Shown piece by piece: positions 1-64,000 of a stretch of DNA of 64,000 nt (position 1 is the stretch's first letter; each line of letters starts with the position of its first letter). The position numbers and the translations under genes were made by a program. The DNA lies in the NCBI GenBank assembly GCA_017451645.1, contig JAFTNZ010000019.1, positions 1 to 64,000 of the forward strand. Direction: 5' to 3'. The notes under the pieces are model-generated. The model was not told where the DNA came from, did no database searches, and saw only the letters and a program-made list of their open reading frames with translations. This stretch comes from Bacteroidaceae bacterium. Lineage in GTDB: Bacteria > Bacteroidota > Bacteroidia > Bacteroidales > Bacteroidaceae.

Positions 1-75
1 GATGACGTTGATAGGATGCAGGTGTACGCGTCGAGAGGCGTTCAGCCGAGCATTACTAATTGCCCGAAGCATTTC
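1..75 (+). rRNA. 23S rRNA, 3' end (partial)
   Basis: The first 75 or so bases match the conserved last helix of bacterial 23S rRNA: GTTGATAGG, then GCAGGTGTA, then GCCGAG and TACTAAT. Only the 3' end is in the window. The 5S rRNA follows about 90 bases later on the same strand, as in a normal 16S-23S-5S operon. The exact mature 3' end is an estimate. Confidence 0.9.
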
Positions 76-163
76 ATTGCATGATGTTATACTTTGAGCT
101 GTATCCGCTTTAGAGGATTGTATGGTTTTCTTTCCGCTTGTTCGATAGTCATGTAGAAATGAT

Positions 164-274
<111 letters not shown>

Positions 275-285
275 TAAAGAGAGAG

Positions 286-321
286 AGTCCTTGTTCCTCA
301 ATGGGAACAGGGACTTTTTTT
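286..321 (+). terminator. rRNA operon terminator
   Basis: AGTCCTTGTTCC pairs with GGAACAGGGACT (one G-U pair) around a short loop and is followed by a run of seven T. It sits 12 bases after the 5S gene, where the rRNA transcript should end. Confidence 0.85.
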
Positions 322-368
322 GTAGATAGAGTCTCGTTTTTTATCACCGGACAGCCATAATATTCTTA

Positions 369-1247
369 TTAGAATGTAATGTAAGGTTTCAGTCGTTCCA
401 AATCTGCAGGTGAAAATTCCGGGTAAGTAGAGAGTTGTTGCAGGTTTTTTAGTTTACCACGCTGTTGGTGATGGCGGATAATGATTCGGATTTGCCGATA
501 AGTAAGATATGGATGGTGAGGTATGGAATCAGCATTGAGATTGATTTTTCGGGGAAGTGTATCAGAAAGGTAGAACCATTGTCCGATACCTTCGGGTAAG
601 TTGTATATCTCATGTAATTGCGACAAACTGACAAAACCTCCTAAGCGTTCTCGGTAGGCTATTATGCGGTGAGAGAGGACAGAACCGATGCCTGGAATGC
701 GTTTCAGTTGATTGCTGTCTGCTTGATTGAGGTCAATGATAGTACCTGCAGGATATTTGATATTATGATGTATAGTGGCGGGAGTATTAGCTGGTAGCTT
801 GTCTTTCTTTTTATTTTCTGTCTGTTTTTGGGAAACATATCGAAATTCTGGAGATATGAAGATATAGGGATGCAGACGTGCAAATTCTTCATTCGTCATG
901 CCATAGATGCGAGATAGGGCCTCGGTTGTTCGAAAAACTCCTCCTGCAGCTCGATAATGGAGAATGTTGCGTATTATGCGTGGATGTAATCCCAAGGTGG
1001 CCAGTGTGAGTGAATCGGCTTTATTAGGATCGAACGGCTGTAGGTATATTTTCGGACGATGACTCAGGAATGAATCTTGGAGTGCGAGCATAGGAGTGGT
1101 TACACTGTCTGTTTCTACTGTTGTTGCAGGTCGTATCTTTTCCTGTGGGCGCAAACAAAGATAAGTGATACCGGCCAACAGGATGGTCGAGAGTACTATG
1201 ATAGCTCTGCGGTCGTTTGCCGAGAAGAAAAAGAAGTCTTTCCACAT
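369..1247 (-). CDS. Helix-hairpin-helix (ComEA-like) membrane-anchored protein
   Basis: This 292-residue protein has an N-terminal membrane segment (about residues 15-33) followed by three helix-hairpin-helix regions. The first is near residues 73-128 (NKADSLTLATLGL), the second near 172-222 with the classic DLNQADSNQLKRIPGIG, and the third in the last 60 residues. Such repeats bind DNA backbones. ComEA proteins use them to receive incoming DNA, but most Bacteroidota homologues have no tested role. The gene ends close to the rRNA terminator and starts 8 bases after the sodium symporter stop, so the two are probably co-transcribed. The family call is solid; the function is open. Confidence 0.85.
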   Translation of the reverse strand: MWKDFFFFSANDRRAIIVLSTILLAGITYLCLRPQEKIRPATTVETDSVTTPMLALQDSFLSHRPKIYLQPFDPNKADSLTLATLGLHPRIIRNILHYRAAGGVFRTTEALSRIYGMTNEEFARLHPYIFISPEFRYVSQKQTENKKKDKLPANTPATIHHNIKYPAGTIIDLNQADSNQLKRIPGIGSVLSHRIIAYRERLGGFVSLSQLHEIYNLPEGIGQWFYLSDTLPRKINLNADSIPHHPYLTYRQIRIIIRHHQQRGKLKNLQQLSTYPEFSPADLERLKPYITF

Positions 1248-1255
1248 AGGGATTT

Positions 1256-2617
1256 CTACAATATTCCTAATTCTTTAATAAAAATCAGGCTGATAGCAAT
1301 GGGGGCAATGTATTTCAGTATGAAGATGTATGCTTTGAATAATGGTACCTTCAGTTTGCTCTCATTGGAAATCTCATTCCACACGATACGACGGTCGAGA
1401 TACCATCCTGTAAAGATGGAAATCAACATACCGCCTAATGGGAGCATGATTTTGGAGGTCAATGAATCAAGAAAATCAAAGATATTCAAACCAAAGAGGT
1501 GAAAGTCGCTCCAAGGGCCGAATGAGAGTGAGGAACATATTCCTAATACGATGCATCCAACCGTCACCATCCAAGCCGCTTTGCGGCGGGAGAATTTCCA
1601 TTCTTCGTGTATGAAAGCTGTAACCACCTCGTGCATGGAGATGGTGGAGGTAAAAGCCGCCAATGCCAATAGAATATAAAACATCAGTGAGAAAAGATAG
1701 GCCAATAAAGGGATGTCACCGAATGCTAATTGAAAAACATTGGGAAGAGTGATGAATAGCAATGAGGGACCTGCATCAGGGGAGATTCCCACACTGAAAG
1801 CAGCGGGGAAGATAATGATGCCGGCTATAATAGCCACAAATGTATCAATGATGCCTACGCTGATAGCTGTGCGGGAAAGATTGGCCTCTTTCCCGAAATA
1901 GGATGCATAGGTGGAGAGGCATCCAAGGCCAAGACTTAAAGAAAAGAAAGCTTGTCCCATAGCTCCCATGAAAACTTTGGGTGTGACTTTGCTGAAATCC
2001 GGTTTGAATAAAAATTCCAATCCGTTGCCAGCTCCTGGAAGTGTCAGGGAGCATACGGCCAAAATGACAATCAGTAAGAAAAGAGCAGGCATCATGATTT
2101 TTGCAGACTTTTCAATGCCTTTCTTGACTCCCATTTCAATAATTATGTGAGTCATAATCAGGAAACAGAACATCCACAATATGGGTCGGAAAGTACTTGA
2201 GGAGAAAGATGCAAAAAAAAGGGTAAATTCTTTGGATTGAGTCATTCCTGAAAATCCGTTGGATAGTGCTTGTAGGGTATATTCCAATGTCCATCCGGCT
2301 ACAACGGAATAAAAGCTGAGGATAAGAAAACCTGCTAAAACACCCATGTAGCCAACATATTTCCACGGTGTGCCGGGAGCTAAAACTTTGTAGGCACCCG
2401 CTGTGTTAGCTCGCGAGTGGCGGCCAATGGAGAATTCTGCTATCATGATAGGAAGTCCGATAAGAAAAATACATATCAGATAGATGAATATGAAGGCTGC
2501 CCCTCCATGATTCCCGGTTTCGTAAGGGAATCTCCAAATATTTCCCAAGCCCACAGCTGAGCCGGCCGCAGCCAGTATGGCTCCTATTTTACTGCCAAAG
2601 TTGACTCTTTCCTTCAT
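1256..2617 (-). CDS. Sodium-dependent transporter, NSS (SLC6) family
   Basis: This 453-residue integral membrane protein has about 11-12 hydrophobic helices. The N-terminal GSAVGLGNIWRFPYETGNHG motif is the unwound first helix of neurotransmitter:sodium symporters, which binds sodium and substrate in LeuT. These symporters use the sodium gradient to import amino acids or related compounds across the inner membrane; the substrate here cannot be read from sequence. The length is normal for the bacterial branch. It is first in a two-gene unit with the helix-hairpin-helix gene. It is divergent from the VanZ gene, and the AT-rich gap holds TACTTTTG boxes on both strands. Confidence 0.92.
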   Translation of the reverse strand: MKERVNFGSKIGAILAAAGSAVGLGNIWRFPYETGNHGGAAFIFIYLICIFLIGLPIMIAEFSIGRHSRANTAGAYKVLAPGTPWKYVGYMGVLAGFLILSFYSVVAGWTLEYTLQALSNGFSGMTQSKEFTLFFASFSSSTFRPILWMFCFLIMTHIIIEMGVKKGIEKSAKIMMPALFLLIVILAVCSLTLPGAGNGLEFLFKPDFSKVTPKVFMGAMGQAFFSLSLGLGCLSTYASYFGKEANLSRTAISVGIIDTFVAIIAGIIIFPAAFSVGISPDAGPSLLFITLPNVFQLAFGDIPLLAYLFSLMFYILLALAAFTSTISMHEVVTAFIHEEWKFSRRKAAWMVTVGCIVLGICSSLSFGPWSDFHLFGLNIFDFLDSLTSKIMLPLGGMLISIFTGWYLDRRIVWNEISNESKLKVPLFKAYIFILKYIAPIAISLIFIKELGIL

Positions 2618-2706
2618 TATTTTCTCAATTAGTTGTATTAATGTTTGTTTTACTGCAAAAGTACAAAACTTTTTTCTACTTTTGTATCAAATTTGCAACC
2701 ATTCTT

Positions 2707-3099
2707 ATGATAAAACATTATTTTAGTAAATATCCTTTTTCGTTGTTGCTTGTTCTGTTAGTGCTATACTTGTCGTTTTTCACTCCTCCCAAAACTGGAT
2801 TGGATGAAGTGACCAACATCGATAAACTAGTTCATGTTTGTATGTACGGAGGTTTGTGTAGTGTCGTGTGGATTGAGTATTGGCGCAGTCATGCAGCTTC
2901 TCAAATAGAGAGATTCCGCTTGTGGATGGGTACTGTTGTATTGCCGTTGTTATTTAGTGGAGGGATAGAGCTGCTGCAAGAATACTGTACTACCGATCGT
3001 AGTGGTGATTGGGAAGATATGTTTGCAAACTCTATTGGTGTGATTTTAGCTGCAGGATTGGGGATAACTTTGTGGAGGAGTTTCTTCTTTCGTCATTGA
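2707..3099 (+). CDS. VanZ-like membrane protein
   Basis: This is a 130-residue protein with four predicted membrane segments and the VanZ-type signature TNIDKLVHVCMYGGL near residue 35, followed by a late ELLQEY-DRSGDWEDMFANSIGV stretch. Family members have been linked to teicoplanin resistance in Gram-positives, but Bacteroidota copies are uncharacterised. The ATG at 2707 is preferred over an upstream in-frame ATG at 2641 because MIKHYF begins right before the first helix. The 3' end overlaps the 3' end of the convergent CYTH gene by 54 bases. Confidence 0.82.
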   Translation: MIKHYFSKYPFSLLLVLLVLYLSFFTPPKTGLDEVTNIDKLVHVCMYGGLCSVVWIEYWRSHAASQIERFRLWMGTVVLPLLFSGGIELLQEYCTTDRSGDWEDMFANSIGVILAAGLGITLWRSFFFRH

Positions 3100-3570
3100 T
3101 GTCCATTGGTTATAGGGGTGAAGGGTCAGGCTGGAATTGTAATAGCGTCGTTCTCCCGTGACTTCTTTACCTAAAAATGAAGGACGTTCAAAAGATTCTT
3201 CAGTATGATTCAACTCAACTTCAGCAACAATCAGTCCTTCGTTGTCACCATGGAATTCGTCAACCTCAAATGTGTGATTGCCAGATGATACTAAATAACG
3301 ATGTTTATCAATGACTCCGTTTTCACACAGTTTCATCAGTTCAAGAGCTTCCTCTATGGAGATTTCTTTTTCCCACTCATAGCGGCTCAATCCACCGTCG
3401 TGTGAAGCCCCTTTGATAGTGAGAAAACCTTTCTCTCCCCGTATCCGAACTCTGACGGTGCGTCCCATGGTACGGCAGATGTAGCCTTGTACAATACGGG
3501 AACAAGCAAATGCTTGCTCCCGATATGCGTGGCTTGTGACTAAAAATTTTCGCTCAATCTCTTGGTTCAT
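3046..3570 (-). CDS. CYTH domain protein (triphosphate tunnel family)
   Basis: This 174-residue protein opens with EIERKFLV, the ExExK motif of CYTH enzymes, and has alternating charged strands (RVRIRGEKGFLTIKG, YEWEKEI, VDEFHGDNEGLIVAEVE) typical of the triphosphate tunnel fold. Relatives hydrolyse inorganic triphosphate or thiamine triphosphate, or act as adenylate cyclases. The substrate here is not known. It is last in a minus-strand run behind prfB and a small membrane protein. The last 18 codons overlap the VanZ gene on the other strand, so the C-terminal tail is constrained by two genes. Confidence 0.88.
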   Translation of the reverse strand: MNQEIERKFLVTSHAYREQAFACSRIVQGYICRTMGRTVRVRIRGEKGFLTIKGASHDGGLSRYEWEKEISIEEALELMKLCENGVIDKHRYLVSSGNHTFEVDEFHGDNEGLIVAEVELNHTEESFERPSFLGKEVTGERRYYNSSLTLHPYNQWTSMTKEETPPQSYPQSCS

Positions 3571-3577
3571 GACTCAG

Positions 3578-3724
3578 TTACATGCAGGCTGCCCATACGA
3601 TGCCAATTAAAGCCAAAATTGCCAATCCGGTGAAGACCCACTTCATGACCTTCATTCCTTGTTCCTCTTCTCGGCGTGCGCGCTGTTCTCTTCTCTGTTC
3701 TTTTCTACTGATATTCTTTGCCAT
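3578..3724 (-). CDS. Small membrane protein (48 aa)
   Basis: Direct translation from ATG at 3724 to TAA at 3578 gives 48 residues. The first 23 are basic and charged (ISRKEQRREQRARREEEQ), followed by one hydrophobic helix (WVFTGLAILALIGIVWA) and a short CM tail. It fits exactly between prfB and the CYTH gene (27-base and 7-base gaps), so it is very likely part of their transcript. The basic start suggests a cytoplasmic N-terminus that may touch RNA, ribosome or membrane lipids. I do not recognise a named family; its role is unknown. Confidence 0.75.
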   Translation of the reverse strand: MAKNISRKEQRREQRARREEEQGMKVMKWVFTGLAILALIGIVWAACM

Positions 3725-3751
3725 TTTGGTAATTGATTTTATGGTGGATAA

Positions 3752-4867
3752 TTATCTTTCACTGTCACTAAACTCCATGAGATAGGCTTTGATGAAACCG
3801 TCTATCTTCCCGTCCATCACACCGTTCACATCGCTGGTTTGCCATTGTGTGCGATGGTCTTTTACACGGCGGTCATCAAACACGTATGAGCGTATCTGAG
3901 AACCCCATTCTATTTTCATTTTCCCGGCCTCTATTTTAGATTGCTCCTCCATGCGGTGTTGCATTTCCTTATTGTAAAGAATGGAGCGGAGCTGGCGCAT
4001 GGCATTTTCTTTGTTCTTTGGCTGGTCACGTGTTTCTGTATTTTCGATAAGGATTTCTTCTTCTTCTCCGGTATAAGGGTCTTTGTATTGATAGCGTAGT
4101 CGCACGCCTGACTCCACTTTGTTCACATTTTGTCCGCCTGCTCCACCAGAACGGAAGGTATCCCACGAGATGCGTGCCGTTTCTACAACCACTTCGATGG
4201 AATCATCTACAAGTGGTGTAACGAAGACAGAGGCAAATGAAGTCATACGTTTTCCCTGTGCGTTGTAAGGGCTTACACGAACCAAACGGTGTACACCATT
4301 TTCTCCCTTCAGATAACCAAAGGCATACGGACCTTGTATCTCCATGGTGACGGTCTTGATTCCTGCTTCATCTCCATCCTGTAAATTAGAAATAGCCAAC
4401 TTGTAGCCGTTCTGCTCTGCCCAGCGCATATACATACGCATCAACATCGAAGCCCAATCCTGTGCTTCGGTTCCTCCTGCTCCAGAGTTTATTTTCAACA
4501 CGCAGTCCATTTGGTCAGCCTCTTGACGGAGCATATTCTTCAGCTCTAACGCTTCTACAGTTTGCAGAGCCTTATTATATGCTTCATCGACCTCTTCCTC
4601 CGTTACTAATTCATCTTTACAAAAGTCAAAGGCCAATTCTAATTCATCGCTAAGGGTTTTTACCTCCTTGTATCCGTCAATCCATGCCTGTAAACTCTTT
4701 ACTTTTTTCATTTGTGCTTCGGCTTTCTTGGCATCGTCCCAAAAACCGGGAGCTTGTGTACGCAGTTGCTCCTCTTCCACTTGAATGAGTTTAGCCTCGA
4801 TGTCGAGGTATCGGTGCAACGCTTCGGTGCGTGTTTTTATGTCTTTCAGTTGTTCTATTGTTATCAT
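3752..4867 (-). CDS. prfB: Peptide chain release factor 2
   Basis: This 371-residue protein releases finished peptides at UGA and UAA codons. The catalytic GGQ is in SGGAGGQNVNKVESG in the second half. The codon-recognition tripeptide position, SPF in E. coli RF2, reads SPY here (RVSPYNAQGKR). The ATG at 4867 (MITIEQLKD) is used because it aligns with normal RF2 starts; an in-frame upstream extension runs into serS. At the place where many bacteria have an in-frame UGA and a +1 programmed frameshift, the frame is open (RYLDIEAK). It lies 43 bases after serS on the same strand. Confidence 0.95.
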   Translation of the reverse strand: MITIEQLKDIKTRTEALHRYLDIEAKLIQVEEEQLRTQAPGFWDDAKKAEAQMKKVKSLQAWIDGYKEVKTLSDELELAFDFCKDELVTEEEVDEAYNKALQTVEALELKNMLRQEADQMDCVLKINSGAGGTEAQDWASMLMRMYMRWAEQNGYKLAISNLQDGDEAGIKTVTMEIQGPYAFGYLKGENGVHRLVRVSPYNAQGKRMTSFASVFVTPLVDDSIEVVVETARISWDTFRSGGAGGQNVNKVESGVRLRYQYKDPYTGEEEEILIENTETRDQPKNKENAMRQLRSILYNKEMQHRMEEQSKIEAGKMKIEWGSQIRSYVFDDRRVKDHRTQWQTSDVNGVMDGKIDGFIKAYLMEFSDSER

Positions 4868-4910
4868 GTTCTTATTATAAGTTCCTTTTCCTTTGTGGAT
4901 AAAATATGAT

Positions 4911-6185
4911 TTAATCAATCATGTCAAATCCGCAATAAGGCACGAGTGCCTTAGGAATGCGTATGCCTTCAGGAGTTTGATTGTTTTCTAACAAGGCTGC
5001 TACGATACGGGGGAGAGCCAGGGCAGAGCCGTTCAATGTGTGGCATAGTTCAGTCTTCTTGTCAGCTGTGCGGTAGCGGCATTTCAAACGATTGGCTTGA
5101 TAGTTGTCGAAGTTACTTACAGAACTGACTTCAAGCCAACGTTGTTGTGCTTCGCTATATACTTCGAAGTCGAAACAGGTAGCTGCGGTGAAACTCATAT
5201 CACCTCCACAAAGGTGAAGGATGCGGTAAGGAAGTTCCAATTTTTGGAGTAACCCTTCCACGTGTGACAACATCTCTTTGTGCGATTCCTTACTGTGTTC
5301 GGGAGTGTCGATACGTACGATTTCCACCTTTGAGAACTCATGCAAGCGGTTCAGTCCACGTACATCCTTGCCGTAGCTTCCAGCTTCTCGTCGGAAACAT
5401 TGCGTGTAGGCACAGTTTTTGATGGGCAGTTGCTTCTCGTCCAAAATAACGTCACGGTAGATATTGGTTACAGGAACTTCTGCTGTGGGTATCAGGTAGA
5501 GGTTATCCAACTGGCAGTGATACATCTGTCCCTCTTTGTCTGGCAATTGTCCTGTACCGTAACCGCTGGCTTCATTTACTACGGTAGGGGGCATGATTTC
5601 AGTATATCCACTTTTTCGAGCTTCATCAAGGAAGAAATTGATAAGGGCACGTTGTAACTGTGCTCCTTTACCTTTGTACACGGGAAAACCTGCTCCTGTA
5701 ATTTTTACTCCCAAATCGAAGTCTATAAGATCGTATTTCTTGGCTAACTCCCAATGAGGCAGGGCATCTTTGGGCAGTGGTGTCTCCATTCCTCCTGTCT
5801 TTACCACCACATTGTCTTCTGCTGACCATCCTTCGGGTACTTCATCATATGGGATATTGGGGATAGTATAAAGGAGAGACTGCAGGGCGGCAATAGCTTG
5901 TTCCATTTCCTGTTGTAGGGTTTTGTTGGTTTCCTTCAGTTTGGACACCTGTTCCTTTACAGCCTCGGCTTCTTCTTTTCTTCCTTCTTTCATCAGTCCC
6001 CCAATGGTTGCGGCCAGTTTTTTCGATTCAGCCAAGTTCATATCCAACTGGGTTTGTGCAACACGGCGTTTTTTGTCCAGTTGCAACACTTTTTCCACGG
6101 CCTCACGTGCATTGCTAAAGTGTTTCTTTTCCAGACCAGCAATAACCATATCCGTTTGTTCGCTGATAAGTTTGATAGTAAGCAT
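4911..6185 (-). CDS. serS: Seryl-tRNA synthetase
   Basis: This is a 424-residue class II aminoacyl-tRNA synthetase that charges tRNA-Ser with serine. The N-terminal 110 residues form the long coiled-coil arm that grips the tRNA (KKRRVAQTQLDMNLAESKKL). The catalytic core has motif 2 (CFRREAGSYGKDVRG) and motif 3 near the end (NGSALALPRIVAALLENNQ). The length is normal. It is first in a unit with prfB, the small membrane protein and the CYTH gene. A TACCTTTG box at 6225-6232 lies just upstream. Confidence 0.97.
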   Translation of the reverse strand: MLTIKLISEQTDMVIAGLEKKHFSNAREAVEKVLQLDKKRRVAQTQLDMNLAESKKLAATIGGLMKEGRKEEAEAVKEQVSKLKETNKTLQQEMEQAIAALQSLLYTIPNIPYDEVPEGWSAEDNVVVKTGGMETPLPKDALPHWELAKKYDLIDFDLGVKITGAGFPVYKGKGAQLQRALINFFLDEARKSGYTEIMPPTVVNEASGYGTGQLPDKEGQMYHCQLDNLYLIPTAEVPVTNIYRDVILDEKQLPIKNCAYTQCFRREAGSYGKDVRGLNRLHEFSKVEIVRIDTPEHSKESHKEMLSHVEGLLQKLELPYRILHLCGGDMSFTAATCFDFEVYSEAQQRWLEVSSVSNFDNYQANRLKCRYRTADKKTELCHTLNGSALALPRIVAALLENNQTPEGIRIPKALVPYCGFDMID

Positions 6186-6224
6186 ATCTGTTTCTTAGTT
6201 TTTAGAGTTTTCTGAATTTGAGTG

Positions 6225-6232
6225 CAAAGGTA
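6225..6232 (-). promoter_or_regulatory. serS promoter, -7 box
   Basis: On the minus strand TACCTTTG matches the Bacteroidota -7 consensus TAnnTTTG, about 40 bases before the serS start. No clear TTTG -33 element lies at the usual distance, so only half of the promoter is visible. Confidence 0.5.
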
Positions 6233-6366
6233 ATAAATAACGGTGACTTTTGTTGTTTCTTCTCTTTATTTTTTCAAAATCAATCAGCCAAAGAAGTACA
6301 GTCTGTATTGAACCTTATTAATCTTTATGTTGTTGGTAAAAGAGATTCCGAAAAAGAGTATAATAT

Positions 6367-6507
6367 ATGAGTAGTATGAAGAATAAGGATAGAGGAGGAT
6401 TTGTTGACTCCGAAAAAGAAAAATGGGAGATGAGACTAGGGCTAATCGTCTTGGGATTGTTCCTAATTATATTTGTTATCCTGTTGGGAAATCTGTTGAA
6501 TGGTTAA
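6367..6507 (+). CDS. Small single-pass membrane protein (46 aa)
   Basis: ATG at 6367 to TAA at 6505-6507 encodes 46 residues: a polar, charged start (MSSMKNKDRGGFVDSEKEKW) and one strong hydrophobic helix (LGLIVLGLFLIIFVILLGNL). Its last 8 bases overlap the ATG at 6500 of the mechanosensitive channel gene (ATGGTTAA), so the two are probably translationally coupled. A membrane partner or regulator of the channel is a reasonable guess. I do not recognise a named family. Confidence 0.68.
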   Translation: MSSMKNKDRGGFVDSEKEKWEMRLGLIVLGLFLIIFVILLGNLLNG

Positions 6508-7780
6508 AAAGTTTGGAATGGAGAATAAATTGGCGGATATATTGTTGGGTGTCATTAGGGAAGGGCTTTCTCTGTTGGGAATTCCGGAATCTGTGCAGCA
6601 TTGGTTGGATGTAGTGGCTTATATAGCAGTCATTCTATTTATAGCCTTTGTGGTAGCTTGGATAGTCCACCGGATATTATTGCATTCGGTGCGCAGATTG
6701 CTGAAACATCACCGGCTTCATTTGCTTGGTGTCTTGGTGGAGTATGATGCTATCTGCCGTTTGTCCTATGTGTTGCCTCCGTTAGTGGCAGTGTGGTTGC
6801 TTCCATTAGGTAATGTCGGTGGAACACATTGGTATGAGATGTTGTTGCATTTGGCATGGATTTGGTTTGTGGTAGCTGTTATACGCTCGATAAATGTAGT
6901 CTTGCATTCGATATCCAAAGTAATGTTGTCACGTGAGGCCATGCATAATCGTCCGATGAAGGGCTTTTTCCAAATAATCCAAGTTTTGGTAGGATTTGTG
7001 GGTACCATTATCATTATATCCATTCTTTTAGGCAAGTCTCCATTCAATCTGATAACGGGTTTGGGGGCTTTTGCTGCAGTATTGATGTTGGTTTTTAAGG
7101 ATTCCATTTTAGGATTTGTGGCTGGGGTTTTGTTGGCGGAAAATGATATGATACACATTGGTGATTGGATAGAATTGCCAGCAGCTGGCGTAAACGGTAT
7201 AGTGTGTGATGTGACGCTGACGATAGTAAAAGTTCAGAATTTTGATAATACCATAGTGACGGTACCTCCTTATACACTCATTTCTGGTTCGTTTGTCAAT
7301 TGGCGAGGTATGAAGCTGTCAGCCGGTCGGCGAATTACGCGCACATTCCTATTGGTATATGACAGCATTGTTGCTTGTAGTGTGGAGTTTTTGGAACGGA
7401 TGAAGGAGTTTGACGCAGCTTTGGCAGAATTCATCATAAGGAAACAGGAGCAAGCCTTTCGTGGAATGGTGGTCGATACACATAATCCGGAAGGGATTGT
7501 AGATGGTTCTATTGAAACTAATGCTGGACTTCTACGTGCCTATATAACTCTTTATCTACGAAGGCATCAGATGGTAAATTCAGAATTGGATTTGATGGTG
7601 CGATCATTGCCTCCCGAGCCAGAAGGGCTTCCTTTACAACTTTACTGTTTTAGTTCGGATAAGATCTGGGCCGAATATGAATCTATTCAAGCTGGTATAG
7701 TAGAACATATCATTTCAGTATTACCGACATTTGGTCTGCAGCTCTATCAACGTCCTTCAGGACGTGATTTTAAGATGTAA
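6500..7780 (+). CDS. Mechanosensitive channel, MscS family (YbdG-like)
   Basis: This 426-residue protein has several N-terminal membrane helices, then the pore-lining helix (GLGAFAAVLMLVFKDSILGF) and a soluble beta-domain with the MscS pattern (GDWIELPAAGVNGIVCDVTL, VPPYTLISGSFVNW). A long C-terminal region after the beta-domain resembles the YbdG group of E. coli. Such channels open under membrane tension and release solutes on osmotic downshock. Start choice: ATG 6500 overlaps the small upstream gene. A second ATG at 6518 (MENKLADILLG) is equally possible and would shorten the protein by six residues. Confidence 0.9.
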   Translation: MVKKFGMENKLADILLGVIREGLSLLGIPESVQHWLDVVAYIAVILFIAFVVAWIVHRILLHSVRRLLKHHRLHLLGVLVEYDAICRLSYVLPPLVAVWLLPLGNVGGTHWYEMLLHLAWIWFVVAVIRSINVVLHSISKVMLSREAMHNRPMKGFFQIIQVLVGFVGTIIIISILLGKSPFNLITGLGAFAAVLMLVFKDSILGFVAGVLLAENDMIHIGDWIELPAAGVNGIVCDVTLTIVKVQNFDNTIVTVPPYTLISGSFVNWRGMKLSAGRRITRTFLLVYDSIVACSVEFLERMKEFDAALAEFIIRKQEQAFRGMVVDTHNPEGIVDGSIETNAGLLRAYITLYLRRHQMVNSELDLMVRSLPPEPEGLPLQLYCFSSDKIWAEYESIQAGIVEHIISVLPTFGLQLYQRPSGRDFKM

Positions 7781-7831
7781 TCTTCTTCTTTATGAATTTA
7801 TAAGAACCTATTTGATGTTTGTAAACGAAAA

Positions 7832-7874
7832 AAGAGAGGGGTGTATCAAAAATGTTGGTACACCCCTCTCTTTT
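7832..7874. terminator. Bidirectional terminator
   Basis: AAGAGAGGGGTGTA at 7832-7845 pairs perfectly with TACACCCCTCTCTT at 7859-7872. On the plus strand it ends the mechanosensitive channel transcript (TTTT follows). On the minus strand it ends rplU-rpmA, with six T after the stem, making that side stronger. Confidence 0.85.
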
Positions 7875-7902
7875 CTTGAATTCTTTATAAGGTTTTCTTT
7901 CC

Positions 7903-8172
7903 TTATGCTTCAGCTGCGGGAGTGGGAATCACAGAAACATAACTTCTGTCTTTACGTCCTTTTTTGAAACATACGATACCATCAACGAGAGCATAGAGTG
8001 TGTGATCACTTCCCATACCGATATTTTTACCAGGGTTGTGAACCGTACCTCTCTGACGTACGATGATGTTACCAGCCTTGCAAGCCTGTCCACCCCAAAT
8101 TTTCACACCAAGTCTTTGACTTGCTGATTCGCGTCCGTTCTTAGAACTACCTACACCTTTTTTATGTGCCAT
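7903..8172 (-). CDS. rpmA: 50S ribosomal protein L27
   Basis: This 89-residue basic protein has the typical L27 start ([20 protein letters not shown]) and [23 protein letters not shown]27 sits next to the peptidyl transferase centre. There is no Firmicutes-type cleavable N-terminal extension. It lies 21 bases after rplU in the usual two-gene operon, and a strong terminator follows. Confidence 0.97.
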
Positions 8173-8193
8173 TTTTTCTAAAATTTTAAGGGT

Positions 8194-8511
8194 TTAAGCA
8201 ATAACTTGTTTGATTGTCAACTCGGTGAACTGCTGACGGTGACCGTTCAACTTGCGATAACCTTTTCTTCTCTTCTTGTGGAAAACAAGAACTTTATCGC
8301 CCTTTACCAAGCCTGTTTTAACTTCGCAAACAACCTTAGCGCCTTCTACTACAGGAGCACCTACTGTGATTGCACCATTGTTGTCAACCAACAACACTTT
8401 CTCAAATTCAACAGTAGCACCGGCCTCGGCACCCTGAATGTGGTGTACGAAGAGGTTTTTTCCCTCCTCAGCCTTGAACTGTTGACCGTTAATTTCTACA
8501 ATTACGTACAT
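8194..8511 (-). CDS. rplU: 50S ribosomal protein L21
   Basis: This 105-residue protein starts [17 protein letters not shown] and has the L21 C-terminal signature [21 protein letters not shown], which binds 23S rRNA. The ATG at 8511 is chosen: an upstream in-frame ATG at 8580 would add 23 non-conserved residues and lies in the leader after the promoter. It is followed directly by rpmA. Confidence 0.97.
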
Positions 8512-8595
8512 TATACTATTTATTAAACGGGTTTTTCCGCAAGGTGGATGCCTCTTTGCACCGCTTTTTCGAACCTCCACGGACTAAATCGGGCG

Positions 8596-8626
8596 CAAAG
8601 TTACTGCTTAATTTTGATATAGCAAA
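8596..8626 (-). promoter_or_regulatory. rplU-rpmA promoter
   Basis: On the minus strand TTTG (8623-8626), a 19-base spacer and TAACTTTG (8596-8603) match the Bacteroidota housekeeping consensus exactly. Transcription should start near 8590, giving a leader of roughly 80 bases before rplU. The leader could carry an L21 autoregulation site, but none is evident. Confidence 0.82.
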
Positions 8627-8635
8627 ACTATTCAC

Positions 8636-9766
8636 TTAGTTTTTTTTGTTGTTTTTTCGCATTCTCCACCATGCAAAAAGAAAATAACCTATGGCTTGTA
8701 TCCATAAGGCAATGCGAGGATTCTTTACTTCATCGGGTGTTCCTCCCATGGAGTTGATGCAGACAAATCCGTTGATGCCGAAGGTTGATGGGAATAGCCA
8801 TGAGAATATTTTCCATCCTATTGGAATGGAAGTTTTTGGCCATGAAATACCCGATAGGAAAAGTAAGGGTAGAGAGGTAAATACGAACATTAGTATCGCG
8901 GCCTCGCGGTTGGGAACAAAAGAGGCACAGGCAAGTGAGAAGAAGACGACTGCCAACAGATAGGGGAAAAGGAAACCTAGTAGGGAAGACAATTCTGCCA
9001 ATTGAGGCAAATCAAAGAGGTAGGGAACAACCATTAGCATGTAACTGGCAGTGGCGGTATAGAGAGTGAGGTAGGCCAATGCCCGTCCTATCAAAGAAAC
9101 TAAGGAAGAGTTTGACATGGGTTGGTGTCGGTCACGATCTGTACCTGCTGACAGTCCGGCTCCCAACAACATAGTCTGTTGGATGATTAGCATCAACACT
9201 GCAGGAATGATAAAGGAAGCAAAACCTGCCTGAGGGTTGAATAATGCTATACTTTCGTAATGGATAGGAGTTGCATTCACTTGGGCCTCTCTTGAAGTTG
9301 CGTCAGGCATACGACTGATTTGTAGCTCTTTGTTCATGGCCAGTGACACATCTGTGCAGGCTATGAGTAAAGATTTATAATAAAGTAGTCCGCTCATGTC
9401 ACAGAATAGACTTACATGAGCTTGTTGGTCGGATAAGAGTTTGTTGCTGAAATCTTTGGGAAGGTAGATGATACCATAAGCCAATCGTTTGCGAAGCAGT
9501 TCTTTGGCTTCACCCATGTTGGTAGCATAATAGACTATTTCTGCGTCTGGAGTCGCGTTTACATGACGTAAGAATCGTCGGCTCAGTGGAGAACAATCAT
9601 TATCAATTGCAATAGTAGGGACATCACGTACAACTTCGCCACTATATATAAAGGTATATAGCAACGGGTAGGCGAGTGGGACCAAAAGGAAGAAAATAAG
9701 TAGCCCTTCATCGCGGAAAATACGTTGTAATTCTAACTTCCAAATGAAAAAGAGAGAAGTCTTCAT
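8636..9766 (-). CDS. ABC-2 type permease, second of a pair
   Basis: This 376-residue protein has one N-terminal membrane helix (LLIFFLLVPLAYPLLYTFIY), a large periplasmic domain of about 150 residues, then five C-terminal helices, as in the YbhR/YbhS/YhhJ group of ABC exporters. It starts 3 bases after the stop of the first permease gene, and both belong to a TolC-HlyD-permease-permease operon. The pair would form the inner-membrane pore of a drug or toxin exporter. No ATP-binding subunit is encoded beside them, so energy must come from an ATPase encoded elsewhere or the family works differently. Confidence 0.9.
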   Translation of the reverse strand: MKTSLFFIWKLELQRIFRDEGLLIFFLLVPLAYPLLYTFIYSGEVVRDVPTIAIDNDCSPLSRRFLRHVNATPDAEIVYYATNMGEAKELLRKRLAYGIIYLPKDFSNKLLSDQQAHVSLFCDMSGLLYYKSLLIACTDVSLAMNKELQISRMPDATSREAQVNATPIHYESIALFNPQAGFASFIIPAVLMLIIQQTMLLGAGLSAGTDRDRHQPMSNSSLVSLIGRALAYLTLYTATASYMLMVVPYLFDLPQLAELSSLLGFLFPYLLAVVFFSLACASFVPNREAAILMFVFTSLPLLFLSGISWPKTSIPIGWKIFSWLFPSTFGINGFVCINSMGGTPDEVKNPRIALWIQAIGYFLFAWWRMRKNNKKN

Positions 9767-9769
9767 ATG

Positions 9770-10939
9770 TTATTCAATGTATTTGTATTGTGTGACAGCA
9801 TTGTGAAACCGTTTCATCATAGGTAGTGGTAGTAGGGTGAATATCAGCAGGCAGATGTAAGGTAAAGCTGCGTAGGAAATGTCATACCCATTAAGCGCAT
9901 TGTTCACGTAAATAAGGTAATAGTGACGCAATGGAAAGAGATATCCCAAGGCCTGTAGCGAAGGGTTCATGGCCATGGTTGGGAAAGTAAATCCCGAAAT
10001 GGAGAAAGAGATTACCCCCCATAGCGAAGCCACACTCATAGCGAAGCGCATCCATGGGAAAAGGCTGTAGAGAAAAATTCCGAATCCTTGGGCTGCAACT
10101 ACCATCAGTACAGAGGTGAACAGCATGGTAGAAATGCCACACTGGCAGGGAAATTTCAACCAGCAATAGAGCCACACCATGCACCCCCATGCCATCAATG
10201 TGAAAAGTGCAGTTTGTGGCAGTAATTTCCCGATAAGGGCGGGTAGGATATGGTTATTGGCACCTTGTAGCCAGTTGTTTGCCGTTTTTTCTTTTACTTC
10301 TGAACCGATAGAATAAATGGTGATGAGGAAAATCATCAACATTAGCACACCGGGGAGGATTGTATTGTTTAGATAAACAGAGTAGTTTAGCCAAGGATTT
10401 CCTAAAGGATGAGTGTTGATGACGATGGGTTGCAAGCGGGGAATAGTTTCCCATGGCAATGCACCGTGTGCGTAGAGCTGTGTCTCCTTTATTGTTCCGT
10501 TGGCCAGTTCGGAGATTGTGCGCATATCTTCATAAAGCAGGGAGGCGGCTACTAAGTAGCTGTAGTTTATGTAGAATGAAGTTGTTGGTTGCCTGCCAGT
10601 CAACACCTGTCTTTCCGTTCCTTTTGGCAAGTAATAGAAACCGTAGATTTCTCCTCGTTGTACAGCTTTCCGGGCTTCGCTGAAGGTCGGATAGTGTGCT
10701 ATGACATGCGTATATTCGAAAGCGTCAAGGGTGTGCAGAATATGTCTGGACATGGGTGAATCATCTTCATCAACTGCTCCAGCTGGCAGTTTGGTTGGCA
10801 ATCCTGCATTCATCAACGAGGTAAAAATGATGATGCAGAATAATGGAGGTAATATGATGCTCCACAGATACACGGGGTGGTGTAACATCCGATACCATTC
10901 GCGCAAAGCTGTCTGCTTGATATAATATAGTGAATTCAT
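9770..10939 (-). CDS. ABC-2 type permease, first of a pair
   Basis: This 389-residue protein has the same plan as the next gene: an N-terminal helix (VYLWSIILPPLFCIIIFTSL), a periplasmic domain, and a cluster of C-terminal helices with an FSISGFTFPTMAM stretch. It overlaps the HlyD gene stop by 4 bases (ATGA), a sign of coupled translation. It is related to the second permease but not a recent duplicate by eye. It acts with HlyD and TolC across both membranes; the substrate is unknown. Confidence 0.9.
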   Translation of the reverse strand: MNSLYYIKQTALREWYRMLHHPVYLWSIILPPLFCIIIFTSLMNAGLPTKLPAGAVDEDDSPMSRHILHTLDAFEYTHVIAHYPTFSEARKAVQRGEIYGFYYLPKGTERQVLTGRQPTTSFYINYSYLVAASLLYEDMRTISELANGTIKETQLYAHGALPWETIPRLQPIVINTHPLGNPWLNYSVYLNNTILPGVLMLMIFLITIYSIGSEVKEKTANNWLQGANNHILPALIGKLLPQTALFTLMAWGCMVWLYCWLKFPCQCGISTMLFTSVLMVVAAQGFGIFLYSLFPWMRFAMSVASLWGVISFSISGFTFPTMAMNPSLQALGYLFPLRHYYLIYVNNALNGYDISYAALPYICLLIFTLLPLPMMKRFHNAVTQYKYIE

Positions 10940-11940
10940 TGTTTCTCAGGATTTTCCCGTATTACCAGACTCATACCTGGACGTAGTTCTTCCACTGGAG
11001 TAAGTGGTATGGCTTTTACTTCAAATGTTTTCAAATCATATTGTCCGTTGACTCTGGTTGCTTTCCAGGCGGCATAGGTACCCATGTCGTTCATACTGGT
11101 AACTTCTAGAGGTATTTCTTTCTGTAGAGCAGGCGAATAGGCCGTAAACTTTTGTCCAATGTTCAGTTTGCCCAAGCGGTCTTCACGCACATTAAAGCTT
11201 GCCCACATCTTATCAGTCAGAGCGATGCTCATGATTGGTGCACCACTACCCACGAGTTCATCACGTTGCGGATAGATTTCACTCACTTCACCGTTATCTG
11301 GTGACAGCAGTATCATCTCTACCACGTATGAGTTGACCTCTTCCACTCCTCCTTCTGCTTCTCGGAGTTGTGCCGCAGTTATTTCTTTGTCCTCCATTTG
11401 GGCACCTTGTTGTGCCATTTTGTATTGCCAATGCGCTGCTTTCTCAGTAGCAACCATTGCTTCGTAGTTGGCTAGTGCTTCATCGTATTGTTGGGCTGTC
11501 ATCACTCCTTCTTGATAAAGCCGTTGTACGCGGAGGTATGATTTTTCAGCTATCGTAAGTCCTGCCAAGGCCTTTTGCCACATTTCGTATGTTTCCTGTA
11601 ACACTTCTCTTCGGGCCGGACTGTGACTCTTTTGGTTCAGTGCCCGTGCGGCACTCTCCATGGCTTCTACTTGTGTCAGTTTGGCTATTACGTCTGGTGC
11701 AGAGAGACTGACGAGTGTATCACCGGCCTTGACCCGTTGACCTTCGGTGACGTAAATACGGTGGATGCGTCCGGGTACCTTGCTGGATACCCGGAATTCG
11801 TTTACTTCAGCCTGTCCTTCAATGAATTCTTCTTTTTGTTGGAGAAAGATAAAACCGATGACAATTACGAAGAGTATCACGGCTGTGAATACCGCCAAGC
11901 CATACAAACTGCTTCGGACAGGGGATTGCTGCTTATTCAT
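10936..11940 (-). CDS. HlyD/EmrA-type periplasmic adaptor
   Basis: This 334-residue protein is anchored by one N-terminal helix (AVFTAVILFVIVIGFIFL, about residues 16-33). The first half of a biotinyl-lipoyl domain follows (SSKVPGRIHRIYVTEGQRVKAGD at about residues 51-73), then a coiled-coil hairpin rich in A, E and Q, then the second lipoyl half and a beta-barrel. Such adaptors link an inner-membrane exporter to a TolC channel. It sits between the TolC gene (41-base gap) and the two permeases (4-base overlap). Confidence 0.92.
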   Translation of the reverse strand: MNKQQSPVRSSLYGLAVFTAVILFVIVIGFIFLQQKEEFIEGQAEVNEFRVSSKVPGRIHRIYVTEGQRVKAGDTLVSLSAPDVIAKLTQVEAMESAARALNQKSHSPARREVLQETYEMWQKALAGLTIAEKSYLRVQRLYQEGVMTAQQYDEALANYEAMVATEKAAHWQYKMAQQGAQMEDKEITAAQLREAEGGVEEVNSYVVEMILLSPDNGEVSEIYPQRDELVGSGAPIMSIALTDKMWASFNVREDRLGKLNIGQKFTAYSPALQKEIPLEVTSMNDMGTYAAWKATRVNGQYDLKTFEVKAIPLTPVEELRPGMSLVIRENPEKQ

Positions 11941-11981
11941 GAGTTTTATTATAATTTATAGTTATCATCTTCACATTCCAT

Positions 11982-13331
11982 TCACTTTCCTATGACCTTT
12001 TGTAAATTGGCATAGGCCAATTTTACCTCGATAAAGGCATCCACTTGCTCCGTGTGGGCGGAAAGCCAAGCAGTTTGTGCTTCCATTACATTGTTGACAG
12101 GAATAACTCCCTCTTGGAATCCCACCTGCGCATAGCGAAGATTTTCGGTGGCCTTCATTACATTTTGCTTTGTCATTTCCAGTCGTTTTTGGGCTTCATT
12201 TGTCCTATAATAAGCTTGGTGTACTTGTAGTTCAACCAACTCTTCAGCTTCAGTCAGTTCATAATGAGAAATGTTGGCCTGTGCGCGTGCTTCGCGTACT
12301 TTGTATATTCCTTCGCCCCAGTTCCATAATGGTACACTGGCAATGGCTCCTACAAACCATGTACCATTGAATTTCCGTTCGAATCCGTTCATTAATGAAG
12401 GATTGGAAGTCATGTATCCTCCTGTCAGTACCACAGTAGGTAGATAATCAGCACGTGTTATTTTCACCTGTTGTTGGCGGATTTTGTGGAGATAACGCAA
12501 ACTCTGTAGTTCGGGGTTCTGTGTCAATGCCATATTCACATCCTGTGCCAAAATACTGGGTATGAACGAATCATCATCCTTTTTCCCATTTTCATTCCTA
12601 CTTATTTCTTCATCAATCAGTCGGATGTCCGATTCGAGTGGCAGTCCACATAGTTGGCAGAGTGCCATTCGGCTGAGATTCAGTCCATCTGTTACTTCTG
12701 TCAGGGTCAGTGCTGCTTTATCGGATTTGACGATTATACTGAGTTTGTCTGCGCGAGTAGCAATTCCAGCATCTACCATCTTCTGAATGTCATTTTCCAA
12801 TGTGCGTGTCAACTGCAGATAATTTTGGGCAAGTTCCTTTTTGGCTGCGAGTGACACCACAAGCCAATAGGCTTCGTCTATAGCTGACAAAGTTTCTTGT
12901 CGTTTGGCTTCCGTTTGTTTGTCTGCGATGTGTGCCTTATATCGTGTGATTCGGTAATAGGCCGCTATCTTACCTCCCATATATAGTGGTTGTGTCAATT
13001 GTATGTTTCCTATCCAAAGATTTCGCGTGTCAGTGCGTAACCATTCGGACAGTACACCGAGTAATTCCTTTTGTTCTTCATTCAACAGAGACAGTTCTCG
13101 CTCAGTGTGCATATAAGTTCCTGATGCCGAAATTTTGGGTAGGAAGTTTGTGAATGCAGCCCGTTGCTCGTAGTGTGTGGCTTGTTGCTGTTGTCTGGCA
13201 ATGAGCATCTGTTTGTTATGCCGTAGGGCCAGAGCACGGCAACTGTCCAAACTCAGAAGTTGTTGGGCATGCGTAACCATGCATGTCCCTATGGCCAGCA
13301 ATAATAATAGAAAATGTCGTCTGTCTGTCAT
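11982..13331 (-). CDS. TolC-family outer membrane efflux protein
   Basis: This 449-residue protein has a signal peptide (LLLLLAIGTCMVTHAQ) and two repeated blocks of long amphipathic helices separated by short strands, the TolC plan. The mature start LLSLDSCRALALRHNKQ is typical of this family. It forms the outer-membrane tunnel of the tripartite exporter encoded by the next three genes and is first in the operon. Confidence 0.93.
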   Translation of the reverse strand: MTDRRHFLLLLLAIGTCMVTHAQQLLSLDSCRALALRHNKQMLIARQQQQATHYEQRAAFTNFLPKISASGTYMHTERELSLLNEEQKELLGVLSEWLRTDTRNLWIGNIQLTQPLYMGGKIAAYYRITRYKAHIADKQTEAKRQETLSAIDEAYWLVVSLAAKKELAQNYLQLTRTLENDIQKMVDAGIATRADKLSIIVKSDKAALTLTEVTDGLNLSRMALCQLCGLPLESDIRLIDEEISRNENGKKDDDSFIPSILAQDVNMALTQNPELQSLRYLHKIRQQQVKITRADYLPTVVLTGGYMTSNPSLMNGFERKFNGTWFVGAIASVPLWNWGEGIYKVREARAQANISHYELTEAEELVELQVHQAYYRTNEAQKRLEMTKQNVMKATENLRYAQVGFQEGVIPVNNVMEAQTAWLSAHTEQVDAFIEVKLAYANLQKVIGK

Positions 13332-13339
13332 ACCGTTCT

Positions 13340-13396
13340 TTTGAATATAAAAATTCAGGGGTTATTGCTTGTCGGTGTAAACAAACAACAACCCCT
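13340..13396 (-). terminator. glmM terminator
   Basis: On the minus strand AGGGGTTGTTG (13386-13396) pairs with CAATAACCCCT (13357-13367), with one wobble pair, followed by GAATTTTTATATTC. It lies 44 bases after glmM and before the TolC gene, so it separates the two minus-strand transcripts. The loop of 18 bases is rather long. Confidence 0.6.
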
Positions 13397-13439
13397 ATAG
13401 GTTCAATTGCGGTATTTGTCTGATTCGTTCTCTGTGGTC

Positions 13440-14825
13440 TTACGACATGCTATATATCACATCCATTATTTCTTTTCCAATGCGGTCAGCCTCTTCCATA
13501 GTGGAAGCTTCACTATATACACGGATGATTGGTTCGGTGTTACTTTTGCGTAGGTGTACCCAACTTTCTGGAAAATCAATTTTTACACCGTCAATGTCAT
13601 TGATTTGTTCATGGCTGTACATCTCCTTTATTTTTTCGAGAATAGCGTCCACATCAGTTGTAGGTGTCAAATCAATGCGATTTTTGGCTATAAAATAAGG
13701 AGGATAGGTGGCACGCAATTGACTTACTGTCATGCTTTCATGAGCCAAATGGCTGAGGAAAAGAGCGATACCGACCAATGCGTCGCGTCCGTAATGGCAT
13801 TCGGGATAGATTACTCCGCCATTTCCTTCACCACCGATGACGGCATGAGTATTTTTCATTTTGGTCACCACATTCACCTCACCCACAGCTGCAGCCTGAT
13901 AAGTGCCTCCATAGCGGGTAGTGATATCTCGTAGAGCTCGGGTACTGCTCAAATTAGAGACTGTGTTTCCTGGAGTGTGCTTCATTATATAGTCAGCTAC
14001 AGTGACAAGGGTATATTCTTCACCGTACATGGTGCCATCCTCGCAAATCATAGCCAAACGGTCCACGTCTGGGTCAACGACAAAAGCGACATCATGTTTT
14101 CCCTGCTTCATCAGCGACATGATGTCTCCAAGGTTCTTTTCTAAAGGCTCTGGGTTGTGCTGAAAATCACCGGTTGGTTCGCCATAGAGTGTAGTGATGT
14201 CTGTCACTCCTAATTGGTTGAGAAGTTTGGGGAGGATGATTCCCCCTACACTGTTGACTGTATCGAGAGCTACGCGGAAATGAGCATTGCGTATCGCCTC
14301 CACATCTACAAGTGGAAGAGCCAACACACGATCGATGTGCCGTTGGTCGTAAGAACTGTCTTCACGGTATTGTCCGATGTGGTCAATGTCTGCATAGTCG
14401 AATTCCTCAGCTTCAGCTATGCGCATTACTTCTGCTCCTTCTTCTGCATTCAGGAATTCACCCTGTTCATTGAGTAATTTTAGTGCATTCCATTGGCGTG
14501 GATTGTGGCTGGCTGTAAGAATGATACCTCCACATGCCCCTTCCATCGTTACGGCCAGTTCGGTGGTGGGTGTAGAAGCGAGTCCGATGTTGACAACATC
14601 AAACCCCATGCCCATGAGTGTACCACACACGATGTCTTTTACCATAGCACCTGAGATGCGTGCATCCCGTCCCACTACTATGCGGTTACTTTTGATATTT
14701 GTAGTCTTTCGGATAAGTGTGGCGTAAGCTGATGTAAATTTTACAATGTCAAGTGGGGTAAGCCCTTGACCTGCGGTACCGCCAATCGTACCGCGGATGC
14801 CGGATATGGATTTGATAAGTGTCAT
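13440..14825 (-). CDS. glmM: Phosphoglucosamine mutase (phosphohexomutase family)
   Basis: This 461-residue alpha-D-phosphohexomutase has the catalytic phosphoserine loop TASHNP at about residues 104-109 (Ser106), the metal site VDPDVDRL near 235, the sugar-binding GEGNGGVIYP, and a C-terminal phosphate-binding RKSNTEPIIRVYSEA. GlmM converts glucosamine-6-P to glucosamine-1-P for UDP-GlcNAc, peptidoglycan and LPS. Assignment to GlmM rather than phosphomannomutase rests on the overall pattern and is not certain. It overlaps the preceding lipoprotein gene by 4 bases (ATGA), so the two are coupled. Confidence 0.87.
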   Translation of the reverse strand: MTLIKSISGIRGTIGGTAGQGLTPLDIVKFTSAYATLIRKTTNIKSNRIVVGRDARISGAMVKDIVCGTLMGMGFDVVNIGLASTPTTELAVTMEGACGGIILTASHNPRQWNALKLLNEQGEFLNAEEGAEVMRIAEAEEFDYADIDHIGQYREDSSYDQRHIDRVLALPLVDVEAIRNAHFRVALDTVNSVGGIILPKLLNQLGVTDITTLYGEPTGDFQHNPEPLEKNLGDIMSLMKQGKHDVAFVVDPDVDRLAMICEDGTMYGEEYTLVTVADYIMKHTPGNTVSNLSSTRALRDITTRYGGTYQAAAVGEVNVVTKMKNTHAVIGGEGNGGVIYPECHYGRDALVGIALFLSHLAHESMTVSQLRATYPPYFIAKNRIDLTPTTDVDAILEKIKEMYSHEQINDIDGVKIDFPESWVHLRKSNTEPIIRVYSEASTMEEADRIGKEIMDVIYSMS

Positions 14826-15439
14826 CTTCCTTTCTGATAAGTGATTTCATAATAGCAAGGATAAACGTAGCTACTGGCTGTAGATTGTCCTTCGCTATGT
14901 GGAACAATAAGACGCAATTTGGCTATCTTGTCCGTGTTACGTCCCAGTCTGATGTAGGGCATAGGTACGAGCCATCCTGAGGGGACGCTGCTTCCGTAGG
15001 TAGATAACATATAGCCCGACGTGAACGCTCCAGTGTAGCTTCCTGCTTTGTTGGTAACGGTCAGCACGTCCGGATTGGCTGCACTGAATATATTGGCAGT
15101 CAGTGTCTCATTCGTTTTGATGTTTACCTCCTTGTAGCGTGCTATCAACTCTGCCCGTTCACCGTCTTCTAACGGTTCTCCTTCCCCTTTCCGTACAATC
15201 TGCATATATACACCGTTGTCTTTGAAGAGTACGAACTCGTTATTCTCCACATTCGTGAGCGAGTCCTGTGCATAGAATTGCTCGATACTGATGACATTGA
15301 TACCTTCCGATTGGATATAGGCATTGATGGCATCACGTTCCTTTTCTTTCATTTCGGCATAAGTCTCTCCGTCATCGCAAGCCTGCGTCAGCCACCCCGT
15401 GGCCATCAACAGAAGTGCTGGATAGATTGATTTCTTCAT
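14822..15439 (-). CDS. FKBP-like lipoprotein (DUF4827-like)
   Basis: This 205-residue protein has a lipoprotein signal (LLLMATGWLTQAC, Cys at about residue 21) followed by CDDGETYAEMKEKER. The rest has the layout of a Bacteroidota FKBP-like domain (FVLFKDNGVYMQIVRKGEG, AELIARYKE, GWLVPMPYIRLG, KLRLIVPHSEGQ). The prolyl-isomerase active site is not clearly kept. It should sit in the inner leaflet of the outer membrane or face the periplasm. It is the first gene of a pair with glmM. The DUF4827 match is from memory of the family. Confidence 0.75.
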   Translation of the reverse strand: MKKSIYPALLLMATGWLTQACDDGETYAEMKEKERDAINAYIQSEGINVISIEQFYAQDSLTNVENNEFVLFKDNGVYMQIVRKGEGEPLEDGERAELIARYKEVNIKTNETLTANIFSAANPDVLTVTNKAGSYTGAFTSGYMLSTYGSSVPSGWLVPMPYIRLGRNTDKIAKLRLIVPHSEGQSTASSYVYPCYYEITYQKGR

Positions 15440-15539
15440 TTCTTTGACGCTCTAAATAAATCTTCAGGTTGCAAAAATATAAAAATAAGGAGAAAAATTC
15501 TCCATCCATAGCAACCAATTAGCGTAATATAACATTTGT

Positions 15540-16574
15540 TTATTTCTTCACAAGCAGTGGATGAAATTTTGTCAGGGCTTTCTTGAATAGGCTCACGGCC
15601 TCTTCCATGGTGCCATACACTTCACCTCCTGAAGCATTAAGGTGTCCTCCTCCTCCAAAGAATTCGGCCGCTACTTGATTGCAAGGAAAGTCTCCTGACG
15701 ACCGGAGTGATACCTTAATCATTTCCTTTTCTGTGTCTTCGCGCAGGAAAGCTGAAAATCGGATGTTTTTCATTTGTAGTGGCATATTGACAAATCCCTC
15801 CGAATCTCCCCGGATATAGTTGAACTTTCCCAATTCTTCTTTTGTGAGAGTGATGAGGGCTGCCTTGTGTTCAGGAAACACCTGCATGGTCGTCAGCACA
15901 TGTCCCATCAGTCTCAGTCGCCCTTCAGAGTAGGTGTTGAATACATTGCGGTATATCTGATCTTTGTCGATACCTTTTGTCAGCAGTTGGCTGATGATGT
16001 AGTAGATTTCACGGTCGTTGCTGTTGAAGGTAAATCCTCCAGTGTCAGTCATCATGCCTGTGTAGATACATTCTGCACACTCCTTGGTAATGTCCTCGAA
16101 ATAACCTAACCGGCAAATTAGGCGGAATACCAGTTCGGATGCCGATGATATTTGTGGGTGCGAGATGGTGATTTGGCAAAACTGTTCCGGTTCCAGATGA
16201 TGGTCTATTAGGATTTTACGTGCCTGTGATGTTTGTACAGCCTTTCCTACAGCATCAATTCGTTTCAGACAATTGAAATCTACGCAGCAGATGACGTCTG
16301 CCTCTGCTATCAGTTTGTTGGCAAAAGTGGCATATTTGTCGTAGCGGATGATATCTTTAGCCCCATTCATCCATCGGAGGAAATCTGGAAATGCATTGGG
16401 AACAATTACGTGCACCTCTTTTTCCTGCGTTTCTAAAAAATGCAGGAGTCCCAATGATGAACCGATGGCATCACCATCGGGGGAGAGGTGTGTCACAATG
16501 ACCATTTTTTCTGCTTTATCCAACCATTTGGCAAAATGATCCACATTGGCCTGATCTATCACTTTACTGAACAT
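15540..16574 (-). CDS. DHH/DHHA1 phosphoesterase, NrnA-like
   Basis: This 344-residue protein has the DHH-family motifs HLSPDGDAIGSSL (motif I), CVDFN (II), IDHHLEPEQF (III) and TDTGGF (IV), and a C-terminal DHHA1 domain with GGGGHLNASGG. NrnA-type enzymes degrade nanoRNAs and linear dinucleotides and dephosphorylate pAp; some relatives cleave cyclic di-AMP. ATG at 16574 (MFSKVIDQANV) is preferred; an in-frame start at 16616 adds a non-conserved tail. It stands alone between the lipoprotein and ComEC-like genes. Confidence 0.9.
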   Translation of the reverse strand: MFSKVIDQANVDHFAKWLDKAEKMVIVTHLSPDGDAIGSSLGLLHFLETQEKEVHVIVPNAFPDFLRWMNGAKDIIRYDKYATFANKLIAEADVICCVDFNCLKRIDAVGKAVQTSQARKILIDHHLEPEQFCQITISHPQISSASELVFRLICRLGYFEDITKECAECIYTGMMTDTGGFTFNSNDREIYYIISQLLTKGIDKDQIYRNVFNTYSEGRLRLMGHVLTTMQVFPEHKAALITLTKEELGKFNYIRGDSEGFVNMPLQMKNIRFSAFLREDTEKEMIKVSLRSSGDFPCNQVAAEFFGGGGHLNASGGEVYGTMEEAVSLFKKALTKFHPLLVKK

Positions 16575-16771
16575 GTCTCTTGTATTTTTTATATGCTTTT
16601 TACAAAATGTCTGCAAAGATAATGCAAACGGTGCGGACTAAAAAATATTAAGAAGAAAAAAAATTAAGGTGAGTCTATGGGAGGGTTATATGTGGGAAAA
16701 AGGATTTGGGATGATATTCTTCATCCTATCTGTTTCGAAAATCCTGCTAGGATTTTGAGAGCATTCGGATT

Positions 16772-18370
16772 TCATTCCCAAATATAGGATGCTGTTAATC
16801 CGCAGAGGCTGGTCAAAAGACCGATGAGGCTTCGGCGTTGCTTGTGGATGAGTCCATAAAATAGGAAAAACAGAGCGCTGTAGAGAGACAGGGTGCCGAC
16901 GCCATTGAGGGAGAGGTCATTGATGTCGGCTCCAGGGATACGGGCTGCTAAAGACAGACTGTTGTTCATCAGGCGGATAAGGAATCCAACGATGTTGCTG
17001 ATAAAGGTGGACAGGGAGGAAGTGGGCAATAAAGAGGCAAGGAGAAGGGGGACTGCAGCACAGACGATGAGAAAGGTGAGTGGGACAATCCACAGATTGA
17101 CAACCAGTGCATATGGGGAGATACGACCGAAATAGTGGAGGATAAGTGGAAATACACCGATTTGTGCTGCAAGGGAGACGGTGGTGATGTTCCAAAGGTA
17201 ACGTGGTAGAATGTGACGGGGACGGGGAAGAAGTTTCTGAATCCAAGGCTGTAGTAACAAAATGGCAGCCACAGCGGAGAAAGACATTTGGAAACCGACA
17301 TCGAACAGATAGAAAGGATTATAGATGAGCATAGCGAAGGCGGTCAGGGCTAAAGTATTCAATGGAAACCCTGAATGGTTGAAACAGTTGCTGATGGATA
17401 AGACTGAAAACATAGTGGCTGCCCGGACGGCTGAAGCAGGACAGCCTACCAACAGGGCGAATGCCCATATGCCAGGTACGGCTAACAGATGGCAAAGCCG
17501 GATGTTGCGGGCATTGGGAAGAAAAAGGCTGAAAAAGGCTGTGAGAACCATGCAGAGTATGCCTATGTGTAGGCCGGAAAGGGCTAATACATGGCTTGCG
17601 CCAGAAATGGAATATTGTTCGCGTAGTGTCTCACTGAGGTCGTTTTTATAGCCCAATGTCAGGGCGGAGAGTACGGATAGTTCATTGCCGGACAATTCAC
17701 AGTTGCGGTAATAGTCAAGCAAATGTTTGCGTATCCGTAGAGCCTTGGTTTTCCAATGCGCAGGCAAGGTGTCGGTCAATTGCCAATGTCGGGTGTATAA
17801 TGTGCCGGACACTTGTCGATGACGGAGATGCCGGACATAATCAAACGTAGGAGAAAAATTGGTTGGCGGTTTCACTTCGCCATAGAAACGGAGTCTGTCT
17901 CCAGAAGAGAGTGATATCACTTTTGGAGACTTAGGAAGATATAGGAGCAGATGAGCAGAAAGGGTGCGGACTGAATCACCTGTGTAAACAGACGTTACTT
18001 CAATAGGACAAAGATAGCTTCGTTCTTTGGCGGATATTTCATCTGTTATCAGCCCTTCGTAGAGGCACTGTCCTGAGGGCCATGAAGGGGTTGCGCGTTT
18101 CCATTGATTGCTACATAGCGACCATCCCGTCAGAAACATGAACAGAGCAGTGAATATGCCATACAGAGCACGGTGTTTCCAACTGGTGATACGTAGAGAG
18201 AGCATCATGGCAATCAGCACGAAAGCAGTAGCTGCCAATGGGTAACTGATGGGGACGATGTCTGTGAACCCGTCCCCACAGTCGGCTACGGCAATGCCTG
18301 TCATAAAGGGTAGTAACAGCCGGACAAAGGGGCAGTTTTCGAAAAAACGGTGAATAGGAAGAGGGGTCAC
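16772..18370 (-). CDS. ComEC/Rec2-family membrane protein, short form
   Basis: This 532-residue protein begins with GTG at 18370 (MTPLPIHRFF), overlapping the rpe stop by 4 bases (GTGA). It has N-terminal helices, a DUF4131-like beta region (DRLRFYGEVKPPTNFSPTF) and the competence domain with SHVLALSGLHIGIL and many helices. The metallo-beta-lactamase-like C-terminal domain found in full-length ComEC of about 750 residues is absent. ComEC forms the inner-membrane channel for DNA uptake. Whether this organism is transformable is not shown. Confidence 0.87.
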   Translation of the reverse strand: MTPLPIHRFFENCPFVRLLLPFMTGIAVADCGDGFTDIVPISYPLAATAFVLIAMMLSLRITSWKHRALYGIFTALFMFLTGWSLCSNQWKRATPSWPSGQCLYEGLITDEISAKERSYLCPIEVTSVYTGDSVRTLSAHLLLYLPKSPKVISLSSGDRLRFYGEVKPPTNFSPTFDYVRHLRHRQVSGTLYTRHWQLTDTLPAHWKTKALRIRKHLLDYYRNCELSGNELSVLSALTLGYKNDLSETLREQYSISGASHVLALSGLHIGILCMVLTAFFSLFLPNARNIRLCHLLAVPGIWAFALLVGCPASAVRAATMFSVLSISNCFNHSGFPLNTLALTAFAMLIYNPFYLFDVGFQMSFSAVAAILLLQPWIQKLLPRPRHILPRYLWNITTVSLAAQIGVFPLILHYFGRISPYALVVNLWIVPLTFLIVCAAVPLLLASLLPTSSLSTFISNIVGFLIRLMNNSLSLAARIPGADINDLSLNGVGTLSLYSALFFLFYGLIHKQRRSLIGLLTSLCGLTASYIWE

Positions 18371-19014
18371 AGTTGTCGCATCCGATGGATAACCTCTGCT
18401 GGTGAGGAGGATTTGAACACATGGCTACCCGCTACCAGAATGTCAGCACCTGCCTCTGTCAGCAAGGCTCCTGTCTCATCATTCACTCCACCGTCAACCT
18501 CAATCAGAGCCTGTGAGTTTGTGCGTTGGATGATGGCTTTCAGCTCACGTACTTTTTCGAGGGTGTGAGGAATAAACTTTTGTCCACCGAAACCGGGATT
18601 GACACTCATCAGCAACACCATATCGACATCTCGGATGATGTCGGCCAATAGTGCTACGGGAGTGGCAGGGTTCAGCGTGACACCGGCTTTCATACCGGTC
18701 TCTTTAATTTGCTGGATTATGCGGTGTAGGTGTGGGCATGCTTCGTAGTGGACATTCATCATGTAGGCTCCCAATGCTTTCACCTCAGGAATGAACTTTT
18801 CCGGATTGACAATCATCAGATGTACATCGAGCGGTTTTTTACAGAGGGCCGCCACATGTTTCAGTACGGGAAATCCAAAAGATATGTTGGGGACGAATAC
18901 ACCGTCCATAACGTCCAAGTGAAGCCAGTCTGCTTCGCTGGAATTAATCATCTCAATATCGGCCTGCAGGTTGGCAAAGTTTGCAGCTAACAGGGAAGGG
19001 GCTATTCTTGTCAT
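18367..19014 (-). CDS. rpe: Ribulose-phosphate 3-epimerase
   Basis: This is a 215-residue TIM-barrel enzyme interconverting ribulose-5-P and xylulose-5-P in the pentose phosphate pathway. Motifs are HLDVMDGVFVPNISFG, DVHLMI, MSVNPGFGGQKFIP and EVDGGVN. ATG at 19014 (MTRIAPSLLAANF) matches the family start; a longer frame to 19200 is not conserved and passes the promoter box. Its stop overlaps the comEC-like GTG start. Confidence 0.96.
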   Translation of the reverse strand: MTRIAPSLLAANFANLQADIEMINSSEADWLHLDVMDGVFVPNISFGFPVLKHVAALCKKPLDVHLMIVNPEKFIPEVKALGAYMMNVHYEACPHLHRIIQQIKETGMKAGVTLNPATPVALLADIIRDVDMVLLMSVNPGFGGQKFIPHTLEKVRELKAIIQRTNSQALIEVDGGVNDETGALLTEAGADILVAGSHVFKSSSPAEVIHRMRQL

Positions 19015-19041
19015 ACCAGTATATGATTTGCTTATCTCTTG

Positions 19042-19049
19042 CAAAGATA
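19042..19049 (-). promoter_or_regulatory. rpe promoter, -7 box
   Basis: TATCTTTG on the minus strand matches TAnnTTTG and lies 28 bases upstream of the rpe ATG. A matching -33 TTTG is not seen at the expected distance. Confidence 0.5.
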
Positions 19050-19258
19050 AGCATTTCCTTTTGATTAACCTAACATAAGGCCGGGCAAAGTTTCGGGCAG
19101 TAGTGTCGAAGCCCGATAATTGCGCGCAAAAGTCCGAAGGAAGTGGAGCGATTTGGCGCTTGGAGACTTGTGCAGGCAGACAAACAACTGTTTGCTGCAT
19201 GAATTTTCTGAGATTTCAAAGGAACAGGATGAAGAAGTAATTTTTTTATTCATAGGCA

Positions 19259-19308
19259 AAACTCCGATTATTTTCATTTTACTTCTTAAACGGGAATAAT
19301 CGGAGTTT
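19259..19308. repeat. 14-bp perfect inverted repeat, 3' of the sigma factor gene
   Basis: AAACTCCGATTATT (19259-19272) and AATAATCGGAGTTT (19295-19308) are perfect complements around a 22-base loop. It lies 25 bases after the sigma-factor stop, so it may terminate or protect that transcript, but on the minus strand it is followed by only a short T run. Between here and rpe (19050-19258) I see no convincing gene. Confidence 0.6.
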
Positions 19309-19333
19309 AGTGTGTGGAATCTTTAATTTTTGA

Positions 19334-19927
19334 TTAATAGACTGTCAGCACAATGTTTTTCTCTTCAGCCATGCGGCGAAGGTTGAGCAGGGCATAGCGC
19401 ATCCGTCCTAACGAAGTGTTGATGCTTACTCCCGTGATATCTGCAATCTCTTTGAATGACAGGTTCTGGTAATAGCGCATGTGCACTACTTCACGTTGAT
19501 TTTCGGGGAGCATCTCTACCAGTCTTCCTACATCTTCCAATATCTGGTCGAAAACCATCTGTTTTTCAATGGTGTCTTCGGAAAACTTGATGTTGTTGAA
19601 CAAATCTGCATCTGTCTCGCTGTCGGAAATTTGGTTCTCATTTCGTTCCTGACGGAAAAAGTCAATGACCAGATTGTGTGCTATACGGGTCAGCCATGCT
19701 GAGAATTTGCCGTTGTCAGTATAACGTCCTTGCTGGATTGTCACAATGGCTTTGACGAAAGTTTCCTGAAAGAGGTCTTCGGTGAGTTCCTCGTTGTGCA
19801 CGATGAAATAAATATAAGAATAGATTTTGTTCTTATATCTATCCAACAAAACATCAAAAGCCTGATTGTTGCCTTCTGAATACAAAGCGACCAATGCATC
19901 ATCGGTCATCTTCTTCAATTGTTCCAT
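19334..19927 (-). CDS. ECF-type RNA polymerase sigma factor
   Basis: This 197-residue protein has sigma region 2 (ALYSEGNNQAFDVLLDRY, NEELTEDLFQETFVKA, FSAWLTRIAHNLVIDFFR) and region 4 (LPENQREVVHMRYYQNLSFK, EIADITGVSINTSLGRM). An acidic linker (SDSETDADLF) joins them. No anti-sigma gene lies beside it, which is unusual for classic ECF factors but common for the constitutive Bacteroides copies. Regulated genes are unknown. Confidence 0.92.
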   Translation of the reverse strand: MEQLKKMTDDALVALYSEGNNQAFDVLLDRYKNKIYSYIYFIVHNEELTEDLFQETFVKAIVTIQQGRYTDNGKFSAWLTRIAHNLVIDFFRQERNENQISDSETDADLFNNIKFSEDTIEKQMVFDQILEDVGRLVEMLPENQREVVHMRYYQNLSFKEIADITGVSINTSLGRMRYALLNLRRMAEEKNIVLTVY

Positions 19928-20075
19928 TACTTCTTTTCTTTTCTATTATTAGAGTAATGTCTTTCCTATAGGCTGATTCTTTTTTAGTTAATAAAACAAT
20001 TTGCACTTTATTTTCGGATGCAAATAAAAGCATTATTTGTGAGACTTGCAACTTTTTTTGCCTTTTTCTTTGTCG

Positions 20076-21053
20076 TTACCGCACACATAGGCCGGATATG
20101 TTTTTGAATCCGTTCAGAAAGTCGTTGATTGACATGCGTTTCTTGCCTGCTAATTGTAGCGATTGGATATATAAGTATCCGTCGGATAGGGCTATACGTA
20201 GATAGGTCTTCCCATCGGAAGAAACGGCACCGATTTTTTCCTCGTGTGAGAAAAATTTTTTCTCTGTCTGGAAAATTTTCAGTACTTGTGAAGTGCCGTC
20301 GGTGCTGACCAATTCCGTCCATGCGGCAGGGTAGGGCGATAGTCCTCGTACAAAGTCATAGACACCTTTCACTCCTTTCTTCCAATCGATGCGGCAGGTG
20401 TCCTTGAATATTTTAGGTGCCGGTCGGATATCTTCTGCAGACAAATCCACCAGTTCTTCCTGCGGGATGGGCTTTACTGTGCCGGCCAAGATGGCATCGA
20501 CCGTTTCGGTGACAAGTTTTCCTCCGAGCATCATCAGTTTGTCATGAATCACTTCCACATTGTCTTCATCAGCAATGGGCACGTGTACCTGTTGGATGAC
20601 TTCTCCCGTGTCAATCTCGTGTTTCAGGAAAAAGGTGGTAATCCCCGTTTCTGTATCTCCGTTGATGATGGCCCAATTGATAGGGGCAGCTCCTCTATAT
20701 TGAGGTAAGAGTGATGCGTGCAGGTTGAAGGTCCCCAGGGGAGGCATGTTCCATACCACTTCGGGAAGCATACGGAAGGCAACCACTATTTGCAGATCAG
20801 CTTTCAGTGAGCGGAGTTCTTCTATAAAAGTTTCATCCTTCAGATTGACAGGTTGTAGTACAAGCAATCCCTTTTCCTGTGCATATTGCTTGACAGGGCT
20901 TGGTTGGAGCACACTTCCGTGGCGGCCCATAGGCTTGTCCGGCATGGTGATGACGCCCACTACATTGTATCCACCCTCAACGAGGCTGCGCAAACTCTCT
21001 ACGGCAAAGTCGGGAGTGCCCATATAAACGATTCTCAAGTCTTTTTTCTGCAT
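20076..21053 (-). CDS. fmt: Methionyl-tRNA formyltransferase
   Basis: This 325-residue enzyme adds a formyl group to initiator Met-tRNA. The N-terminal domain has RIVYMGTPDFAVESL, the folate site FNLHASLLPQYRGAAP with the catalytic Asn-His pair, and GDTETGITTFFL; the C-terminal domain binds tRNA. Its partner def, the deformylase gene, is far away at 60188, not adjacent as in many bacteria. It is downstream of the ClC channel gene with a 61-base gap. Confidence 0.96.
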   Translation of the reverse strand: MQKKDLRIVYMGTPDFAVESLRSLVEGGYNVVGVITMPDKPMGRHGSVLQPSPVKQYAQEKGLLVLQPVNLKDETFIEELRSLKADLQIVVAFRMLPEVVWNMPPLGTFNLHASLLPQYRGAAPINWAIINGDTETGITTFFLKHEIDTGEVIQQVHVPIADEDNVEVIHDKLMMLGGKLVTETVDAILAGTVKPIPQEELVDLSAEDIRPAPKIFKDTCRIDWKKGVKGVYDFVRGLSPYPAAWTELVSTDGTSQVLKIFQTEKKFFSHEEKIGAVSSDGKTYLRIALSDGYLYIQSLQLAGKKRMSINDFLNGFKNISGLCVR

Positions 21054-21114
21054 AGTTTTCTGTCTTTACTTATAGGTCTGTTTGTGTTACAGTTCTTTCC
21101 GTATTCTTAATCGC

Positions 21115-22935
21115 TTAATCTTCTGAGAAGTCCACCAACACTTGGCGGTAGGTGTCAAACACCTTTGATTTCGACACAAAACCAAGGTATTTGCCATCCG
21201 CATCATCCACGGGGAGATTCCATGCATCTGTTTCATCGAATTTTTTCATCACCACTTCCATCGGGTCGTTCACACTTAAACGGCAGGGAGCGGAAATCAT
21301 CAATTTATCCACCTTGAAGCGGTGGTAAAGTTCCTGACGGAACATGATGTTTCGGATGTCATCCATATGTACAATGCCCAACAGCACCCCCCCATCGTTT
21401 ACCACGGGGAAGAGGTTACGCTTTGCTTTTGAAATGGCGTTCACCAATTGTCCCAAGTCCATGTCGGGGCGTATTGTCTGGAAGTCTTTCTCCACTACAC
21501 TCTCCACACGCATCAGTGTCAGCACACTTTTGTCCTTGTGGTGAGTCAGCAGTTCACCTTTACGTGCCAATCGTGCTGCATAGATGCTGTGTGGCTCAAA
21601 AGCCATGATAGTGAGGTAGGCCGATACGGAGGTTATCATGAGCGGCAGGAAGAGGTCGTATCCACCGGTCAGTTCGGCAATAAGGAATATACCCGTCAGT
21701 GGTGCATGCATTACTCCCGACATGAGTCCGGCCATACCCAGCAGGGCAAAGTTCTTCTCTGTCAGAGTGATGCCTCCCAAGGAGAACATGTTGCTGATGC
21801 GTGCCCAAATGAATCCGGTGATACAGCCTAAGAACAGACTGGGTGCAAAGATTCCTCCACATCCTCCTCCTCCGTTGGTGGCGCTGGAGGCAAACACTTT
21901 GAAGATAACGATGAGAGCCAAATAAATAAGCAGCACATTGTTGAAACCGTAGAAGAGCGAATGGTTCATCACCGTGTTCCATTCCTCTGTCGAAGTGCCG
22001 TTGAGCAGCAAATGGATGGTGTCGTATCCCTCGCCATATAGAGGGGGGAAGAGGAAGATGAGCAGGCTTAGCATCGAACCTCCTATCAGCAGTTTTACGT
22101 AAGGCTTGTCGGCAAAACGGCGGAACATCCCTTCGCAGAGATTCATGGCGCGGGTGAAGTAGAGTGATACAAGACCACAAATGATGCCCAGAATGATGAC
22201 GTGTGGGATACGCTCCATGGCAAACGGGCGGTCGAGTTGGAACTCGAACATAGCTTCCGTACCGGTGAAAATGTAAGACATTGTAGCCGCCGTCATACAC
22301 GAAATCATCAGCGGAAGCAGTGAAGCCATGGTGAGATCCATCATTAACACTTCCAGTGTGAACACCAATCCGGTGATAGGTGCTTTGAATATGCCGGCTA
22401 TGGCTCCGGCGGCTCCGCATCCGACGAGTAGCATCAGCTTGCGGTAGTCAATCTTGAGAGCCTGTCCGATATTCGACCCGATGGCCGAACCTGTGAGCAC
22501 GATGGGAGCCTCGGCTCCTACCGAACCTCCGAAACCGATAGTGATGGCACTGGCTACGACAGAGGAATACATATTGTGACGCTTGATGCGTGCTTTCTTT
22601 TGTGAAATGGCATGGAGAATCTTGGTTACCCCATGGCTGATGTCGTCTCTCACCACATAGCGGATGAAGAGCATTGTCAGGAAGATTCCCACCACCGGAT
22701 AAAGCAGGTAGAGTCCGTTGGCGCCTGTCTCGTCGAAGCGGGAAGTCAGTAATCCTTGTATAAGGTGTATCAGTTCTTTCAGAATCAGGGCGGCTGTTGC
22801 TGTAAATATGCCCACGAGAAAGCTGATGCATAGGATGTATTGCTTTTCGCTCACGTGTGCCTCTCTCCAAACGGAGAATCGTTGCAGCAGTGTTGCTTTT
22901 TCTGTCTTTTTTTTATGTCTCATTGCGTTCTTCAT
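21115..22935 (-). CDS. ClC-family chloride channel/antiporter with CBS domains
   Basis: This 606-residue protein has the ClC membrane core: GFGGSVGAEAPIVLTGSAIG carries the conserved gating glutamate at the helix N-terminus, and GGGGCGGIFAPSLFLGC and GMAGLMSGVMHAPLTGI are further ion-path motifs. Two CBS domains fill the last 130 residues and may bind nucleotides. ClC proteins exchange chloride for protons or conduct it; the mode cannot be read here. The start ATG overlaps the stop of the upstream tsaC-like gene by 4 bases. A second in-frame ATG lies at 22923. Confidence 0.93.
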   Translation of the reverse strand: MKNAMRHKKKTEKATLLQRFSVWREAHVSEKQYILCISFLVGIFTATAALILKELIHLIQGLLTSRFDETGANGLYLLYPVVGIFLTMLFIRYVVRDDISHGVTKILHAISQKKARIKRHNMYSSVVASAITIGFGGSVGAEAPIVLTGSAIGSNIGQALKIDYRKLMLLVGCGAAGAIAGIFKAPITGLVFTLEVLMMDLTMASLLPLMISCMTAATMSYIFTGTEAMFEFQLDRPFAMERIPHVIILGIICGLVSLYFTRAMNLCEGMFRRFADKPYVKLLIGGSMLSLLIFLFPPLYGEGYDTIHLLLNGTSTEEWNTVMNHSLFYGFNNVLLIYLALIVIFKVFASSATNGGGGCGGIFAPSLFLGCITGFIWARISNMFSLGGITLTEKNFALLGMAGLMSGVMHAPLTGIFLIAELTGGYDLFLPLMITSVSAYLTIMAFEPHSIYAARLARKGELLTHHKDKSVLTLMRVESVVEKDFQTIRPDMDLGQLVNAISKAKRNLFPVVNDGGVLLGIVHMDDIRNIMFRQELYHRFKVDKLMISAPCRLSVNDPMEVVMKKFDETDAWNLPVDDADGKYLGFVSKSKVFDTYRQVLVDFSED

Positions 22936-23501
22936 TCTCTGATGACTTTGACTTGTCCGTTAGCTCCCAAGCGGATAATTCCCGAAGCTTGCGCCTGCTT
23001 CTTCTCGTGCTGCCGGTAGTTTACGATGTAATCGACGGATTGCTTGACCTCTTCGCTGATTTGGCTGAAGTTGGCCGGTGATGGTTCTCCACTGATGTTG
23101 GCCGAAGTGGAGACAATGGCTTTGCGGAAGCGGAAACACAATTGGCGTGAGAACTCTTCGTCCGTCACCCTTATGCCGATAGTCCCATCTTCTCCCATCA
23201 GATTCGGAGCAAAGTTGCGTGCCCCTTCATAGATGATAGTCAGAGGTTTTGTGGTCAGTTCTATCAAATCCCATGCCATGGGGGGGACATCCTTTACATA
23301 GTAGTTCAGTTTGGCAGGCGAGTCGATGAGCACCAACATTGCCTTGTTGTCTGTCCGATGTTTGATGTCATACACACGCTTCACAGCCTCAGGATTGGTA
23401 GCATCGCATCCGATGCCCCAAATCGTATCAGTAGGATAGAGTATTACTCCCCCCTTGTTCAGCACTTCGAGTGCCTGTTTGATGTCTTCGTTCATGTTCA
23501 T
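22932..23501 (-). CDS. L-threonylcarbamoyladenylate synthase family (TsaC/Sua5/YciO)
   Basis: This 189-residue protein has the YrdC-fold signature GGVILYPTDTIWGIGCDATN and the nucleotide-binding KHRTDNKAMLVLI and SANISGEPSP. TsaC makes threonylcarbamoyl-AMP for the t6A base of tRNAs that read ANN codons. The family also holds YciO-type paralogues of unclear role. It is first in a two-gene unit with the ClC gene. Upstream, a TATATTTG box at 23583-23590 fits a promoter. Confidence 0.9.
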   Translation of the reverse strand: MNMNEDIKQALEVLNKGGVILYPTDTIWGIGCDATNPEAVKRVYDIKHRTDNKAMLVLIDSPAKLNYYVKDVPPMAWDLIELTTKPLTIIYEGARNFAPNLMGEDGTIGIRVTDEEFSRQLCFRFRKAIVSTSANISGEPSPANFSQISEEVKQSVDYIVNYRQHEKKQAQASGIIRLGANGQVKVIRE

Positions 23502-23582
23502 TGTCCCTATACCTTATTATATATAGCAATAAATGCTTTCATCGGCCAATATGTTTTCATATTTCTGTCGGAAAGCGGGATG

Positions 23583-23590
23583 CAAATATA
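23583..23590 (-). promoter_or_regulatory. tsaC-like gene promoter, -7 box
   Basis: TATATTTG on the minus strand fits TAnnTTTG, about 80 bases upstream of the start at 23501. The rest of the 370-base divergent gap (23502-23871) holds the gdhA promoter at 23796-23826 and no gene that I can support. Confidence 0.45.
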
Positions 23591-23795
23591 GATAAAATAT
23601 CTGAGAAAAGAGTCTGTCAGGATGAAAAACGGGATATGAATAGTTTTTTTCGGGGGGAGTGAAACCCTATCTTATGGATTGTAAGACGCAAATGGAGAAT
23701 CAGTGTTGACAATGCCCGAAGACAAATCGTGAAAGCGTTTTGGAAACGTAAAATGAACAAAATGATAGTAAAAACAAAATATTCGCCTTGAAAAA

Positions 23796-23826
23796 TTTGT
23801 CATTTCAATAATTGGTGTTATATTTG
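23796..23826 (+). promoter_or_regulatory. gdhA promoter
   Basis: TTTG (23796-23799), a 19-base spacer and TATATTTG (23819-23826) match the Bacteroidota consensus. The start of transcription should be near 23832, leaving a leader of about 40 bases before the ATG at 23872. Confidence 0.82.
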
Positions 23827-23871
23827 CCTCGTGAAAGATGGCATTTTAACATAACCTTAAAAAGTGTAGCT

Positions 23872-25209
23872 ATGAATATCCAACAAATCATGGCCTCTTT
23901 GGAAGCCAAACATCCGGGAGAATGCGAATATCTGCAAGCGGTGAAGGAAGTGCTTCATTCTATCGAAGAAGTTTACAACCAACATCCGGAGTTCGAGAAA
24001 GCAAGCCTGATAGAGCGCTTGGTTGAACCCGATCGGATTTTCACCTTCAAGGTACCTTGGGTAGATGACAAGGGGAATGTGCAGGTCAATTTGGGTTACA
24101 GGGTACAGTTCAACAATGCTATCGGTCCTTACAAAGGGGGAATTCGCTTCCATGCGTCGGTCAATCTCTCTATCTTGAAGTTCCTCGGTTTTGAGCAGAC
24201 GTTCAAGAATGCGCTCACCACCTTACCCATGGGTGGAGGCAAGGGAGGGTCAGACTTCTCGCCGCGCGGAAAGAGTGATGCCGAAGTGATGCGTTTCTGT
24301 CAGGCCTTCATGTTGGAATTGTGGAGACATTTGGGGCCGGATATGGATGTGCCGGCAGGAGACATCGGAGTGGGTGGACGCGAAGTGGGATATATGTTCG
24401 GTATGTATAAGAAGCTCACACGCGAATTTACGGGTACTTTCACAGGAAAGGGACTTGAATTCGGAGGCTCACTCATACGTCCTGAAGCCACAGGGTTTGG
24501 TGGACTCTATTTTGTTCATCACATGTTGGAGACCAAGGGTATTGACATCAAGGGGAAGACCGTGGCCGTATCCGGTTTTGGCAATGTGGCTTGGGGAGCT
24601 GTTACGAAAGCCACCCAGATGGGGGCAAAGGTCGTGACCATCAGCGGACCCGATGGCTATGTCTATGATGCGGAAGGTATCAGTGGCGACAAGATAGACT
24701 ATATGTTGGAGTTGCGTTCTTCAGGTGAGGACATCGTAGCACCTTATGCCGAGAAGTATCCTTCGGCAACGTTCTATCCGGGGCGTCGTCCGTGGGAGGT
24801 GCAAGTGGATATCGCTTTACCTTGTGCCACCCAGAATGAGTTGGATGGTGAAGATGCCCGCCGGCTTATAGCCAATGGAGTCACCTGTGTGGGAGAAATT
24901 TCCAATATGGGATGTACCCCCGAAGCGATAGAGGCATTTATAGAAAGCCGTACGATGTATGCTCCTGGAAAGGCAGTGAATGCCGGAGGAGTGGCCACGT
25001 CAGGACTGGAAATGAGTCAGAATGCTATGCACATCAGTTGGAGTGCCAAAGAGGTGGACGAACGTCTGCACCAGATAATGCAGGGCATACATAACCAGTG
25101 CGTGCAATATGGCACCGAGCCCGACGGTTACATCAACTATGTGAAGGGGGCTAACATTGCCGGATTCATGAAGGTGGCCAAGGCCATGCTCGCACAGGGT
25201 GTTGTGTGA
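23872..25209 (+). CDS. gdhA: Glutamate dehydrogenase, hexameric type
   Basis: This 445-residue enzyme interconverts 2-oxoglutarate plus ammonia with glutamate, a main route of ammonia assimilation in Bacteroides. It has the substrate-binding IGPYKGGIRFH and LPMGGGKGGSDF lysines, the catalytic PAGDIGVGGREVGYMFG, and a Rossmann nucleotide site (VAVSGFGNVAWGAVTKA). Length and motifs fit the 50-kDa class; the coenzyme preference (NADPH or NADH) is not settled by sequence. ATG at 23872 (MNIQQIMASLE) is chosen because it follows the promoter at the right distance. A terminator follows. Confidence 0.96.
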   Translation: MNIQQIMASLEAKHPGECEYLQAVKEVLHSIEEVYNQHPEFEKASLIERLVEPDRIFTFKVPWVDDKGNVQVNLGYRVQFNNAIGPYKGGIRFHASVNLSILKFLGFEQTFKNALTTLPMGGGKGGSDFSPRGKSDAEVMRFCQAFMLELWRHLGPDMDVPAGDIGVGGREVGYMFGMYKKLTREFTGTFTGKGLEFGGSLIRPEATGFGGLYFVHHMLETKGIDIKGKTVAVSGFGNVAWGAVTKATQMGAKVVTISGPDGYVYDAEGISGDKIDYMLELRSSGEDIVAPYAEKYPSATFYPGRRPWEVQVDIALPCATQNELDGEDARRLIANGVTCVGEISNMGCTPEAIEAFIESRTMYAPGKAVNAGGVATSGLEMSQNAMHISWSAKEVDERLHQIMQGIHNQCVQYGTEPDGYINYVKGANIAGFMKVAKAMLAQGVV

Positions 25210-25287
25210 TGAAAGAATGGAATAGAAAAAAGTTCTCATAATGAAATATCTCGTTTAGTTGTATTTGTATTTTGTATTGTAGTGTTG

Positions 25288-25326
25288 CTGCCTGCCTCCT
25301 GTGACTGGACGCGGGCAGTTTTTTTA
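25288..25326 (+). terminator. gdhA terminator
   Basis: CTGCCTGC (25288-25295) pairs with GCGGGCAG (25311-25318), using one wobble pair, followed by a run of T. It lies about 80 bases after the gdhA stop. Confidence 0.75.
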
Positions 25327-25375
25327 TATGTCGGGGGGAATCTTGTTAATGCGCGTTAACTTCTGGCAGGAATAC

Positions 25376-25405
25376 TTTGTCTTTCAACGAAAAACATTAA
25401 CTTTG
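25376..25405 (+). promoter_or_regulatory. Promoter of the coiled-coil/DJ-1/ispD/recG run
   Basis: TTTG (25376-25379), an 18-base spacer and TAACTTTG (25398-25405) match the Bacteroidota consensus closely. It lies about 30 bases before the ATG at 25438. Confidence 0.75.
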
Positions 25406-25437
25406 CATCGTTTTTAACTTTTCAGGACAGATAGATT

Positions 25438-26313
25438 ATGATGAACAATAAACGAATACTTGTCATTGCCTTGATAACCTTGCTGGCCGTAGGCTTGGGG
25501 GTAGTATCCGTGTTGCTGGTACGCAAGAGTAACGAAAACAAGGAGATGGCTGCTCTCTTTGAAATAGAGAAAGAGGAGATGGAGAATGAATACACCCACT
25601 TCGCCAATCAATATGAGGAACTTCGGGTAAAGATTAACAACGATTCGTTGCAGGTGAAACTGGAACTTGAACAGCAGAAGACACAACGTCTGTTGGAGGA
25701 ATTGCGCCAGACAAAATCTACCAATGCGGCAGAGATTGCCCGACTGAAGAAGGAATTGAAGACGGTGCGTGCTGTCATGCGGAGCTACATCCTGCAGATT
25801 GATTCACTCAACCAACTCAATCAGGCACTCGCTTCGGAAAACAAGAAGGTGAAAGCACAATACCGTCAGGCTGCCGAGCAGATTTCCACCCTTTCTGAGG
25901 AGAAGGAGAGCCTCAATCAGAAAGTGGCATTGGCTGCCCAGTTGGATGCCACAAACATCCGTTTGGTGATGAAGAATAAGCGTGGGAAGGAAACCGAAAA
26001 ACTGAAGCGGGCCACCAAACTGACCATCAGTTTCACCATAGCCAAGAATCCCACGGCCGAGACCGGTGAGCGTAGCATCTATGTGCGCATTGCCAAACCG
26101 AATGGTGACATTCTCAGTAAGGGCGACTACACATTTGAGTACGAGAACCGTCAGTTACAATACTCCATCCGTAAGTATATCGAATACACCGGCGAAGAAC
26201 AGGAAGTGACGGTTTATTGGGATGTCGAGGAATTCCTGGGTGAGGGAACCTATCAGGTGTGGCTCTTCTCGGCCGGCACCATGATCGGGTCACAGAGTTT
26301 CCCGTTGGATTGA
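25438..26313 (+). CDS. Membrane-anchored coiled-coil protein
   Basis: This 291-residue protein has one N-terminal membrane helix (ILVIALITLLAVGLGVVSVLL, about residues 7-27), a long coiled coil rich in E, K, L and Q (about residues 35-175) and a C-terminal beta-rich domain of about 100 residues (LTISFTIAKNPTAETGERS, YIEYTGEEQEVTVYWDVEEF). The coiled coil should project into the periplasm with the beta-domain at its tip. I do not recognise a named family. It is first in a four-gene run ending in recG, with a 31-base gap to the DJ-1 gene. Confidence 0.85.
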   Translation: MMNNKRILVIALITLLAVGLGVVSVLLVRKSNENKEMAALFEIEKEEMENEYTHFANQYEELRVKINNDSLQVKLELEQQKTQRLLEELRQTKSTNAAEIARLKKELKTVRAVMRSYILQIDSLNQLNQALASENKKVKAQYRQAAEQISTLSEEKESLNQKVALAAQLDATNIRLVMKNKRGKETEKLKRATKLTISFTIAKNPTAETGERSIYVRIAKPNGDILSKGDYTFEYENRQLQYSIRKYIEYTGEEQEVTVYWDVEEFLGEGTYQVWLFSAGTMIGSQSFPLD

Positions 26314-26344
26314 AGGTTTAAATATAGATTAAGGAATAGTGTAT

Positions 26345-26896
26345 ATGAAGACAGCTTATGTATTTCTTGCCGACGGCTTTGAAGAAGTCGAAGCTTTGGC
26401 TACTGTAGATATTCTGCGCCGTTCGGGCGTGCAAGTGACCACTGTGTCTGTCCATCCTACCGATGTGGTAACCGGAGCTCATGGAGTATCGGTTGTGGCC
26501 GATAGCTTGTTTGTCGGTCATGCTTATGCCGAGGCAGACATGCTGGTGCTTCCGGGAGGCATGCCCGGTGCTGCCAATCTCGATGCTCATGAGGGAGTGT
26601 GTGCCGCGCTGAAGGCCCATGCCGAAGCAGGCAAATGGTTGGGTGCCATCTGTGCAGCCCCCATGGTGTTTGGCCATTTAGGTTTGCTTGCGGGCAAGAA
26701 GGCAACCTGCTATCCCGGTTTTGAATCTCATCTTGAAGGAGCGGAATATACCGCCTCACCGGTCGAGGTGGATGGCAACATCATTACAGGTAAAGGTCCT
26801 GCCGCCGTCTTCCCCTTTGCCTATGCGTTGGCAGGCGCTTTGGTGGGCGACGGAGTGGTGGCCCAGGTGAAGGCCGGTATGCTGTATCATGGTTGA
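26345..26896 (+). CDS. DJ-1/PfpI family protein
   Basis: This 183-residue protein is of the DJ-1 (YajL/ThiJ) type: FLADGFEEVEALATVDILRR at the start, VLPGGMPGAANL, and the nucleophile elbow GAICAAPMVFG with the conserved reactive cysteine. Proposed roles for relatives are oxidative-stress protection, chaperone activity and disputed protein deglycation. ATG at 26345 is used; a GTG two codons earlier is possible. It lies 14 bases before ispD. Confidence 0.92.
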   Translation: MKTAYVFLADGFEEVEALATVDILRRSGVQVTTVSVHPTDVVTGAHGVSVVADSLFVGHAYAEADMLVLPGGMPGAANLDAHEGVCAALKAHAEAGKWLGAICAAPMVFGHLGLLAGKKATCYPGFESHLEGAEYTASPVEVDGNIITGKGPAAVFPFAYALAGALVGDGVVAQVKAGMLYHG

Positions 26897-26910
26897 GTTG
26901 ATGCACACTT

Positions 26911-27588
26911 ATGAAGAAATACGTCATCATTGTAGCCGGTGGGAAAGGTGTCCGTATGGGGGGGGAAGTGCCCAAGCAATTCCTTCCTATAGGTGGGAGG
27001 CCCGTGTTGATGCGCACAATGGAGGCTTTCCATTCCTACAGTCCGGAGGTATGCCTCGTGTTGGTGTTGCCTGTTGTCCAGCAGGCCTATTGGCAGGAGT
27101 TGTGCGAAAAGCATTCATTTGTCTTGCCTTACCGTTTGGCTGATGGTGGAGAGACCCGTTTCCATTCCGTGAAAAGCGGGTTGGACACTATTCCTGCCGA
27201 TGAAGAGGCATTGGTGGCGGTGCACGATGGAGTGCGTCCTTTTGTTTCGTCCGAGGTGATAGCCCGTTGTTTCGATGAGGCTGCCCGCACGTCCGCAGCA
27301 GTGCCCGTAACAGATGTGGTGGAGACTGTCCGCCATTTGAGTGCCGATGGGCAGAGTGTAACAGTCTGCCGCGACAGTTACAAGTTGGTGCAGACCCCGC
27401 AAGTCTTCTCCCTTCCGTTGTTGCAGAGGGCATATGCTCAAGCCTATGTGCCTGATTTTACTGACGATGCCTCGGTGGTGGAATCTCTTGGACACTCTGT
27501 CACCCTTGTGGCAGGCAACCGCGAAAATATCAAGCTCACCACACCTTTCGATTTGATGATTGCTGAAACGTTGGTGAATAAGTCATAA
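26911..27588 (+). CDS. ispD: 2-C-methyl-D-erythritol 4-phosphate cytidylyltransferase
   Basis: This 225-residue enzyme makes CDP-methylerythritol in the non-mevalonate isoprenoid pathway. The CTP-binding loop is [18 protein letters not shown], followed by the catalytic-site VHDGVRPFV and the C-terminal [14 protein letters not shown]. The length is normal. It lies 7 bases before recG and 14 after the DJ-1 gene. Confidence 0.95.
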
Positions 27589-27595
27589 CACTACC

Positions 27596-29692
27596 ATGCT
27601 CGACCTTGCCGCACGCGACATCATGTATCTGCCGGGAGTAGGCCCCAATCGGGCGGCCATGCTCAATAAAGAATTGTCCATCCGCTCCCTGCATGACTTG
27701 TTGTACTATTTCCCTTACAAATACATTGACCGTAGCCGTCTCTACTACGTACACGAAATAGATGGCAATATGCCCTACATCCAGCTCAAAGGGCAGATTC
27801 TGAGTTTTGAGGAGACAGGCACAGGTTATCGCAAGCGTCTGGTGGCACATTTTTCAGATGGTACGGGAGTTGTGGATCTTGTCTGGTTTCAGGGATTGAA
27901 GTTTGTCACCGGGAAGTACAAGTTGCGCACCGATTACATTGTCTTCGGAAAGCCTGCAGTCTTCGGCGGACGGGTCAATATCGCTCATCCGGATATCGAT
28001 CCGGCGGACGAATTGCAACTCTCCAATATGGGATTGCAACCCTATTACAATACTACGGAGAAGATGAAACGGGCCGGACTCAATTCGCATGCCATCGAAA
28101 AACTGATGTCCAATCTGATGGGGATTATCAAAGAGCCGATGCCTGAAACACTTCCGCCCGACATCATCAGCCACAATCATTTGCCTTCACTCACTGAGGC
28201 TCTCACGAATATTCATTTTCCCAAAAGTGCCGAAGAGTTGAGACGGGCACAATACCGTCTGAAGTTTGAAGAACTCTTCTTTGTGCAGCTCAACATTCTT
28301 CGCTACATGAAAGAGCGTCAGCAACGCTACCGGGGCTTTGTCTTTGGCAGGGTGGGGGAAACCTTCAACACCTTTTATTCACAGAACCTTCCCTTTGAAC
28401 TTACTGGAGCGCAGAAGCGTGTCATTCGTGAAATACGCAAGGATATGGGCAGCGGACGGCAGATGAATCGTCTTCTGCAGGGCGATGTCGGCAGTGGCAA
28501 GACGTTGGTGGCACTGATGTCTATGCTCATTGCGCTCGACAACGGTTTTCAGGCTTGCATGATGGCACCTACGGAAATATTGGCCGGACAGCATTACGAC
28601 ACCGTCAGCCGGATGCTCTGTGGCATGAATGTGCGGGTAGAACTGCTGACAGGCAGCATCAAGGGGAAACGTCGTGCAGAGATACTCGACGGAGTGCTTA
28701 CCGGGCAGGTACACATTCTCATAGGCACTCATGCTGTGTTGGAGGACACTGTCACCTTCTCCCGGTTGGGCATGGCAGTCATTGACGAACAGCACCGCTT
28801 CGGTGTGGCACAACGTGCCAAACTTTGGGGCAAGAGCACAACACCTCCTCATGTCCTGGTGATGACGGCCACACCCATTCCACGCACATTGGCCATGACG
28901 CTTTATGGCGATTTGGATGTCTCCATCATCGACGAACTTCCTCCCGGGCGCAAACCTATCCTTACTGTTCATCAGTTTGACAACCGGCGGGCATCACTTT
29001 ACAGCGACATACGCGGGCAGATTCGCGAAGGGCGTCAGGTATATGTTGTCTATCCCCTCATCAAAGAGAGTGAGAAGATGGATTTGAAAAATCTTGAAGA
29101 CGGCTACAACACCATTTGCGAAGTCTTTCCCGAATACAAGGTGTGCAAGGTGCACGGACAGATGAAGCCTGCAGAAAAGGAGGCGGAGATGCAGCGGTTT
29201 GTCTCCGGTGAAACACAAATTATGGTGGCCACTACGGTGATAGAGGTTGGGGTGAATGTTCCCAATGCCTCCGTAATGGTCATTGAGAATGCCGAACGTT
29301 TCGGACTTTCGCAACTTCATCAGCTACGCGGACGGGTAGGACGCGGAGCCGATCAGTCTTATTGTATTCTTGTTACCGGCTACAGACTCTCCGAAGACAC
29401 CCGCAAGCGCATTGAGATTATGGTACAGACCAACGATGGCTTTGAGATAGCGGAAGCCGACTTGAAACTTCGTGGGCCTGGAGATCTCGAAGGAACCCAA
29501 CAAAGTGGTGTGGCTTTCGACTTGAAGATAGCCAACATTACCCGCGATAGCCAATTGCTTCAGCATGTACGTGGCATAGCTCGCGAGGTAGTGGAAGCCG
29601 ACCCTGAAGGTACAGCTCCACAAAATGCTCCCATGTGGGAAAGGCTCCGTTTCATGCGCAAGAGCAATGTCGATTGGTCGGCCATCAGTTAA
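27596..29692 (+). CDS. recG: ATP-dependent DNA helicase RecG
   Basis: This 698-residue protein processes stalled forks and Holliday junctions. The N-terminal wedge domain with an OB fold fills about residues 1-270. Helicase motifs follow: LLQGDVGSGKTLVAL (Walker A), VIDEQHRFG (DExH), MTATPIPRTLAMTLYG, and QLRGRVGRGADQSYC (motif VI). It is last in the plus-strand run. The accessory island begins right after its stop, and no terminator is evident. Confidence 0.96.
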   Translation: MLDLAARDIMYLPGVGPNRAAMLNKELSIRSLHDLLYYFPYKYIDRSRLYYVHEIDGNMPYIQLKGQILSFEETGTGYRKRLVAHFSDGTGVVDLVWFQGLKFVTGKYKLRTDYIVFGKPAVFGGRVNIAHPDIDPADELQLSNMGLQPYYNTTEKMKRAGLNSHAIEKLMSNLMGIIKEPMPETLPPDIISHNHLPSLTEALTNIHFPKSAEELRRAQYRLKFEELFFVQLNILRYMKERQQRYRGFVFGRVGETFNTFYSQNLPFELTGAQKRVIREIRKDMGSGRQMNRLLQGDVGSGKTLVALMSMLIALDNGFQACMMAPTEILAGQHYDTVSRMLCGMNVRVELLTGSIKGKRRAEILDGVLTGQVHILIGTHAVLEDTVTFSRLGMAVIDEQHRFGVAQRAKLWGKSTTPPHVLVMTATPIPRTLAMTLYGDLDVSIIDELPPGRKPILTVHQFDNRRASLYSDIRGQIREGRQVYVVYPLIKESEKMDLKNLEDGYNTICEVFPEYKVCKVHGQMKPAEKEAEMQRFVSGETQIMVATTVIEVGVNVPNASVMVIENAERFGLSQLHQLRGRVGRGADQSYCILVTGYRLSEDTRKRIEIMVQTNDGFEIAEADLKLRGPGDLEGTQQSGVAFDLKIANITRDSQLLQHVRGIAREVVEADPEGTAPQNAPMWERLRFMRKSNVDWSAIS

Positions 29693-29715
29693 CGAATAGG
29701 GGCTGTCTTTTTCTG

Positions 29716-29884
29716 ATTTCAGTGGTTCTTCTGCAATTTAGTTGAAAGTTCAGCTCTCATTTTTTTGGCAGTATAACTCCATCAGCCATTTAATATATAC
29801 TCCGTTAGCAAAGTAATATATACTCCGTTGGCAAAGTAAGTGCTCTTTCTTTTTTCATCTAAATTGCAGAAGAACCATTTCAGT
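29716..29884. mobile_element. 153-bp MITE with 8-bp target duplication (ISL3-like ends)
   Basis: The element spans 29724-29876. The left end GGTTCTTCTGCAATTTA and the right end TAAATTGCAGAAGAACC are perfect inverted repeats of 17 bp. Both flanks carry the same 8 bp, ATTTCAGT (29716-29723 and 29877-29884), a target-site duplication. End sequence and 8-bp duplication resemble ISL3-family insertion sequences. No transposase is encoded, so it is a non-autonomous element that moved by a transposase in trans. Inside lies a 23-bp tandem repeat (29791-29836). It interrupts a gene remnant. Confidence 0.88.
29791..29836. repeat. 23-bp direct repeat, two copies, inside the MITE
   Basis: TAATATATACTCCGTTRGCAAAG occurs twice head to tail (29791-29813 and 29814-29836) with one base changed. 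A degenerate third copy may precede it (GTATAACTCCATCAGCCA, 29771-29788). Confidence 0.85.
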
Positions 29885-30081
29885 GGACGGTTTTCTGTTT
29901 CATAGTCTAAATCAATAGACACCTTTTTTGAAAGCTCCCTGAAAGTCTTTACACTTTCGTCATTTCCATCCTGATATTGTGTTTGACGGTATTCAGCCAT
30001 CCGGTGCGAATGCTGACCTCTGAACACGGCCACGGTGTTTTCCACCGCATTCGTCTGATACTGTTGGATTTTAAATTTCAT
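29885..30081 (-). pseudogene. 5' remnant of a helicase/type III Res-like gene, cut by the MITE
   Basis: From ATG at 30081 (MKFKIQQYQTNAVENTVAVF) about 65 codons remain before the MITE. The start resembles N-termini of type III Res/DEAD helicase subunits, which begin with a similar FKIQQYQT-AVE pattern. That link is from memory and moderate. Inside the MITE the frame runs on to a stop at 29782. With the MITE removed, the frame continues only into the antisense of recG, so the 3' part of the gene was lost independently. Its ATG overlaps the zeta-like toxin gene by 11 bases. Confidence 0.55.
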
Positions 30082-30691
30082 CTTCGGTGTCGGGTAATAT
30101 GGCTTGTGCCCATTCAGGCACATCGGTTACATACATTTTACCCATAACACCATTCACTAAACGGAATTGTAGTTTTGCTTCTTCTCCATCCACTGAGTTG
30201 TCATAGACATAGAGACGGTCAACAAAACAGGAAACCTTTATGCAATTATAGATAGATTTTCTGTATCTCGAAACGATTTTGGTAATAGGAACATCATGTC
30301 CTCCTTTCATTACACGACCTGCTATTCGCGCCGCATTGATAGTCGGATTTGCAGTAGCAATAAAGAAAACTCTTATAAAGAAGCCCGCTTCCTTTGCACG
30401 CAAGATGAAATCGACTTTATCGTCTGCAGACATCACCGTTTCAAAGATGAGACTTCGCTTTTCAGCCAAACATCTTTCTCTCCATTCAGCACAATAGTTT
30501 GCGGCACTAAGCACTGCTTCTTTGGAGTTCCAATCTCCAAACATCTCTTTTGCCACATTGTCTGGATTAACATATACAGAATCCTCTACCCATTCATGTT
30601 TTAGGAGTCGTGAAGTCACTGAAGTCTTCCCCGACCCGTTAGGTCCGGCAATAACAATCAGCAACGGACGGTGCTCTGTTGCATTACCCAT
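30071..30691 (-). CDS. Zeta-toxin-like P-loop kinase
   Basis: This 206-residue protein has a Walker A (VIAGPNGSGKTSVTSRLL, about residues 13-30), then DSVYVNPDNVAKEMFG and SLIFETVMSADDKVDFI, the pattern of zeta toxins, which phosphorylate UDP-N-acetyl sugars. The catalytic activity is inferred. Its ATG overlaps the upstream antitoxin-like gene by 8 bases, the usual toxin-antitoxin layout. Such proteins are also found as plain kinases, so toxicity is not proven. Confidence 0.85.
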   Translation of the reverse strand: MGNATEHRPLLIVIAGPNGSGKTSVTSRLLKHEWVEDSVYVNPDNVAKEMFGDWNSKEAVLSAANYCAEWRERCLAEKRSLIFETVMSADDKVDFILRAKEAGFFIRVFFIATANPTINAARIAGRVMKGGHDVPITKIVSRYRKSIYNCIKVSCFVDRLYVYDNSVDGEEAKLQFRLVNGVMGKMYVTDVPEWAQAILPDTEDEI

Positions 30692-30893
30692 TGACTATAC
30701 AGGTTTGACGGTTCGACCATTCTTTCTTTATCGCTCTTGCTTCGCGATTCAAAGATTCGAAAAACTCACCCATTGCCTTCTCGTTACTTTCACGAGCTTC
30801 TTGGGCAACTTCTTTCATCAGTTGGCTTAGCATTTCATCACTTGGCTCTTCACCAACACCGAATCTGTATGATTTCATTTCCTTCTCTGACAT
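30684..30893 (-). CDS. Putative antitoxin partner of the zeta-like kinase
   Basis: This is a 69-residue acidic protein rich in E and K (SDEMLSQLMKEVAQEARESN), likely all-helical, with no DNA-binding motif seen. It lies directly upstream of the kinase and overlaps it by 8 bases. It is preceded by AAAGGAG with 7 bases to the ATG, an unusually good Shine-Dalgarno sequence for Bacteroidota. Antitoxin is a call by context, not by homology. Confidence 0.68.
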   Translation of the reverse strand: MSEKEMKSYRFGVGEEPSDEMLSQLMKEVAQEARESNEKAMGEFFESLNREARAIKKEWSNRQTCIVNG

Positions 30894-30919
30894 AATCGTC
30901 TCCTTTCTTGTCTCATCTG

Positions 30920-30927
30920 CAAAAATA
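30920..30927 (-). promoter_or_regulatory. Toxin-antitoxin promoter, -7 box
   Basis: TATTTTTG on the minus strand fits TAnnTTTG, 26 bases upstream of the antitoxin ATG. No -33 TTTG is seen at the usual place. Confidence 0.4.
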
Positions 30928-31003
30928 ACAAGTTTATTTCATTAGTGAATGATATTATGGTAGTTTTTTCTCTATTTTCTCTCTTTTTCGTCCTTGTAAA
31001 CTG

Positions 31004-31051
31004 TTAACTCCGCTCTCCTACCGTGTTTGTTCGGTTTGCGAACGGAGTTAA
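31004..31051. repeat. Inverted repeat between TA pair and DUF4160-like gene
   Basis: TTAACTCCG (31004-31012) and CGGAGTTAA (31043-31051) are perfect complements; an inner GTTCG/CGAAC pair makes a second stem in the loop. It could be a terminator without a T run or a regulator site. The 300-base gap 30894-31196 otherwise holds only the two promoter boxes. Confidence 0.5.
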
Positions 31052-31148
31052 TGGTTTATGGGCAATTGTATTGCTATTTTGTCGAAAAGACAGATGCCAA
31101 TTTACTGAAAATTTTCGTGCCAAATTACCGAATATTGAATTATTTGAT

Positions 31149-31156
31149 TACCTTTG
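31149..31156 (+). promoter_or_regulatory. Promoter -7 box before the DUF4160-like gene
   Basis: TACCTTTG matches TAnnTTTG, 40 bases before the ATG at 31197. No matching -33 TTTG is visible. Confidence 0.45.
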
Positions 31157-31196
31157 CGTTGATAAACTAAGGTTTGATATAACTTGTTACTACTCT

Positions 31197-31492
31197 ATGG
31201 GACAGTTGGCTTTCTTGAAAATGTTCTTGTTGGTTTCAATTCCGACAGATATTAATGACAACCGTCGCCACATACACGTATTCCGGAAAGGAACAAGGCA
31301 TATGCGTTCTATTGCTAAAATATGGATTGAACAAAATGGTCGAAAGTGTGTAGAGATTGCAGATCCCAACTAAGTGCCAAGGATAATGAAATGATAGTCA
31401 ACGCCATCGAAAAGCACTGGGAGTTTATTAACGAACAGATTTCTAAAACTTTCCGAGGTGAAAAGACGAAAGTAAAGAACATAGAAAAATAA
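31197..31492 (+). pseudogene. DUF4160-like gene with a frameshift
   Basis: The frame from ATG at 31197 runs MGQLAFLKMFLLVS to NRRHIHVFRKGTRHM and AKIWIEQNGRK, then stops at CCC AAC TAA (31371-31373). One base back, the next frame continues LSAKDNEMIVNAIEKHWEFI to TAA at 31490-31492, which fits the C-terminus expected of DUF4160 proteins. So a base is missing near 31370, or a -1 shift occurs; no classic slippery heptamer is present. DUF4160 genes often pair with DUF2442 genes, as here. The partner starts 6 bases after the end. Confidence 0.7.
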
Positions 31493-31498
31493 CTGATT

Positions 31499-31738
31499 AT
31501 GTGCAAGATGAATAATGTGTCGGTAGGGATAAAGAAATTGGATTTTTCTTCATTCCGTGGAAAGATGGCTGCCTCATTGACGGATGGTCGCCAAGTCATT
31601 GTGCCTCTCAGTTTCTTTCCTGAAATCAAGAACCTTTCACTGAAGCAACGTTCCGAATGGATGATTTTGGATGACCAGTATTTTACCTTTGCCGATTTAA
31701 GCAAAGTTTATTCGGTATGTGAACTGTTAAGGCAATAA
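31499..31738 (+). CDS. DUF2442-like small protein
   Basis: This is a 79-residue protein with the DUF2442 core pattern DGRQVIVPLSFFPEIKNLS, then RSEWMILDDQYFTFADLS. DUF2442 and DUF4160 genes commonly sit side by side and have been proposed as toxin-antitoxin-like modules, without firm proof that I know of. Its partner here is frameshifted, so this gene may be an orphan survivor. ATG at 31499 is used; a later ATG (31508, MNNVSVG) is possible. Confidence 0.75.
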   Translation: MCKMNNVSVGIKKLDFSSFRGKMAASLTDGRQVIVPLSFFPEIKNLSLKQRSEWMILDDQYFTFADLSKVYSVCELLRQ

Positions 31739-31855
31739 TATCTACTTTAGAAAATCCGAACAAAAATGGTATCACGTTTATTTCTTACTGCCTTGTAATG
31801 TATAACCGAGTGGCGCAACGAGACGTTGTGACCTCTCATAAACATTCAAGGCTGT

Positions 31856-32104
31856 ATGAGCAAAAGTAGAAAACGAACCCCTATTTCTTGCTACGTTTGT
31901 TGCAAGTCGCAGAAGCGTGGCAAGCAAGCATGTAACCGCAAATTCCGTCGTCGGGAGCATCGGCTTATTAGTGTTGGTAATTACGAAAGGCTTCCTGTTT
32001 TCACCATCGAAGTCATGAATCCTTGGGATTTGGGCGGTGATGGCAAAGGGTATTTCCATGGATTACCAACGGATGAGTGGTTCATCAGGTTGATGAGGAA
32101 GTAG
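31856..32104 (+). CDS. Small basic hypothetical protein (82 aa)
   Basis: This is an 82-residue basic protein starting MSKSRKRTPISCYVCCKSQK, then KQACNRKFRRREHRLISVG, ending GLPTDEWFIRLMRK. The start resembles small proteins with an SKxxKTPI opening that occur in many bacteria near toxin or defence genes. No function is known to me. It ends 8 bases before a perfect hairpin that also ends the converging restriction operon. Evidence for coding is the terminator position and the recognisable start. Confidence 0.65.
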   Translation: MSKSRKRTPISCYVCCKSQKRGKQACNRKFRRREHRLISVGNYERLPVFTIEVMNPWDLGGDGKGYFHGLPTDEWFIRLMRK

Positions 32105-32112
32105 CATTTACC

Positions 32113-32149
32113 ATTTCGGCGTTCACTCGTTGAGGGTGAACGCCGAAAT
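32113..32149. terminator. Bidirectional hairpin terminator at the end of the defence operon
   Basis: ATTTCGGCGTTCAC (32113-32126) and GTGAACGCCGAAAT (32136-32149) form a perfect 14-bp stem with a 9-base loop. It separates the plus-strand 82-aa gene (ends 32104) from the minus-strand restriction operon (ends 32155). Confidence 0.75.
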
Positions 32150-32154
32150 TATTA

Positions 32155-32599
32155 TCACATCGGGGTATTGATAAAGACATGTTTGTTACCCCGTTTTGCC
32201 TTTATATGTTTTTTTGCATATTTATAACAATCATAACAAAGGTGCAAGTTACATGAATCATCATAAATCACTTTGCCATACTTCTTCTTTTTATGGCAAC
32301 CGTCACATATAAAAGGAGATTTGCCACGATAAGTCTGTTCGCCAAGCCTTTTATCAAGAACTCGAATTGTTTCCCTTATCCTTTTTTTATCGAATTGACA
32401 AGGAATAGTTTGGTCCTTTTTATACGGTTCCTCATGTTTTACCTTGGATAGTTCTGCCAATAATTCATTACCTTCGCTTACAACAAAAGCTCCCGGATGT
32501 GATTCTATTTTAGCTTTATTGGTTAAAGTGCTTTTCCTCATAATGTTTAAGGACTCCACCTATTATAGTCTTACCACATATTCTACATACTTTCCCCAT
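32155..32599 (-). pseudogene. Zinc-finger protein gene, split by a frameshift, last in the RM operon
   Basis: The gene probably starts at ATG 32599, 5 bases after the Res stop: MGKVCRICGKTIIGGVLKHY, then EEKHFNQ and TAA at 32516-32518. It shows CxxC and HxxxxH zinc ligands. The +1 frame overlaps and runs on as NKAKIESHPGAFVVSEGNEL to ICDGCHKKKKYG and SCNLHLCYDCYKYAK, a second Cys-rich site, ending at 32155. Joined by one skipped base, the two make one protein with zinc sites at both ends. The second frame could also be translated from ATG 32541. Function is unknown; a nuclease or DNA-binding role is only a guess. Confidence 0.6.
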
Positions 32600-32604
32600 A
32601 AATG

Positions 32605-35600
32605 TTATTTCGTTAGAAGTTCACTTAATTCCGCATATGAAGAGACTATATCAAATTTGAGATTGCCACCTGAAATGGATTCAAAATGTTTTCTTGCACA
32701 ATCAATCTTGGACTCTTCTACACCTCGCAAGTCAGCTGATTTCATTTCATACTTTGTGGCACCTTTGGTTTCTGCTACAAAATAGACGTGTTTGACCGCT
32801 CCTTCTCGGAATGCTATCGCCCAGTCGGGATTATAATGTCCCATGGGAGTATTGATATAGAAACCACGTGGAAGTTTGGTATAGACTACTACATCTTCCT
32901 GCTTCTCCAATTGTTCTGCGAATGGTTTCTCAGTTCCCACGCTATCAACTACCACCAAATCATAGAGTGATTTCACTGATTCAATGGCATTGTCACCGAG
33001 TTTACCTCTGATAGTATTCTCCGTAAAGATTGATTCATCGAAGGTGTCGTCCAACTTATGGTACTCAATATGCTTTATCACGGCAAATGCCTTTACTTCG
33101 TTGATGAGTTTGCCCACCTTGATGATAAACTCTTCAGGATTGAGTTTAAATTGATGGAAGGTTGTTTGCTTAATTCCTGTAAGTATTTCCACTATCGCTT
33201 TACGTGTAAGTCCTGTTGCTTCTACAAAGCGACCGACAAGATCATATTTAACGTTATCGCCCACAGATTCGCTCACATGAATAGTACGAACTTTTCCTGC
33301 GGTCATGGCAGTTCCAGATTCCAATGATTCCTTATCACGAATAGTCTCCAGTGTACCAGTGCCAACAATAATGCGGATTTCAGTTACACTTAGGAACTTG
33401 TCTATAGCCTTAATGGCGTTTTGCACCAATTCTGTTGTGTCAAAGTTTACTGTATAGAATGTACGTGTATTAATGCGTTTCCACAATTCCTGGAATTCTT
33501 GTTTCTTGAATTTACTTTCATCAAACTTTGCTTCACGATGCTTACGAGCGTTATCAGGTTTAAGAGCATCAGGATTAAACACCTTATCAAGAACAGAAAC
33601 AATACTTTCTTTGGCATCATTGTACTCTCCAAAGTCAAGAGTTCCTTGTTTCTTATCCTCAAAGTATTTTGGCGTAAGTTTTCCTCTTTTTACATAACCG
33701 CTTGAAATCAATTCTTCATGAACAGCTACGGCCAGAGTGGTAGAAAGTGTTTTCTTTTCGCCCGAAGCGAATACGAAGGTCTTACCTTCAAATAGATGGG
33801 CAGTGACTATAATCGGGCGAGTAGAAATAGCTTGAGCCATTTCGTCCTGCAAGCCTTTTGAGAAGTCTTCATAACTTTCACTTGCTATGATGGTAAGGAT
33901 ATTGGTATCAAATACTGCCGAACCAAGCAAGTCTTCATCTTGGCGTTCTCCGTTTTGGTTTACACACAGACGCATACCACGACCCACTTCCTGACGTTTC
34001 TTGGTTTCGTTGTCCGAATTCTTGAGCGTACAGATTTGGAATACGTTAGGATTATCCCATCCCTCTTTCAACGCAGAGTGTGAGAAAATGAAGCGCACTT
34101 GCGAACCTTTAACAGCTGGATCAAGCGACAACAAGGCTTCTTTATCCTTCATGATAAGCGTGTAAGCATCTACATCGGCACTATCCGTAGAACCACGTTC
34201 CACTTTTGAATTGATAAACTTACCCTTTTTGTCACGAGAAAAATATCCCTGATGGGTCTTGGCCACATCAATACCAGAAATGTAGCGAAGATACTTTTCA
34301 TCCCCGAACGTTGGTTGCATCTCTTGCATCACACGGATATACTCCTCCTCAAACATCTTGGCATATTCACCTAATTCGTGTCCGTCTGTGTTGTAAACAC
34401 GATAGTTCTCCACATGGTCAATAAAGAAGAGCGACAGCACCTTAATACCTTTGGGATAAAGAGAGCGTTCACGCTCGATATGAGTGCGTATCGTTTCACG
34501 TATCTGAATACGACGGATAAGTTTTTCATTGATGGAGCCAACCATTTCGCCCTCATACAAAGTAGTGTCATTGAGTAGATGGATGAATCCGTTTACTCCG
34601 TCTATGCGGTCAATGATGTATCCGTGGCGATATTCTTCTAATCCTTCACTATACTCAAACAAATCTGTTCCCTCTCCCACAAGTTTGGAAGTTTGTTTGG
34701 TACCTGATGCTGTTTTCACATCAAAACTTATTCTTGCTTGTGGTGCAGCTCCATTCTTACCTGGAATGATCTTTTCAAGATACACGAAGCCATTTGTGGC
34801 GGTAGAACCTTGTTGCTTCACACCCAACACTTCAATCTTCTTGACCAGTTTCTTGTTGAGTGCATCAATGGCATCGAGGCGATATACTTGGTTGTAGATA
34901 TCCTCCTTACGGTGTGTGGCACTATAGAGCAGAGAGAACAACGGTTTGAACTCCTTCAACTTCTGACGAGTGGCATTGTTACGGTCAGCACCCAATACAC
35001 TTTGAGGTTCGTCGATAATCAAGATAGGATTAGTAGCAGCTACTACTTGAAGTGGTACACGATAACCAAACTCTTCCAACTGTCGGGTAAATCGTTTGGC
35101 ATCCTCACCACGTGCATTGAAAGCTTGTGTATTGATAACCATCACATAGATGTTAGGGTTGGTCGCAAAACTCTCAATAGGCGAAAGGTTCTTGCTATCA
35201 TACACAAAACTTTCCATCGGTTTGTTGTACTCCTCAGCAAAGTGCTCTTTCATTATTTCAAGACTCTTCACCACACCTTCACGAATGGCAATGCTTGGCA
35301 CTACAATGATGAACTTTGTCCATCCATAGAGCTTGTTGAGTTCATACATTGTTTTGATATAGGTGTAAGTCTTACCCGTACCTGTCTCCATCTCAATGGT
35401 AAAGTTCAATCCCTCGCCCACGATATTGGTTATCGGTTCAAGGTCTTGACTCATCTGAATCTCGCAGATGTTTTGTACTAAAGATTCTTTGTCAAGCATG
35501 ATAGGCTCGTTGCGGAAAGCCGTGATGTCATTATCAAATGAGGTCTGCCGAGAATCAGTTCTTCCTCTATCATAGCGGTAGGCAAAACCATCGCTATAGC

Positions 35601-35676
35601 GTTGGCCCACGAAGATGCCAGTTACCGCACGAGCTGCATCACGCTGAAAACTTTGATGTTTGAATTTTAGTTTCAT
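32605..35676 (-). CDS. Type III-like restriction subunit Res (helicase-nuclease)
   Basis: This 1023-residue protein has an SF2 helicase core: Walker A EMETGTGKTYTY (about residues 95-106), the DExx box IIDEPQSVLG, SATHRKED, the late VGRGMRLCVNQNG, and a C-terminal PD-ExK-like nuclease (HYNPDWAIAF, then YFVAETKG). Type III Res proteins translocate or slide on DNA and cut with Mod. It starts 12 bases after the Mod stop. The order Mod then Res is canonical, but the three upstream genes are not. Nuclease residues look intact by eye. Confidence 0.93.
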   Translation of the reverse strand: MKLKFKHQSFQRDAARAVTGIFVGQRYSDGFAYRYDRGRTDSRQTSFDNDITAFRNEPIMLDKESLVQNICEIQMSQDLEPITNIVGEGLNFTIEMETGTGKTYTYIKTMYELNKLYGWTKFIIVVPSIAIREGVVKSLEIMKEHFAEEYNKPMESFVYDSKNLSPIESFATNPNIYVMVINTQAFNARGEDAKRFTRQLEEFGYRVPLQVVAATNPILIIDEPQSVLGADRNNATRQKLKEFKPLFSLLYSATHRKEDIYNQVYRLDAIDALNKKLVKKIEVLGVKQQGSTATNGFVYLEKIIPGKNGAAPQARISFDVKTASGTKQTSKLVGEGTDLFEYSEGLEEYRHGYIIDRIDGVNGFIHLLNDTTLYEGEMVGSINEKLIRRIQIRETIRTHIERERSLYPKGIKVLSLFFIDHVENYRVYNTDGHELGEYAKMFEEEYIRVMQEMQPTFGDEKYLRYISGIDVAKTHQGYFSRDKKGKFINSKVERGSTDSADVDAYTLIMKDKEALLSLDPAVKGSQVRFIFSHSALKEGWDNPNVFQICTLKNSDNETKKRQEVGRGMRLCVNQNGERQDEDLLGSAVFDTNILTIIASESYEDFSKGLQDEMAQAISTRPIIVTAHLFEGKTFVFASGEKKTLSTTLAVAVHEELISSGYVKRGKLTPKYFEDKKQGTLDFGEYNDAKESIVSVLDKVFNPDALKPDNARKHREAKFDESKFKKQEFQELWKRINTRTFYTVNFDTTELVQNAIKAIDKFLSVTEIRIIVGTGTLETIRDKESLESGTAMTAGKVRTIHVSESVGDNVKYDLVGRFVEATGLTRKAIVEILTGIKQTTFHQFKLNPEEFIIKVGKLINEVKAFAVIKHIEYHKLDDTFDESIFTENTIRGKLGDNAIESVKSLYDLVVVDSVGTEKPFAEQLEKQEDVVVYTKLPRGFYINTPMGHYNPDWAIAFREGAVKHVYFVAETKGATKYEMKSADLRGVEESKIDCARKHFESISGGNLKFDIVSSYAELSELLTK

Positions 35677-35688
35677 AGTGACAACCCA

Positions 35689-37599
35689 TTAGATTACATG
35701 AACACGATTCTTTACTACCTCTTCACTCCATCCGCACTTCTGTTTGAAGAGTTCAAACAAGTTCATCTTCAATGGAGCATCGCTAAAGCAACTATCACGG
35801 AATACCACTCGCAACGGCATAAGTTCTGCAATAGCGGTAATGATTTCTTCGTTTACATTTTCAGCGAAGCACGCCACAAGGTCGCCATCATTCACATTAT
35901 ATATGGTTTTGCCTGATACCTCGAAGTTACTCAAAGGCAATGATAACTGCACGCCCCAATCAAGCATACAACCAAAGAGCAAACTTAAATCAGAAGTGCT
36001 GTCTTTGATGTTTGAAACCTGTGAGAATAGGTCTGCTTGCGAAAGGTCGTTAGGAGAGAAATAGACATTGTTCATAAAACTATCTTCGCACTTGAATACT
36101 CGGAAACCTGTATCAAGGTTCTGTGCTGCAAGCCCAAACTCTTCTTTAATTTTCTTACCAGCACGACGGATACGTTCTTTACCGATTTCGCAGATATTTT
36201 TGTAGCCAGCTTTGTAGGCTTCGCTACTTTCATCAGTTTTCTCGGGTATTTGCACCATAATAAATTTGCGATTGCCTCCATCTTCTGCATTACATTTTAT
36301 GATCGCATGGGCTGTAGTTGATGAGCCACTAAAGAAATCAAGAATAATATCATCATTTTCAACATTACCTATCTGAATCATCCTTTTTATCATTTCTAAT
36401 GGCTTCGGTGTCTCAAAAACTTTTTCTGGAATTAAGGCTTTCAAATCAATAGATGCCTTTTTGTTGCCTTCAATATCAGTCCACAAATTAGACGGCCTTT
36501 TAGTTCTACCCTCTAGATAGAATTTGTAATATATTCCATATCCCTTATCCGTTTTTTTGAAATATATCAAATTGTCTTTAAGCATTTGCTTATAAGTTTC
36601 TTCTCCGACTCTCCATCTACTATCATAGCCAGTAGGACCTTTGGGATATACAATGTTGCCATCAGGAGTTTCTATTCCATAATACATACTTGGTCTATCT
36701 TCTCGTCTATCTTCTCCGCCAGTTCGTCTTAATTGTAGTATAGAGTATTTGCCTTTCTCATCTTGTAAATCATACCTTAATGTGTCCTTTTCGCTAAGTT
36801 CTACACCGCCAACTTCAAAACTTGTGTTTTTTGAATACATTAATGCATAATCAAATGATTTACCCATAGAGTTTGTGCCTTGTGCTGTAGTAGTGCCTGT
36901 GGCTCTACATATTTGTGCGATAAAATTAGACTCGCCAAAAATCTCATCGCATATTTTTTTAAGGTTGGTAATCTCATTGTCATCAATAGAAATATAGATT
37001 ACGCCATCATTGGTAAGTAATGAACGCGCAACTATTAGTCGTTGATAGATCATTGAACACCAATCTGAATGAAAACGACCTTCGCTATCATTATTCTTTC
37101 TGAAACGATTACCTAATTCATCAATATTCCCAGCTTCTAAATCATACCCATCTTTATCCATCGCAAAATCATCACGATACACAAAATCATTACCAGTATT
37201 ATAAGGAGGATCGATATATATCATCTTAACCTTACCCAAGTAGGACTTCTGCAAAAGTTTTAGCACTTCAAGGTTATCACCCTCGATGTAGAGGTTCTGA
37301 GTATTCTCCCAATCCACACTCTCTTCAGGACATGGACGAAGCGTTTTATTGATAGGGCGTGCAGCTTCACGACGAGCGGCATTCTTACCAACCCACTTGA
37401 AACCGTATTCTTCATCTGCACCCTCGTAGGCATTATCACCAAGGAGTTCACGAAGCGTATTGAAATTTATCTTATGTGCTATCTTTCCTGTCTTATCATC
37501 ACGCACCTCGGTAAATGCCGATGGCATAATCTGATAAAGAGCTTCAAGGTTAAGTTCGCAACCCGAAGCTGAGGTCAGTTCCATTTTCTTGAGTTCCAT
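35689..37599 (-). CDS. Type III-like adenine methyltransferase Mod
   Basis: This 636-residue protein is of the beta class of N6-adenine methyltransferases: the catalytic DPPYNTG is at about residues 130-136 and the SAM-binding DFFSGSSTTAHAI comes later, with the target-recognition region between them. It methylates the site that Res leaves alone when modified; the site cannot be predicted. It has no simple-sequence tract that would suggest phase variation. Start ATG 37599 has an alternative five codons later. It lies 15 bases after the DUF4391 gene. Confidence 0.93.
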   Translation of the reverse strand: MELKKMELTSASGCELNLEALYQIMPSAFTEVRDDKTGKIAHKINFNTLRELLGDNAYEGADEEYGFKWVGKNAARREAARPINKTLRPCPEESVDWENTQNLYIEGDNLEVLKLLQKSYLGKVKMIYIDPPYNTGNDFVYRDDFAMDKDGYDLEAGNIDELGNRFRKNNDSEGRFHSDWCSMIYQRLIVARSLLTNDGVIYISIDDNEITNLKKICDEIFGESNFIAQICRATGTTTAQGTNSMGKSFDYALMYSKNTSFEVGGVELSEKDTLRYDLQDEKGKYSILQLRRTGGEDRREDRPSMYYGIETPDGNIVYPKGPTGYDSRWRVGEETYKQMLKDNLIYFKKTDKGYGIYYKFYLEGRTKRPSNLWTDIEGNKKASIDLKALIPEKVFETPKPLEMIKRMIQIGNVENDDIILDFFSGSSTTAHAIIKCNAEDGGNRKFIMVQIPEKTDESSEAYKAGYKNICEIGKERIRRAGKKIKEEFGLAAQNLDTGFRVFKCEDSFMNNVYFSPNDLSQADLFSQVSNIKDSTSDLSLLFGCMLDWGVQLSLPLSNFEVSGKTIYNVNDGDLVACFAENVNEEIITAIAELMPLRVVFRDSCFSDAPLKMNLFELFKQKCGWSEEVVKNRVHVI

Positions 37600-37614
37600 A
37601 TATCTTATTGTTTG

Positions 37615-38226
37615 TTATTTCAGGTTCGATAATTGTTTTTTCAGTGATTTTATCTCGGCATTGATTTCCATTTGCTTGTTGAATTGTTTTTCCTTATTCA
37701 ACTTCTTCGTCAGTGAGGCAATTTCTGTTTTCAATTTGGTTCGTACATCCTCTACCTTGATTTGTTCCGCAAGGGTATTGCCTTCTGCAACTTCAATCTC
37801 TCCGATATGGGTCACAATATTCTCCCACACAGCATCGAGATTCAATCCCGATAAGGGAAGCGTGGCCTCTTTTGTATCTTGCCAAGCCGACGAAATGAGT
37901 TTGGTATGGTATATTGCAAACTGTGTTTGCTCCTCGAATTGTAGGGCAAACACCATTCGTTGCGGAATAAGTTTGGTAAGCAGTGCTATATTTTTGTTGT
38001 CGTACTCCTTGCGTTTCAGTTGTACGGCAAGCAGATAAAATTCCTTCACCTCAGCCCCAGCATTCAGTGCAGGCACAGTGGAGGTTGATACAACCGCCAC
38101 AATGTCTATACGTGCAATGTCTGCATCGAAACTCTCACGTTGCGAGGGCTTCAACTCATACTTTGCATAGATTGCTTTCTTGGGCAACTGCTTCCGAACT
38201 TCTGTCGTCTGTGGTAGGCCGTACAT
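37615..38226 (-). CDS. DUF4391-like protein
   Basis: This is a 203-residue protein. The first 150 residues form a mixed alpha/beta domain (MYGLPQTTEVRKQLPKKAIY, IDIVAVVSTSTVPALNAG, FYLLAVQLKRKEYDNKN) and the last 50 are a coiled coil (KLNKEKQFNKQMEINAEIKS). It resembles the DUF4391 family, which I recall next to SNF2 helicases and type III Mod/Res genes. No biochemical role is known to me. It lies 3 bases after the membrane protein gene, so it is firmly part of this operon. Confidence 0.8.
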   Translation of the reverse strand: MYGLPQTTEVRKQLPKKAIYAKYELKPSQRESFDADIARIDIVAVVSTSTVPALNAGAEVKEFYLLAVQLKRKEYDNKNIALLTKLIPQRMVFALQFEEQTQFAIYHTKLISSAWQDTKEATLPLSGLNLDAVWENIVTHIGEIEVAEGNTLAEQIKVEDVRTKLKTEIASLTKKLNKEKQFNKQMEINAEIKSLKKQLSNLK

Positions 38227-38229
38227 AAA

Positions 38230-39054
38230 CTACTGGTTTGGAGTTACATTTACATTGAGTTTTATTGGTAGAGGTTTGATTTCACCAACATACTGAACTC
38301 TTAATGTATTTGCTGTGATTACAGGCATATCATCAACTATGACATGGTTAGGTGAATTTATAATCTCCTCCAACCTAATTATGTCTGCATCATTGATATC
38401 AACCTCATTAGTATCTGTGCAGGACTTGAAAGTAGAAATAGTAGTCAATAGAACACCAGCAGCAGCTACCCAAGTTGCCCATTTTGCAGAACTAACCGAT
38501 TTGCGTGATAGCACGATTTCCTCACGCCTAAACTGTTGTTCTTCTGTTATATACCCACGAGTTTTGAATTCTTTTAGACTAGGCAATGGAAATACGATTT
38601 TGTATGCATACCTTTCTAATAGTTCTACTATATCTAAATTGAATAGGCTGTAGTCCACTTCGCTAAATGCGAGGATACTATCACCTATTTTCTCAATATA
38701 TTGATTACCCTCCTTGATGTATTTATCTTTATCGTAAAGCTGTTTTGGATATGTATCGTTTGCCGATAATACGGATTGAAGTTTTATATATCCCTCTTTG
38801 TCTAACACCTCTACCAAATACAAAAAATATGAAATATCAAAGTAGTTAACCATTATTCTGTCAAAATCTGGTTTGCCTTCTTTTCGAGGCGCATAAATTG
38901 ATATTTTGAAAGGATTAATATCCCATTCTACAGCAAATACGCTTAGCTCATTGCGCAGTAGACGAGCAATCTGAAGCCCTTGTAAATCGTGTGCCTCAGA
39001 TGCTTGGATAATACGATCTATAATTAGCCTATCAATAGAAGATAACTCTCTCAT
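38230..39054 (-). CDS. Single-pass membrane protein inside the RM operon (274 aa)
   Basis: I recognise no named family. Residues 1-180 look soluble and helical (SSIDRLIIDRIIQASEAHDL start, YFDISYFLYLVEVLDKEGY in the middle). One membrane helix follows at about 191-209 (KWATWVAAAGVLLTTISTF), then about 65 residues ending NVNVTPNQ. The gene starts 4 bases after the helicase stop and ends 3 bases before the DUF4391 start, so it is not an accidental insertion. It may tether the complex to the membrane or sense invasion, but this is inference. The C-terminal part is likely extracytoplasmic. Confidence 0.85.
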   Translation of the reverse strand: MRELSSIDRLIIDRIIQASEAHDLQGLQIARLLRNELSVFAVEWDINPFKISIYAPRKEGKPDFDRIMVNYFDISYFLYLVEVLDKEGYIKLQSVLSANDTYPKQLYDKDKYIKEGNQYIEKIGDSILAFSEVDYSLFNLDIVELLERYAYKIVFPLPSLKEFKTRGYITEEQQFRREEIVLSRKSVSSAKWATWVAAAGVLLTTISTFKSCTDTNEVDINDADIIRLEEIINSPNHVIVDDMPVITANTLRVQYVGEIKPLPIKLNVNVTPNQ

Positions 39055-39058
39055 ACTC

Positions 39059-42000
39059 CTACTTTATCACCAAAAAACATATCAATTCAAAATCATCAAG
39101 TCCCTTAATCTCCTCAGTAAAGAGTGAGCCTGTGGCGCCGCCAAGGAAAGAATCAATGTCGCTTTCTTCCTTTACGTCTATGATAGACGCAATGGCATCA
39201 CTCAGCAACTCGGAATAGTGTTGCATATTCTTACCGTCGCGGGTAATGCGGTTGAACTCTTTACATAGTTCCTTATTCGGGCTTGACTTTCCTTTGCACA
39301 AGTAACGGAGTCTGTCGAGCAACTCTTTTGGAGACAGATGATTGACAACAACTTCGCTATCATCAGAGATATAGACCAAATAGAATGGGTGTAAACGATT
39401 CTTGCGGTCGATGTTTACATTGTTGTTACGATTCTTTAGGACATACACCACACCTGGAGGACAACCCTCAGAAGCTGGAACAACAGCATGCAATCCAAAG
39501 GGTGTATGTTCAATGTTCGGATTATCCTGCATATAGGCAAGCAGGTCAAGACGGAACTCGTTCAATCCCAAGTCCATGATGCTGATGCCTGTGTTCATCT
39601 CTTCAATATCCACCACTTCACTTTGCAGGCGTTTGAGTTGTTCGCGACGATACTCCAAGTCTCCCTTTTCTTCGGGAGAAATGGGGTTGTCATCACCCGT
39701 ACTGGTCATTACAGATACTTTCATACGGGCTTCTACACGTCCTTTGAGGTCAATATATTCGTCCAGGTCCATATCGGGCCAATAGTTGACGAGTTGGATA
39801 ACATCATTGCGTGAGCCTATACGGTCGATACGTCCAAAGCGTTGAATGATACGCACAGGATTCCAGTGAATATCATAGTTGATAAGATAGTCGCAATCCT
39901 GAAGGTTCTGACCTTCGCTGATACAGTCGGTAGCAATCAGCACATCTATCTCCTCGTTTACATCAGGTAATAGTGCCGCCTTTTCCTTTGATAGCGGAGA
40001 AAATAAGGTGAGCAGCGTGTTGAAGTCAAGTTTTATGCGTTGGCGACTAGGTATTCTTACAGTACTTTTCGCCTCAGAGCTACCTGTGATAAGTGCAGTA
40101 TGCAGATTATGTTTCTCCTTTATACGCTCGGCAAGATTGTTGTAAAGGTATTCAGCTGTATCGCTAAAAGCCGTAAAAATGATTACCTTTTTGTTGTTGC
40201 CGTTTATTGGGTTGGTAAACTTATGGCGAAGGTCATCAATCAGTTGCAATAACTTGCTATCGTGTTCGGGAGTAATATCGGCAAGCATAAGGAGCAACAA
40301 CTTCAGTGTTTCAATGTCCTTATCGAGGTACTTCTTCCAGCCGATATAGTCCATATCTTCAAGAGCAATCTGCGTCTTCTTACCACCGATGAAAATATCC
40401 TCCTGCTCGTCAAGGTCAAGTCCGGCAGAGAAGTCATATTCATCTACCGTGGTTCGTGTAGTGCTACGCCCTGCCTCAAGTGCATTGATTTTCTCTACCG
40501 TAGCAGAAATAAAAACAAGGATGCGGTTCAATGACAGACGGAACGAATTGACAGAACTTTCAAGACGTTTGAGCAGATTGATGCTCATCAACTTGCGGAT
40601 ACCACGTTCACGTCCCTTCATGGTAAGTCCTGAATAGTCCTCTTCGCTTGTGATGTTTACGTATTTTGACAATCTGCTCGGTAGAATGAAGTCCGACGGA
40701 GTGTATATGGCCAAGTTGAGCACCGAGAGCAACAGATAGATGTCATTGTAGTTTATAGCACTATCAAGGTCGGTCAGGTGTGGACGACGAGCGATAGGTG
40801 TCAGTCGTGTGGGGAACTTACCGATGTCGGTGGTGTCATAATATTGCTCGATGTGCTTACGGCTCCGGGCAATGGTGACGCTATCAAGCACCTCAAAGAA
40901 ATCAAAACTCAAGCGTTCGAGCAGGCGTTTTGTAGTACGTTCTTCGGGAGGAAATTTAGACCAACGATTATATTCCGTTTGTGCCTGACGGAAAATATCT
41001 TCTATACTACTGCTTGTATTGAGCAAACCATCAATGTTTTCTGAATTTCCCTCGTATGCCAAAGCTATTTGGTTCTTCAAGTCGTTGAAACGATTGTTTA
41101 CAGGTGTGGCCGAGAGCATCAGTACCTTGGTTTTCACCCCCTTGCGGATAACCTTGTTGAGCAATTGCAGGTAGCGGTTCTCACGAGGATTCTCGTCATT
41201 CTCATCGGTGGTCACTTTGCCTCCGTTGCGGAAGTTGTGACTTTCGTCAATCACAACAAGGTCGTAGGCGCTCCAATTGATGTGGGTAAGATCGAGTCCG
41301 TTTGATATGCCTCCATTGCGAGACAAATCTGTATGATAAAGTACATCGTAGCGCAATCGATCGGCCACAATGGGATTGTTCAGGTAGTTGCTTCGATAGG
41401 TAATCCAGTTGTCGTTAAGTTTTTTGGGACAAAGTACGAGTACCGACTTGTTTCGGTTTTCGTAATACTTGATGACGGAAAGGGCGGTGAAGGTCTTTCC
41501 CAAACCTACGGAGTCGGCCAGGATGCAACCATTGTATTTTTCCAATTTGTTGATGATGGCCAGGCAGGCATCCTTCTGGAAGTTGTAGAGTTTGTTCCAA
41601 ATGACACTGTCCTTGAAGCCGGTGGCTTCGTTGGGCAGGGTGTCTTCGGAAAGGTCGTCGAGAAACTCGCGGAAGATATTGTAAAGGGTGACGAAGTAGA
41701 GGAAATCGGGGGCATTCTCTTTGTAGGCATTGGTGATGTTTTCGAGCACTTCGTCGGTGACTACCTGCATCTTGGCAGAGTCATTCCATAGTTGGTCAAA
41801 CAAGACCAAGAACTGTTGCGAATGGGGCGTTTCTGTTTTGATAACCATCGAGTAGGCATTGTTTCCACGTTCGCAACCCAAATCCACCGTGGTAAAACCG
41901 TTGATAGGTGTATAGTTCTTATCGTCGATATTGATAAAGCCCTGCATATATTCACCCGTGCGATTGCTCTTGAAGCAGGCCTTACGGCGTATCCACTCGG

Positions 42001-42313
42001 CACACTCGCGGGCAATGGCGCGTTGCGAAAGTTCGTTGCGGAGTTTTATCTCGAACTCTGAGCCATAGAGACTCCGCTCACGATTGAGACGGGGGATGTA
42101 GAACTCGCGCTTCTGTTTGTTGGCCTTCTCGGTGACGAAGGTGGGCGAGGTGAAGATGAAGCGGAGCTCTTCCACATCGGCCAATTGTTCCTTCAACTCC
42201 TCGAATGCATAGATGGAGAAGCACGAAGCGGCAATGGAGAGGCGGCTACCCGAGTGAATCTCAGTAGCAAGGTCGTCCTTCAACCGGAGGTGTATATTGT
42301 CAATCAGCTTCAT
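39059..42313 (-). CDS. PLD-like/SNF2-type helicase
   Basis: This 1084-residue protein has an N-terminal region (about 1-200) like phospholipase D-type domains that precede helicases in defence loci; I see no clear HKD motif, so it may be inactive. The SNF2-type SF2 motor follows: Walker A ADSVGLGKT at about 266-274, VVIDESHNFRNG (DESH box), LMLSATPVNN, and the motif VI helix IIQRFGRIDRIGS. Such enzymes are seen in several anti-phage systems, including DISARM-like loci. It is first in the operon. A hairpin with an AAGGA loop sits at the start codon. Confidence 0.9.
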   Translation of the reverse strand: MKLIDNIHLRLKDDLATEIHSGSRLSIAASCFSIYAFEELKEQLADVEELRFIFTSPTFVTEKANKQKREFYIPRLNRERSLYGSEFEIKLRNELSQRAIARECAEWIRRKACFKSNRTGEYMQGFINIDDKNYTPINGFTTVDLGCERGNNAYSMVIKTETPHSQQFLVLFDQLWNDSAKMQVVTDEVLENITNAYKENAPDFLYFVTLYNIFREFLDDLSEDTLPNEATGFKDSVIWNKLYNFQKDACLAIINKLEKYNGCILADSVGLGKTFTALSVIKYYENRNKSVLVLCPKKLNDNWITYRSNYLNNPIVADRLRYDVLYHTDLSRNGGISNGLDLTHINWSAYDLVVIDESHNFRNGGKVTTDENDENPRENRYLQLLNKVIRKGVKTKVLMLSATPVNNRFNDLKNQIALAYEGNSENIDGLLNTSSSIEDIFRQAQTEYNRWSKFPPEERTTKRLLERLSFDFFEVLDSVTIARSRKHIEQYYDTTDIGKFPTRLTPIARRPHLTDLDSAINYNDIYLLLSVLNLAIYTPSDFILPSRLSKYVNITSEEDYSGLTMKGRERGIRKLMSINLLKRLESSVNSFRLSLNRILVFISATVEKINALEAGRSTTRTTVDEYDFSAGLDLDEQEDIFIGGKKTQIALEDMDYIGWKKYLDKDIETLKLLLLMLADITPEHDSKLLQLIDDLRHKFTNPINGNNKKVIIFTAFSDTAEYLYNNLAERIKEKHNLHTALITGSSEAKSTVRIPSRQRIKLDFNTLLTLFSPLSKEKAALLPDVNEEIDVLIATDCISEGQNLQDCDYLINYDIHWNPVRIIQRFGRIDRIGSRNDVIQLVNYWPDMDLDEYIDLKGRVEARMKVSVMTSTGDDNPISPEEKGDLEYRREQLKRLQSEVVDIEEMNTGISIMDLGLNEFRLDLLAYMQDNPNIEHTPFGLHAVVPASEGCPPGVVYVLKNRNNNVNIDRKNRLHPFYLVYISDDSEVVVNHLSPKELLDRLRYLCKGKSSPNKELCKEFNRITRDGKNMQHYSELLSDAIASIIDVKEESDIDSFLGGATGSLFTEEIKGLDDFELICFLVIK

Positions 42314-42329
42314 GCCGTTTCCTTACGGC
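42314..42329 (-). promoter_or_regulatory. Hairpin at the helicase start codon
   Basis: On the minus strand GCCGT/ACGGC pair around AAGGAA, directly against the ATG at 42313. The loop carries AAGGA, a weak Shine-Dalgarno match that would be exposed. It may tune translation of the first operon gene. Confidence 0.4.
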
Positions 42330-42390
42330 CAGGGCTAACCGATACTGATAATCGTGTGGATGATTAAGTTTTTCTCTCAGGTACAGATAT

Positions 42391-42429
42391 AAAAAAGACG
42401 TGAAGCCCTGCACGGTCGCTCGCTTCACG
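42391..42429 (-). terminator. Terminator of the structured RNA
   Basis: CGTGAAGC (42422-42429 read on the minus strand) pairs with GCTTCACG (42399-42406), followed by TC and six T (42396-42391). A textbook intrinsic terminator between the RNA gene and the helicase gene. Confidence 0.85.
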
Positions 42430-42643
42430 CTTAGAGGCTCCTGAGAATTGCCCGAATATCGAAACGAGCAACTTCAGAAACCCCACGCCGAATGTATATA
42501 TAACATCCGGCTATACCAAAAGTTAGCCTTTGGCATACGGGTACACCAACGGCTGTCAAGCGGTAAAGCACAGGAATGTGTATATAACACACCCAAGGGG
42601 CATCTACCGTTGCTTTGTTTTTGATATTCGTTTTGAAATTTTC

Positions 42644-42712
42644 TCAGGATTTCCAAGCGTCAAAACCAAAGCGTCGTAAACGCCTTTTCATATATGTCCG
42701 CCGCCCTACCAT
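42644..42712 (-). CDS. Possible 22-aa leader peptide in the structured RNA
   Basis: ATG at 42712 to TGA at 42644-42646 encodes MVGRRTYMKRRLRRFGFDAW plus KS, a very basic peptide. GGAGG lies 4 bases before the ATG, inside a CCTCC-AC-GGAGG hairpin that could hide it. The stop codon falls in the RNA's closing stem. An internal ATG (42691) would give 15 residues. Whether it is translated is unknown. Confidence 0.35.
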   Translation of the reverse strand: MVGRRTYMKRRLRRFGFDAWKS

Positions 42713-42748
42713 GCAACCTCCGTGGAGGAAACTGGCAGAGTGACGGAG

Positions 42749-42779
42749 CAAAGATAGTGCAAACCGAGAGAAGAACAAA
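42749..42779 (-). promoter_or_regulatory. Promoter of the structured RNA
   Basis: On the minus strand TTTG (42776-42779), a 19-base spacer and TATCTTTG (42749-42756) match the Bacteroidota consensus perfectly. Transcription should start near 42743. No second promoter is evident for the downstream helicase operon. Confidence 0.85.
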
Positions 42780-42892
42780 ATAAATACCCATTTATTTTTC
42801 TTCCGAACCGACGAAGGAACTTGGCGGATCAGGTGTCCCACCAAAATCTATCAGCTGGTGGGGTTCGGAATATCAGCCGGTCTCTTTGCTAT

Positions 42893-42922
42893 ATTCTGAG
42901 ATTCTTTGACTCCGCTCAGAAT
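42893..42922. repeat. Palindromic unit ATTCTGAG...CTCAGAAT
   Basis: ATTCTGAG (42893-42900) and CTCAGAAT (42915-42922) are perfect complements around ATTCTTTGACTCCG. Similar REP-like units are widely dispersed in bacterial chromosomes. The rest of 42780-43132 shows no gene. Confidence 0.5.
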
Positions 42923-43132
42923 GACAGAGACATCATAATAGACCAATCATATATAACCGACTTTTCGGACTGACCCCGTATTCTTCGACTTGTAATGAAC
43001 ATGAGACCCTATTCGGCCTTGCCTCATCGGTGGCAGATAAAAAGTTTAAAATAGGCGAACCTTTCTGGGCTTTCTGCGGTTGTAGTGGCTGAAAACTAAC
43101 CCTATTGTTTAACTACTCAAAAATTGAAGATT

Positions 43133-43327
43133 ATGGAATGTGAATGCAACAAGAGCCATTTTTGGATGGGACTCGGACTGGGCACGCTGTTGGGTGTGGT
43201 CACTTGTCAAGCTGTACGTAGCCAAAAGGCACGCGAACTGAAAGGTAAAATCTGTCATACCCTGCACGAAATGCAACATAAAGTGGATGGTCTGATGGAA
43301 GAGGCCAAACAGAAGGAACAGCAGTAG
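43133..43327 (+). CDS. Small membrane protein, YtxH-like layout
   Basis: A 64-residue protein: a Cys-containing start (MECECNKSHF), one hydrophobic segment (FWMGLGLGTLLGVVTCQAV), and a charged helix (RSQKARELKGKICHTLHEMQ). The layout is that of YtxH-type small proteins, usually envelope-associated and stress-related, but homology is weak. ATG at 43133 is preferred over 43124. Confidence 0.68.
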   Translation: MECECNKSHFWMGLGLGTLLGVVTCQAVRSQKARELKGKICHTLHEMQHKVDGLMEEAKQKEQQ

Positions 43328-43481
43328 AATGCTGTTTCTGAGAATGATAAGACGCACTCATTGATATTCCCTCCTCGGTATCATGGATTGGTACTGAGGT
43401 GGGAATTTTGTGTTTGAATCCTGAAAGATACATAAAATAGGGTGGAATAATGCTTCTTAGGGCAAAAAGATGTTAATATCG

Positions 43482-43513
43482 TTTGGGCGTTTGAATAAAA
43501 AGGAGTACCTTTG
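43482..43513 (+). promoter_or_regulatory. ndk promoter
   Basis: TTTG (43482-43485), a 20-base spacer and TACCTTTG (43506-43513) match the Bacteroidota consensus; ndk starts 56 bases later. Confidence 0.75.
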
Positions 43514-43568
43514 GGAGAATTTTGGAAAACCTCTGATTATTAACGCATTTTAAAAGAAGAAAAACATC

Positions 43569-44030
43569 ATGGAAAAGACTTTGGTCATCCTTAAACCGTG
43601 TACCATACAGCGAGGGTTGGTGGGAGAGATTCTCAATCGGTTTGACCGCAAAGGGCTCCGTTTGGCCGGTATGAAGATGATACAGCTGACTGATGCCTTG
43701 CTGAGTGAACATTATGCACACTTGAGTGAAAAACCATTCTTCCAGCGTGTGAAGGATTCCATGATGGCTGCTCCTGTGGTGGTGTGTTGCTATGAAGGGG
43801 TGGATGCTGTAGAGGCTGTGCGTGCCTTGGCCGGACCGACCAATGGGCGCAAGGCAGCGCCTGGTACCATCCGGGGAGATTATAGCATGAGTTTTCAGGA
43901 GAATATTGTGCATGCGTCTGATTCGCCGGAGGCGGCTGAGGTGGAATTGGCAAGATTCTTCAAACCTGAAGAGATTTTCGAATACCGTCAGGCTACATTC
44001 GACTATCTTTATGCAAACGATGAATATTGA
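43569..44030 (+). CDS. ndk: Nucleoside diphosphate kinase
   Basis: This 153-residue enzyme passes phosphate from ATP to other nucleoside diphosphates via a phosphohistidine. It starts EKTLVILKPCTIQRGLVGEI, has GPTNGRKAAPGTIRGDY and the active-site NIVHASDS, with His the phosphate carrier. The length is normal. The M23 gene follows after 18 bases. Confidence 0.96.
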   Translation: MEKTLVILKPCTIQRGLVGEILNRFDRKGLRLAGMKMIQLTDALLSEHYAHLSEKPFFQRVKDSMMAAPVVVCCYEGVDAVEAVRALAGPTNGRKAAPGTIRGDYSMSFQENIVHASDSPEAAEVELARFFKPEEIFEYRQATFDYLYANDEY

Positions 44031-44048
44031 GAATACTGAAAAAGGGAA

Positions 44049-44933
44049 ATGAATTTGGGAAATATTAGAAAATGGGTTATATCGGGCCTGATGATGTCTG
44101 CACTGGCTACTGTTTCGTATGGTCAGGACTTGTTGGCACGTCAGGCTCCAATTGATGATAAGATGCGGGCCATCGATTCGTTGGCATTGCGCAGACAGTT
44201 GATGGCTGAGCAATCGGAGTTTCCGGCATTTGACCTTTACCCGACATGGGATAATGAGCGGGTACACAGCTATGGTGATGTGGTCTTGCCGGACACTTTT
44301 CGTATAGACTTGCGTGGTTTCTCCATGCCTACAACCAACCAGCGTATTACATCGCGGTTCGGATATCGCAGGCGTTTTCGCAGGCAGCACAAAGGACTTG
44401 ATGTGAAGGTGTACATTGGTGACACTATCTATGCGGCATTCAGCGGTAAGGTGCGTGTGGTGGCAAATCAGGGACGTCGGGTAGGATATGGGAAATACAT
44501 CGTTATCCGTCACGACAATGGGTTGGAGACTATTTATGGCCATCTGTCCAAACAACTGGTGGAACCTAACCAACTTGTGAAATCGGGGGAGCCGATAGGA
44601 TTGGGGGGTAATACCGGACGTTCTACGGGAAGTCATCTCCATTTTGAGACCCGACTGCTGGGGCAGGAGATAAATCCTGAGTTGCTCTTTGATTTTCCCA
44701 ATCAGGATGTGACGGGTGACTTTTATGTTTACCATTCTCCACGGGTGAAGAAGCGTGGTGGAGCTACATTGTCTGCCGATGGGCAGGATGGTGTGAGATA
44801 TTACAAGGTGCGTGCAGGGGATACGCTTTCAAAAATTGCACGTCGCCAAGGTACCACTGTCAATCGGTTGTGCAAATTGAACAATATCAGCTCTAAGACA
44901 ACACTTCGCATTGGGCAGTTGCTCAAATGCTGA
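44049..44933 (+). CDS. M23 peptidase with LysM domain
   Basis: This 294-residue protein has a signal peptide (VISGLMMSALATVSYG). The M23 LytM domain has the zinc motif HKGLDV (HxxxD) and the catalytic GSHLHFE. A C-terminal LysM repeat (YYKVRAGDTLSKIARRQGTT) binds peptidoglycan. It is likely a cell-wall endopeptidase or an amidase activator (EnvC-like) in the periplasm. A perfect 22-bp palindrome terminates it. Confidence 0.93.
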   Translation: MNLGNIRKWVISGLMMSALATVSYGQDLLARQAPIDDKMRAIDSLALRRQLMAEQSEFPAFDLYPTWDNERVHSYGDVVLPDTFRIDLRGFSMPTTNQRITSRFGYRRRFRRQHKGLDVKVYIGDTIYAAFSGKVRVVANQGRRVGYGKYIVIRHDNGLETIYGHLSKQLVEPNQLVKSGEPIGLGGNTGRSTGSHLHFETRLLGQEINPELLFDFPNQDVTGDFYVYHSPRVKKRGGATLSADGQDGVRYYKVRAGDTLSKIARRQGTTVNRLCKLNNISSKTTLRIGQLLKC

Positions 44934-44974
44934 CAGCTGATTTATAGAACCTCCCCTAAAAATATCAGGAAATA

Positions 44975-45018
44975 AAAAAGTAGAGACATCTGCCCGCGGG
45001 CAGATGTCTCTACTTTTT
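44975..45018. terminator. Bidirectional terminator, perfect 22-bp palindrome
   Basis: The left arm (44975-44996) and right arm (44997-45018) are perfect complements with no loop, the outer bases being AAAAAG and CTTTTT. It ends the M23 peptidase on the plus strand and miaA on the minus strand; the miaA stop codon (45010-45012) is inside the right arm. Confidence 0.88.
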
Positions 45019-45918
45019 TGTCGTGTGGGCCAATAGGATGGATTCCAATGCTTCTTTATCATCGGGATGTATCCAATGAATGTCTTGTTGGCGATTCCAC
45101 CATGTCATCTGTTTGCGTGAATAGATGCGTGAGTTCTGTTTGATTTTATCTATAGCAAAATCCAGACTCCATTCTCCATCGAGGTACTTGAACAGCTCTT
45201 TGTAGCCTACTGTGTTGAGTGAATTGAGATGGCGGTAGGCGCTGACGCTACGGACTTCATCGAGCAATCCGTCTGCCATCATCTGGTCAACGCGGAGATT
45301 GATGCGGTCGTAAAGCTCTTCCCGTTCCCGGCGGAGTCCAATCTTAAGGATTTGGAAAGGACGCTGCTTTCGCGGTTGTGTGCGAAAAGATGTATAGGTG
45401 CGCCCTGTCATGTGGCAAATTTCGAGTGCGTGTATCACTCGCTTCGGGTTCTTCAAATCTACAATCCGATAGTATTCCGGGTCAAGCAGACGTAACTCCT
45501 GACAGAGAGATTCTAACCCTTCGGCTTCGTATCTTTCCATCATGAAAGTGCGCGTCTCCGCATCAACGGTAGGGATGTCATCAATGCCATAGCAGACAGC
45601 ATCTACATACATCATCGAGCCTCCGGAAAGAATTATTGTCTCTTTTTCTGCAAACAGGGTGTTTAATAATCGTATGGCCTCTTCCTCGTAGCGTGCGGCG
45701 CTGTAGTAGTCGGTAAGTGTCAGGTTTCCTACAAAATGATGAGGGACATGCGCCAATTGCTCCTTGGTGGGTGCTGCTGTGCCAATCTTCAACGGTGCAT
45801 ACATTTGGCGGGAATCGGCAGAGACAATGTCGGTGCCGAAACGTTCGGCCAAATGTAAGCTGAGTGCAGTCTTTCCTACTCCGGTAGGGCCAATGAGTAC
45901 GATAAGGGTTTTATTCAT
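45010..45918 (-). CDS. miaA: tRNA dimethylallyltransferase
   Basis: This 302-residue enzyme adds a dimethylallyl group to A37 of tRNAs reading UNN codons. It has the P-loop [35 protein letters not shown] and the late tRNA-binding [19 protein letters not shown] at 45918 is used; its reading overlaps the stop of the pRiA4b-like gene by 8 bases. The final codons lie in a terminator hairpin. Confidence 0.96.
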
Positions 45919-46471
45919 ACAGCATGTTGTCGTCGAGCGGCTCGGTGCTTCCACCCATGCTGAATCCGTCGGGGTCAAACTCATCCATGTTGAAGTCTTC
46001 ATCTCCATAGAAATTCTCTCCCAAGTCAAGTGACTTGGTATCCTTGGCCATCAGTTCGTCGAAGTCGATGAGCTGTTGGGGTGCTTCACCCCGGCTCTTG
46101 GTGCAGGTGGCTGCATTAAGCTCCTGACCTGTGATGATTTCTGAAAGTTCGATGAAGAACACACGATCGGCCAATGGGTCGAAGACATAAAGCAGATGCT
46201 GTTTCTCGTCTTCACAGAGTTCATTCAGACGAGTATCGCGCATGATGTAACTATCCTCTTCTGAGCTGGTGCCCATATCTTCAAGGGTGATTTCAAGCTC
46301 TTTTTCCCAATCTTCATCGCAGAGGAAGAAGGAGGTCAGCTGGTCATCGCTATATTTGCACGACTTCAAGATACATTCATGTAAATCGTAGAATGTGGCT
46401 TCGGCATCTATTTTGATTTCTCTGAGAAAATCATCTGTTTCATCAGAGATGATGGTGAATCTGTAAACCAT
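45911..46471 (-). CDS. pRiA4b ORF-3-like protein
   Basis: This 186-residue acidic protein starts [20 protein letters not shown] and has [38 protein letters not shown] and [11 protein letters not shown], the pattern of the plasmid pRiA4b ORF-3 family. The function is unknown to me. The gene is often seen next to miaA and the lpx genes in Bacteroides, so this copy is part of a normal chromosomal order and not a sign of a plasmid. Confidence 0.85.
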
Positions 46472-46516
46472 AGTTATATATAATAATATAATAAGGTGTG
46501 TATTTTTAGGAAAACC

Positions 46517-47284
46517 TTACCTGATGATTCCCCGTTGTGAACCTGAGATGAACGAAATGATATATTCGATTTCCTGGCTCATGGGTATTTCAGCCTTCAC
46601 TTTTTCAAGGGCTTCGCTGACATTCAATCCGCTTTGATAGATGATGCGGTAGGCATTATGAATGTTCTCTATCAATTCGTTGCTGAATCCACGGCGGCGG
46701 AGTCCTACAAGGTTGAGTCCACAGTATGCTACAGGTTCGCGTCCGGCAATGACAAAAGGTGGGATGTCCTTGCTGAAACGGGTACCTCCTTGTACCATTG
46801 TATATCCTCCCACACGGCAGAACTGGTGCATCAGTACACCTCCACTGATGATGGCATTGTCATCGATGATGATTTCACCAGCCATTTTGGTGGAGTTGCC
46901 AATGATACATCCGTTGCCGACAATGGCATCATGTGCCACGTGTACACCTTCCATCAGAAGATTGTTACTGCCTACTACGGTCTTCCCTTTGGCGGCAGTA
47001 CCGCGATTGATGGTCACGTTTTCGCGGATAGTGTTGTTGTCTCCTATTTCGGCTGTAGTCTCTTCACCACGGAACTTCAGATCCTGTGGTATTGCACCGA
47101 TGACTGCACCCGGAAATATACGGTTGCCGTTTCCTATGCGTGAACCATACAGAATGTTGGCATTGGCCATGATGGTGTTGTTGTCACCGATAACCACGTT
47201 CTTGTCGATGAAGCAGAAAGGACCAATCTCTACGTTGTTGCCAATCTTGGCTTCGGGGTCGATGTATGCTAATGGACTAATCAT
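46517..47284 (-). CDS. lpxA: UDP-N-acetylglucosamine acyltransferase
   Basis: This 255-residue left-handed beta-helix protein with hexapeptide repeats (IGNNVEIGPFCFIDKNVVIG start) catalyses the first step of lipid A synthesis. The active-site His lies in GVHVAHDAIVGNG, and RFSKDIPPFVIAGREPVAYC follows. It is placed after lpxC-fabZ in one minus-strand run. Confidence 0.95.
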   Translation of the reverse strand: MISPLAYIDPEAKIGNNVEIGPFCFIDKNVVIGDNNTIMANANILYGSRIGNGNRIFPGAVIGAIPQDLKFRGEETTAEIGDNNTIRENVTINRGTAAKGKTVVGSNNLLMEGVHVAHDAIVGNGCIIGNSTKMAGEIIIDDNAIISGGVLMHQFCRVGGYTMVQGGTRFSKDIPPFVIAGREPVAYCGLNLVGLRRRGFSNELIENIHNAYRIIYQSGLNVSEALEKVKAEIPMSQEIEYIISFISGSQRGIIR

Positions 47285-47362
47285 ATCTTTGCAGTTTTTA
47301 GCTACAAGCTCAAAACTTGTAACTTGATTATTCTTCGTATTAACTTGTAGCTCGTAGCTTTT

Positions 47363-48748
47363 TTATTTGTTCTTCACTATTTGTGCCATGAATTCTGCTT
47401 CGCAGACAATTTTTTCGCCTACAAAGACATATCCCTTCATGGTTGATATGCCACGACGGAGAGGAGCGGTCATTTCAACACGGAAGATGAGTGTGTCGCC
47501 CGGCACTACTTTCTGGCGGAATTTTACACCATCTATCTTCATGAAGTATGTGCTCCAACGGTCTGGCTCTTCTACAGAGTTCAGCACGAGCAGACCACCC
47601 ACTTGAGCCATGGCTTCTACTTGCAATACACCAGGCATAACGGGCTCTTGCGGGAAGTGTCCTTGGAAGAAAGGTTCGTTGGCCGTTACATTCTTTACAC
47701 CCACGATATAGTTGGCACCAATCTCGATGACCTTGTCCACCAACTGGAAAGGATAGCGGTGGGGGAGAAGTTCGCGGATGCGATTGACATCCATGACGGG
47801 TGCTTCATTGGGATTGTATGTCGGAGCCTGTACATCGTGCAACTTGATCTCTTTACGGATGAGTCGGGCAAACTTGTTGTTCACCGTATGTCCGGGACGG
47901 GTGGCAATGATACGTCCCTTGATGGGCTTGCCGATAAGAGCCAAATCGCCGATGATGTCGAGCAACTTGTGTCGGGCGGGCTCATTGGGGTGTGCCAAAG
48001 GAATGTGATTGATATATCCTAATTGGGTGGCATCCATGTGGGGGACTCCCATTACATCAGCCAACTTGTCGAAACGCTCCTGATCCATCTGGCGCTCATA
48101 AATGACAATAGCGTTGTCCAAGTCGCCACCTTTTACAAGACCGGCATTGAGCAACGGCTCGATTTCACGCACGAAGACAAATGTACGGCTGGAAGCAATC
48201 TCCTCGGCAAAGTGCTCCATGTTATCAAGAGTGGCAAACTGATTGAAAAGTACCTGTGAGTCGTATGAGATAAGTACATTTACACTGAAATTCTCATCGG
48301 GCAGAATCATGATGGAAGAACCGGTCTCTTCATCCCTCAGTTCTATTTTAGATTTGATGATGTAATAATCCTTGACGGCGCTTTGCTCTTCGACGCCGAT
48401 ACGTTGTATGTTCTCAACGTATGCTTTTGCACTTCCGTCAAGGATGGGGAACTCCGGACCATTTACCTGAATGAGGCAGTTGTCAATACCGGCTGCATAA
48501 AGGGCTGCCATGGCATGTTCGATTGTGCTCACCTTGACATCTCCTTTGCAAAGTACGGTTCCTCGTGTGGTGTTGCCTACGTTCTCTGCAACGGCATCAA
48601 TAATCGGTTGTCCGTCCAGATCGATACGTTGAATCTTATACCCGTGATTGTCGGGGGCAGGATTGAATGTCACTGTCAGACTAAGTCCTGTATGCAGTCC
48701 CTTCCCACAGAGAGAAAAACTGCCTTTGAGTGTCTTTTGTTTCAGCAT
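47363..48748 (-). CDS. lpxC/fabZ: Fused LpxC deacetylase and FabZ dehydratase
   Basis: This 461-residue fusion is typical of Bacteroidota. Residues about 1-300 are LpxC, the zinc deacetylase committing UDP-acyl-GlcNAc to lipid A: STIEHAMAALYAAGIDNCL and ARHKLLDIIGDLALIG carry the metal ligands. Residues about 315-461 are FabZ, a 3-hydroxyacyl-ACP dehydratase: LLPHRYPFQLVDKV and GHFPQEPVMPGVLQVEAMAQ. Joining the two puts lipid A and fatty acid synthesis, which compete for hydroxyacyl-ACP, on one chain. Confidence 0.96.
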   Translation of the reverse strand: MLKQKTLKGSFSLCGKGLHTGLSLTVTFNPAPDNHGYKIQRIDLDGQPIIDAVAENVGNTTRGTVLCKGDVKVSTIEHAMAALYAAGIDNCLIQVNGPEFPILDGSAKAYVENIQRIGVEEQSAVKDYYIIKSKIELRDEETGSSIMILPDENFSVNVLISYDSQVLFNQFATLDNMEHFAEEIASSRTFVFVREIEPLLNAGLVKGGDLDNAIVIYERQMDQERFDKLADVMGVPHMDATQLGYINHIPLAHPNEPARHKLLDIIGDLALIGKPIKGRIIATRPGHTVNNKFARLIRKEIKLHDVQAPTYNPNEAPVMDVNRIRELLPHRYPFQLVDKVIEIGANYIVGVKNVTANEPFFQGHFPQEPVMPGVLQVEAMAQVGGLLVLNSVEEPDRWSTYFMKIDGVKFRQKVVPGDTLIFRVEMTAPLRRGISTMKGYVFVGEKIVCEAEFMAQIVKNK

Positions 48749-48756
48749 ATATTATC

Positions 48757-49794
48757 TTATTCTTGTTTTTTTAAATTTTCAATATCTTTGGTCATTGCAT
48801 TGAGTGATGTGTACATCTCTGGCAATTTCTTGAAAACGGCAGATGAACGGGCGAAGATGCGTGCATCAATGGCCGGTGAGCCGATGATGGTCTGTCCTCC
48901 CTTTACACTGCCTGCAATGCCGGCTTGTGCTCCAACGTTGGTTCGGTCGCCTACTGTGATGTGACCTGCCAGTCCTACCTGTCCTCCGAACATACACCAC
49001 TCTCCGACTTTGGTACTTCCTGCAATGCCACATTGTGAAGCCATCACAGTGTTAGCTCCAATTTCTACATTGTGTGCTACTTGTATCAGGTTGTCCAACT
49101 TTACACCTTTACGGATGACGGTTGCCCCCATGGTAGCTCTGTCGATACAGGTGTTGGCTCCGATTTCCACATCGTCCTCTATGATGACGATACCTATTTG
49201 AGGTATTTTTTCATAACCATCTGCAGCAGGTGCAAATCCGAATCCATCCGCACCGATGACACTACCGGCATGGAGCGTTACACGGTTGCCCAACCGACAT
49301 CCGTGATAGATGGTCACGTTGGGGTAAATGATGCAATCGTCACCTATTTTGGCTCCGTCTTGAATGACACTGTTAGCATGTATCTGGGTGTTGTTTCCAA
49401 CAACGACTCCTTCACCGATGACGGCAAAAGGAGCTATGTAAACGTTTTCCCCAATCTGGGCTGTTGGTGCGATGGATGCTTTCGGGTCGATACCTGTTTT
49501 GCGTGGCTTGCTCTGTTCGTAGAGAGTGAGCAATCTGGCTATGCTTTCGTATGCATTGTTCACTTTGATGAGAGTGGCATTTACAGGCTTTTCAGGTTGA
49601 AAGTCTTTGTTGACGAGTACGATGCTTGACTCTGTCTCATAGATATAATGGGTGTATTTGGGATTGGCCAAAAATGATATCGCTCCTGGCATTCCTTCTT
49701 CAATTTTCGCAAAGGTCTGTACCTTTGCATTTTCATCGCCGACCACTTCGCCTTGGATATATTCGGCTATCTGCTTGGCTGAAAATTCCATCAT
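48757..49794 (-). CDS. lpxD: UDP-3-O-acylglucosamine N-acyltransferase
   Basis: This 345-residue enzyme is a beta-helix with hexapeptide repeats; the N-terminal 100 residues form the uridine-binding domain ([20 protein letters not shown]). The catalytic His is in [16 protein letters not shown]. It adds the second acyl chain in lipid A synthesis. It lies 8 bases before lpxC-fabZ. The start ATG is doubled (MM), so one residue is uncertain. Confidence 0.95.
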
Positions 49795-49939
49795 CGTAAC
49801 GTTTTCGTTTAAAGTTTATTCATTGTTCTACGGTGGGCTTCTGAAGGTCTTACTTGCACAGCATCCACCTTATTAGGTTGCAAAGTACGTAATTTTTTTG
49901 CAATTTTCACCACAAATGGGCAAATATTTCTTTCTGAAT

Positions 49940-51163
49940 TTAATCTTTTCTCAAACTGCAGATATAATATTTCTTGACTTTCTTTGACAGAAGAGATATG
50001 TTAAGCATATCGGATGCTGTAGCAATATCCCGTGTTGCCCCCTCTTTGTATAAAATCTCAATGCTGTCGTCATCTTTGCTGTACATATCCTTGCGGATAG
50101 CACATACGAGATAGAAGTATTCTGCATCTTTTTTATTGATACCTAATTGTTTGACAATACGTTGTATTGCTTCTTCCTTCTCGCTTCGGGTTGGTGACTT
50201 GTCTGTGATTACCACCTTGAAAAGTTTCCTGTCAATCAGTCCGTGGCAGAGACGGGCTAATGTGATGTCGGTGTGTGAAGTCCATACTTTAAGTGAAGTC
50301 CAAATGTCATCATCACTCAGATTTGTATAATTAATCAAACAATTTGGGTCTTTTCGAAATTCTTCAGCCGTGATGTTGTTATAGAGGAAAAAACGCAAAG
50401 CCGGAGAGGCGAACAACTCTTCTCCCCTGTTTGCCAATTCTTTGGCACGCAACAGCGCATTTACCAACATTTTCTCTGCGGCTACGGATGTTTTGTGCAG
50501 ATATACTTGCCAATACATCAGCCGTCGTGCCATCAGGTAATTCTCTATAGAATAAATCCCTTTGGAGTCAACTACCAGATGGTCATCTTTTACATTCAGC
50601 ATCTTGATGATGCGTGCCGATCCGATGTTTCCTTCCGTCACTCCTGTGTAGAAACTGTCGCGTCGCAAGTAATCCAGACGATCCATGTCCAACTGGCTGC
50701 TGATGAGCTGGTGCAGGAACTTTTTCGGATATTCATCTTTGAATATCTGTATGGCCAGATTCAGTTGCCCTTTCATCTCGTTGTTCATACGCTCCATCAG
50801 CATCAGTGAAATTTCCTCGTGGCTGATACCTTTCACTAATGTGTGTTCAAGTACATGTGAGAAAGGTCCATGACCGATGTCGTGCATCAAGATGGCGGCT
50901 TGTACGGCCTCGGCTTCGCTATCGAAGATAAAGTTTCCTTTCATCCTCAACGTGTTGATAGCTTCTGTGGTCAGGTAAAAAGCGCCTAATGAGTGCTGGA
51001 AACGCGTATGCTGTGCACCTGGATAGACGATGGACGAAAGCCCCAGTTGCTTGATGCGTGTCAGGCGTTGCAGGATAGGGTGGGTGACAATGTCGTAGAG
51101 CAATCCCTTGGGTATGTTGATGAATCCGAAGACTGGGTCGTTGATTATCTTGCGATCTTGCAT
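49940..51163 (-). CDS. HD-domain phosphohydrolase
   Basis: This 407-residue protein has HD-superfamily metal ligands: TRFQHSLGAFYLT, ILMHDIGHGPFSHVLEHT (HD pair) and SSQLDMDRLDYLRRDS (the last Asp). It belongs to the dGTPase/SAMHD1-like branch, whose members hydrolyse dNTPs or similar. The substrate here is unknown. ATG 51163 (MQDRKIINDPVFGFI) is preferred. It precedes the lpx genes by 145 bases and follows pyrF. Confidence 0.9.
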   Translation of the reverse strand: MQDRKIINDPVFGFINIPKGLLYDIVTHPILQRLTRIKQLGLSSIVYPGAQHTRFQHSLGAFYLTTEAINTLRMKGNFIFDSEAEAVQAAILMHDIGHGPFSHVLEHTLVKGISHEEISLMLMERMNNEMKGQLNLAIQIFKDEYPKKFLHQLISSQLDMDRLDYLRRDSFYTGVTEGNIGSARIIKMLNVKDDHLVVDSKGIYSIENYLMARRLMYWQVYLHKTSVAAEKMLVNALLRAKELANRGEELFASPALRFFLYNNITAEEFRKDPNCLINYTNLSDDDIWTSLKVWTSHTDITLARLCHGLIDRKLFKVVITDKSPTRSEKEEAIQRIVKQLGINKKDAEYFYLVCAIRKDMYSKDDDSIEILYKEGATRDIATASDMLNISLLSKKVKKYYICSLRKD

Positions 51164-51178
51164 AACAAGTTTATGTCG

Positions 51179-51249
51179 AACACAGAGACACAGAGACACG
51201 GAGAATTTATGATAAGTATAAAATTTCTGTGTCTCTGTGCCTCTGTGTT
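51179..51249. repeat. CACAGAG-type palindromic repeat
   Basis: Overlapping arms of AACACAGAG/CTCTGTGTT and ACACAGAGACAC/GTGTCTCTGTG form a long hairpin around an AT-rich loop (GAATTTATGATAAG). Units of this kind are scattered widely in bacterial genomes. It lies between pyrF and the HD gene, but on their strand no T run follows, so it may not terminate. Confidence 0.65.
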
Positions 51250-51254
51250 TTTAA

Positions 51255-52079
51255 TTACAATATACTCTTCAATTGTTCAGCCATCTGTTCCTGTACCTTC
51301 TTGGCTTCTATGCCAGCCACTTCGGCAAAGCGCTCAGTCTTGTCAGCATAGATGATGGCACGGCTGGAGTTCACGATGAGGCCACAATCTTTGGTCATAC
51401 CATATTTGCAAACCTCTTCGAGGCTACCGCCTTGTGCACCTACGCCAGGCACCAACAGGAAGTGGTTGGGCACAATCTTGCGGATGTCCTCAAACATGCG
51501 TCCTTGGGTGGCACCTACCACATACATCATGTTTTCATCGTTGGCCCACTCCTGGCTCTTGCGGAGCACTTTCTCAAACAGACGCTCACCTTCTGTGCCA
51601 GTGGTCAGTTGGAAATCGTGTGAACCTTTGTTGGATGTCAATGCCAACAAGATAACCCACTTGCCTTCGTAAGTCAGGAAGGGAGTCACTGAATCCTCGC
51701 CCATGTAAGGAGCTACGGTCACCGAGTCGATGTCCATCTCTTCGAAGAAAGTGCGGGCATACATCTGCGATGTGTTACCGATGTCACCACGCTTGGCATC
51801 GGCGATGATGAACTGTTCGGGATAGTTCTTCTTGATGTACTCCACCGTCTTTTCGAATGCAATCCATCCCTTTACTCCCATGCTCTCGTAGAAAGCCAAG
51901 TTGGGTTTGTAGGCAATACAATAGGGAGCGGTGGCATCGATGATAGCCTTGTTGAAGGCAAAGATGGGGTCTTCCTCTTTCAAAAGGTGCTCAGGTATCT
52001 TCTTGATGTCTGTGTCAAGTCCTATACAGAGGAATGACTTTTTCAATTTGATTTGTTCAATCAGTTGTTGTTTGTTCAT
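51255..52079 (-). CDS. pyrF: Orotidine 5'-phosphate decarboxylase
   Basis: This 274-residue enzyme makes UMP. The subfamily 2 pattern is clear: [35 protein letters not shown] (catalytic Lys and Asp), and [19 protein letters not shown]. The length fits this long branch, shared by Bacteroidota and mycobacteria. It lies 115 bases after prfA with a palindrome cluster between. Confidence 0.96.
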
Positions 52080-52102
52080 GATGATAATGTTTTATGTTAA
52101 CG

Positions 52103-52180
52103 GACCCTCCCCCTTACCCCTCCACAAGGGAGGGGAGTAGAATGACTTGCAAAACTATCTACTCCTTCCCCTTTGGGAAG
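52103..52180. repeat. Cluster of competing GC-rich hairpins
   Basis: CCCCTCC/GGAGGGG (52117-52123/52129-52135), GGAGTAG/CTACTCC (52134-52140/52159-52165) and CTTCCC/GGGAAG (52165-52170/52175-52180) can form three stems, partly exclusive. It resembles a dispersed CCCTCCCC-type repeat seen in Bacteroides genomes. It fills the pyrF-prfA gap. Confidence 0.55.
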
Positions 52181-52194
52181 GCTGGGATGGGGTC

Positions 52195-53307
52195 TTACAA
52201 TTCACTCTCCTTCATCCGTTCGGCATTCTCCGCCACGGTCAGTTGGTCGATACAATCCTGAATGTCGCCATCCATGAAGGCGGACAGGTTGTAGATGGTG
52301 TAGTTGATGCGGTGGTCGGTGATGCGTCCTTGTGGGTAGTTGTAGGTGCGGATCTTGGCCGATCGGTCGCCCGTAGATACCATCGTCTTACGTTTGGCAG
52401 CAATGTCGTCGATGTACTTCTGGTGTTCCTTATCATATATAAAGGTACGCAGGCGCGAGAGGGCACGCTCCTTGTTCTTCGGTTGGTCGCGTGTCTCGGT
52501 ACATTCGATGAGAATTTCCTGCACCTCGCCCGTATTGGGGTTCCGCCAGTTGTAGCGCAAGCGTACACCCGACTCCACCTTGTTCACATTCTGTCCACCG
52601 GCACCGCTTGAGCGGAAGGTGTCCCACTTGATTTCACCTTCGTTGATTTCCACATCGAAGGCTTCTGCTTCGGGGAGTACGGCTACTGAGGCCGCCGAGG
52701 TGTGTACACGGCCCTGTGTCTCAGTGGCCGGCACACGTTGCACACGGTGTACGCCCGATTCGTATTTCAGTGTACCATACACCTTTTCGCCCGTCACCGA
52801 GCAGATGATTTCCTTGTATCCTCCTGAGGCTCCTTCACTGGCGCTTGACACCTCCATGCGCCATCCTTTCGATTCGCAATACTTGGCATACATGCGGAAC
52901 AGGTCGCCAGCAAAGATGGCCGCTTCGTCTCCACCCGTACCGCCACGTATTTCCAAGATGGCATTGCGGTCGTCTTGCGGGTCGGCAGGTACAAGAAGCA
53001 ACTTGATTTCCTCCTCCAGTTGAGGAATGCGGGCTTCGCAGAGGTTGGCCTCTTCGCGAGCCATCTCCTTCATTTCAGGGTCACTTTCGGTGAGGAGCAA
53101 TTGCTTTGCCTCTTCGTAACCGTTGAGTGCATCCACATACTCCTTCCTTACCCGCATGATTTCGCTCAAGTCCTTGTACTCCTTGGTCAACTTCACGTAG
53201 CGTGCCTGGTCGGCAATCACGTTCGGGTCGGTGATGAGGGTGGATACTTCCTCAAAACGTGCTATCAGCCCTTCGAGTTTTTCTAATATGGTGTTGTTGT
53301 CAGCCAT
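52195..53307 (-). CDS. prfA: Peptide chain release factor 1
   Basis: This 370-residue protein acts at UAA and UAG. The codon-recognition tripeptide is PAT in VQRVPATETQGRVHTS, and the catalytic GGQ is in SGAGGQNVNKVESGVRLRY. The N-terminal helices (ILEKLEGLIARFEEVSTLIT) are normal. ATG at 53307 is used; a TTG five codons earlier is possible. With prfB at 3752 both class I release factors are in the window. Confidence 0.96.
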   Translation of the reverse strand: MADNNTILEKLEGLIARFEEVSTLITDPNVIADQARYVKLTKEYKDLSEIMRVRKEYVDALNGYEEAKQLLLTESDPEMKEMAREEANLCEARIPQLEEEIKLLLVPADPQDDRNAILEIRGGTGGDEAAIFAGDLFRMYAKYCESKGWRMEVSSASEGASGGYKEIICSVTGEKVYGTLKYESGVHRVQRVPATETQGRVHTSAASVAVLPEAEAFDVEINEGEIKWDTFRSSGAGGQNVNKVESGVRLRYNWRNPNTGEVQEILIECTETRDQPKNKERALSRLRTFIYDKEHQKYIDDIAAKRKTMVSTGDRSAKIRTYNYPQGRITDHRINYTIYNLSAFMDGDIQDCIDQLTVAENAERMKESEL

Positions 53308-53328
53308 GCTTTTTTTATTCAACCAATC

Positions 53329-53598
53329 TTAGTCAATATATTGATATTCTATCCATGTTAATATGCCCGCCAAAACAAATACAAGCAAGAAGTACCATTT
53401 CCAAGTGCTCCTCGGTGCTCGTTTCTTTTCGTCGTGTCGGAAATAGTTGTTTCCAATGTATGCGGCAACCGTGCTGAAGAGCATTATGCAGAGGTTCTTG
53501 AGATAAAGCCAGTCGTATATGAGGCCGATATAGATACCTATAGCCATGATGGCGAAGGCGATAGTTATGATTATGAAACCTTTTACATCTCTTCCCAT
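53329..53598 (-). CDS. Small membrane protein (89 aa)
   Basis: An 89-residue protein with three hydrophobic helices (FIIITIAFAIMAIGIYIGLI, NLCIMLFSTVAAYIGNNYF, WYFLLVFVLAGILTWIEY), separated by a charged loop (RHDEKKRAPRS). No family is recognised. It lies between another small membrane protein gene and prfA, with short gaps, so it is probably co-transcribed. Confidence 0.75.
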   Translation of the reverse strand: MGRDVKGFIIITIAFAIMAIGIYIGLIYDWLYLKNLCIMLFSTVAAYIGNNYFRHDEKKRAPRSTWKWYFLLVFVLAGILTWIEYQYID

Positions 53599-53617
53599 AA
53601 GCAGGTTTTAGATTATC

Positions 53618-53827
53618 TTATTCTGCCAGTTTTCTTATCCATTTATATTTCAGCGTTATCATGTTATAGGTGATGTGTACCCATCCTAAAAGAGCCAAGA
53701 GGCAGATGACTCTACGGTACCAACCGTTTGACTCCCATGTGTCTAATAGGAAGTCCAACATCCCCAACAAACAAGACATGCTTATTAGAGCCGCTATGAT
53801 AACAATAATCTTCTTTTTATTCATCAT
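53618..53827 (-). CDS. Small membrane protein (69 aa)
   Basis: About 69 residues, ATG at 53827 (a second ATG at 53824): a basic start (MNKKK), a helix (IIVIIAALISMSCLLGMLDF), a polar bend (DTWESNGWYRRV) and a second helix (ICLLALLGWVHITYNMI). It lies 19 bases before the 89-aa membrane protein gene. Not recognised. Confidence 0.7.
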   Translation of the reverse strand: MMNKKKIIVIIAALISMSCLLGMLDFLLDTWESNGWYRRVICLLALLGWVHITYNMITLKYKWIRKLAE

Positions 53828-53877
53828 CTTTTGCAAAATCTGAATATTATCCTTTCGCTTTGGTTAAAGAACCTTAG

Positions 53878-53928
53878 CTTAGGGTTAAGGTCACCTTAAC
53901 CATGGGATGAAGTACCCTTAACCCTAAG
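53878..53928. repeat. Nested palindrome CTTAGGGTTAAGG...CCTTAACCCTAAG
   Basis: CTTAGGGTTAAGG (53878-53890) and CCTTAACCCTAAG (53916-53928) are perfect 13-bp complements. A second palindrome, GGTTAAGGTCACCTTAACC (53883-53901), uses the left arm differently, so the two folds exclude each other. It is 11 bases downstream of the 28-aa gene on the minus strand. Confidence 0.75.
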
Positions 53929-53939
53929 ATGATGTGCCC

Positions 53940-54026
53940 TCACTTATTCTTCTTGATTTGTCTGAAGAATTGGCGCCATGCAAAGAAGCAGATGACAAGG
54001 GCTACAACGGCAACTATGTACGTCAT
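53940..54026 (-). CDS. Tiny single-pass membrane protein (28 aa)
   Basis: ATG at 54026 to TGA at 53940 encodes MTYIVAVVALVICFFAWRQF plus a basic tail (FRQIKKNK). One hydrophobic helix and a positive tail fit a short membrane peptide, similar in plan to FeoB-associated small proteins but without their Cys cluster. It begins 7 bases after the purM stop on the same strand. Confidence 0.5.
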   Translation of the reverse strand: MTYIVAVVALVICFFAWRQFFRQIKKNK

Positions 54027-54033
54027 GGATGAA

Positions 54034-55206
54034 TCAATAGTTAAATTCTCCGAATTCGCTCTTGATGGTCAGCTCCTTCTGTCCGTTGCTCTCTTCGATG
54101 CGTCCGATGATTTGTGCATCGATGCCAAAGCTCTTGCTGATGGCGATGACCTCCTCGGCATATTCGGGTGCAAGGTACACCTCCAGACGGTGACCCATGT
54201 TGAACACCTTGTACATCTCCGCCCAATCGGTGTTGCTCTGCTCCTTGATGGTCTTGAAAAGAGGAGGCACGGGGAAGAGGTTGTCCTTGATGACACGGCA
54301 ATTGTCTCCCACGAAGTGCAGTACCTTCGTCTGGGCACCTCCCGAGCAGTGTACCATACCGTGGATATTTTTTCTCAGGTTATCCAAAAGTTTTTTCACA
54401 ACGGGGGCGTAAGTACGCGTAGGTGAAAGCACCAGTTTGCCCGCGTCAATGGGGCTGCCCTCTACGGCATCGGTCAACTTCAGTCCACCGCTATATACCA
54501 ACTCCTCGGGTACGCCTGCGTCGTAACTTTCGGGATACTTCTCGGCCAGATATTTGGCAAATACATCGTGGCGGGCGCTGGTCAGTCCGTTGCTTCCCAT
54601 ACCACCGTTGTACTCCTTCTCGTAGGTGGCCTGTCCGTAAGAGGCAAGCCCCACAATCACGTCACCCGGCTGGATGTTCGCATTGTCAATTACGTCGCTA
54701 CGCTTCATGCGGCAAGTCACAGTAGAGTCCACAATGATGGTGCGCACCAGGTCGCCCACGTCGGCCGTTTCGCCACCCGTAGCATACACGCCTACGCCCA
54801 TTTCGCGAAGTTCGGCCAGCAACTCGTCCGTGCCATTGATGATGGCACTGATTACCTCACCCGGCACAAGCAGTTTGTTGCGTCCGATGGTAGAGCTCAC
54901 CAGGATGTTATCTACCGCACCTACGCAAAGCAGGTCATCGATGTTCATGATGAGTGCATCCTGTGCAATGCCCTTCCACACACTCAGGTCGCCCGTCTCC
55001 TTCCAATAGAGGTAAGCCAATGACGACTTGGTGCCTGCACCGTCGGCATGCATGATGTTGCAATACTCCGGGTCGCCGCCCAAGATGTCGGGGATAATTT
55101 TGCAGAAAGCTTTCGGGTAGAGACCCTTATCAATGTTCTTGATGGCATTGTGCACATCTTCTTTCGAGGCCGATACGCCACGCATCATGTACCGTTGGTT
55201 ACTCAT
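54034..55206 (-). CDS. purM: Phosphoribosylformylglycinamidine cyclo-ligase (AIR synthase)
   Basis: This 390-residue enzyme of purine synthesis closes the imidazole ring to form AIR with ATP. Motifs are HADGAGTKSSLAYLYWKETG, NIDDLLCVGAVDN, YATGGETADVGDLVRTIIVD and GLASYGQATYEKEYNGGMGS. It is longer than the 345-residue E. coli enzyme, as in other Bacteroidota. ATG 55206 (MSNQRYMMRGVSAS) is used. Confidence 0.93.
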   Translation of the reverse strand: MSNQRYMMRGVSASKEDVHNAIKNIDKGLYPKAFCKIIPDILGGDPEYCNIMHADGAGTKSSLAYLYWKETGDLSVWKGIAQDALIMNIDDLLCVGAVDNILVSSTIGRNKLLVPGEVISAIINGTDELLAELREMGVGVYATGGETADVGDLVRTIIVDSTVTCRMKRSDVIDNANIQPGDVIVGLASYGQATYEKEYNGGMGSNGLTSARHDVFAKYLAEKYPESYDAGVPEELVYSGGLKLTDAVEGSPIDAGKLVLSPTRTYAPVVKKLLDNLRKNIHGMVHCSGGAQTKVLHFVGDNCRVIKDNLFPVPPLFKTIKEQSNTDWAEMYKVFNMGHRLEVYLAPEYAEEVIAISKSFGIDAQIIGRIEESNGQKELTIKSEFGEFNY

Positions 55207-55260
55207 TGTCTTGATATATGTTTTGTTTGTTTTATACCTTAAATATATGTATGTAGGGCG

Positions 55261-55268
55261 CAAAGTTA
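55261..55268 (-). promoter_or_regulatory. purM promoter, -7 box
   Basis: TAACTTTG on the minus strand fits TAnnTTTG, 54 bases before the ATG. No -33 TTTG follows the usual spacing. The rest of the divergent gap (55269-55609) shows no supported gene; a weak TAATTTTA at 55485-55492 may drive recJ. Confidence 0.5.
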
Positions 55269-55609
55269 CTTATTTTTTTTTAGAAATCAGGTGTTTGTTC
55301 GTTGAATTATGTTTTTCTTTGTGTCGTAATGTCCTATTAGGAGGGAGTATTGGGTCTTGTTGGGGCTGCTTCCTGTGTCAAGTGTCAGTGAGGTGCTGTT
55401 CTTTTCTGTTCGTTCTAAAAGAAAGAAAAATGTAAATACTGTTAAATAAGTGTGGTAAATGTAATTGTTGCATGATAATTTTCGTAATTTTACCCGTTCA
55501 AATGTGTTCCTGTAAAGGAATGTCGGGCGGAATAGGAAAATGATGCCCAATGATAGTGTATTCGTAATACATTGTCTATGAGATTGGAAAGAAAGAAAAA
55601 ACATATATA

Positions 55610-57328
55610 ATGAATAACAAATGGATCTATCAATCACCCAAAGATGGAGAACTTGAAGCAGCCAAGGTGTTGTCGGCACAGATAGGAATAAGTCCTATCC
55701 TATGTCGTCTGCTGATAGAAAGGGGGATAAAGACTCCTGAAGAAGCCAAACGGTTCTTCCGCCCGCAGCTGAGCGAATTGCACGATCCTTTCCTGATGAA
55801 AGATATGGATAAGGCCGTGGATAGATTGAACGAGGCAATGGGGCGTAAGGAGCGCATTTTGGTGTATGGTGACTATGATGTGGATGGTACCACGGCAGTA
55901 GCGCTTGTTTACAAGTTTCTGCAACAGTTCTATTCTAATATAGACTATTACATACCCGACCGTTACAACGAAGGGTATGGTGTTTCTTATAAAGGGGTGG
56001 ATTATGCGTGTGAAACAGGTGTAAAACTCGTCATTGTGCTCGATTGCGGCATCAAGGCAGTAGAAGAGATTGCTTATGCAAAGGAGCGTGGCATCGACTT
56101 CATCATCTGTGATCACCATGTGCCTGACGACGAATTGCCCCCAGCTGTAGCTATTCTCAATGCAAAGCGGGTAGATGCTACGTATCCTTATCCCCATTTG
56201 TCCGGATGTGGCGTGGGATTCAAGTTTATGCAGGCCTTTGCGGCTAACAACGGCATTGAATTCAGCCAACTGACCCCCTTGCTTGATTTAGTGGCGGTGA
56301 GTGTGGCTTCGGACATTGTCCCAATCATGGGAGAGAATCGTATATTGACTTATCATGGATTGAGACAACTCAATTCAAATCCGAGTGTAGGGTTGAGGGC
56401 TATCATTGAGGTGTGTGGACTTTCGGATAAGGAGATAACCATCTCGGATATAGTTTTCAAGATTGGACCACGTATCAATGCTTCGGGACGGATACAGAAT
56501 GGCAAAGAGGCCGTGGATCTGCTTACAGAACGTAACTTCAAGCAGGCATTGCAAAAAAGTCAGCAAATCAATTTGTATAATGAGACACGCAAGGACTTGG
56601 ATAAAGCCATGACTGAAGAAGCCAACCATATAGTAGATGAATTGGAAGGGCTTAGTGGGCGCAGGAGCATTGTCATCTTCAATGAACAATGGCATAAGGG
56701 GGTAATAGGTATTGTTGCCAGCAGATTGACAGAAATCTATTATCGTCCGGCAGTGGTGTTGACACGTACAGGAGATATGGCGACAGGTTCGGCTCGGAGT
56801 GTATCGGGGTTTGATGTATATAAGGCGATAGAGCATTGTCGTGACTTGTTGGAGAATTTCGGTGGACATACCTATGCGGCCGGACTTTCTATGAAGATTG
56901 AAAATGTGCCTGAATTTACACGCCGTTTTGAAGAGTTTGTGGCAGGGCATATTTTGCCAGAACAGACAAGAGCTACCATTGAAATTGATGCCGAATTGGA
57001 TTTCAAGGATATAACAAATCGCTTTTTTAGTGATTTGAAACGTTTCAACCCCTTCGGGCCTGACAATCACAAACCGATATTCTGTACGCATCATGTGTAC
57101 GATTATGGTACAAGCAAAGTCGTAGGGCGTGATCAGGAACATATCAAGTTGGAATTGGTGGATAATAAATCAAACAACGTAATGAATGGCATTGCATTCG
57201 GACAAAGTTCGCAGGCACGCTACATCAAGACGAAACGTGCGTTTGATATCTGTTATTCAATCGAAGAGAATACTCATAAGCATGGCGAGGTGCAATTGCT
57301 TATAGAGGATATAAAACCTTTGGTATGA
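55610..57328 (+). CDS. recJ: Single-stranded-DNA exonuclease RecJ
   Basis: This 572-residue 5'-3' exonuclease has the DHH motifs ILVYGDYDVDGTTAVALVYK (I), LVIVLDCGIK (II), IICDHHVPDDELP (III), VASDIVPIMGENR (IV) and a DHHA1 domain with FGGHTYAAGLSMK. RecJ resects DNA ends in RecF-pathway repair with RecQ, which is the next gene, a functional pairing. The gap to recQ is 21 bases. Confidence 0.96.
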   Translation: MNNKWIYQSPKDGELEAAKVLSAQIGISPILCRLLIERGIKTPEEAKRFFRPQLSELHDPFLMKDMDKAVDRLNEAMGRKERILVYGDYDVDGTTAVALVYKFLQQFYSNIDYYIPDRYNEGYGVSYKGVDYACETGVKLVIVLDCGIKAVEEIAYAKERGIDFIICDHHVPDDELPPAVAILNAKRVDATYPYPHLSGCGVGFKFMQAFAANNGIEFSQLTPLLDLVAVSVASDIVPIMGENRILTYHGLRQLNSNPSVGLRAIIEVCGLSDKEITISDIVFKIGPRINASGRIQNGKEAVDLLTERNFKQALQKSQQINLYNETRKDLDKAMTEEANHIVDELEGLSGRRSIVIFNEQWHKGVIGIVASRLTEIYYRPAVVLTRTGDMATGSARSVSGFDVYKAIEHCRDLLENFGGHTYAAGLSMKIENVPEFTRRFEEFVAGHILPEQTRATIEIDAELDFKDITNRFFSDLKRFNPFGPDNHKPIFCTHHVYDYGTSKVVGRDQEHIKLELVDNKSNNVMNGIAFGQSSQARYIKTKRAFDICYSIEENTHKHGEVQLLIEDIKPLV

Positions 57329-57349
57329 ATGATTTGAGAAATTGTGGCA

Positions 57350-59263
57350 ATGAATCGCTATCGCGACATATTGAAGCAATATTGGGGTTATGATTCTTTT
57401 CGGGGGATTCAGGAAGAAATCATACAGAGTATAGGGAACGGACGGGATACGTTGGGCCTGATGCCTACAGGAGGTGGAAAAAGTATAACCTTTCAGGTTC
57501 CGGCATTAGCGCAAGGGGGAGTGTGCTTGGTTATCACTCCACTCATTGCTCTGATGAAAGATCAGGTAAGCCACCTTCGGGCAAAAGGCATAAAAGCTGC
57601 GGCCATTTATGCTGGAATGACACGTGAAGAGATTGTCGTGGCATTGGAAAATTGCATTTTTGGAAACTATAAATTCCTTTACATCTCTCCGGAACGCCTC
57701 TCGTCTGAACTCTTTCAGATAAAGCTCAGGCGGATGAAAGTGAGTTTTATCACGGTCGATGAGAGTCATTGTATTTCACAATGGGGCTATGATTTCCGCC
57801 CTTCATACCTGCACATTTCTGATATTCGCAAATTGTTGCCTGATATTCCCATTCTGGCTTTGACGGCAACGGCTACTCCGGAAGTTGTCAAGGACATACA
57901 ACAAAAATTGGAATTTCGTGAAGAAAACTTCCTGAAGATGAGTTTCGAACGGAAGAACCTGGGGTATGTCGTACGCCATACAGAAGATAAAATGGCAGAA
58001 ATGCTACATATTCTCCAACGGATACAGGGAAGTGCTATCGTTTACGTCCGTAGCAGAAACCGTACCCGTGAAGTGGCCGAATGGCTTGTTGGAGAAGGAA
58101 TCAGTGCCGAATTCTATCATGCAGGGATTCCTCATGTGGATAAGGACGACCGTCAACGGAAATGGCAACAAGGCGTCTCGCGGGTGATGGTTGCCACCAA
58201 TGCCTTTGGGATGGGGATAGACAAGTCTAATGTTCGTGTGGTGATTCATCTTGATATACCGGATTCGCCGGAGGCTTATTTTCAGGAAGCTGGTCGGGCC
58301 GGGCGTGACGGGTTGCAGGCTTATGCTGTTCTTTTAGTGGGAAGGCGTGATGTGCAGACTTTGCGCCAACGCATACCTGAAACTTTCCCTGACAAGAAAT
58401 TCATTTGTGAGATTTATGAGCATCTGAGTTATTATTATCAGGTTGCTATGGGAAGTGGCGAAGGAGTGACACATGAGTTTGATATTAATAAGTTTTGTCG
58501 CAATTTCAAACATTTTCCTGTCCAGACAGAAAGTGCTTTACGTATCCTTACCCAGGCAGGATATATAGAATATGTCGACGAGCAAGAAAACGATTCTCGT
58601 TTGATGTTTGTTGTCCATCGCGATGAATTGTATTCTCTCCGTGATGACCCCTCGATGGATGTGTTGTTGCGTGCTCTGATGCGTAGTTATACGGGGCTGT
58701 TTACGGATTATGTCTATATTGACGAACATCGTTTGGCACGCGAAACGGGGACTACCTTCCGTGAAGTCTATGACGCTTTGAAGTCGTTGAATTTCAGAGG
58801 TGTCATTCATTATATACCCTATAAAAAAACACCTCTCATCCGATATGTCCGTCAACGTGAAGAGATTGGACGGTTGGTAATTTCTGCCGATGTGTATGAT
58901 AAGAGAAAAGAGGCATTGGAAAAAAGGGTAGGGGCTATGGTCGAATATGCTACATCTGCCGACAAATGTCGGAGTCGTATGCTATTGGCATATTTTGGGG
59001 AGCATATCAGGTGTGATTGCCAGATGTGTGATGTCTGTTGTGCCGCTCATGCTTCGGGGGTAAAGAACAGTGTTTATAATCACCTTTGTGCATTGCTTGA
59101 CAGTTTGTCCCAAGAGGATGGAGAAGTGAGTCTGACTCTTTTTTGCAAAAAGGCCGAGACTATTTGTTCCCGTACGCAAGTGATGGAAGTCCTCCGCTTT
59201 TTACAGGCGAACGAAAGAGTCAGGCTTGTAGATGGAGAAATCTTACATTGTCAATTGAATTAG
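57350..59263 (+). CDS. recQ: ATP-dependent DNA helicase RecQ
   Basis: This 637-residue 3'-5' helicase has the Walker A GLMPTGGGKSITFQVPA, the DExH box TVDESHCISQWGYDFRP, ALTATATPEV and QEAGRAGRDGLQAYAVLLVG. The RQC zinc site is CDCQMCDVC near residue 560 and a winged-helix tail follows. The HRDC domain is not evident. ATG 57350 is preferred over GTG 57344. Paired with recJ. Confidence 0.95.
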   Translation: MNRYRDILKQYWGYDSFRGIQEEIIQSIGNGRDTLGLMPTGGGKSITFQVPALAQGGVCLVITPLIALMKDQVSHLRAKGIKAAAIYAGMTREEIVVALENCIFGNYKFLYISPERLSSELFQIKLRRMKVSFITVDESHCISQWGYDFRPSYLHISDIRKLLPDIPILALTATATPEVVKDIQQKLEFREENFLKMSFERKNLGYVVRHTEDKMAEMLHILQRIQGSAIVYVRSRNRTREVAEWLVGEGISAEFYHAGIPHVDKDDRQRKWQQGVSRVMVATNAFGMGIDKSNVRVVIHLDIPDSPEAYFQEAGRAGRDGLQAYAVLLVGRRDVQTLRQRIPETFPDKKFICEIYEHLSYYYQVAMGSGEGVTHEFDINKFCRNFKHFPVQTESALRILTQAGYIEYVDEQENDSRLMFVVHRDELYSLRDDPSMDVLLRALMRSYTGLFTDYVYIDEHRLARETGTTFREVYDALKSLNFRGVIHYIPYKKTPLIRYVRQREEIGRLVISADVYDKRKEALEKRVGAMVEYATSADKCRSRMLLAYFGEHIRCDCQMCDVCCAAHASGVKNSVYNHLCALLDSLSQEDGEVSLTLFCKKAETICSRTQVMEVLRFLQANERVRLVDGEILHCQLN

Positions 59264-59285
59264 TACAAAATTAGAGATAAGAACG

Positions 59286-59663
59286 ATGAGTCAGGAAATC
59301 AAAGTGCCGGATATGTCATTGGAAGCAGAAGTTGAAAATCCTTTTGCTGAAATCGTCATGTTGACACAATTGCTTGCTATGGAACCCAAACGGACAGATG
59401 CCTTGTTGAGGCGTGCACTGGTTTTGTTAAATATGGGGCAGTTGGTTGAGGCTGAAGCTGATTTGAATGTGGCAATGGAATTGCCGGACAAGTGGGAAAA
59501 AGAAATAGATAAAGTCCGTTGTAAGGTGGCTGTCTGCTACTATGAACGCGGTCGTATGCGTCATGTCTCCGGTGATGATAAAGGGGCAATGGAGGATATG
59601 CGTCACGCAATGGAAATGGCCCCAGAGATAGTAAAGGAGATTACCGGTCGGTTCAATAAATAA
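59286..59663 (+). CDS. Small TPR protein (125 aa)
   Basis: A 125-residue protein with three tetratricopeptide-like helical pairs (AEIVMLTQLLAMEPKRTDAL, RALVLLNMGQLVEAEADLNV, YERGRMRHVSGDDKGAMEDM). Such repeats mediate protein contact. It has no signal peptide. It lies 22 bases after recQ and may be co-transcribed. Function unknown. Confidence 0.8.
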   Translation: MSQEIKVPDMSLEAEVENPFAEIVMLTQLLAMEPKRTDALLRRALVLLNMGQLVEAEADLNVAMELPDKWEKEIDKVRCKVAVCYYERGRMRHVSGDDKGAMEDMRHAMEMAPEIVKEITGRFNK

Positions 59664-59701
59664 GGAATAAGAACGTTTATTTTTCTTTTTTGTCTTCGGT
59701 T

Positions 59702-59735
59702 TTTGATTAAGTGTCAGCTAAAAGATGTACCTTTG
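59702..59735 (+). promoter_or_regulatory. ruvX promoter
   Basis: TTTG (59702-59705), a 22-base spacer (slightly long) and TACCTTTG (59728-59735). The ruvX ATG at 59745 is only 9 bases past the box, so the leader would be about 5 bases or less. Confidence 0.6.
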
Positions 59736-59744
59736 CACCCAGTT

Positions 59745-60185
59745 ATGAGCAGAATATTATCCATTGACTACGGGCAGAAACGTACAGGATTGGCAGTTAC
59801 CGACCCGATGCGGATTATTGCCAATGGGTTGGCCACGGTGCCAACGGCCACTGTTTTCGATTTTGTCATGCAGTATGTCCGGCAAGAGTCGGTCGGGCTC
59901 ATCATCATCGGACTGCCCAAACAGGCATCAGGCGAATATAGCGAGAATATGAAGCGTATTGTTCCTTTTGTCAATCGTTTGCGCAAGCAGTTGCCGGATG
60001 TTCCAATTGAATATGTTGATGAACGGTTCACTTCCGTGCTGGCGCATCGTGCCATGATGGATGCCGGACTTAAGAAAAAAGACCGGCAGAATAAAGCGCT
60101 GGTGGATGAGATAAGTGCTTGTATTATTCTGCAGACCTATATGGAGTCTGCTGCTTTCAGAGAAAATACCAAACTATCAGATTAA
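59745..60185 (+). CDS. ruvX: Holliday junction resolvase-like protein (YqgF/RuvX)
   Basis: A 146-residue RNase H-fold protein: ILSIDYGQKRTGLAVTDPMR has the first catalytic Asp, IIIGLPKQASGEYSEN the second motif, and YVDERFTSVLAHRAM the Glu. YqgF is implicated in 16S pre-rRNA processing and is also called RuvX. ATG 59745 (MSRILSIDYG) is used; a TTG 14 codons earlier precedes the promoter box. The gap to def is 2 bases. Confidence 0.93.
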   Translation: MSRILSIDYGQKRTGLAVTDPMRIIANGLATVPTATVFDFVMQYVRQESVGLIIIGLPKQASGEYSENMKRIVPFVNRLRKQLPDVPIEYVDERFTSVLAHRAMMDAGLKKKDRQNKALVDEISACIILQTYMESAAFRENTKLSD

Positions 60186-60187
60186 AA

Positions 60188-60742
60188 ATGATTTTACCTG
60201 TTTATATCTACGGACAACCCGTGTTGAGGGCAAAAGCGGAGGATATTACTCCCGATTATCCAAATTTGAAAGAGTTGATAGATAATATGTATGAAACAAT
60301 GGATCGTGCCGACGGGTGTGGTCTTGCCGCTCCACAGATAGGACTCCCTATCCGGGTGGTTGTCATTGATTTGGATATTATGAGTGATGATTATCCCCAA
60401 TACAAGGGCTATCGTCGTGCCTTCATTAATCCACATATCATAGAAACAAATGAGGAGACAGATACAATGGATGAAGGATGCCTCAGTTTGCCGGGTGTTC
60501 ATGAGTCGGTAAAACGTCCGACCCGCATTCATGTGAAATATATGGATACCGATTGGAACGAACACGACGAATGGATTGATGGATTCGAGGCACGTTGTAT
60601 GCAACACGAGTTTGATCATCTGGAAGGGATAATGTTTATCGATCATCTTAGCGGATTGCGCAAACAGATGATAAAAGGGAAACTCGGAGCCATGTTGAAA
60701 GGCAAAGTGCGCTGTGGATATAAGACCAAAATGGTGAAATGA
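60188..60742 (+). CDS. def: Peptide deformylase
   Basis: A 184-residue metalloenzyme that removes the N-formyl group from new proteins. Motifs: GCGLAAPQIGLP (1), DEGCLSLPGVHE (2, with the metal Cys) and QHEFDHLEGIMF (3, HEFDH). ATG 60188 follows the ruvX stop by 2 bases. The partner fmt is at 20076. Confidence 0.97.
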   Translation: MILPVYIYGQPVLRAKAEDITPDYPNLKELIDNMYETMDRADGCGLAAPQIGLPIRVVVIDLDIMSDDYPQYKGYRRAFINPHIIETNEETDTMDEGCLSLPGVHESVKRPTRIHVKYMDTDWNEHDEWIDGFEARCMQHEFDHLEGIMFIDHLSGLRKQMIKGKLGAMLKGKVRCGYKTKMVK

Positions 60743-60768
60743 AATATTAAAGAAAAATCACGAATCCG

Positions 60769-62817
60769 TTGAGACGACTGATTGTCATACTATTATTGAT
60801 GTGCATGCCATGGTTGGTGGCGGCTCAAATCAACACCGACAGGGTGATGATGATAGGTCGTAATGCTCTCTATTTTGAGGATTATGTGTTGAGCATACAA
60901 TATTTCAACCAGGTCATCAATGCAAAGCCCTATCTGCATGAACCTTATTTTTATCGCGGATTGGCCAAACTCAACTTGGATGATTTCAATGGGGCGGAGC
61001 AGGATTGTTCGGAGGCGATAGGGAAAAATCCCTTTGTGGTGAACTATTATCAGGTACGTGGGTTGGCACGTATCAGGCAAGGGAATTATCAAGGTGCAGT
61101 CGATGATTATGTACAGGCATTGGTTTATGCACCAGAGAATGTCGGGGTCTGGCACAATTTGATTCTGTGCAAGATAAAGCAGGAAAAATATGCCGAAGCA
61201 GAGGCCGACATCAAACAACTCTTGTCTTTCTCTCCCCGTTATATTCCGGCCTTTCTGATGCATACAGAAGTTCTGTTGAAGCAGAAGGACACACTTCAGG
61301 CCGAGCAGAGCGTAGAACAGGCATTGGAACTGGACAAGTACGATGACGGAGTGTGGGCTACACGTGCAATGCTCCGATTGCAGCAGGAAAGGTATGAGGA
61401 GGCAGAATCGGACCTTGATCAGGCCATACATCTGGCTCCGAAAGGTGTGGGTTATTACATTAACAGGGCTTTGGCTCGTTTCCACCAGAATGATTTGCGT
61501 GGAGCTATGGGTGATTACGACAGAGCATTGGATATAGAACCGGCTAATGTCATCGGACATTATAACAGGGGATTGTTGCGTGCACAAGTAGGTGATGACA
61601 ATCGGGCTATAGAAGATTTTGATTGTGTGATAATGGCCGAACCGGACAATATGATGGCCATCTTCAATCGGGGAATTTTGCGAGATCAGACGGGAAATTA
61701 TCGGGGGGCAATAGAAGACTACTCTGCCGTCATCGAAGAGTATCCCAATTTCCTTTATGGGTATCAGCAACGTGCCGTAGCCCGTCGTAAAGTGGGTGAC
61801 AGGAAAGGGGCTGAAGCGGATGAATATGTTCTGTTGAAGGCTGATATAGACAGACGCAACCGACTGCTTTCTGGAGGACAGACCGGCGGAGAGGAAAGTG
61901 AAGAGGAAGAGCAGACGAATGGAAAGAAAAAGACACGTAAACGGTCGGAACGGGATGTCAGAAATTACGGTAAAATTGTGGTGGCTGATAATGAAGAGGG
62001 AACACAGAAGTATAAGAATGAATATCGCGGGCGCGTGCAGGATCGGAATGTCAATGTGGAACTGGAGCCCATGTTTGTCATTACCTATTATAAAAAGGAG
62101 AGTGAAGTCAAACGTACCATCATTTTTAACGAAACTGTAGAAAAACTCAATCAATTGGGCTCTTTACCTCACCGTATTTTGCTCACTAATCAGGAGACAG
62201 CGTTGAATCAGGAACAGGTTCAAGAGCATTTCACTTCAGTGGACGAACTTTCATCGGCCATTGCTTCAACCCCTCAAGACCCCTATATTCGGTTTGCCCG
62301 TGCATTGGATTTCTATTTGGTTCAAGACCTGGACAATGCGTTGGAAGACTTGACCAAAGCCATTTTGTATGATGATTGCTTCATGCCTGCTTATTTTAAT
62401 CGTGCATTGATCAGATGCAAACAGTTGGAATATGAACGGGCTATCGCTGCATCGGCTGAACCGGTGGATGAAAAAGGTGATGGTCGGATGGGACTCAACC
62501 CGGGTAAGACCATTGATTATGAACTCGTCAAATACGATTTGAATAAAGTGATAGAACTGGCCCCTGATTTTGATTGTGCCTATTACAATCGAGGAAATTT
62601 GTTCTGTCTGCAGAATGACTATCATGCCGCTATGGTAGATTACAACAAAGCCATATCCCTCAATCCCTTGTTTGCAGAAGCCTATTACAATCGGGGGCTG
62701 ACTCAAATCTTTCTTGGAAATTTGCAGGAAGGACTGTCCGACCTTAGTAAGGCAGGAGAGTTGGGGATATATTCGGTTTATAACATCATAAAACGATATA
62801 CAGAGTCAAAAGAGTGA
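60769..62817 (+). CDS. Large secreted TPR protein
   Basis: A 682-residue protein starting with TTG at 60769, followed at once by a signal peptide (RRLIVILLLMCMPWLVAAQ); the next Met is inside it, so TTG is the likely start. About nine TPR repeats lie in two blocks (residues 20-350 and 500-680), split by a charged linker (EESEEEEQTNGKKKTRKRSE) and a basic stretch. It may be a periplasmic or outer-membrane assembly factor. Not recognised further. It follows def by 26 bases. Confidence 0.85.
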   Translation: MRRLIVILLLMCMPWLVAAQINTDRVMMIGRNALYFEDYVLSIQYFNQVINAKPYLHEPYFYRGLAKLNLDDFNGAEQDCSEAIGKNPFVVNYYQVRGLARIRQGNYQGAVDDYVQALVYAPENVGVWHNLILCKIKQEKYAEAEADIKQLLSFSPRYIPAFLMHTEVLLKQKDTLQAEQSVEQALELDKYDDGVWATRAMLRLQQERYEEAESDLDQAIHLAPKGVGYYINRALARFHQNDLRGAMGDYDRALDIEPANVIGHYNRGLLRAQVGDDNRAIEDFDCVIMAEPDNMMAIFNRGILRDQTGNYRGAIEDYSAVIEEYPNFLYGYQQRAVARRKVGDRKGAEADEYVLLKADIDRRNRLLSGGQTGGEESEEEEQTNGKKKTRKRSERDVRNYGKIVVADNEEGTQKYKNEYRGRVQDRNVNVELEPMFVITYYKKESEVKRTIIFNETVEKLNQLGSLPHRILLTNQETALNQEQVQEHFTSVDELSSAIASTPQDPYIRFARALDFYLVQDLDNALEDLTKAILYDDCFMPAYFNRALIRCKQLEYERAIAASAEPVDEKGDGRMGLNPGKTIDYELVKYDLNKVIELAPDFDCAYYNRGNLFCLQNDYHAAMVDYNKAISLNPLFAEAYYNRGLTQIFLGNLQEGLSDLSKAGELGIYSVYNIIKRYTESKE

Positions 62818-62858
62818 GTTTTTTTGGAAGAAAGACCATAATAATCAAAAGATTTGTT

Positions 62859-62866
62859 TAATTTTG
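62859..62866 (+). promoter_or_regulatory. thrS promoter, -7 box
   Basis: TAATTTTG matches TAnnTTTG, 30 bases before the thrS ATG. A TTTG at a normal distance is not visible. Confidence 0.45.
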
Positions 62867-62895
62867 CCGCTCAAAAGTCGAAAATAACAACAGAT

Positions 62896-64000
62896 TATGA
62901 TAAAGATTACATTTCCTGACGGTTCGGTTCGTGAATACAACGAAGGAGTAACCGGTCTGCAGATTGCAGAAAGCATCAGTTCACGCTTGGCACAGGATGT
63001 GCTTGCATGCGGAGTGAATGGAGAGACTTGGGACCTTTCGCGTCCAATCAATAACGATGCCTCTGTCGTCCTGTACAAATGGGACGACGAGCAAGGCAAA
63101 CATGCCTTCTGGCATACCAGTGCACACCTGTTGGCCGAGGCTTTGCAAGAACTCTATCCTGGCATCCAGTTTGGTATAGGACCTGCTATCGAGAATGGTT
63201 TCTATTACGATGTTGACCCGGGTGAAGCCACCATCAAGGAGGGCGACCTTGCCGATATTGAGAAGAAAATGGCAGAGTTGGCCGCCAAGAAAGAGGCGCT
63301 CGTACGTCAGGACATTGCCAAGGCTGATGCGTTGAAGATGTTCGGTGACCGTGGTGAGACCTACAAGTGCGAGCTCATCTCAGAATTGGAAGACGGACAC
63401 ATCACCACTTATACACAAGGCGCTTTTACAGACCTTTGCCGTGGTCCTCACCTCACCAGCACAGCTCCTATCAAGGCCATTAAGTTGACCGCCGTAGCCG
63501 GTGCCTATTGGCGTGGTCAGGAAGACCGCAAGCAGATGACACGTATCTACGGTATCAGTTTCCCAAAGAAGAAGATGCTCGACGAGTATCTGGCGTTGAT
63601 GGAAGAGGCCAAGAAGCGTGACCATCGTAAGATTGGTAAGGAGATGGAACTCTTCATGTTCTCAGAGACCGTAGGTAAGGGACTTCCCATGTGGTTGCCC
63701 AAAGGTACCGCTTTGCGTCTCCGTCTCGAAGACTTCCTCAAACGCATTCAGAAACGCTTCGGTTACCAGCAGGTGATGACTCCGCACATCGGTAACAAGC
63801 AACTCTATGTCACTTCAGGTCACTATGCCAAGTATGGCAAGGACTCTTTCCAACCTATCCATACACCGGAGGAGAACGAAGAGTATCTGCTCAAACCTAT
63901 GAACTGCCCCCACCATTGCGAAATCTACAAGTGGCAGCCCCGTTCGTACAAAGACCTGCCTTTGCGTCTGGCAGAATTCGGTACCGTTTACCGTTATGAG
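62896..64000 (+). CDS. thrS: Threonyl-tRNA synthetase (5' part)
   Basis: The first 368 codons are in the window; the rest is cut at the edge. They start [20 protein letters not shown], the TGS domain. The editing domain follows, with [14 protein letters not shown] (zinc HxxxH) and CRGPHL, then the class II core beginning with [20 protein letters not shown] and [10 protein letters not shown]. Full length is about 645 residues in the family. Confidence 0.96.

Follow-up and report, generated by a model that had tools for sequence, protein, structure and literature searches.

Type III restriction systems are textbook two-gene systems. In SauUSI, a motor lies behind an N-terminal domain, and in DISARM (DrmD) and BREX, an SF2 helicase motor stands beside a methyltransferase.

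Several described gene sets combine some of these parts. The BREX-related Type-2 BR set pairs a Swi2/Snf2 helicase carrying an N-terminal HKD domain with an N6-methyltransferase; the HKD domain is described there as the nuclease effector, the set includes DUF3780, and BREX loci contain auxiliary and backup effectors (PMC12839542). In Cronobacter, one integrative element is listed as containing an SNF2 helicase together with a Mod methyltransferase and an endonuclease of type III, and no system is named in that passage (PMC12757443). A PLD-SNF2 pair accompanies a type IIG enzyme within a different gene set (PMC6098607).

The locus described here lies in a 64,000-nucleotide window of a Bacteroidaceae genome (contig JAFTNZ010000019.1; "the window" is this whole stretch). 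It resembles type III restriction-modification systems of the EcoP15I kind, as Mod falls into the PADLOC family MTase_III and Res into REase_III, both with their motifs intact, but differs in adding a recurring helicase/DUF4391 pair and cargo slots within the operon. Compared with the Type-2 BR set, the locus differs in that its PLD domain is degenerate and in having DUF4391 and Mod-Res. Among the listings of a search of openly available full texts, none was seen to describe the four-gene set, and PMC12255303 has no bearing on it; the set may nevertheless be in print.

Layout and core genes of the locus

A sequence-only reading had proposed an operon of six minus-strand genes, and all six open reading frames (ORFs) are present at 32155-42313 in the ORF list of the window. 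Four of the five gaps agree with the claimed spacing of 3 to 15 bases (helicase to membrane-protein gene, 4; membrane-protein gene to DUF4391, 3; DUF4391 to Mod, 15; Mod to Res, 12), but the fifth, between Res and the listed zinc-finger ORF, spans 45 bases. The genes, which that reading called fused into an operon, are separate from one another; Mod and Res are adjacent on the same strand, as in a type III operon. Other ORFs at 28-46 kb were too small or were judged by eye to be housekeeping genes, and the profile scan covered the six proteins. The features are as follows:

42386..42697, minus strand: element E, a structured stretch of about 310 nucleotides ending in a terminator-like hairpin (nhmmer, covariation, z -7.7)
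39059..42313, minus strand: core gene 1, SNF2-type helicase of 1,084 amino acids with an N-terminal PLD-fold domain (PADLOC C3a139; SNF2-rel_dom, Helicase_C)
38230..39054, minus strand: cargo between helicase and DUF4391, a membrane protein of 274 amino acids, putatively single-pass (relatives in 6 of 80 loci)
37615..38226, minus strand: core gene 2, DUF4391 protein of 203 amino acids (PF14335)
35689..37599, minus strand: core gene 3, Mod, type III-like DNA methyltransferase (MTase_III; motifs)
32605..35676, minus strand: core gene 4, Res, type III-like restriction subunit (REase_III; RE_endonuc, ResIII; motifs)
32155..32599, minus strand: cargo downstream of Res, a zinc-finger gene split in two by a frameshift (two frames here, one in locus L037)
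30071..30893, minus strand: cargo, zeta-toxin-like gene (30691-30071) with a small upstream ORF, a putative antitoxin (Zeta_toxin, E 2.2e-12)
29987..30081, minus strand: remnant, the start of another Res gene from a second Mod-Res lineage (tblastn, DNA match)

The type III-like assignment of Mod and Res held. Mod matches MTase_III (PADLOC, E 2.5e-214) and carries DPPY at 130 and FFSGS at 422 in the type III arrangement, and its recognition region (about 240-420) is exchanged, as seen in local identity against locus L036. Res matches REase_III (PADLOC, E 4e-277), contains RE_endonuc (3.2e-31) and ResIII domains, and retains the motifs of an SF2 ATPase (GTGKT at 99, DEPQ at 222) and of a PD-(D/E)xK nuclease (PD...ExK at 950-971). 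The Res remnant downstream aligns with the Res start in locus L039 at 55% over 62 amino acids (tblastn) and gives matches of 31-32 amino acids to many other loci.

The DUF4391 assignment was likewise borne out (PF14335, E 1.5e-35). Its predicted structure is an alpha/beta domain followed by a C-terminal helical hairpin (model pLDDT 83.0), with no PDB match at E<=0.001. Fold matches to PD-(D/E)xK nucleases were weak and no conserved catalytic set was seen, so that assignment was not adopted; a Cas10b match (PADLOC, E 0.014) was taken as chance.

The helicase matches the PADLOC family C3a139, "HKD+Snf2," over its full length (E 1.3e-121; protein residues 3-1083, profile positions 4-947 of 948), a family for which PADLOC gives no cut-off. 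An Escherichia coli member also matches full-length, and one from Mycolicibacterium matches over most of the length. The family differs from the locus in being a single protein with no partner set named, and its HKD label misfits these helicases. The claim of a PLD-like helicase stands for the predicted fold of the N-terminal domain, which has SauUSI, an ATP-dependent restriction endonuclease, as its best PDB match (7clg; Foldseek E 7.2e-5), but not for catalysis: the window helicase has no HxK within its first 220 residues and thus lacks the conserved HxK...D motif of an active PLD (HKD) nuclease. At alignment columns 123 and 125, the presumed motif site, neither H nor K was found in 81 helicases, all 81 of which have intact ATPase motifs. 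HxK is not conserved among the 94 helicases compared (81 plus 13 further ones). Because HxK tripeptides do occur at scattered positions in 4 of the 81 and 4 of the 13, a few of these helicases may possess nuclease activity. Unlike SauUSI, the window helicase combines a missing conserved HxK with a DUF4391 partner and a tie to Mod-Res. Against the NCBIfam PLD anti-phage protein model NF042964, it scores 117.4 bits versus a curated 1100.

Partial profile matches also link the window proteins to the DISARM DrmD and BREX helicases, but no further DISARM or BREX parts occur among the six genes. The DrmD match reaches 150.3 bits versus a cut-off of 610, with no DrmB among the matches listed, and neither PglZ nor BrxC appears among the matches listed for the six proteins (in both cases the best 25 for Mod and the helicase). 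On these scores and listings, DISARM, BREX, and the NF042964 family were rejected as identities for the locus.

Pairing of helicase and DUF4391 and exchange of Mod-Res

The four-gene core recurs across several bacterial phyla, in two gene orders. The order helicase-DUF4391-Mod-Res was found in 56 of 80 helicase loci; in the remaining 24, the available DNA stops before the absence of a core gene could be shown, and no locus among the 80 demonstrably lacks one. Conservation in order, which the sequence-only reading suggested checking for the whole set, was seen for these four genes and not for all six. Twelve of 14 annotated plasmid or phage regions, chosen for spread, carry the four core genes in order. 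The permuted order Mod-Res-helicase-DUF4391 retains the full set in four loci (L158, L160, L161, and L162) and occurs with a truncated helicase in a fifth (L166). Mod was inside the locus at 19 of 20 DUF4391 places retrieved, and the 20th ends at a contig edge; in locus L045, DUF4391 is interrupted.

Among 393 genomes of the order, we found 24 full-length Res genes, 11 of them with the helicase and the same 11 with DUF4391. Every one of the 11 full-length-Res genomes that carry the helicase thus also has DUF4391, versus 0 of 13 without it, and helicase and DUF4391 therefore form a paired add-on to type III restriction. The add-on is optional, because 13 of the 24 sampled Res genes have neither gene; since their Mod-Res is of the same family, type III restriction in itself does not require the add-on. 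The sequence-only reading had held that conservation of Mod/Res without the other genes would refute it, and these 13 go halfway towards such a refutation.

Over 45 cassettes, partial rank correlations of identities, uncorrected for shared ancestry, were 0.72 for helicase-DUF4391 and 0.59 for Mod-Res, versus 0.02 for helicase-Mod and 0.05 for helicase-Res. The DUF4391-Res value of 0.31 fell to 0.25 after the Mod recognition region was dropped and, with the set also thinned to 35 cassettes, to 0.19, close to 0.16 for DUF4391-Mod. Mod-Res can change beneath the helicase-DUF4391 pair: between loci L049 and L050, identity is 98% for the helicase and 85% for DUF4391 but 39% for Mod and 45% for Res.

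Variable cargo and an upstream structured element

Both the membrane protein and its zinc-finger companion are variable cargo, and the proposal that they are parts of one machine found no support, as relatives are few and other accessory genes occupy their slots. The putative single-pass label of the membrane protein is based on a single hydrophobic stretch near residue 200. No convincing family was found for it in Pfam, NCBIfam, or PADLOC, and a Cmr5 match (PADLOC, E 0.0043) was taken as chance. It has relatives in 6 of 80 helicase loci, 5 of them in the same slot, and further relatives elsewhere; none was seen in the other 74, partly owing to contig ends. The zinc-finger ORF matches no family at E<=0.1 in the same three collections. 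The gene is broken in the window: an N-terminal piece with a CxxC...H-like pattern begins 5 bases past Res in a different frame, whereas the ORF in the list covers the C-terminal part of this frameshifted gene. A relative in a single open frame (L037, 20127-20582) is the one found among 80 helicase loci, with none seen in the other 79, again partly because of contig ends.

The zeta-toxin-like gene also occurs between Mod and Res in four loci (L065, L106, L059, and L070), and among the families listed (25 of 56, 194, and 120 in three of the lists), the slots also house Abi, toxin-antitoxin, SIR2, TIR, and HEC-01/AriA-like genes. The four-gene operon thus often appears to host other phage-defence genes between its core genes, as judged from family matches. 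Of 140 predicted inserts, 120 were retained (same strand, >=80 amino acids) and 119 scanned, with a second Mod in L110 omitted. Slot occupancy is an upper bound, because clusters 8 (L037, L085, and L094) and 21 (L088 and L100) may be wrong-strand ORFs.

Element E ends about 70 nucleotides upstream of the helicase start. Copies were located by nhmmer, and 21 of 83 pairs show changes on both sides. The z value of the element is -7.7. The window stretch has no Rfam match, either at the gathering score or at E<=1. Element E was rejected as a marker of defence genes only, because copies also precede genes of no assigned family, a subtilase gene, and one resembling NusG.

Possible roles of the helicase-DUF4391 pair

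The comparisons show that the core is conserved and ordered, that helicase and DUF4391 are paired, that modules are exchanged, and that the operon has cargo slots. As to function, we give an even chance to the reading of helicase and DUF4391 as a motor/adaptor unit, itself not a nuclease, that works with the Res-Mod complex. Judging by families and intact motifs, Mod would methylate DNA at a sequence that its recognition domain specifies, and Res would be an ATP-dependent partner with a nuclease domain. The helicase, whose PLD-fold domain is predicted to be catalytically dead, and DUF4391 would act with Res-Mod whatever the sequence specificity. Most likely, the helicase unit would remodel or translocate DNA so that restriction gets past bound proteins or inhibitors, with DUF4391 as the likely link to Mod-Res. 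The membrane protein, zinc-finger, and zeta-toxin-like genes would be interchangeable cargo, possibly backup effectors once restriction is blocked. Identical conservation would be expected if the role lay instead in modification, regulation, or self-protection.

One such role, in which the pair is a safety or timing module that restrains Res or aids Mod on host DNA (e.g., newly replicated or invading plasmid DNA) instead of making attack stronger, is rather unlikely: many copies do sit on plasmids, where entry risks self-damage, and DUF4391 weakly tracks the Mod-Res pair, but stand-alone Mod-Res systems manage without either protein. It is unlikely that the pair is a second, independent restriction effector, SauUSI-like or type IV-like, merely sharing the type III operon. 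The SauUSI fold match and the occurrence of same-family Mod-Res alone would suit such an effector; the lack of a conserved HxK in the 94 helicases argues against it, as does the presence of Mod at every DUF4391 place but the one cut by a contig end.

An ordinary type III system surrounded entirely by defence-island hitchhikers is improbable. This would account for the membrane protein and for the zinc-finger and zeta-toxin-like genes, but is largely refuted for helicase and DUF4391, whose all-or-none pairing and persistence with Mod-Res in several phyla and two gene orders uphold the earlier view that these two are not hitchhikers. We give the least credence to all six genes forming one machine; tight spacing in the window genome and the shared slot of most membrane-protein relatives speak for it, whereas relatives of both cargo proteins were unseen in most loci, some through contig ends, and the zinc-finger gene is frameshifted in the window.

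The motor/adaptor reading can be extended, tentatively and with less confidence than the reading itself. Helicase and DUF4391 might be a portable, specificity-independent module on changing Mod-Res pairs across phyla, constituting a distinct four-subunit ATP-dependent restriction class whose operon is also where backup defence genes dock; expression of this and other restriction operons in Bacteroidales might be gated by a structured RNA leader that has a terminator of its own.

The literature on DUF4391 is close to nil, with the term present in 1 paper of the full-text collection searched. Genes in the cargo slots are immediate candidates for backup effectors associated with a single host system. 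As the four-gene form occurs in several phyla and keeps motor and DUF4391 while Mod and Res are exchanged, some type III enzymes may need, or use, a general helper.

Gene content and setting of the operon

The six genes lie on the minus strand, in a genome of 2.5 Mb (38 contigs, completeness 72.6%). Below, L numbers denote the loci compared, and G numbers denote the genomes.

42313-32155, minus strand: six genes in the ORF listing, ordered from the helicase end as follows
39059-42313, minus strand: first gene, SNF2 helicase (1084 aa; C3a139, E = 1.3e-121)
second gene, minus strand: putative membrane protein (274 aa)
37615-38226, minus strand: third gene, DUF4391 (family search, E = 1.5e-35)
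35689-37599, minus strand: fourth gene, Mod (MTase_III, E = 2.5e-214)
32605-35676, minus strand: fifth gene, Res (REase_III, E = 4e-277)
32155-32599, minus strand: zinc-finger gene in two pieces, frameshifted relative to L037
29987-30893, minus strand: zeta-toxin-like gene, small upstream ORF and start remnant of a second-lineage Res, downstream of the operon
42386-42697, minus strand: element E, a conserved stretch of ~310 nt ahead of the helicase, noncoding by the ORF listing
L201 6844-7149: second strong copy of element E on the same contig, preceding a 390-aa ORF and a 1336-aa protein

Mod and Res retain their motifs, and family searches yielded no convincing assignment for the membrane protein or the zinc-finger ORF. 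One zinc-finger piece ("MGKVCRICGK...") begins 5 bases past Res in a frame differing from that of the listed ORF, and the L037 relative is a single open frame; the frameshift may be genuine or an assembly error. In the stretch separating the operon from the zeta-toxin-like gene, plus-strand reading frames at 31200-31740 resemble a DUF4160-DUF2442 pair.

The locus probably represents an inserted island, because recG and ndk are 13.9 kb apart in the window versus ~230 bases in two relatives (G230 and G238). Both genes are present, apart from each other, in G351 and G347, and ndk had no match in G394 or G777. The contig carries another restriction-like operon (G000:C10:67044-72236; L201 7045-12237), made up of the 390-aa ORF and the 1336-aa ResIII and Eco57I-methylase protein, the latter with no PADLOC match at 1e-10.

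A four-gene cassette with an optional pair

The sequence-only reading had proposed that all six genes may form one extended antiphage system. A genome-contig scan with the window helicase gave 296 relatives, and among the best 80 (the closest, 65 to 94% identical), helicase, DUF4391, Mod, and Res occur in this order on one strand in 56. Conservation in order thus held for these core four genes and not for the rest: the membrane protein family was seen in 6 of the 80 loci (in the same slot in 5), and a relative of the zinc-finger gene was seen in 1. The other 24 loci contain helicase and DUF4391 (12), three genes (7), or helicase alone (5), and in all of them the available stretch stops before absence of the missing gene is demonstrable; other genes fill the roomiest (L047, L078, and L091) nearly to the stretch end. 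The DUF4391 gene of L045 is interrupted.

Across 395 sampled genomes of the phylum, DUF4391 was matched in 27 and exceeded the cut-off in 24 (window genome counted). In 20 DUF4391 places drawn from 17 of the positive genomes, a helicase adjoins DUF4391 in 18; in the remaining 2 the helicase is reduced to a 52-residue fragment and a stop was read in DUF4391. Mod is part of the locus in 19, and a contig end truncates the 20th. The order is permuted to Mod-Res-helicase-DUF4391 in four places (L158, L160, L161, and L162), and in a fifth permuted case, L166, the helicase accompanying Mod-Res is truncated. L162 (G429) carries two DUF4391 genes, one preceding Mod and the other after the helicase.

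Searching the window Res in 393 genomes of the order gave 60 matches at 1e-30, of which 24 genomes, the window's own among them, have one match spanning at least 800 residues. A helicase ortholog (E below 1e-190) is on the Res contig in 11 of these 24, and exactly those 11 have DUF4391 above the cut-off. The remaining 13, two of them incomplete genomes (74% and 68%), show no DUF4391 above it. Therefore, helicase and DUF4391 travel together, as an add-on to Mod-Res; the proposed tie between Mod-Res and additional genes survives for this pair in 11 genomes and fails in 13. Regions of 12 of those 13 show Mod-Res, or Res alone where the contig stops. Three of them, L174 (G658), L175 (G416), and L176 (G720), have a distant helicase ORF near Mod without DUF4391, scoring 68 to 93 bits versus at least 1000 for orthologs, which is possibly another type III helicase partner. 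Five more genomes have a helicase ortholog with a split, partial, or distant Res; DUF4391 exceeded the cut-off in three, fell below it in G406, and was not found in G629, where the helicase is truncated. The helicase search was confined to the 60 Res-positive genomes, a set in which a Res-less helicase-DUF4391 pair could not show up.

The helicase was also matched at E ≤ 1e-50 in 105 of 72,556 plasmid records. Fourteen annotated records (13 plasmids and one phage) were picked from the helicase matches for spread, and 12 carry the ordered four-gene set: Escherichia, Enterococcus, Acinetobacter, an Erysipelothrix phage, Aeromonas, Lactococcus, Listeria (Mod split), Mycolicibacterium, Vibrio, Paraburkholderia, Sulfitobacter, and Methylotuvimicrobium. 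Insertion sequences lie within the Acinetobacter and Sulfitobacter cassettes, and the Lactococcus cassette has two additional methyltransferase genes. The Desulforapulum record has no Res in its annotation, and the Planktothrix record has a different helicase (31% identity) and lacks the set. Pfam confirmed DUF4391 in all six records tested, including two proteins annotated as chemotaxis proteins and two annotated as hypothetical (35 bits versus a cut-off of 29.9, N-terminal part only). The replicon bearing the E. coli cassette L189 (NZ_CP101235.1) is 115 kb long, contains repA, dnaE, and a gene for a 5'-3' exonuclease, and looks like a phage-plasmid. In plasmids L218, L220, L221, and L226, a small helix-turn-helix gene, a possible control gene, immediately precedes the helicase.

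Module exchange and cargo

Pairwise identities were compared by Spearman correlation over the 45 cassettes usable for all four proteins (window included), with kinship ignored. Correlations were 0.84 for helicase-DUF4391, 0.75 for Mod-Res, 0.62 for helicase-Res, and 0.51 for helicase-Mod. With the other two proteins controlled for, helicase-DUF4391 (0.72), Mod-Res (0.59), and DUF4391-Res (0.31) kept a link, and helicase-Mod (0.02) and helicase-Res (0.05) had no residual link. Excluding the Mod recognition region gave 0.25 for DUF4391-Res and 0.12 for DUF4391-Mod, and keeping, in addition, a single cassette from each 90% helicase cluster (35 cassettes) gave the similar values 0.19 and 0.16; therefore, DUF4391 weakly follows the Mod-Res pair, with Mod and Res not separable as its partner. 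The clearest exchange is between L049 and L050, where helicase (98%) and DUF4391 (85%) are far closer than Mod (39%) and Res (45%).

The window locus itself is a mosaic. Compared with L036, 30-residue blocks across residues 241 to 420 of Mod are 10 to 33% identical, versus 57% in the edge block (211 to 240) and 77 to 100% in the remaining blocks, marking residues 241 to 420 as an exchanged recognition region. Just downstream, the zeta-toxin-like gene overlaps at its end with the beginning of a second-lineage Res; the same toxin gene sits between Mod and Res in L065, L106, L059, and L070, past Res in L039, and ahead of the helicase in L038. The remnant would be the scar of an older Mod-zeta-Res arrangement replaced by the present Mod-Res.

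Cargo was counted as same-strand ORFs of at least 80 aa in the 56 complete loci, and the occupancies are upper bounds, some clusters possibly being wrong-strand ORFs: 13 loci for the helicase/DUF4391 slot, 42 for DUF4391/Mod, 27 for Mod/Res, and 52 with at least one cargo ORF. Family scans of 119 cargo ORFs identified, among the matches listed, Schlafen AlbA_2 (at least 8), AbiGi and 23S_rRNA_IVP (at least 7 each), DUF4238 (at least 5), RhuM and AriA-type ATPases (at least 3 each), SIR2_2, TIR, YhcG, and zeta toxin (at least 2 each), and single cases of AbiJ, HepT, GmrSD, Fic, YoeB, HicA, and HicB. The membrane protein was matched in four further genomes of the order, one match being weak, and one of these four relatives (L206) adjoins what was read by eye as a Mod N-terminal fragment. 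On the Aeromonas plasmid, an AAA ATPase and DUF4276 pair lies between Mod and Res, with best PADLOC matches to HEC-01A and HEC-01B. AriA, to which the ATPase has a match as well, is a component of PARIS, the phage anti-restriction induced system, and AriA-like guards placed among restriction genes would be consistent with a backup function.

Element E and a possible helper role

Of 69 loci with 400 bp or more of sequence ahead of the helicase, a profile search placed element E no more than 250 bp before the helicase in 22. The element is also present in L210, L211, and L171, in the last of these where a plain type III Mod is listed to start, and it follows Res in L036. Copies beyond the window's contig precede a C5 methyltransferase and a PLD-SNF2 helicase, but also a subtilase, a NusG-like gene, and genes with no family assignment. 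A DNA search that scored few candidates in each genome gave matches at 1e-8 in 7 of 295 genomes from the order. The predicted fold is a covarying rod of 83 pairs, both sides having changed in 21; 94.9% of cells are paired versus 34.7 to 48.2% when slid by 1 to 3 columns, a percentage favored by deriving the structure from the same 10-sequence alignment that was scored. Folding is 7.7 standard deviations below shuffles, and the 3' end has, by eye, a terminator-like hairpin and T run. The window copy had no Rfam match, and among the papers listed for such RNAs and restriction in Bacteroides, no title or abstract opening describes the element. Possible identities of element E are a leader RNA and a structured repeat.

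The modeled helicase N terminus has a PLD fold (pLDDT 75.9, pTM 0.70), and all 15 PDB matches passing E = 0.001 are SauUSI or phosphatidylserine synthases. By our own placement in the alignment, none of 81 helicases has H or K at the assigned positions of HxK, the catalytic motif of this fold. Within the N-terminal ~220 residues, the tripeptide is present at differing places in 4 of the 81 helicases, likewise in 4 of 13 more distant ones, and is absent from the window helicase. GLGKT, DESH, and the motif VI sequence QRFGR are kept in all 81 and in the 13. The DUF4391 model (pLDDT 83.0, pTM 0.64) shows an alpha/beta domain followed by a helical hairpin at the C terminus and had no PDB match at E = 0.001; the most constant stretch among distant members, by eye, is a "KQFNRKVELN"-like part of the hairpin. 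A predicted dead nuclease domain joined to a predicted live motor, with DUF4391 as a partner without an evident active site, would suggest that the two proteins assist Res-Mod instead of acting as an additional nuclease.

In PADLOC the helicase family is already represented, and Mod-Res would be classified as type III; the listings and passages of the literature examined give no description of the four-gene set as such. Judged from its genes, the locus appears to be a type III restriction system with a helicase-DUF4391 add-on that recurs in several phyla and a variable cargo.
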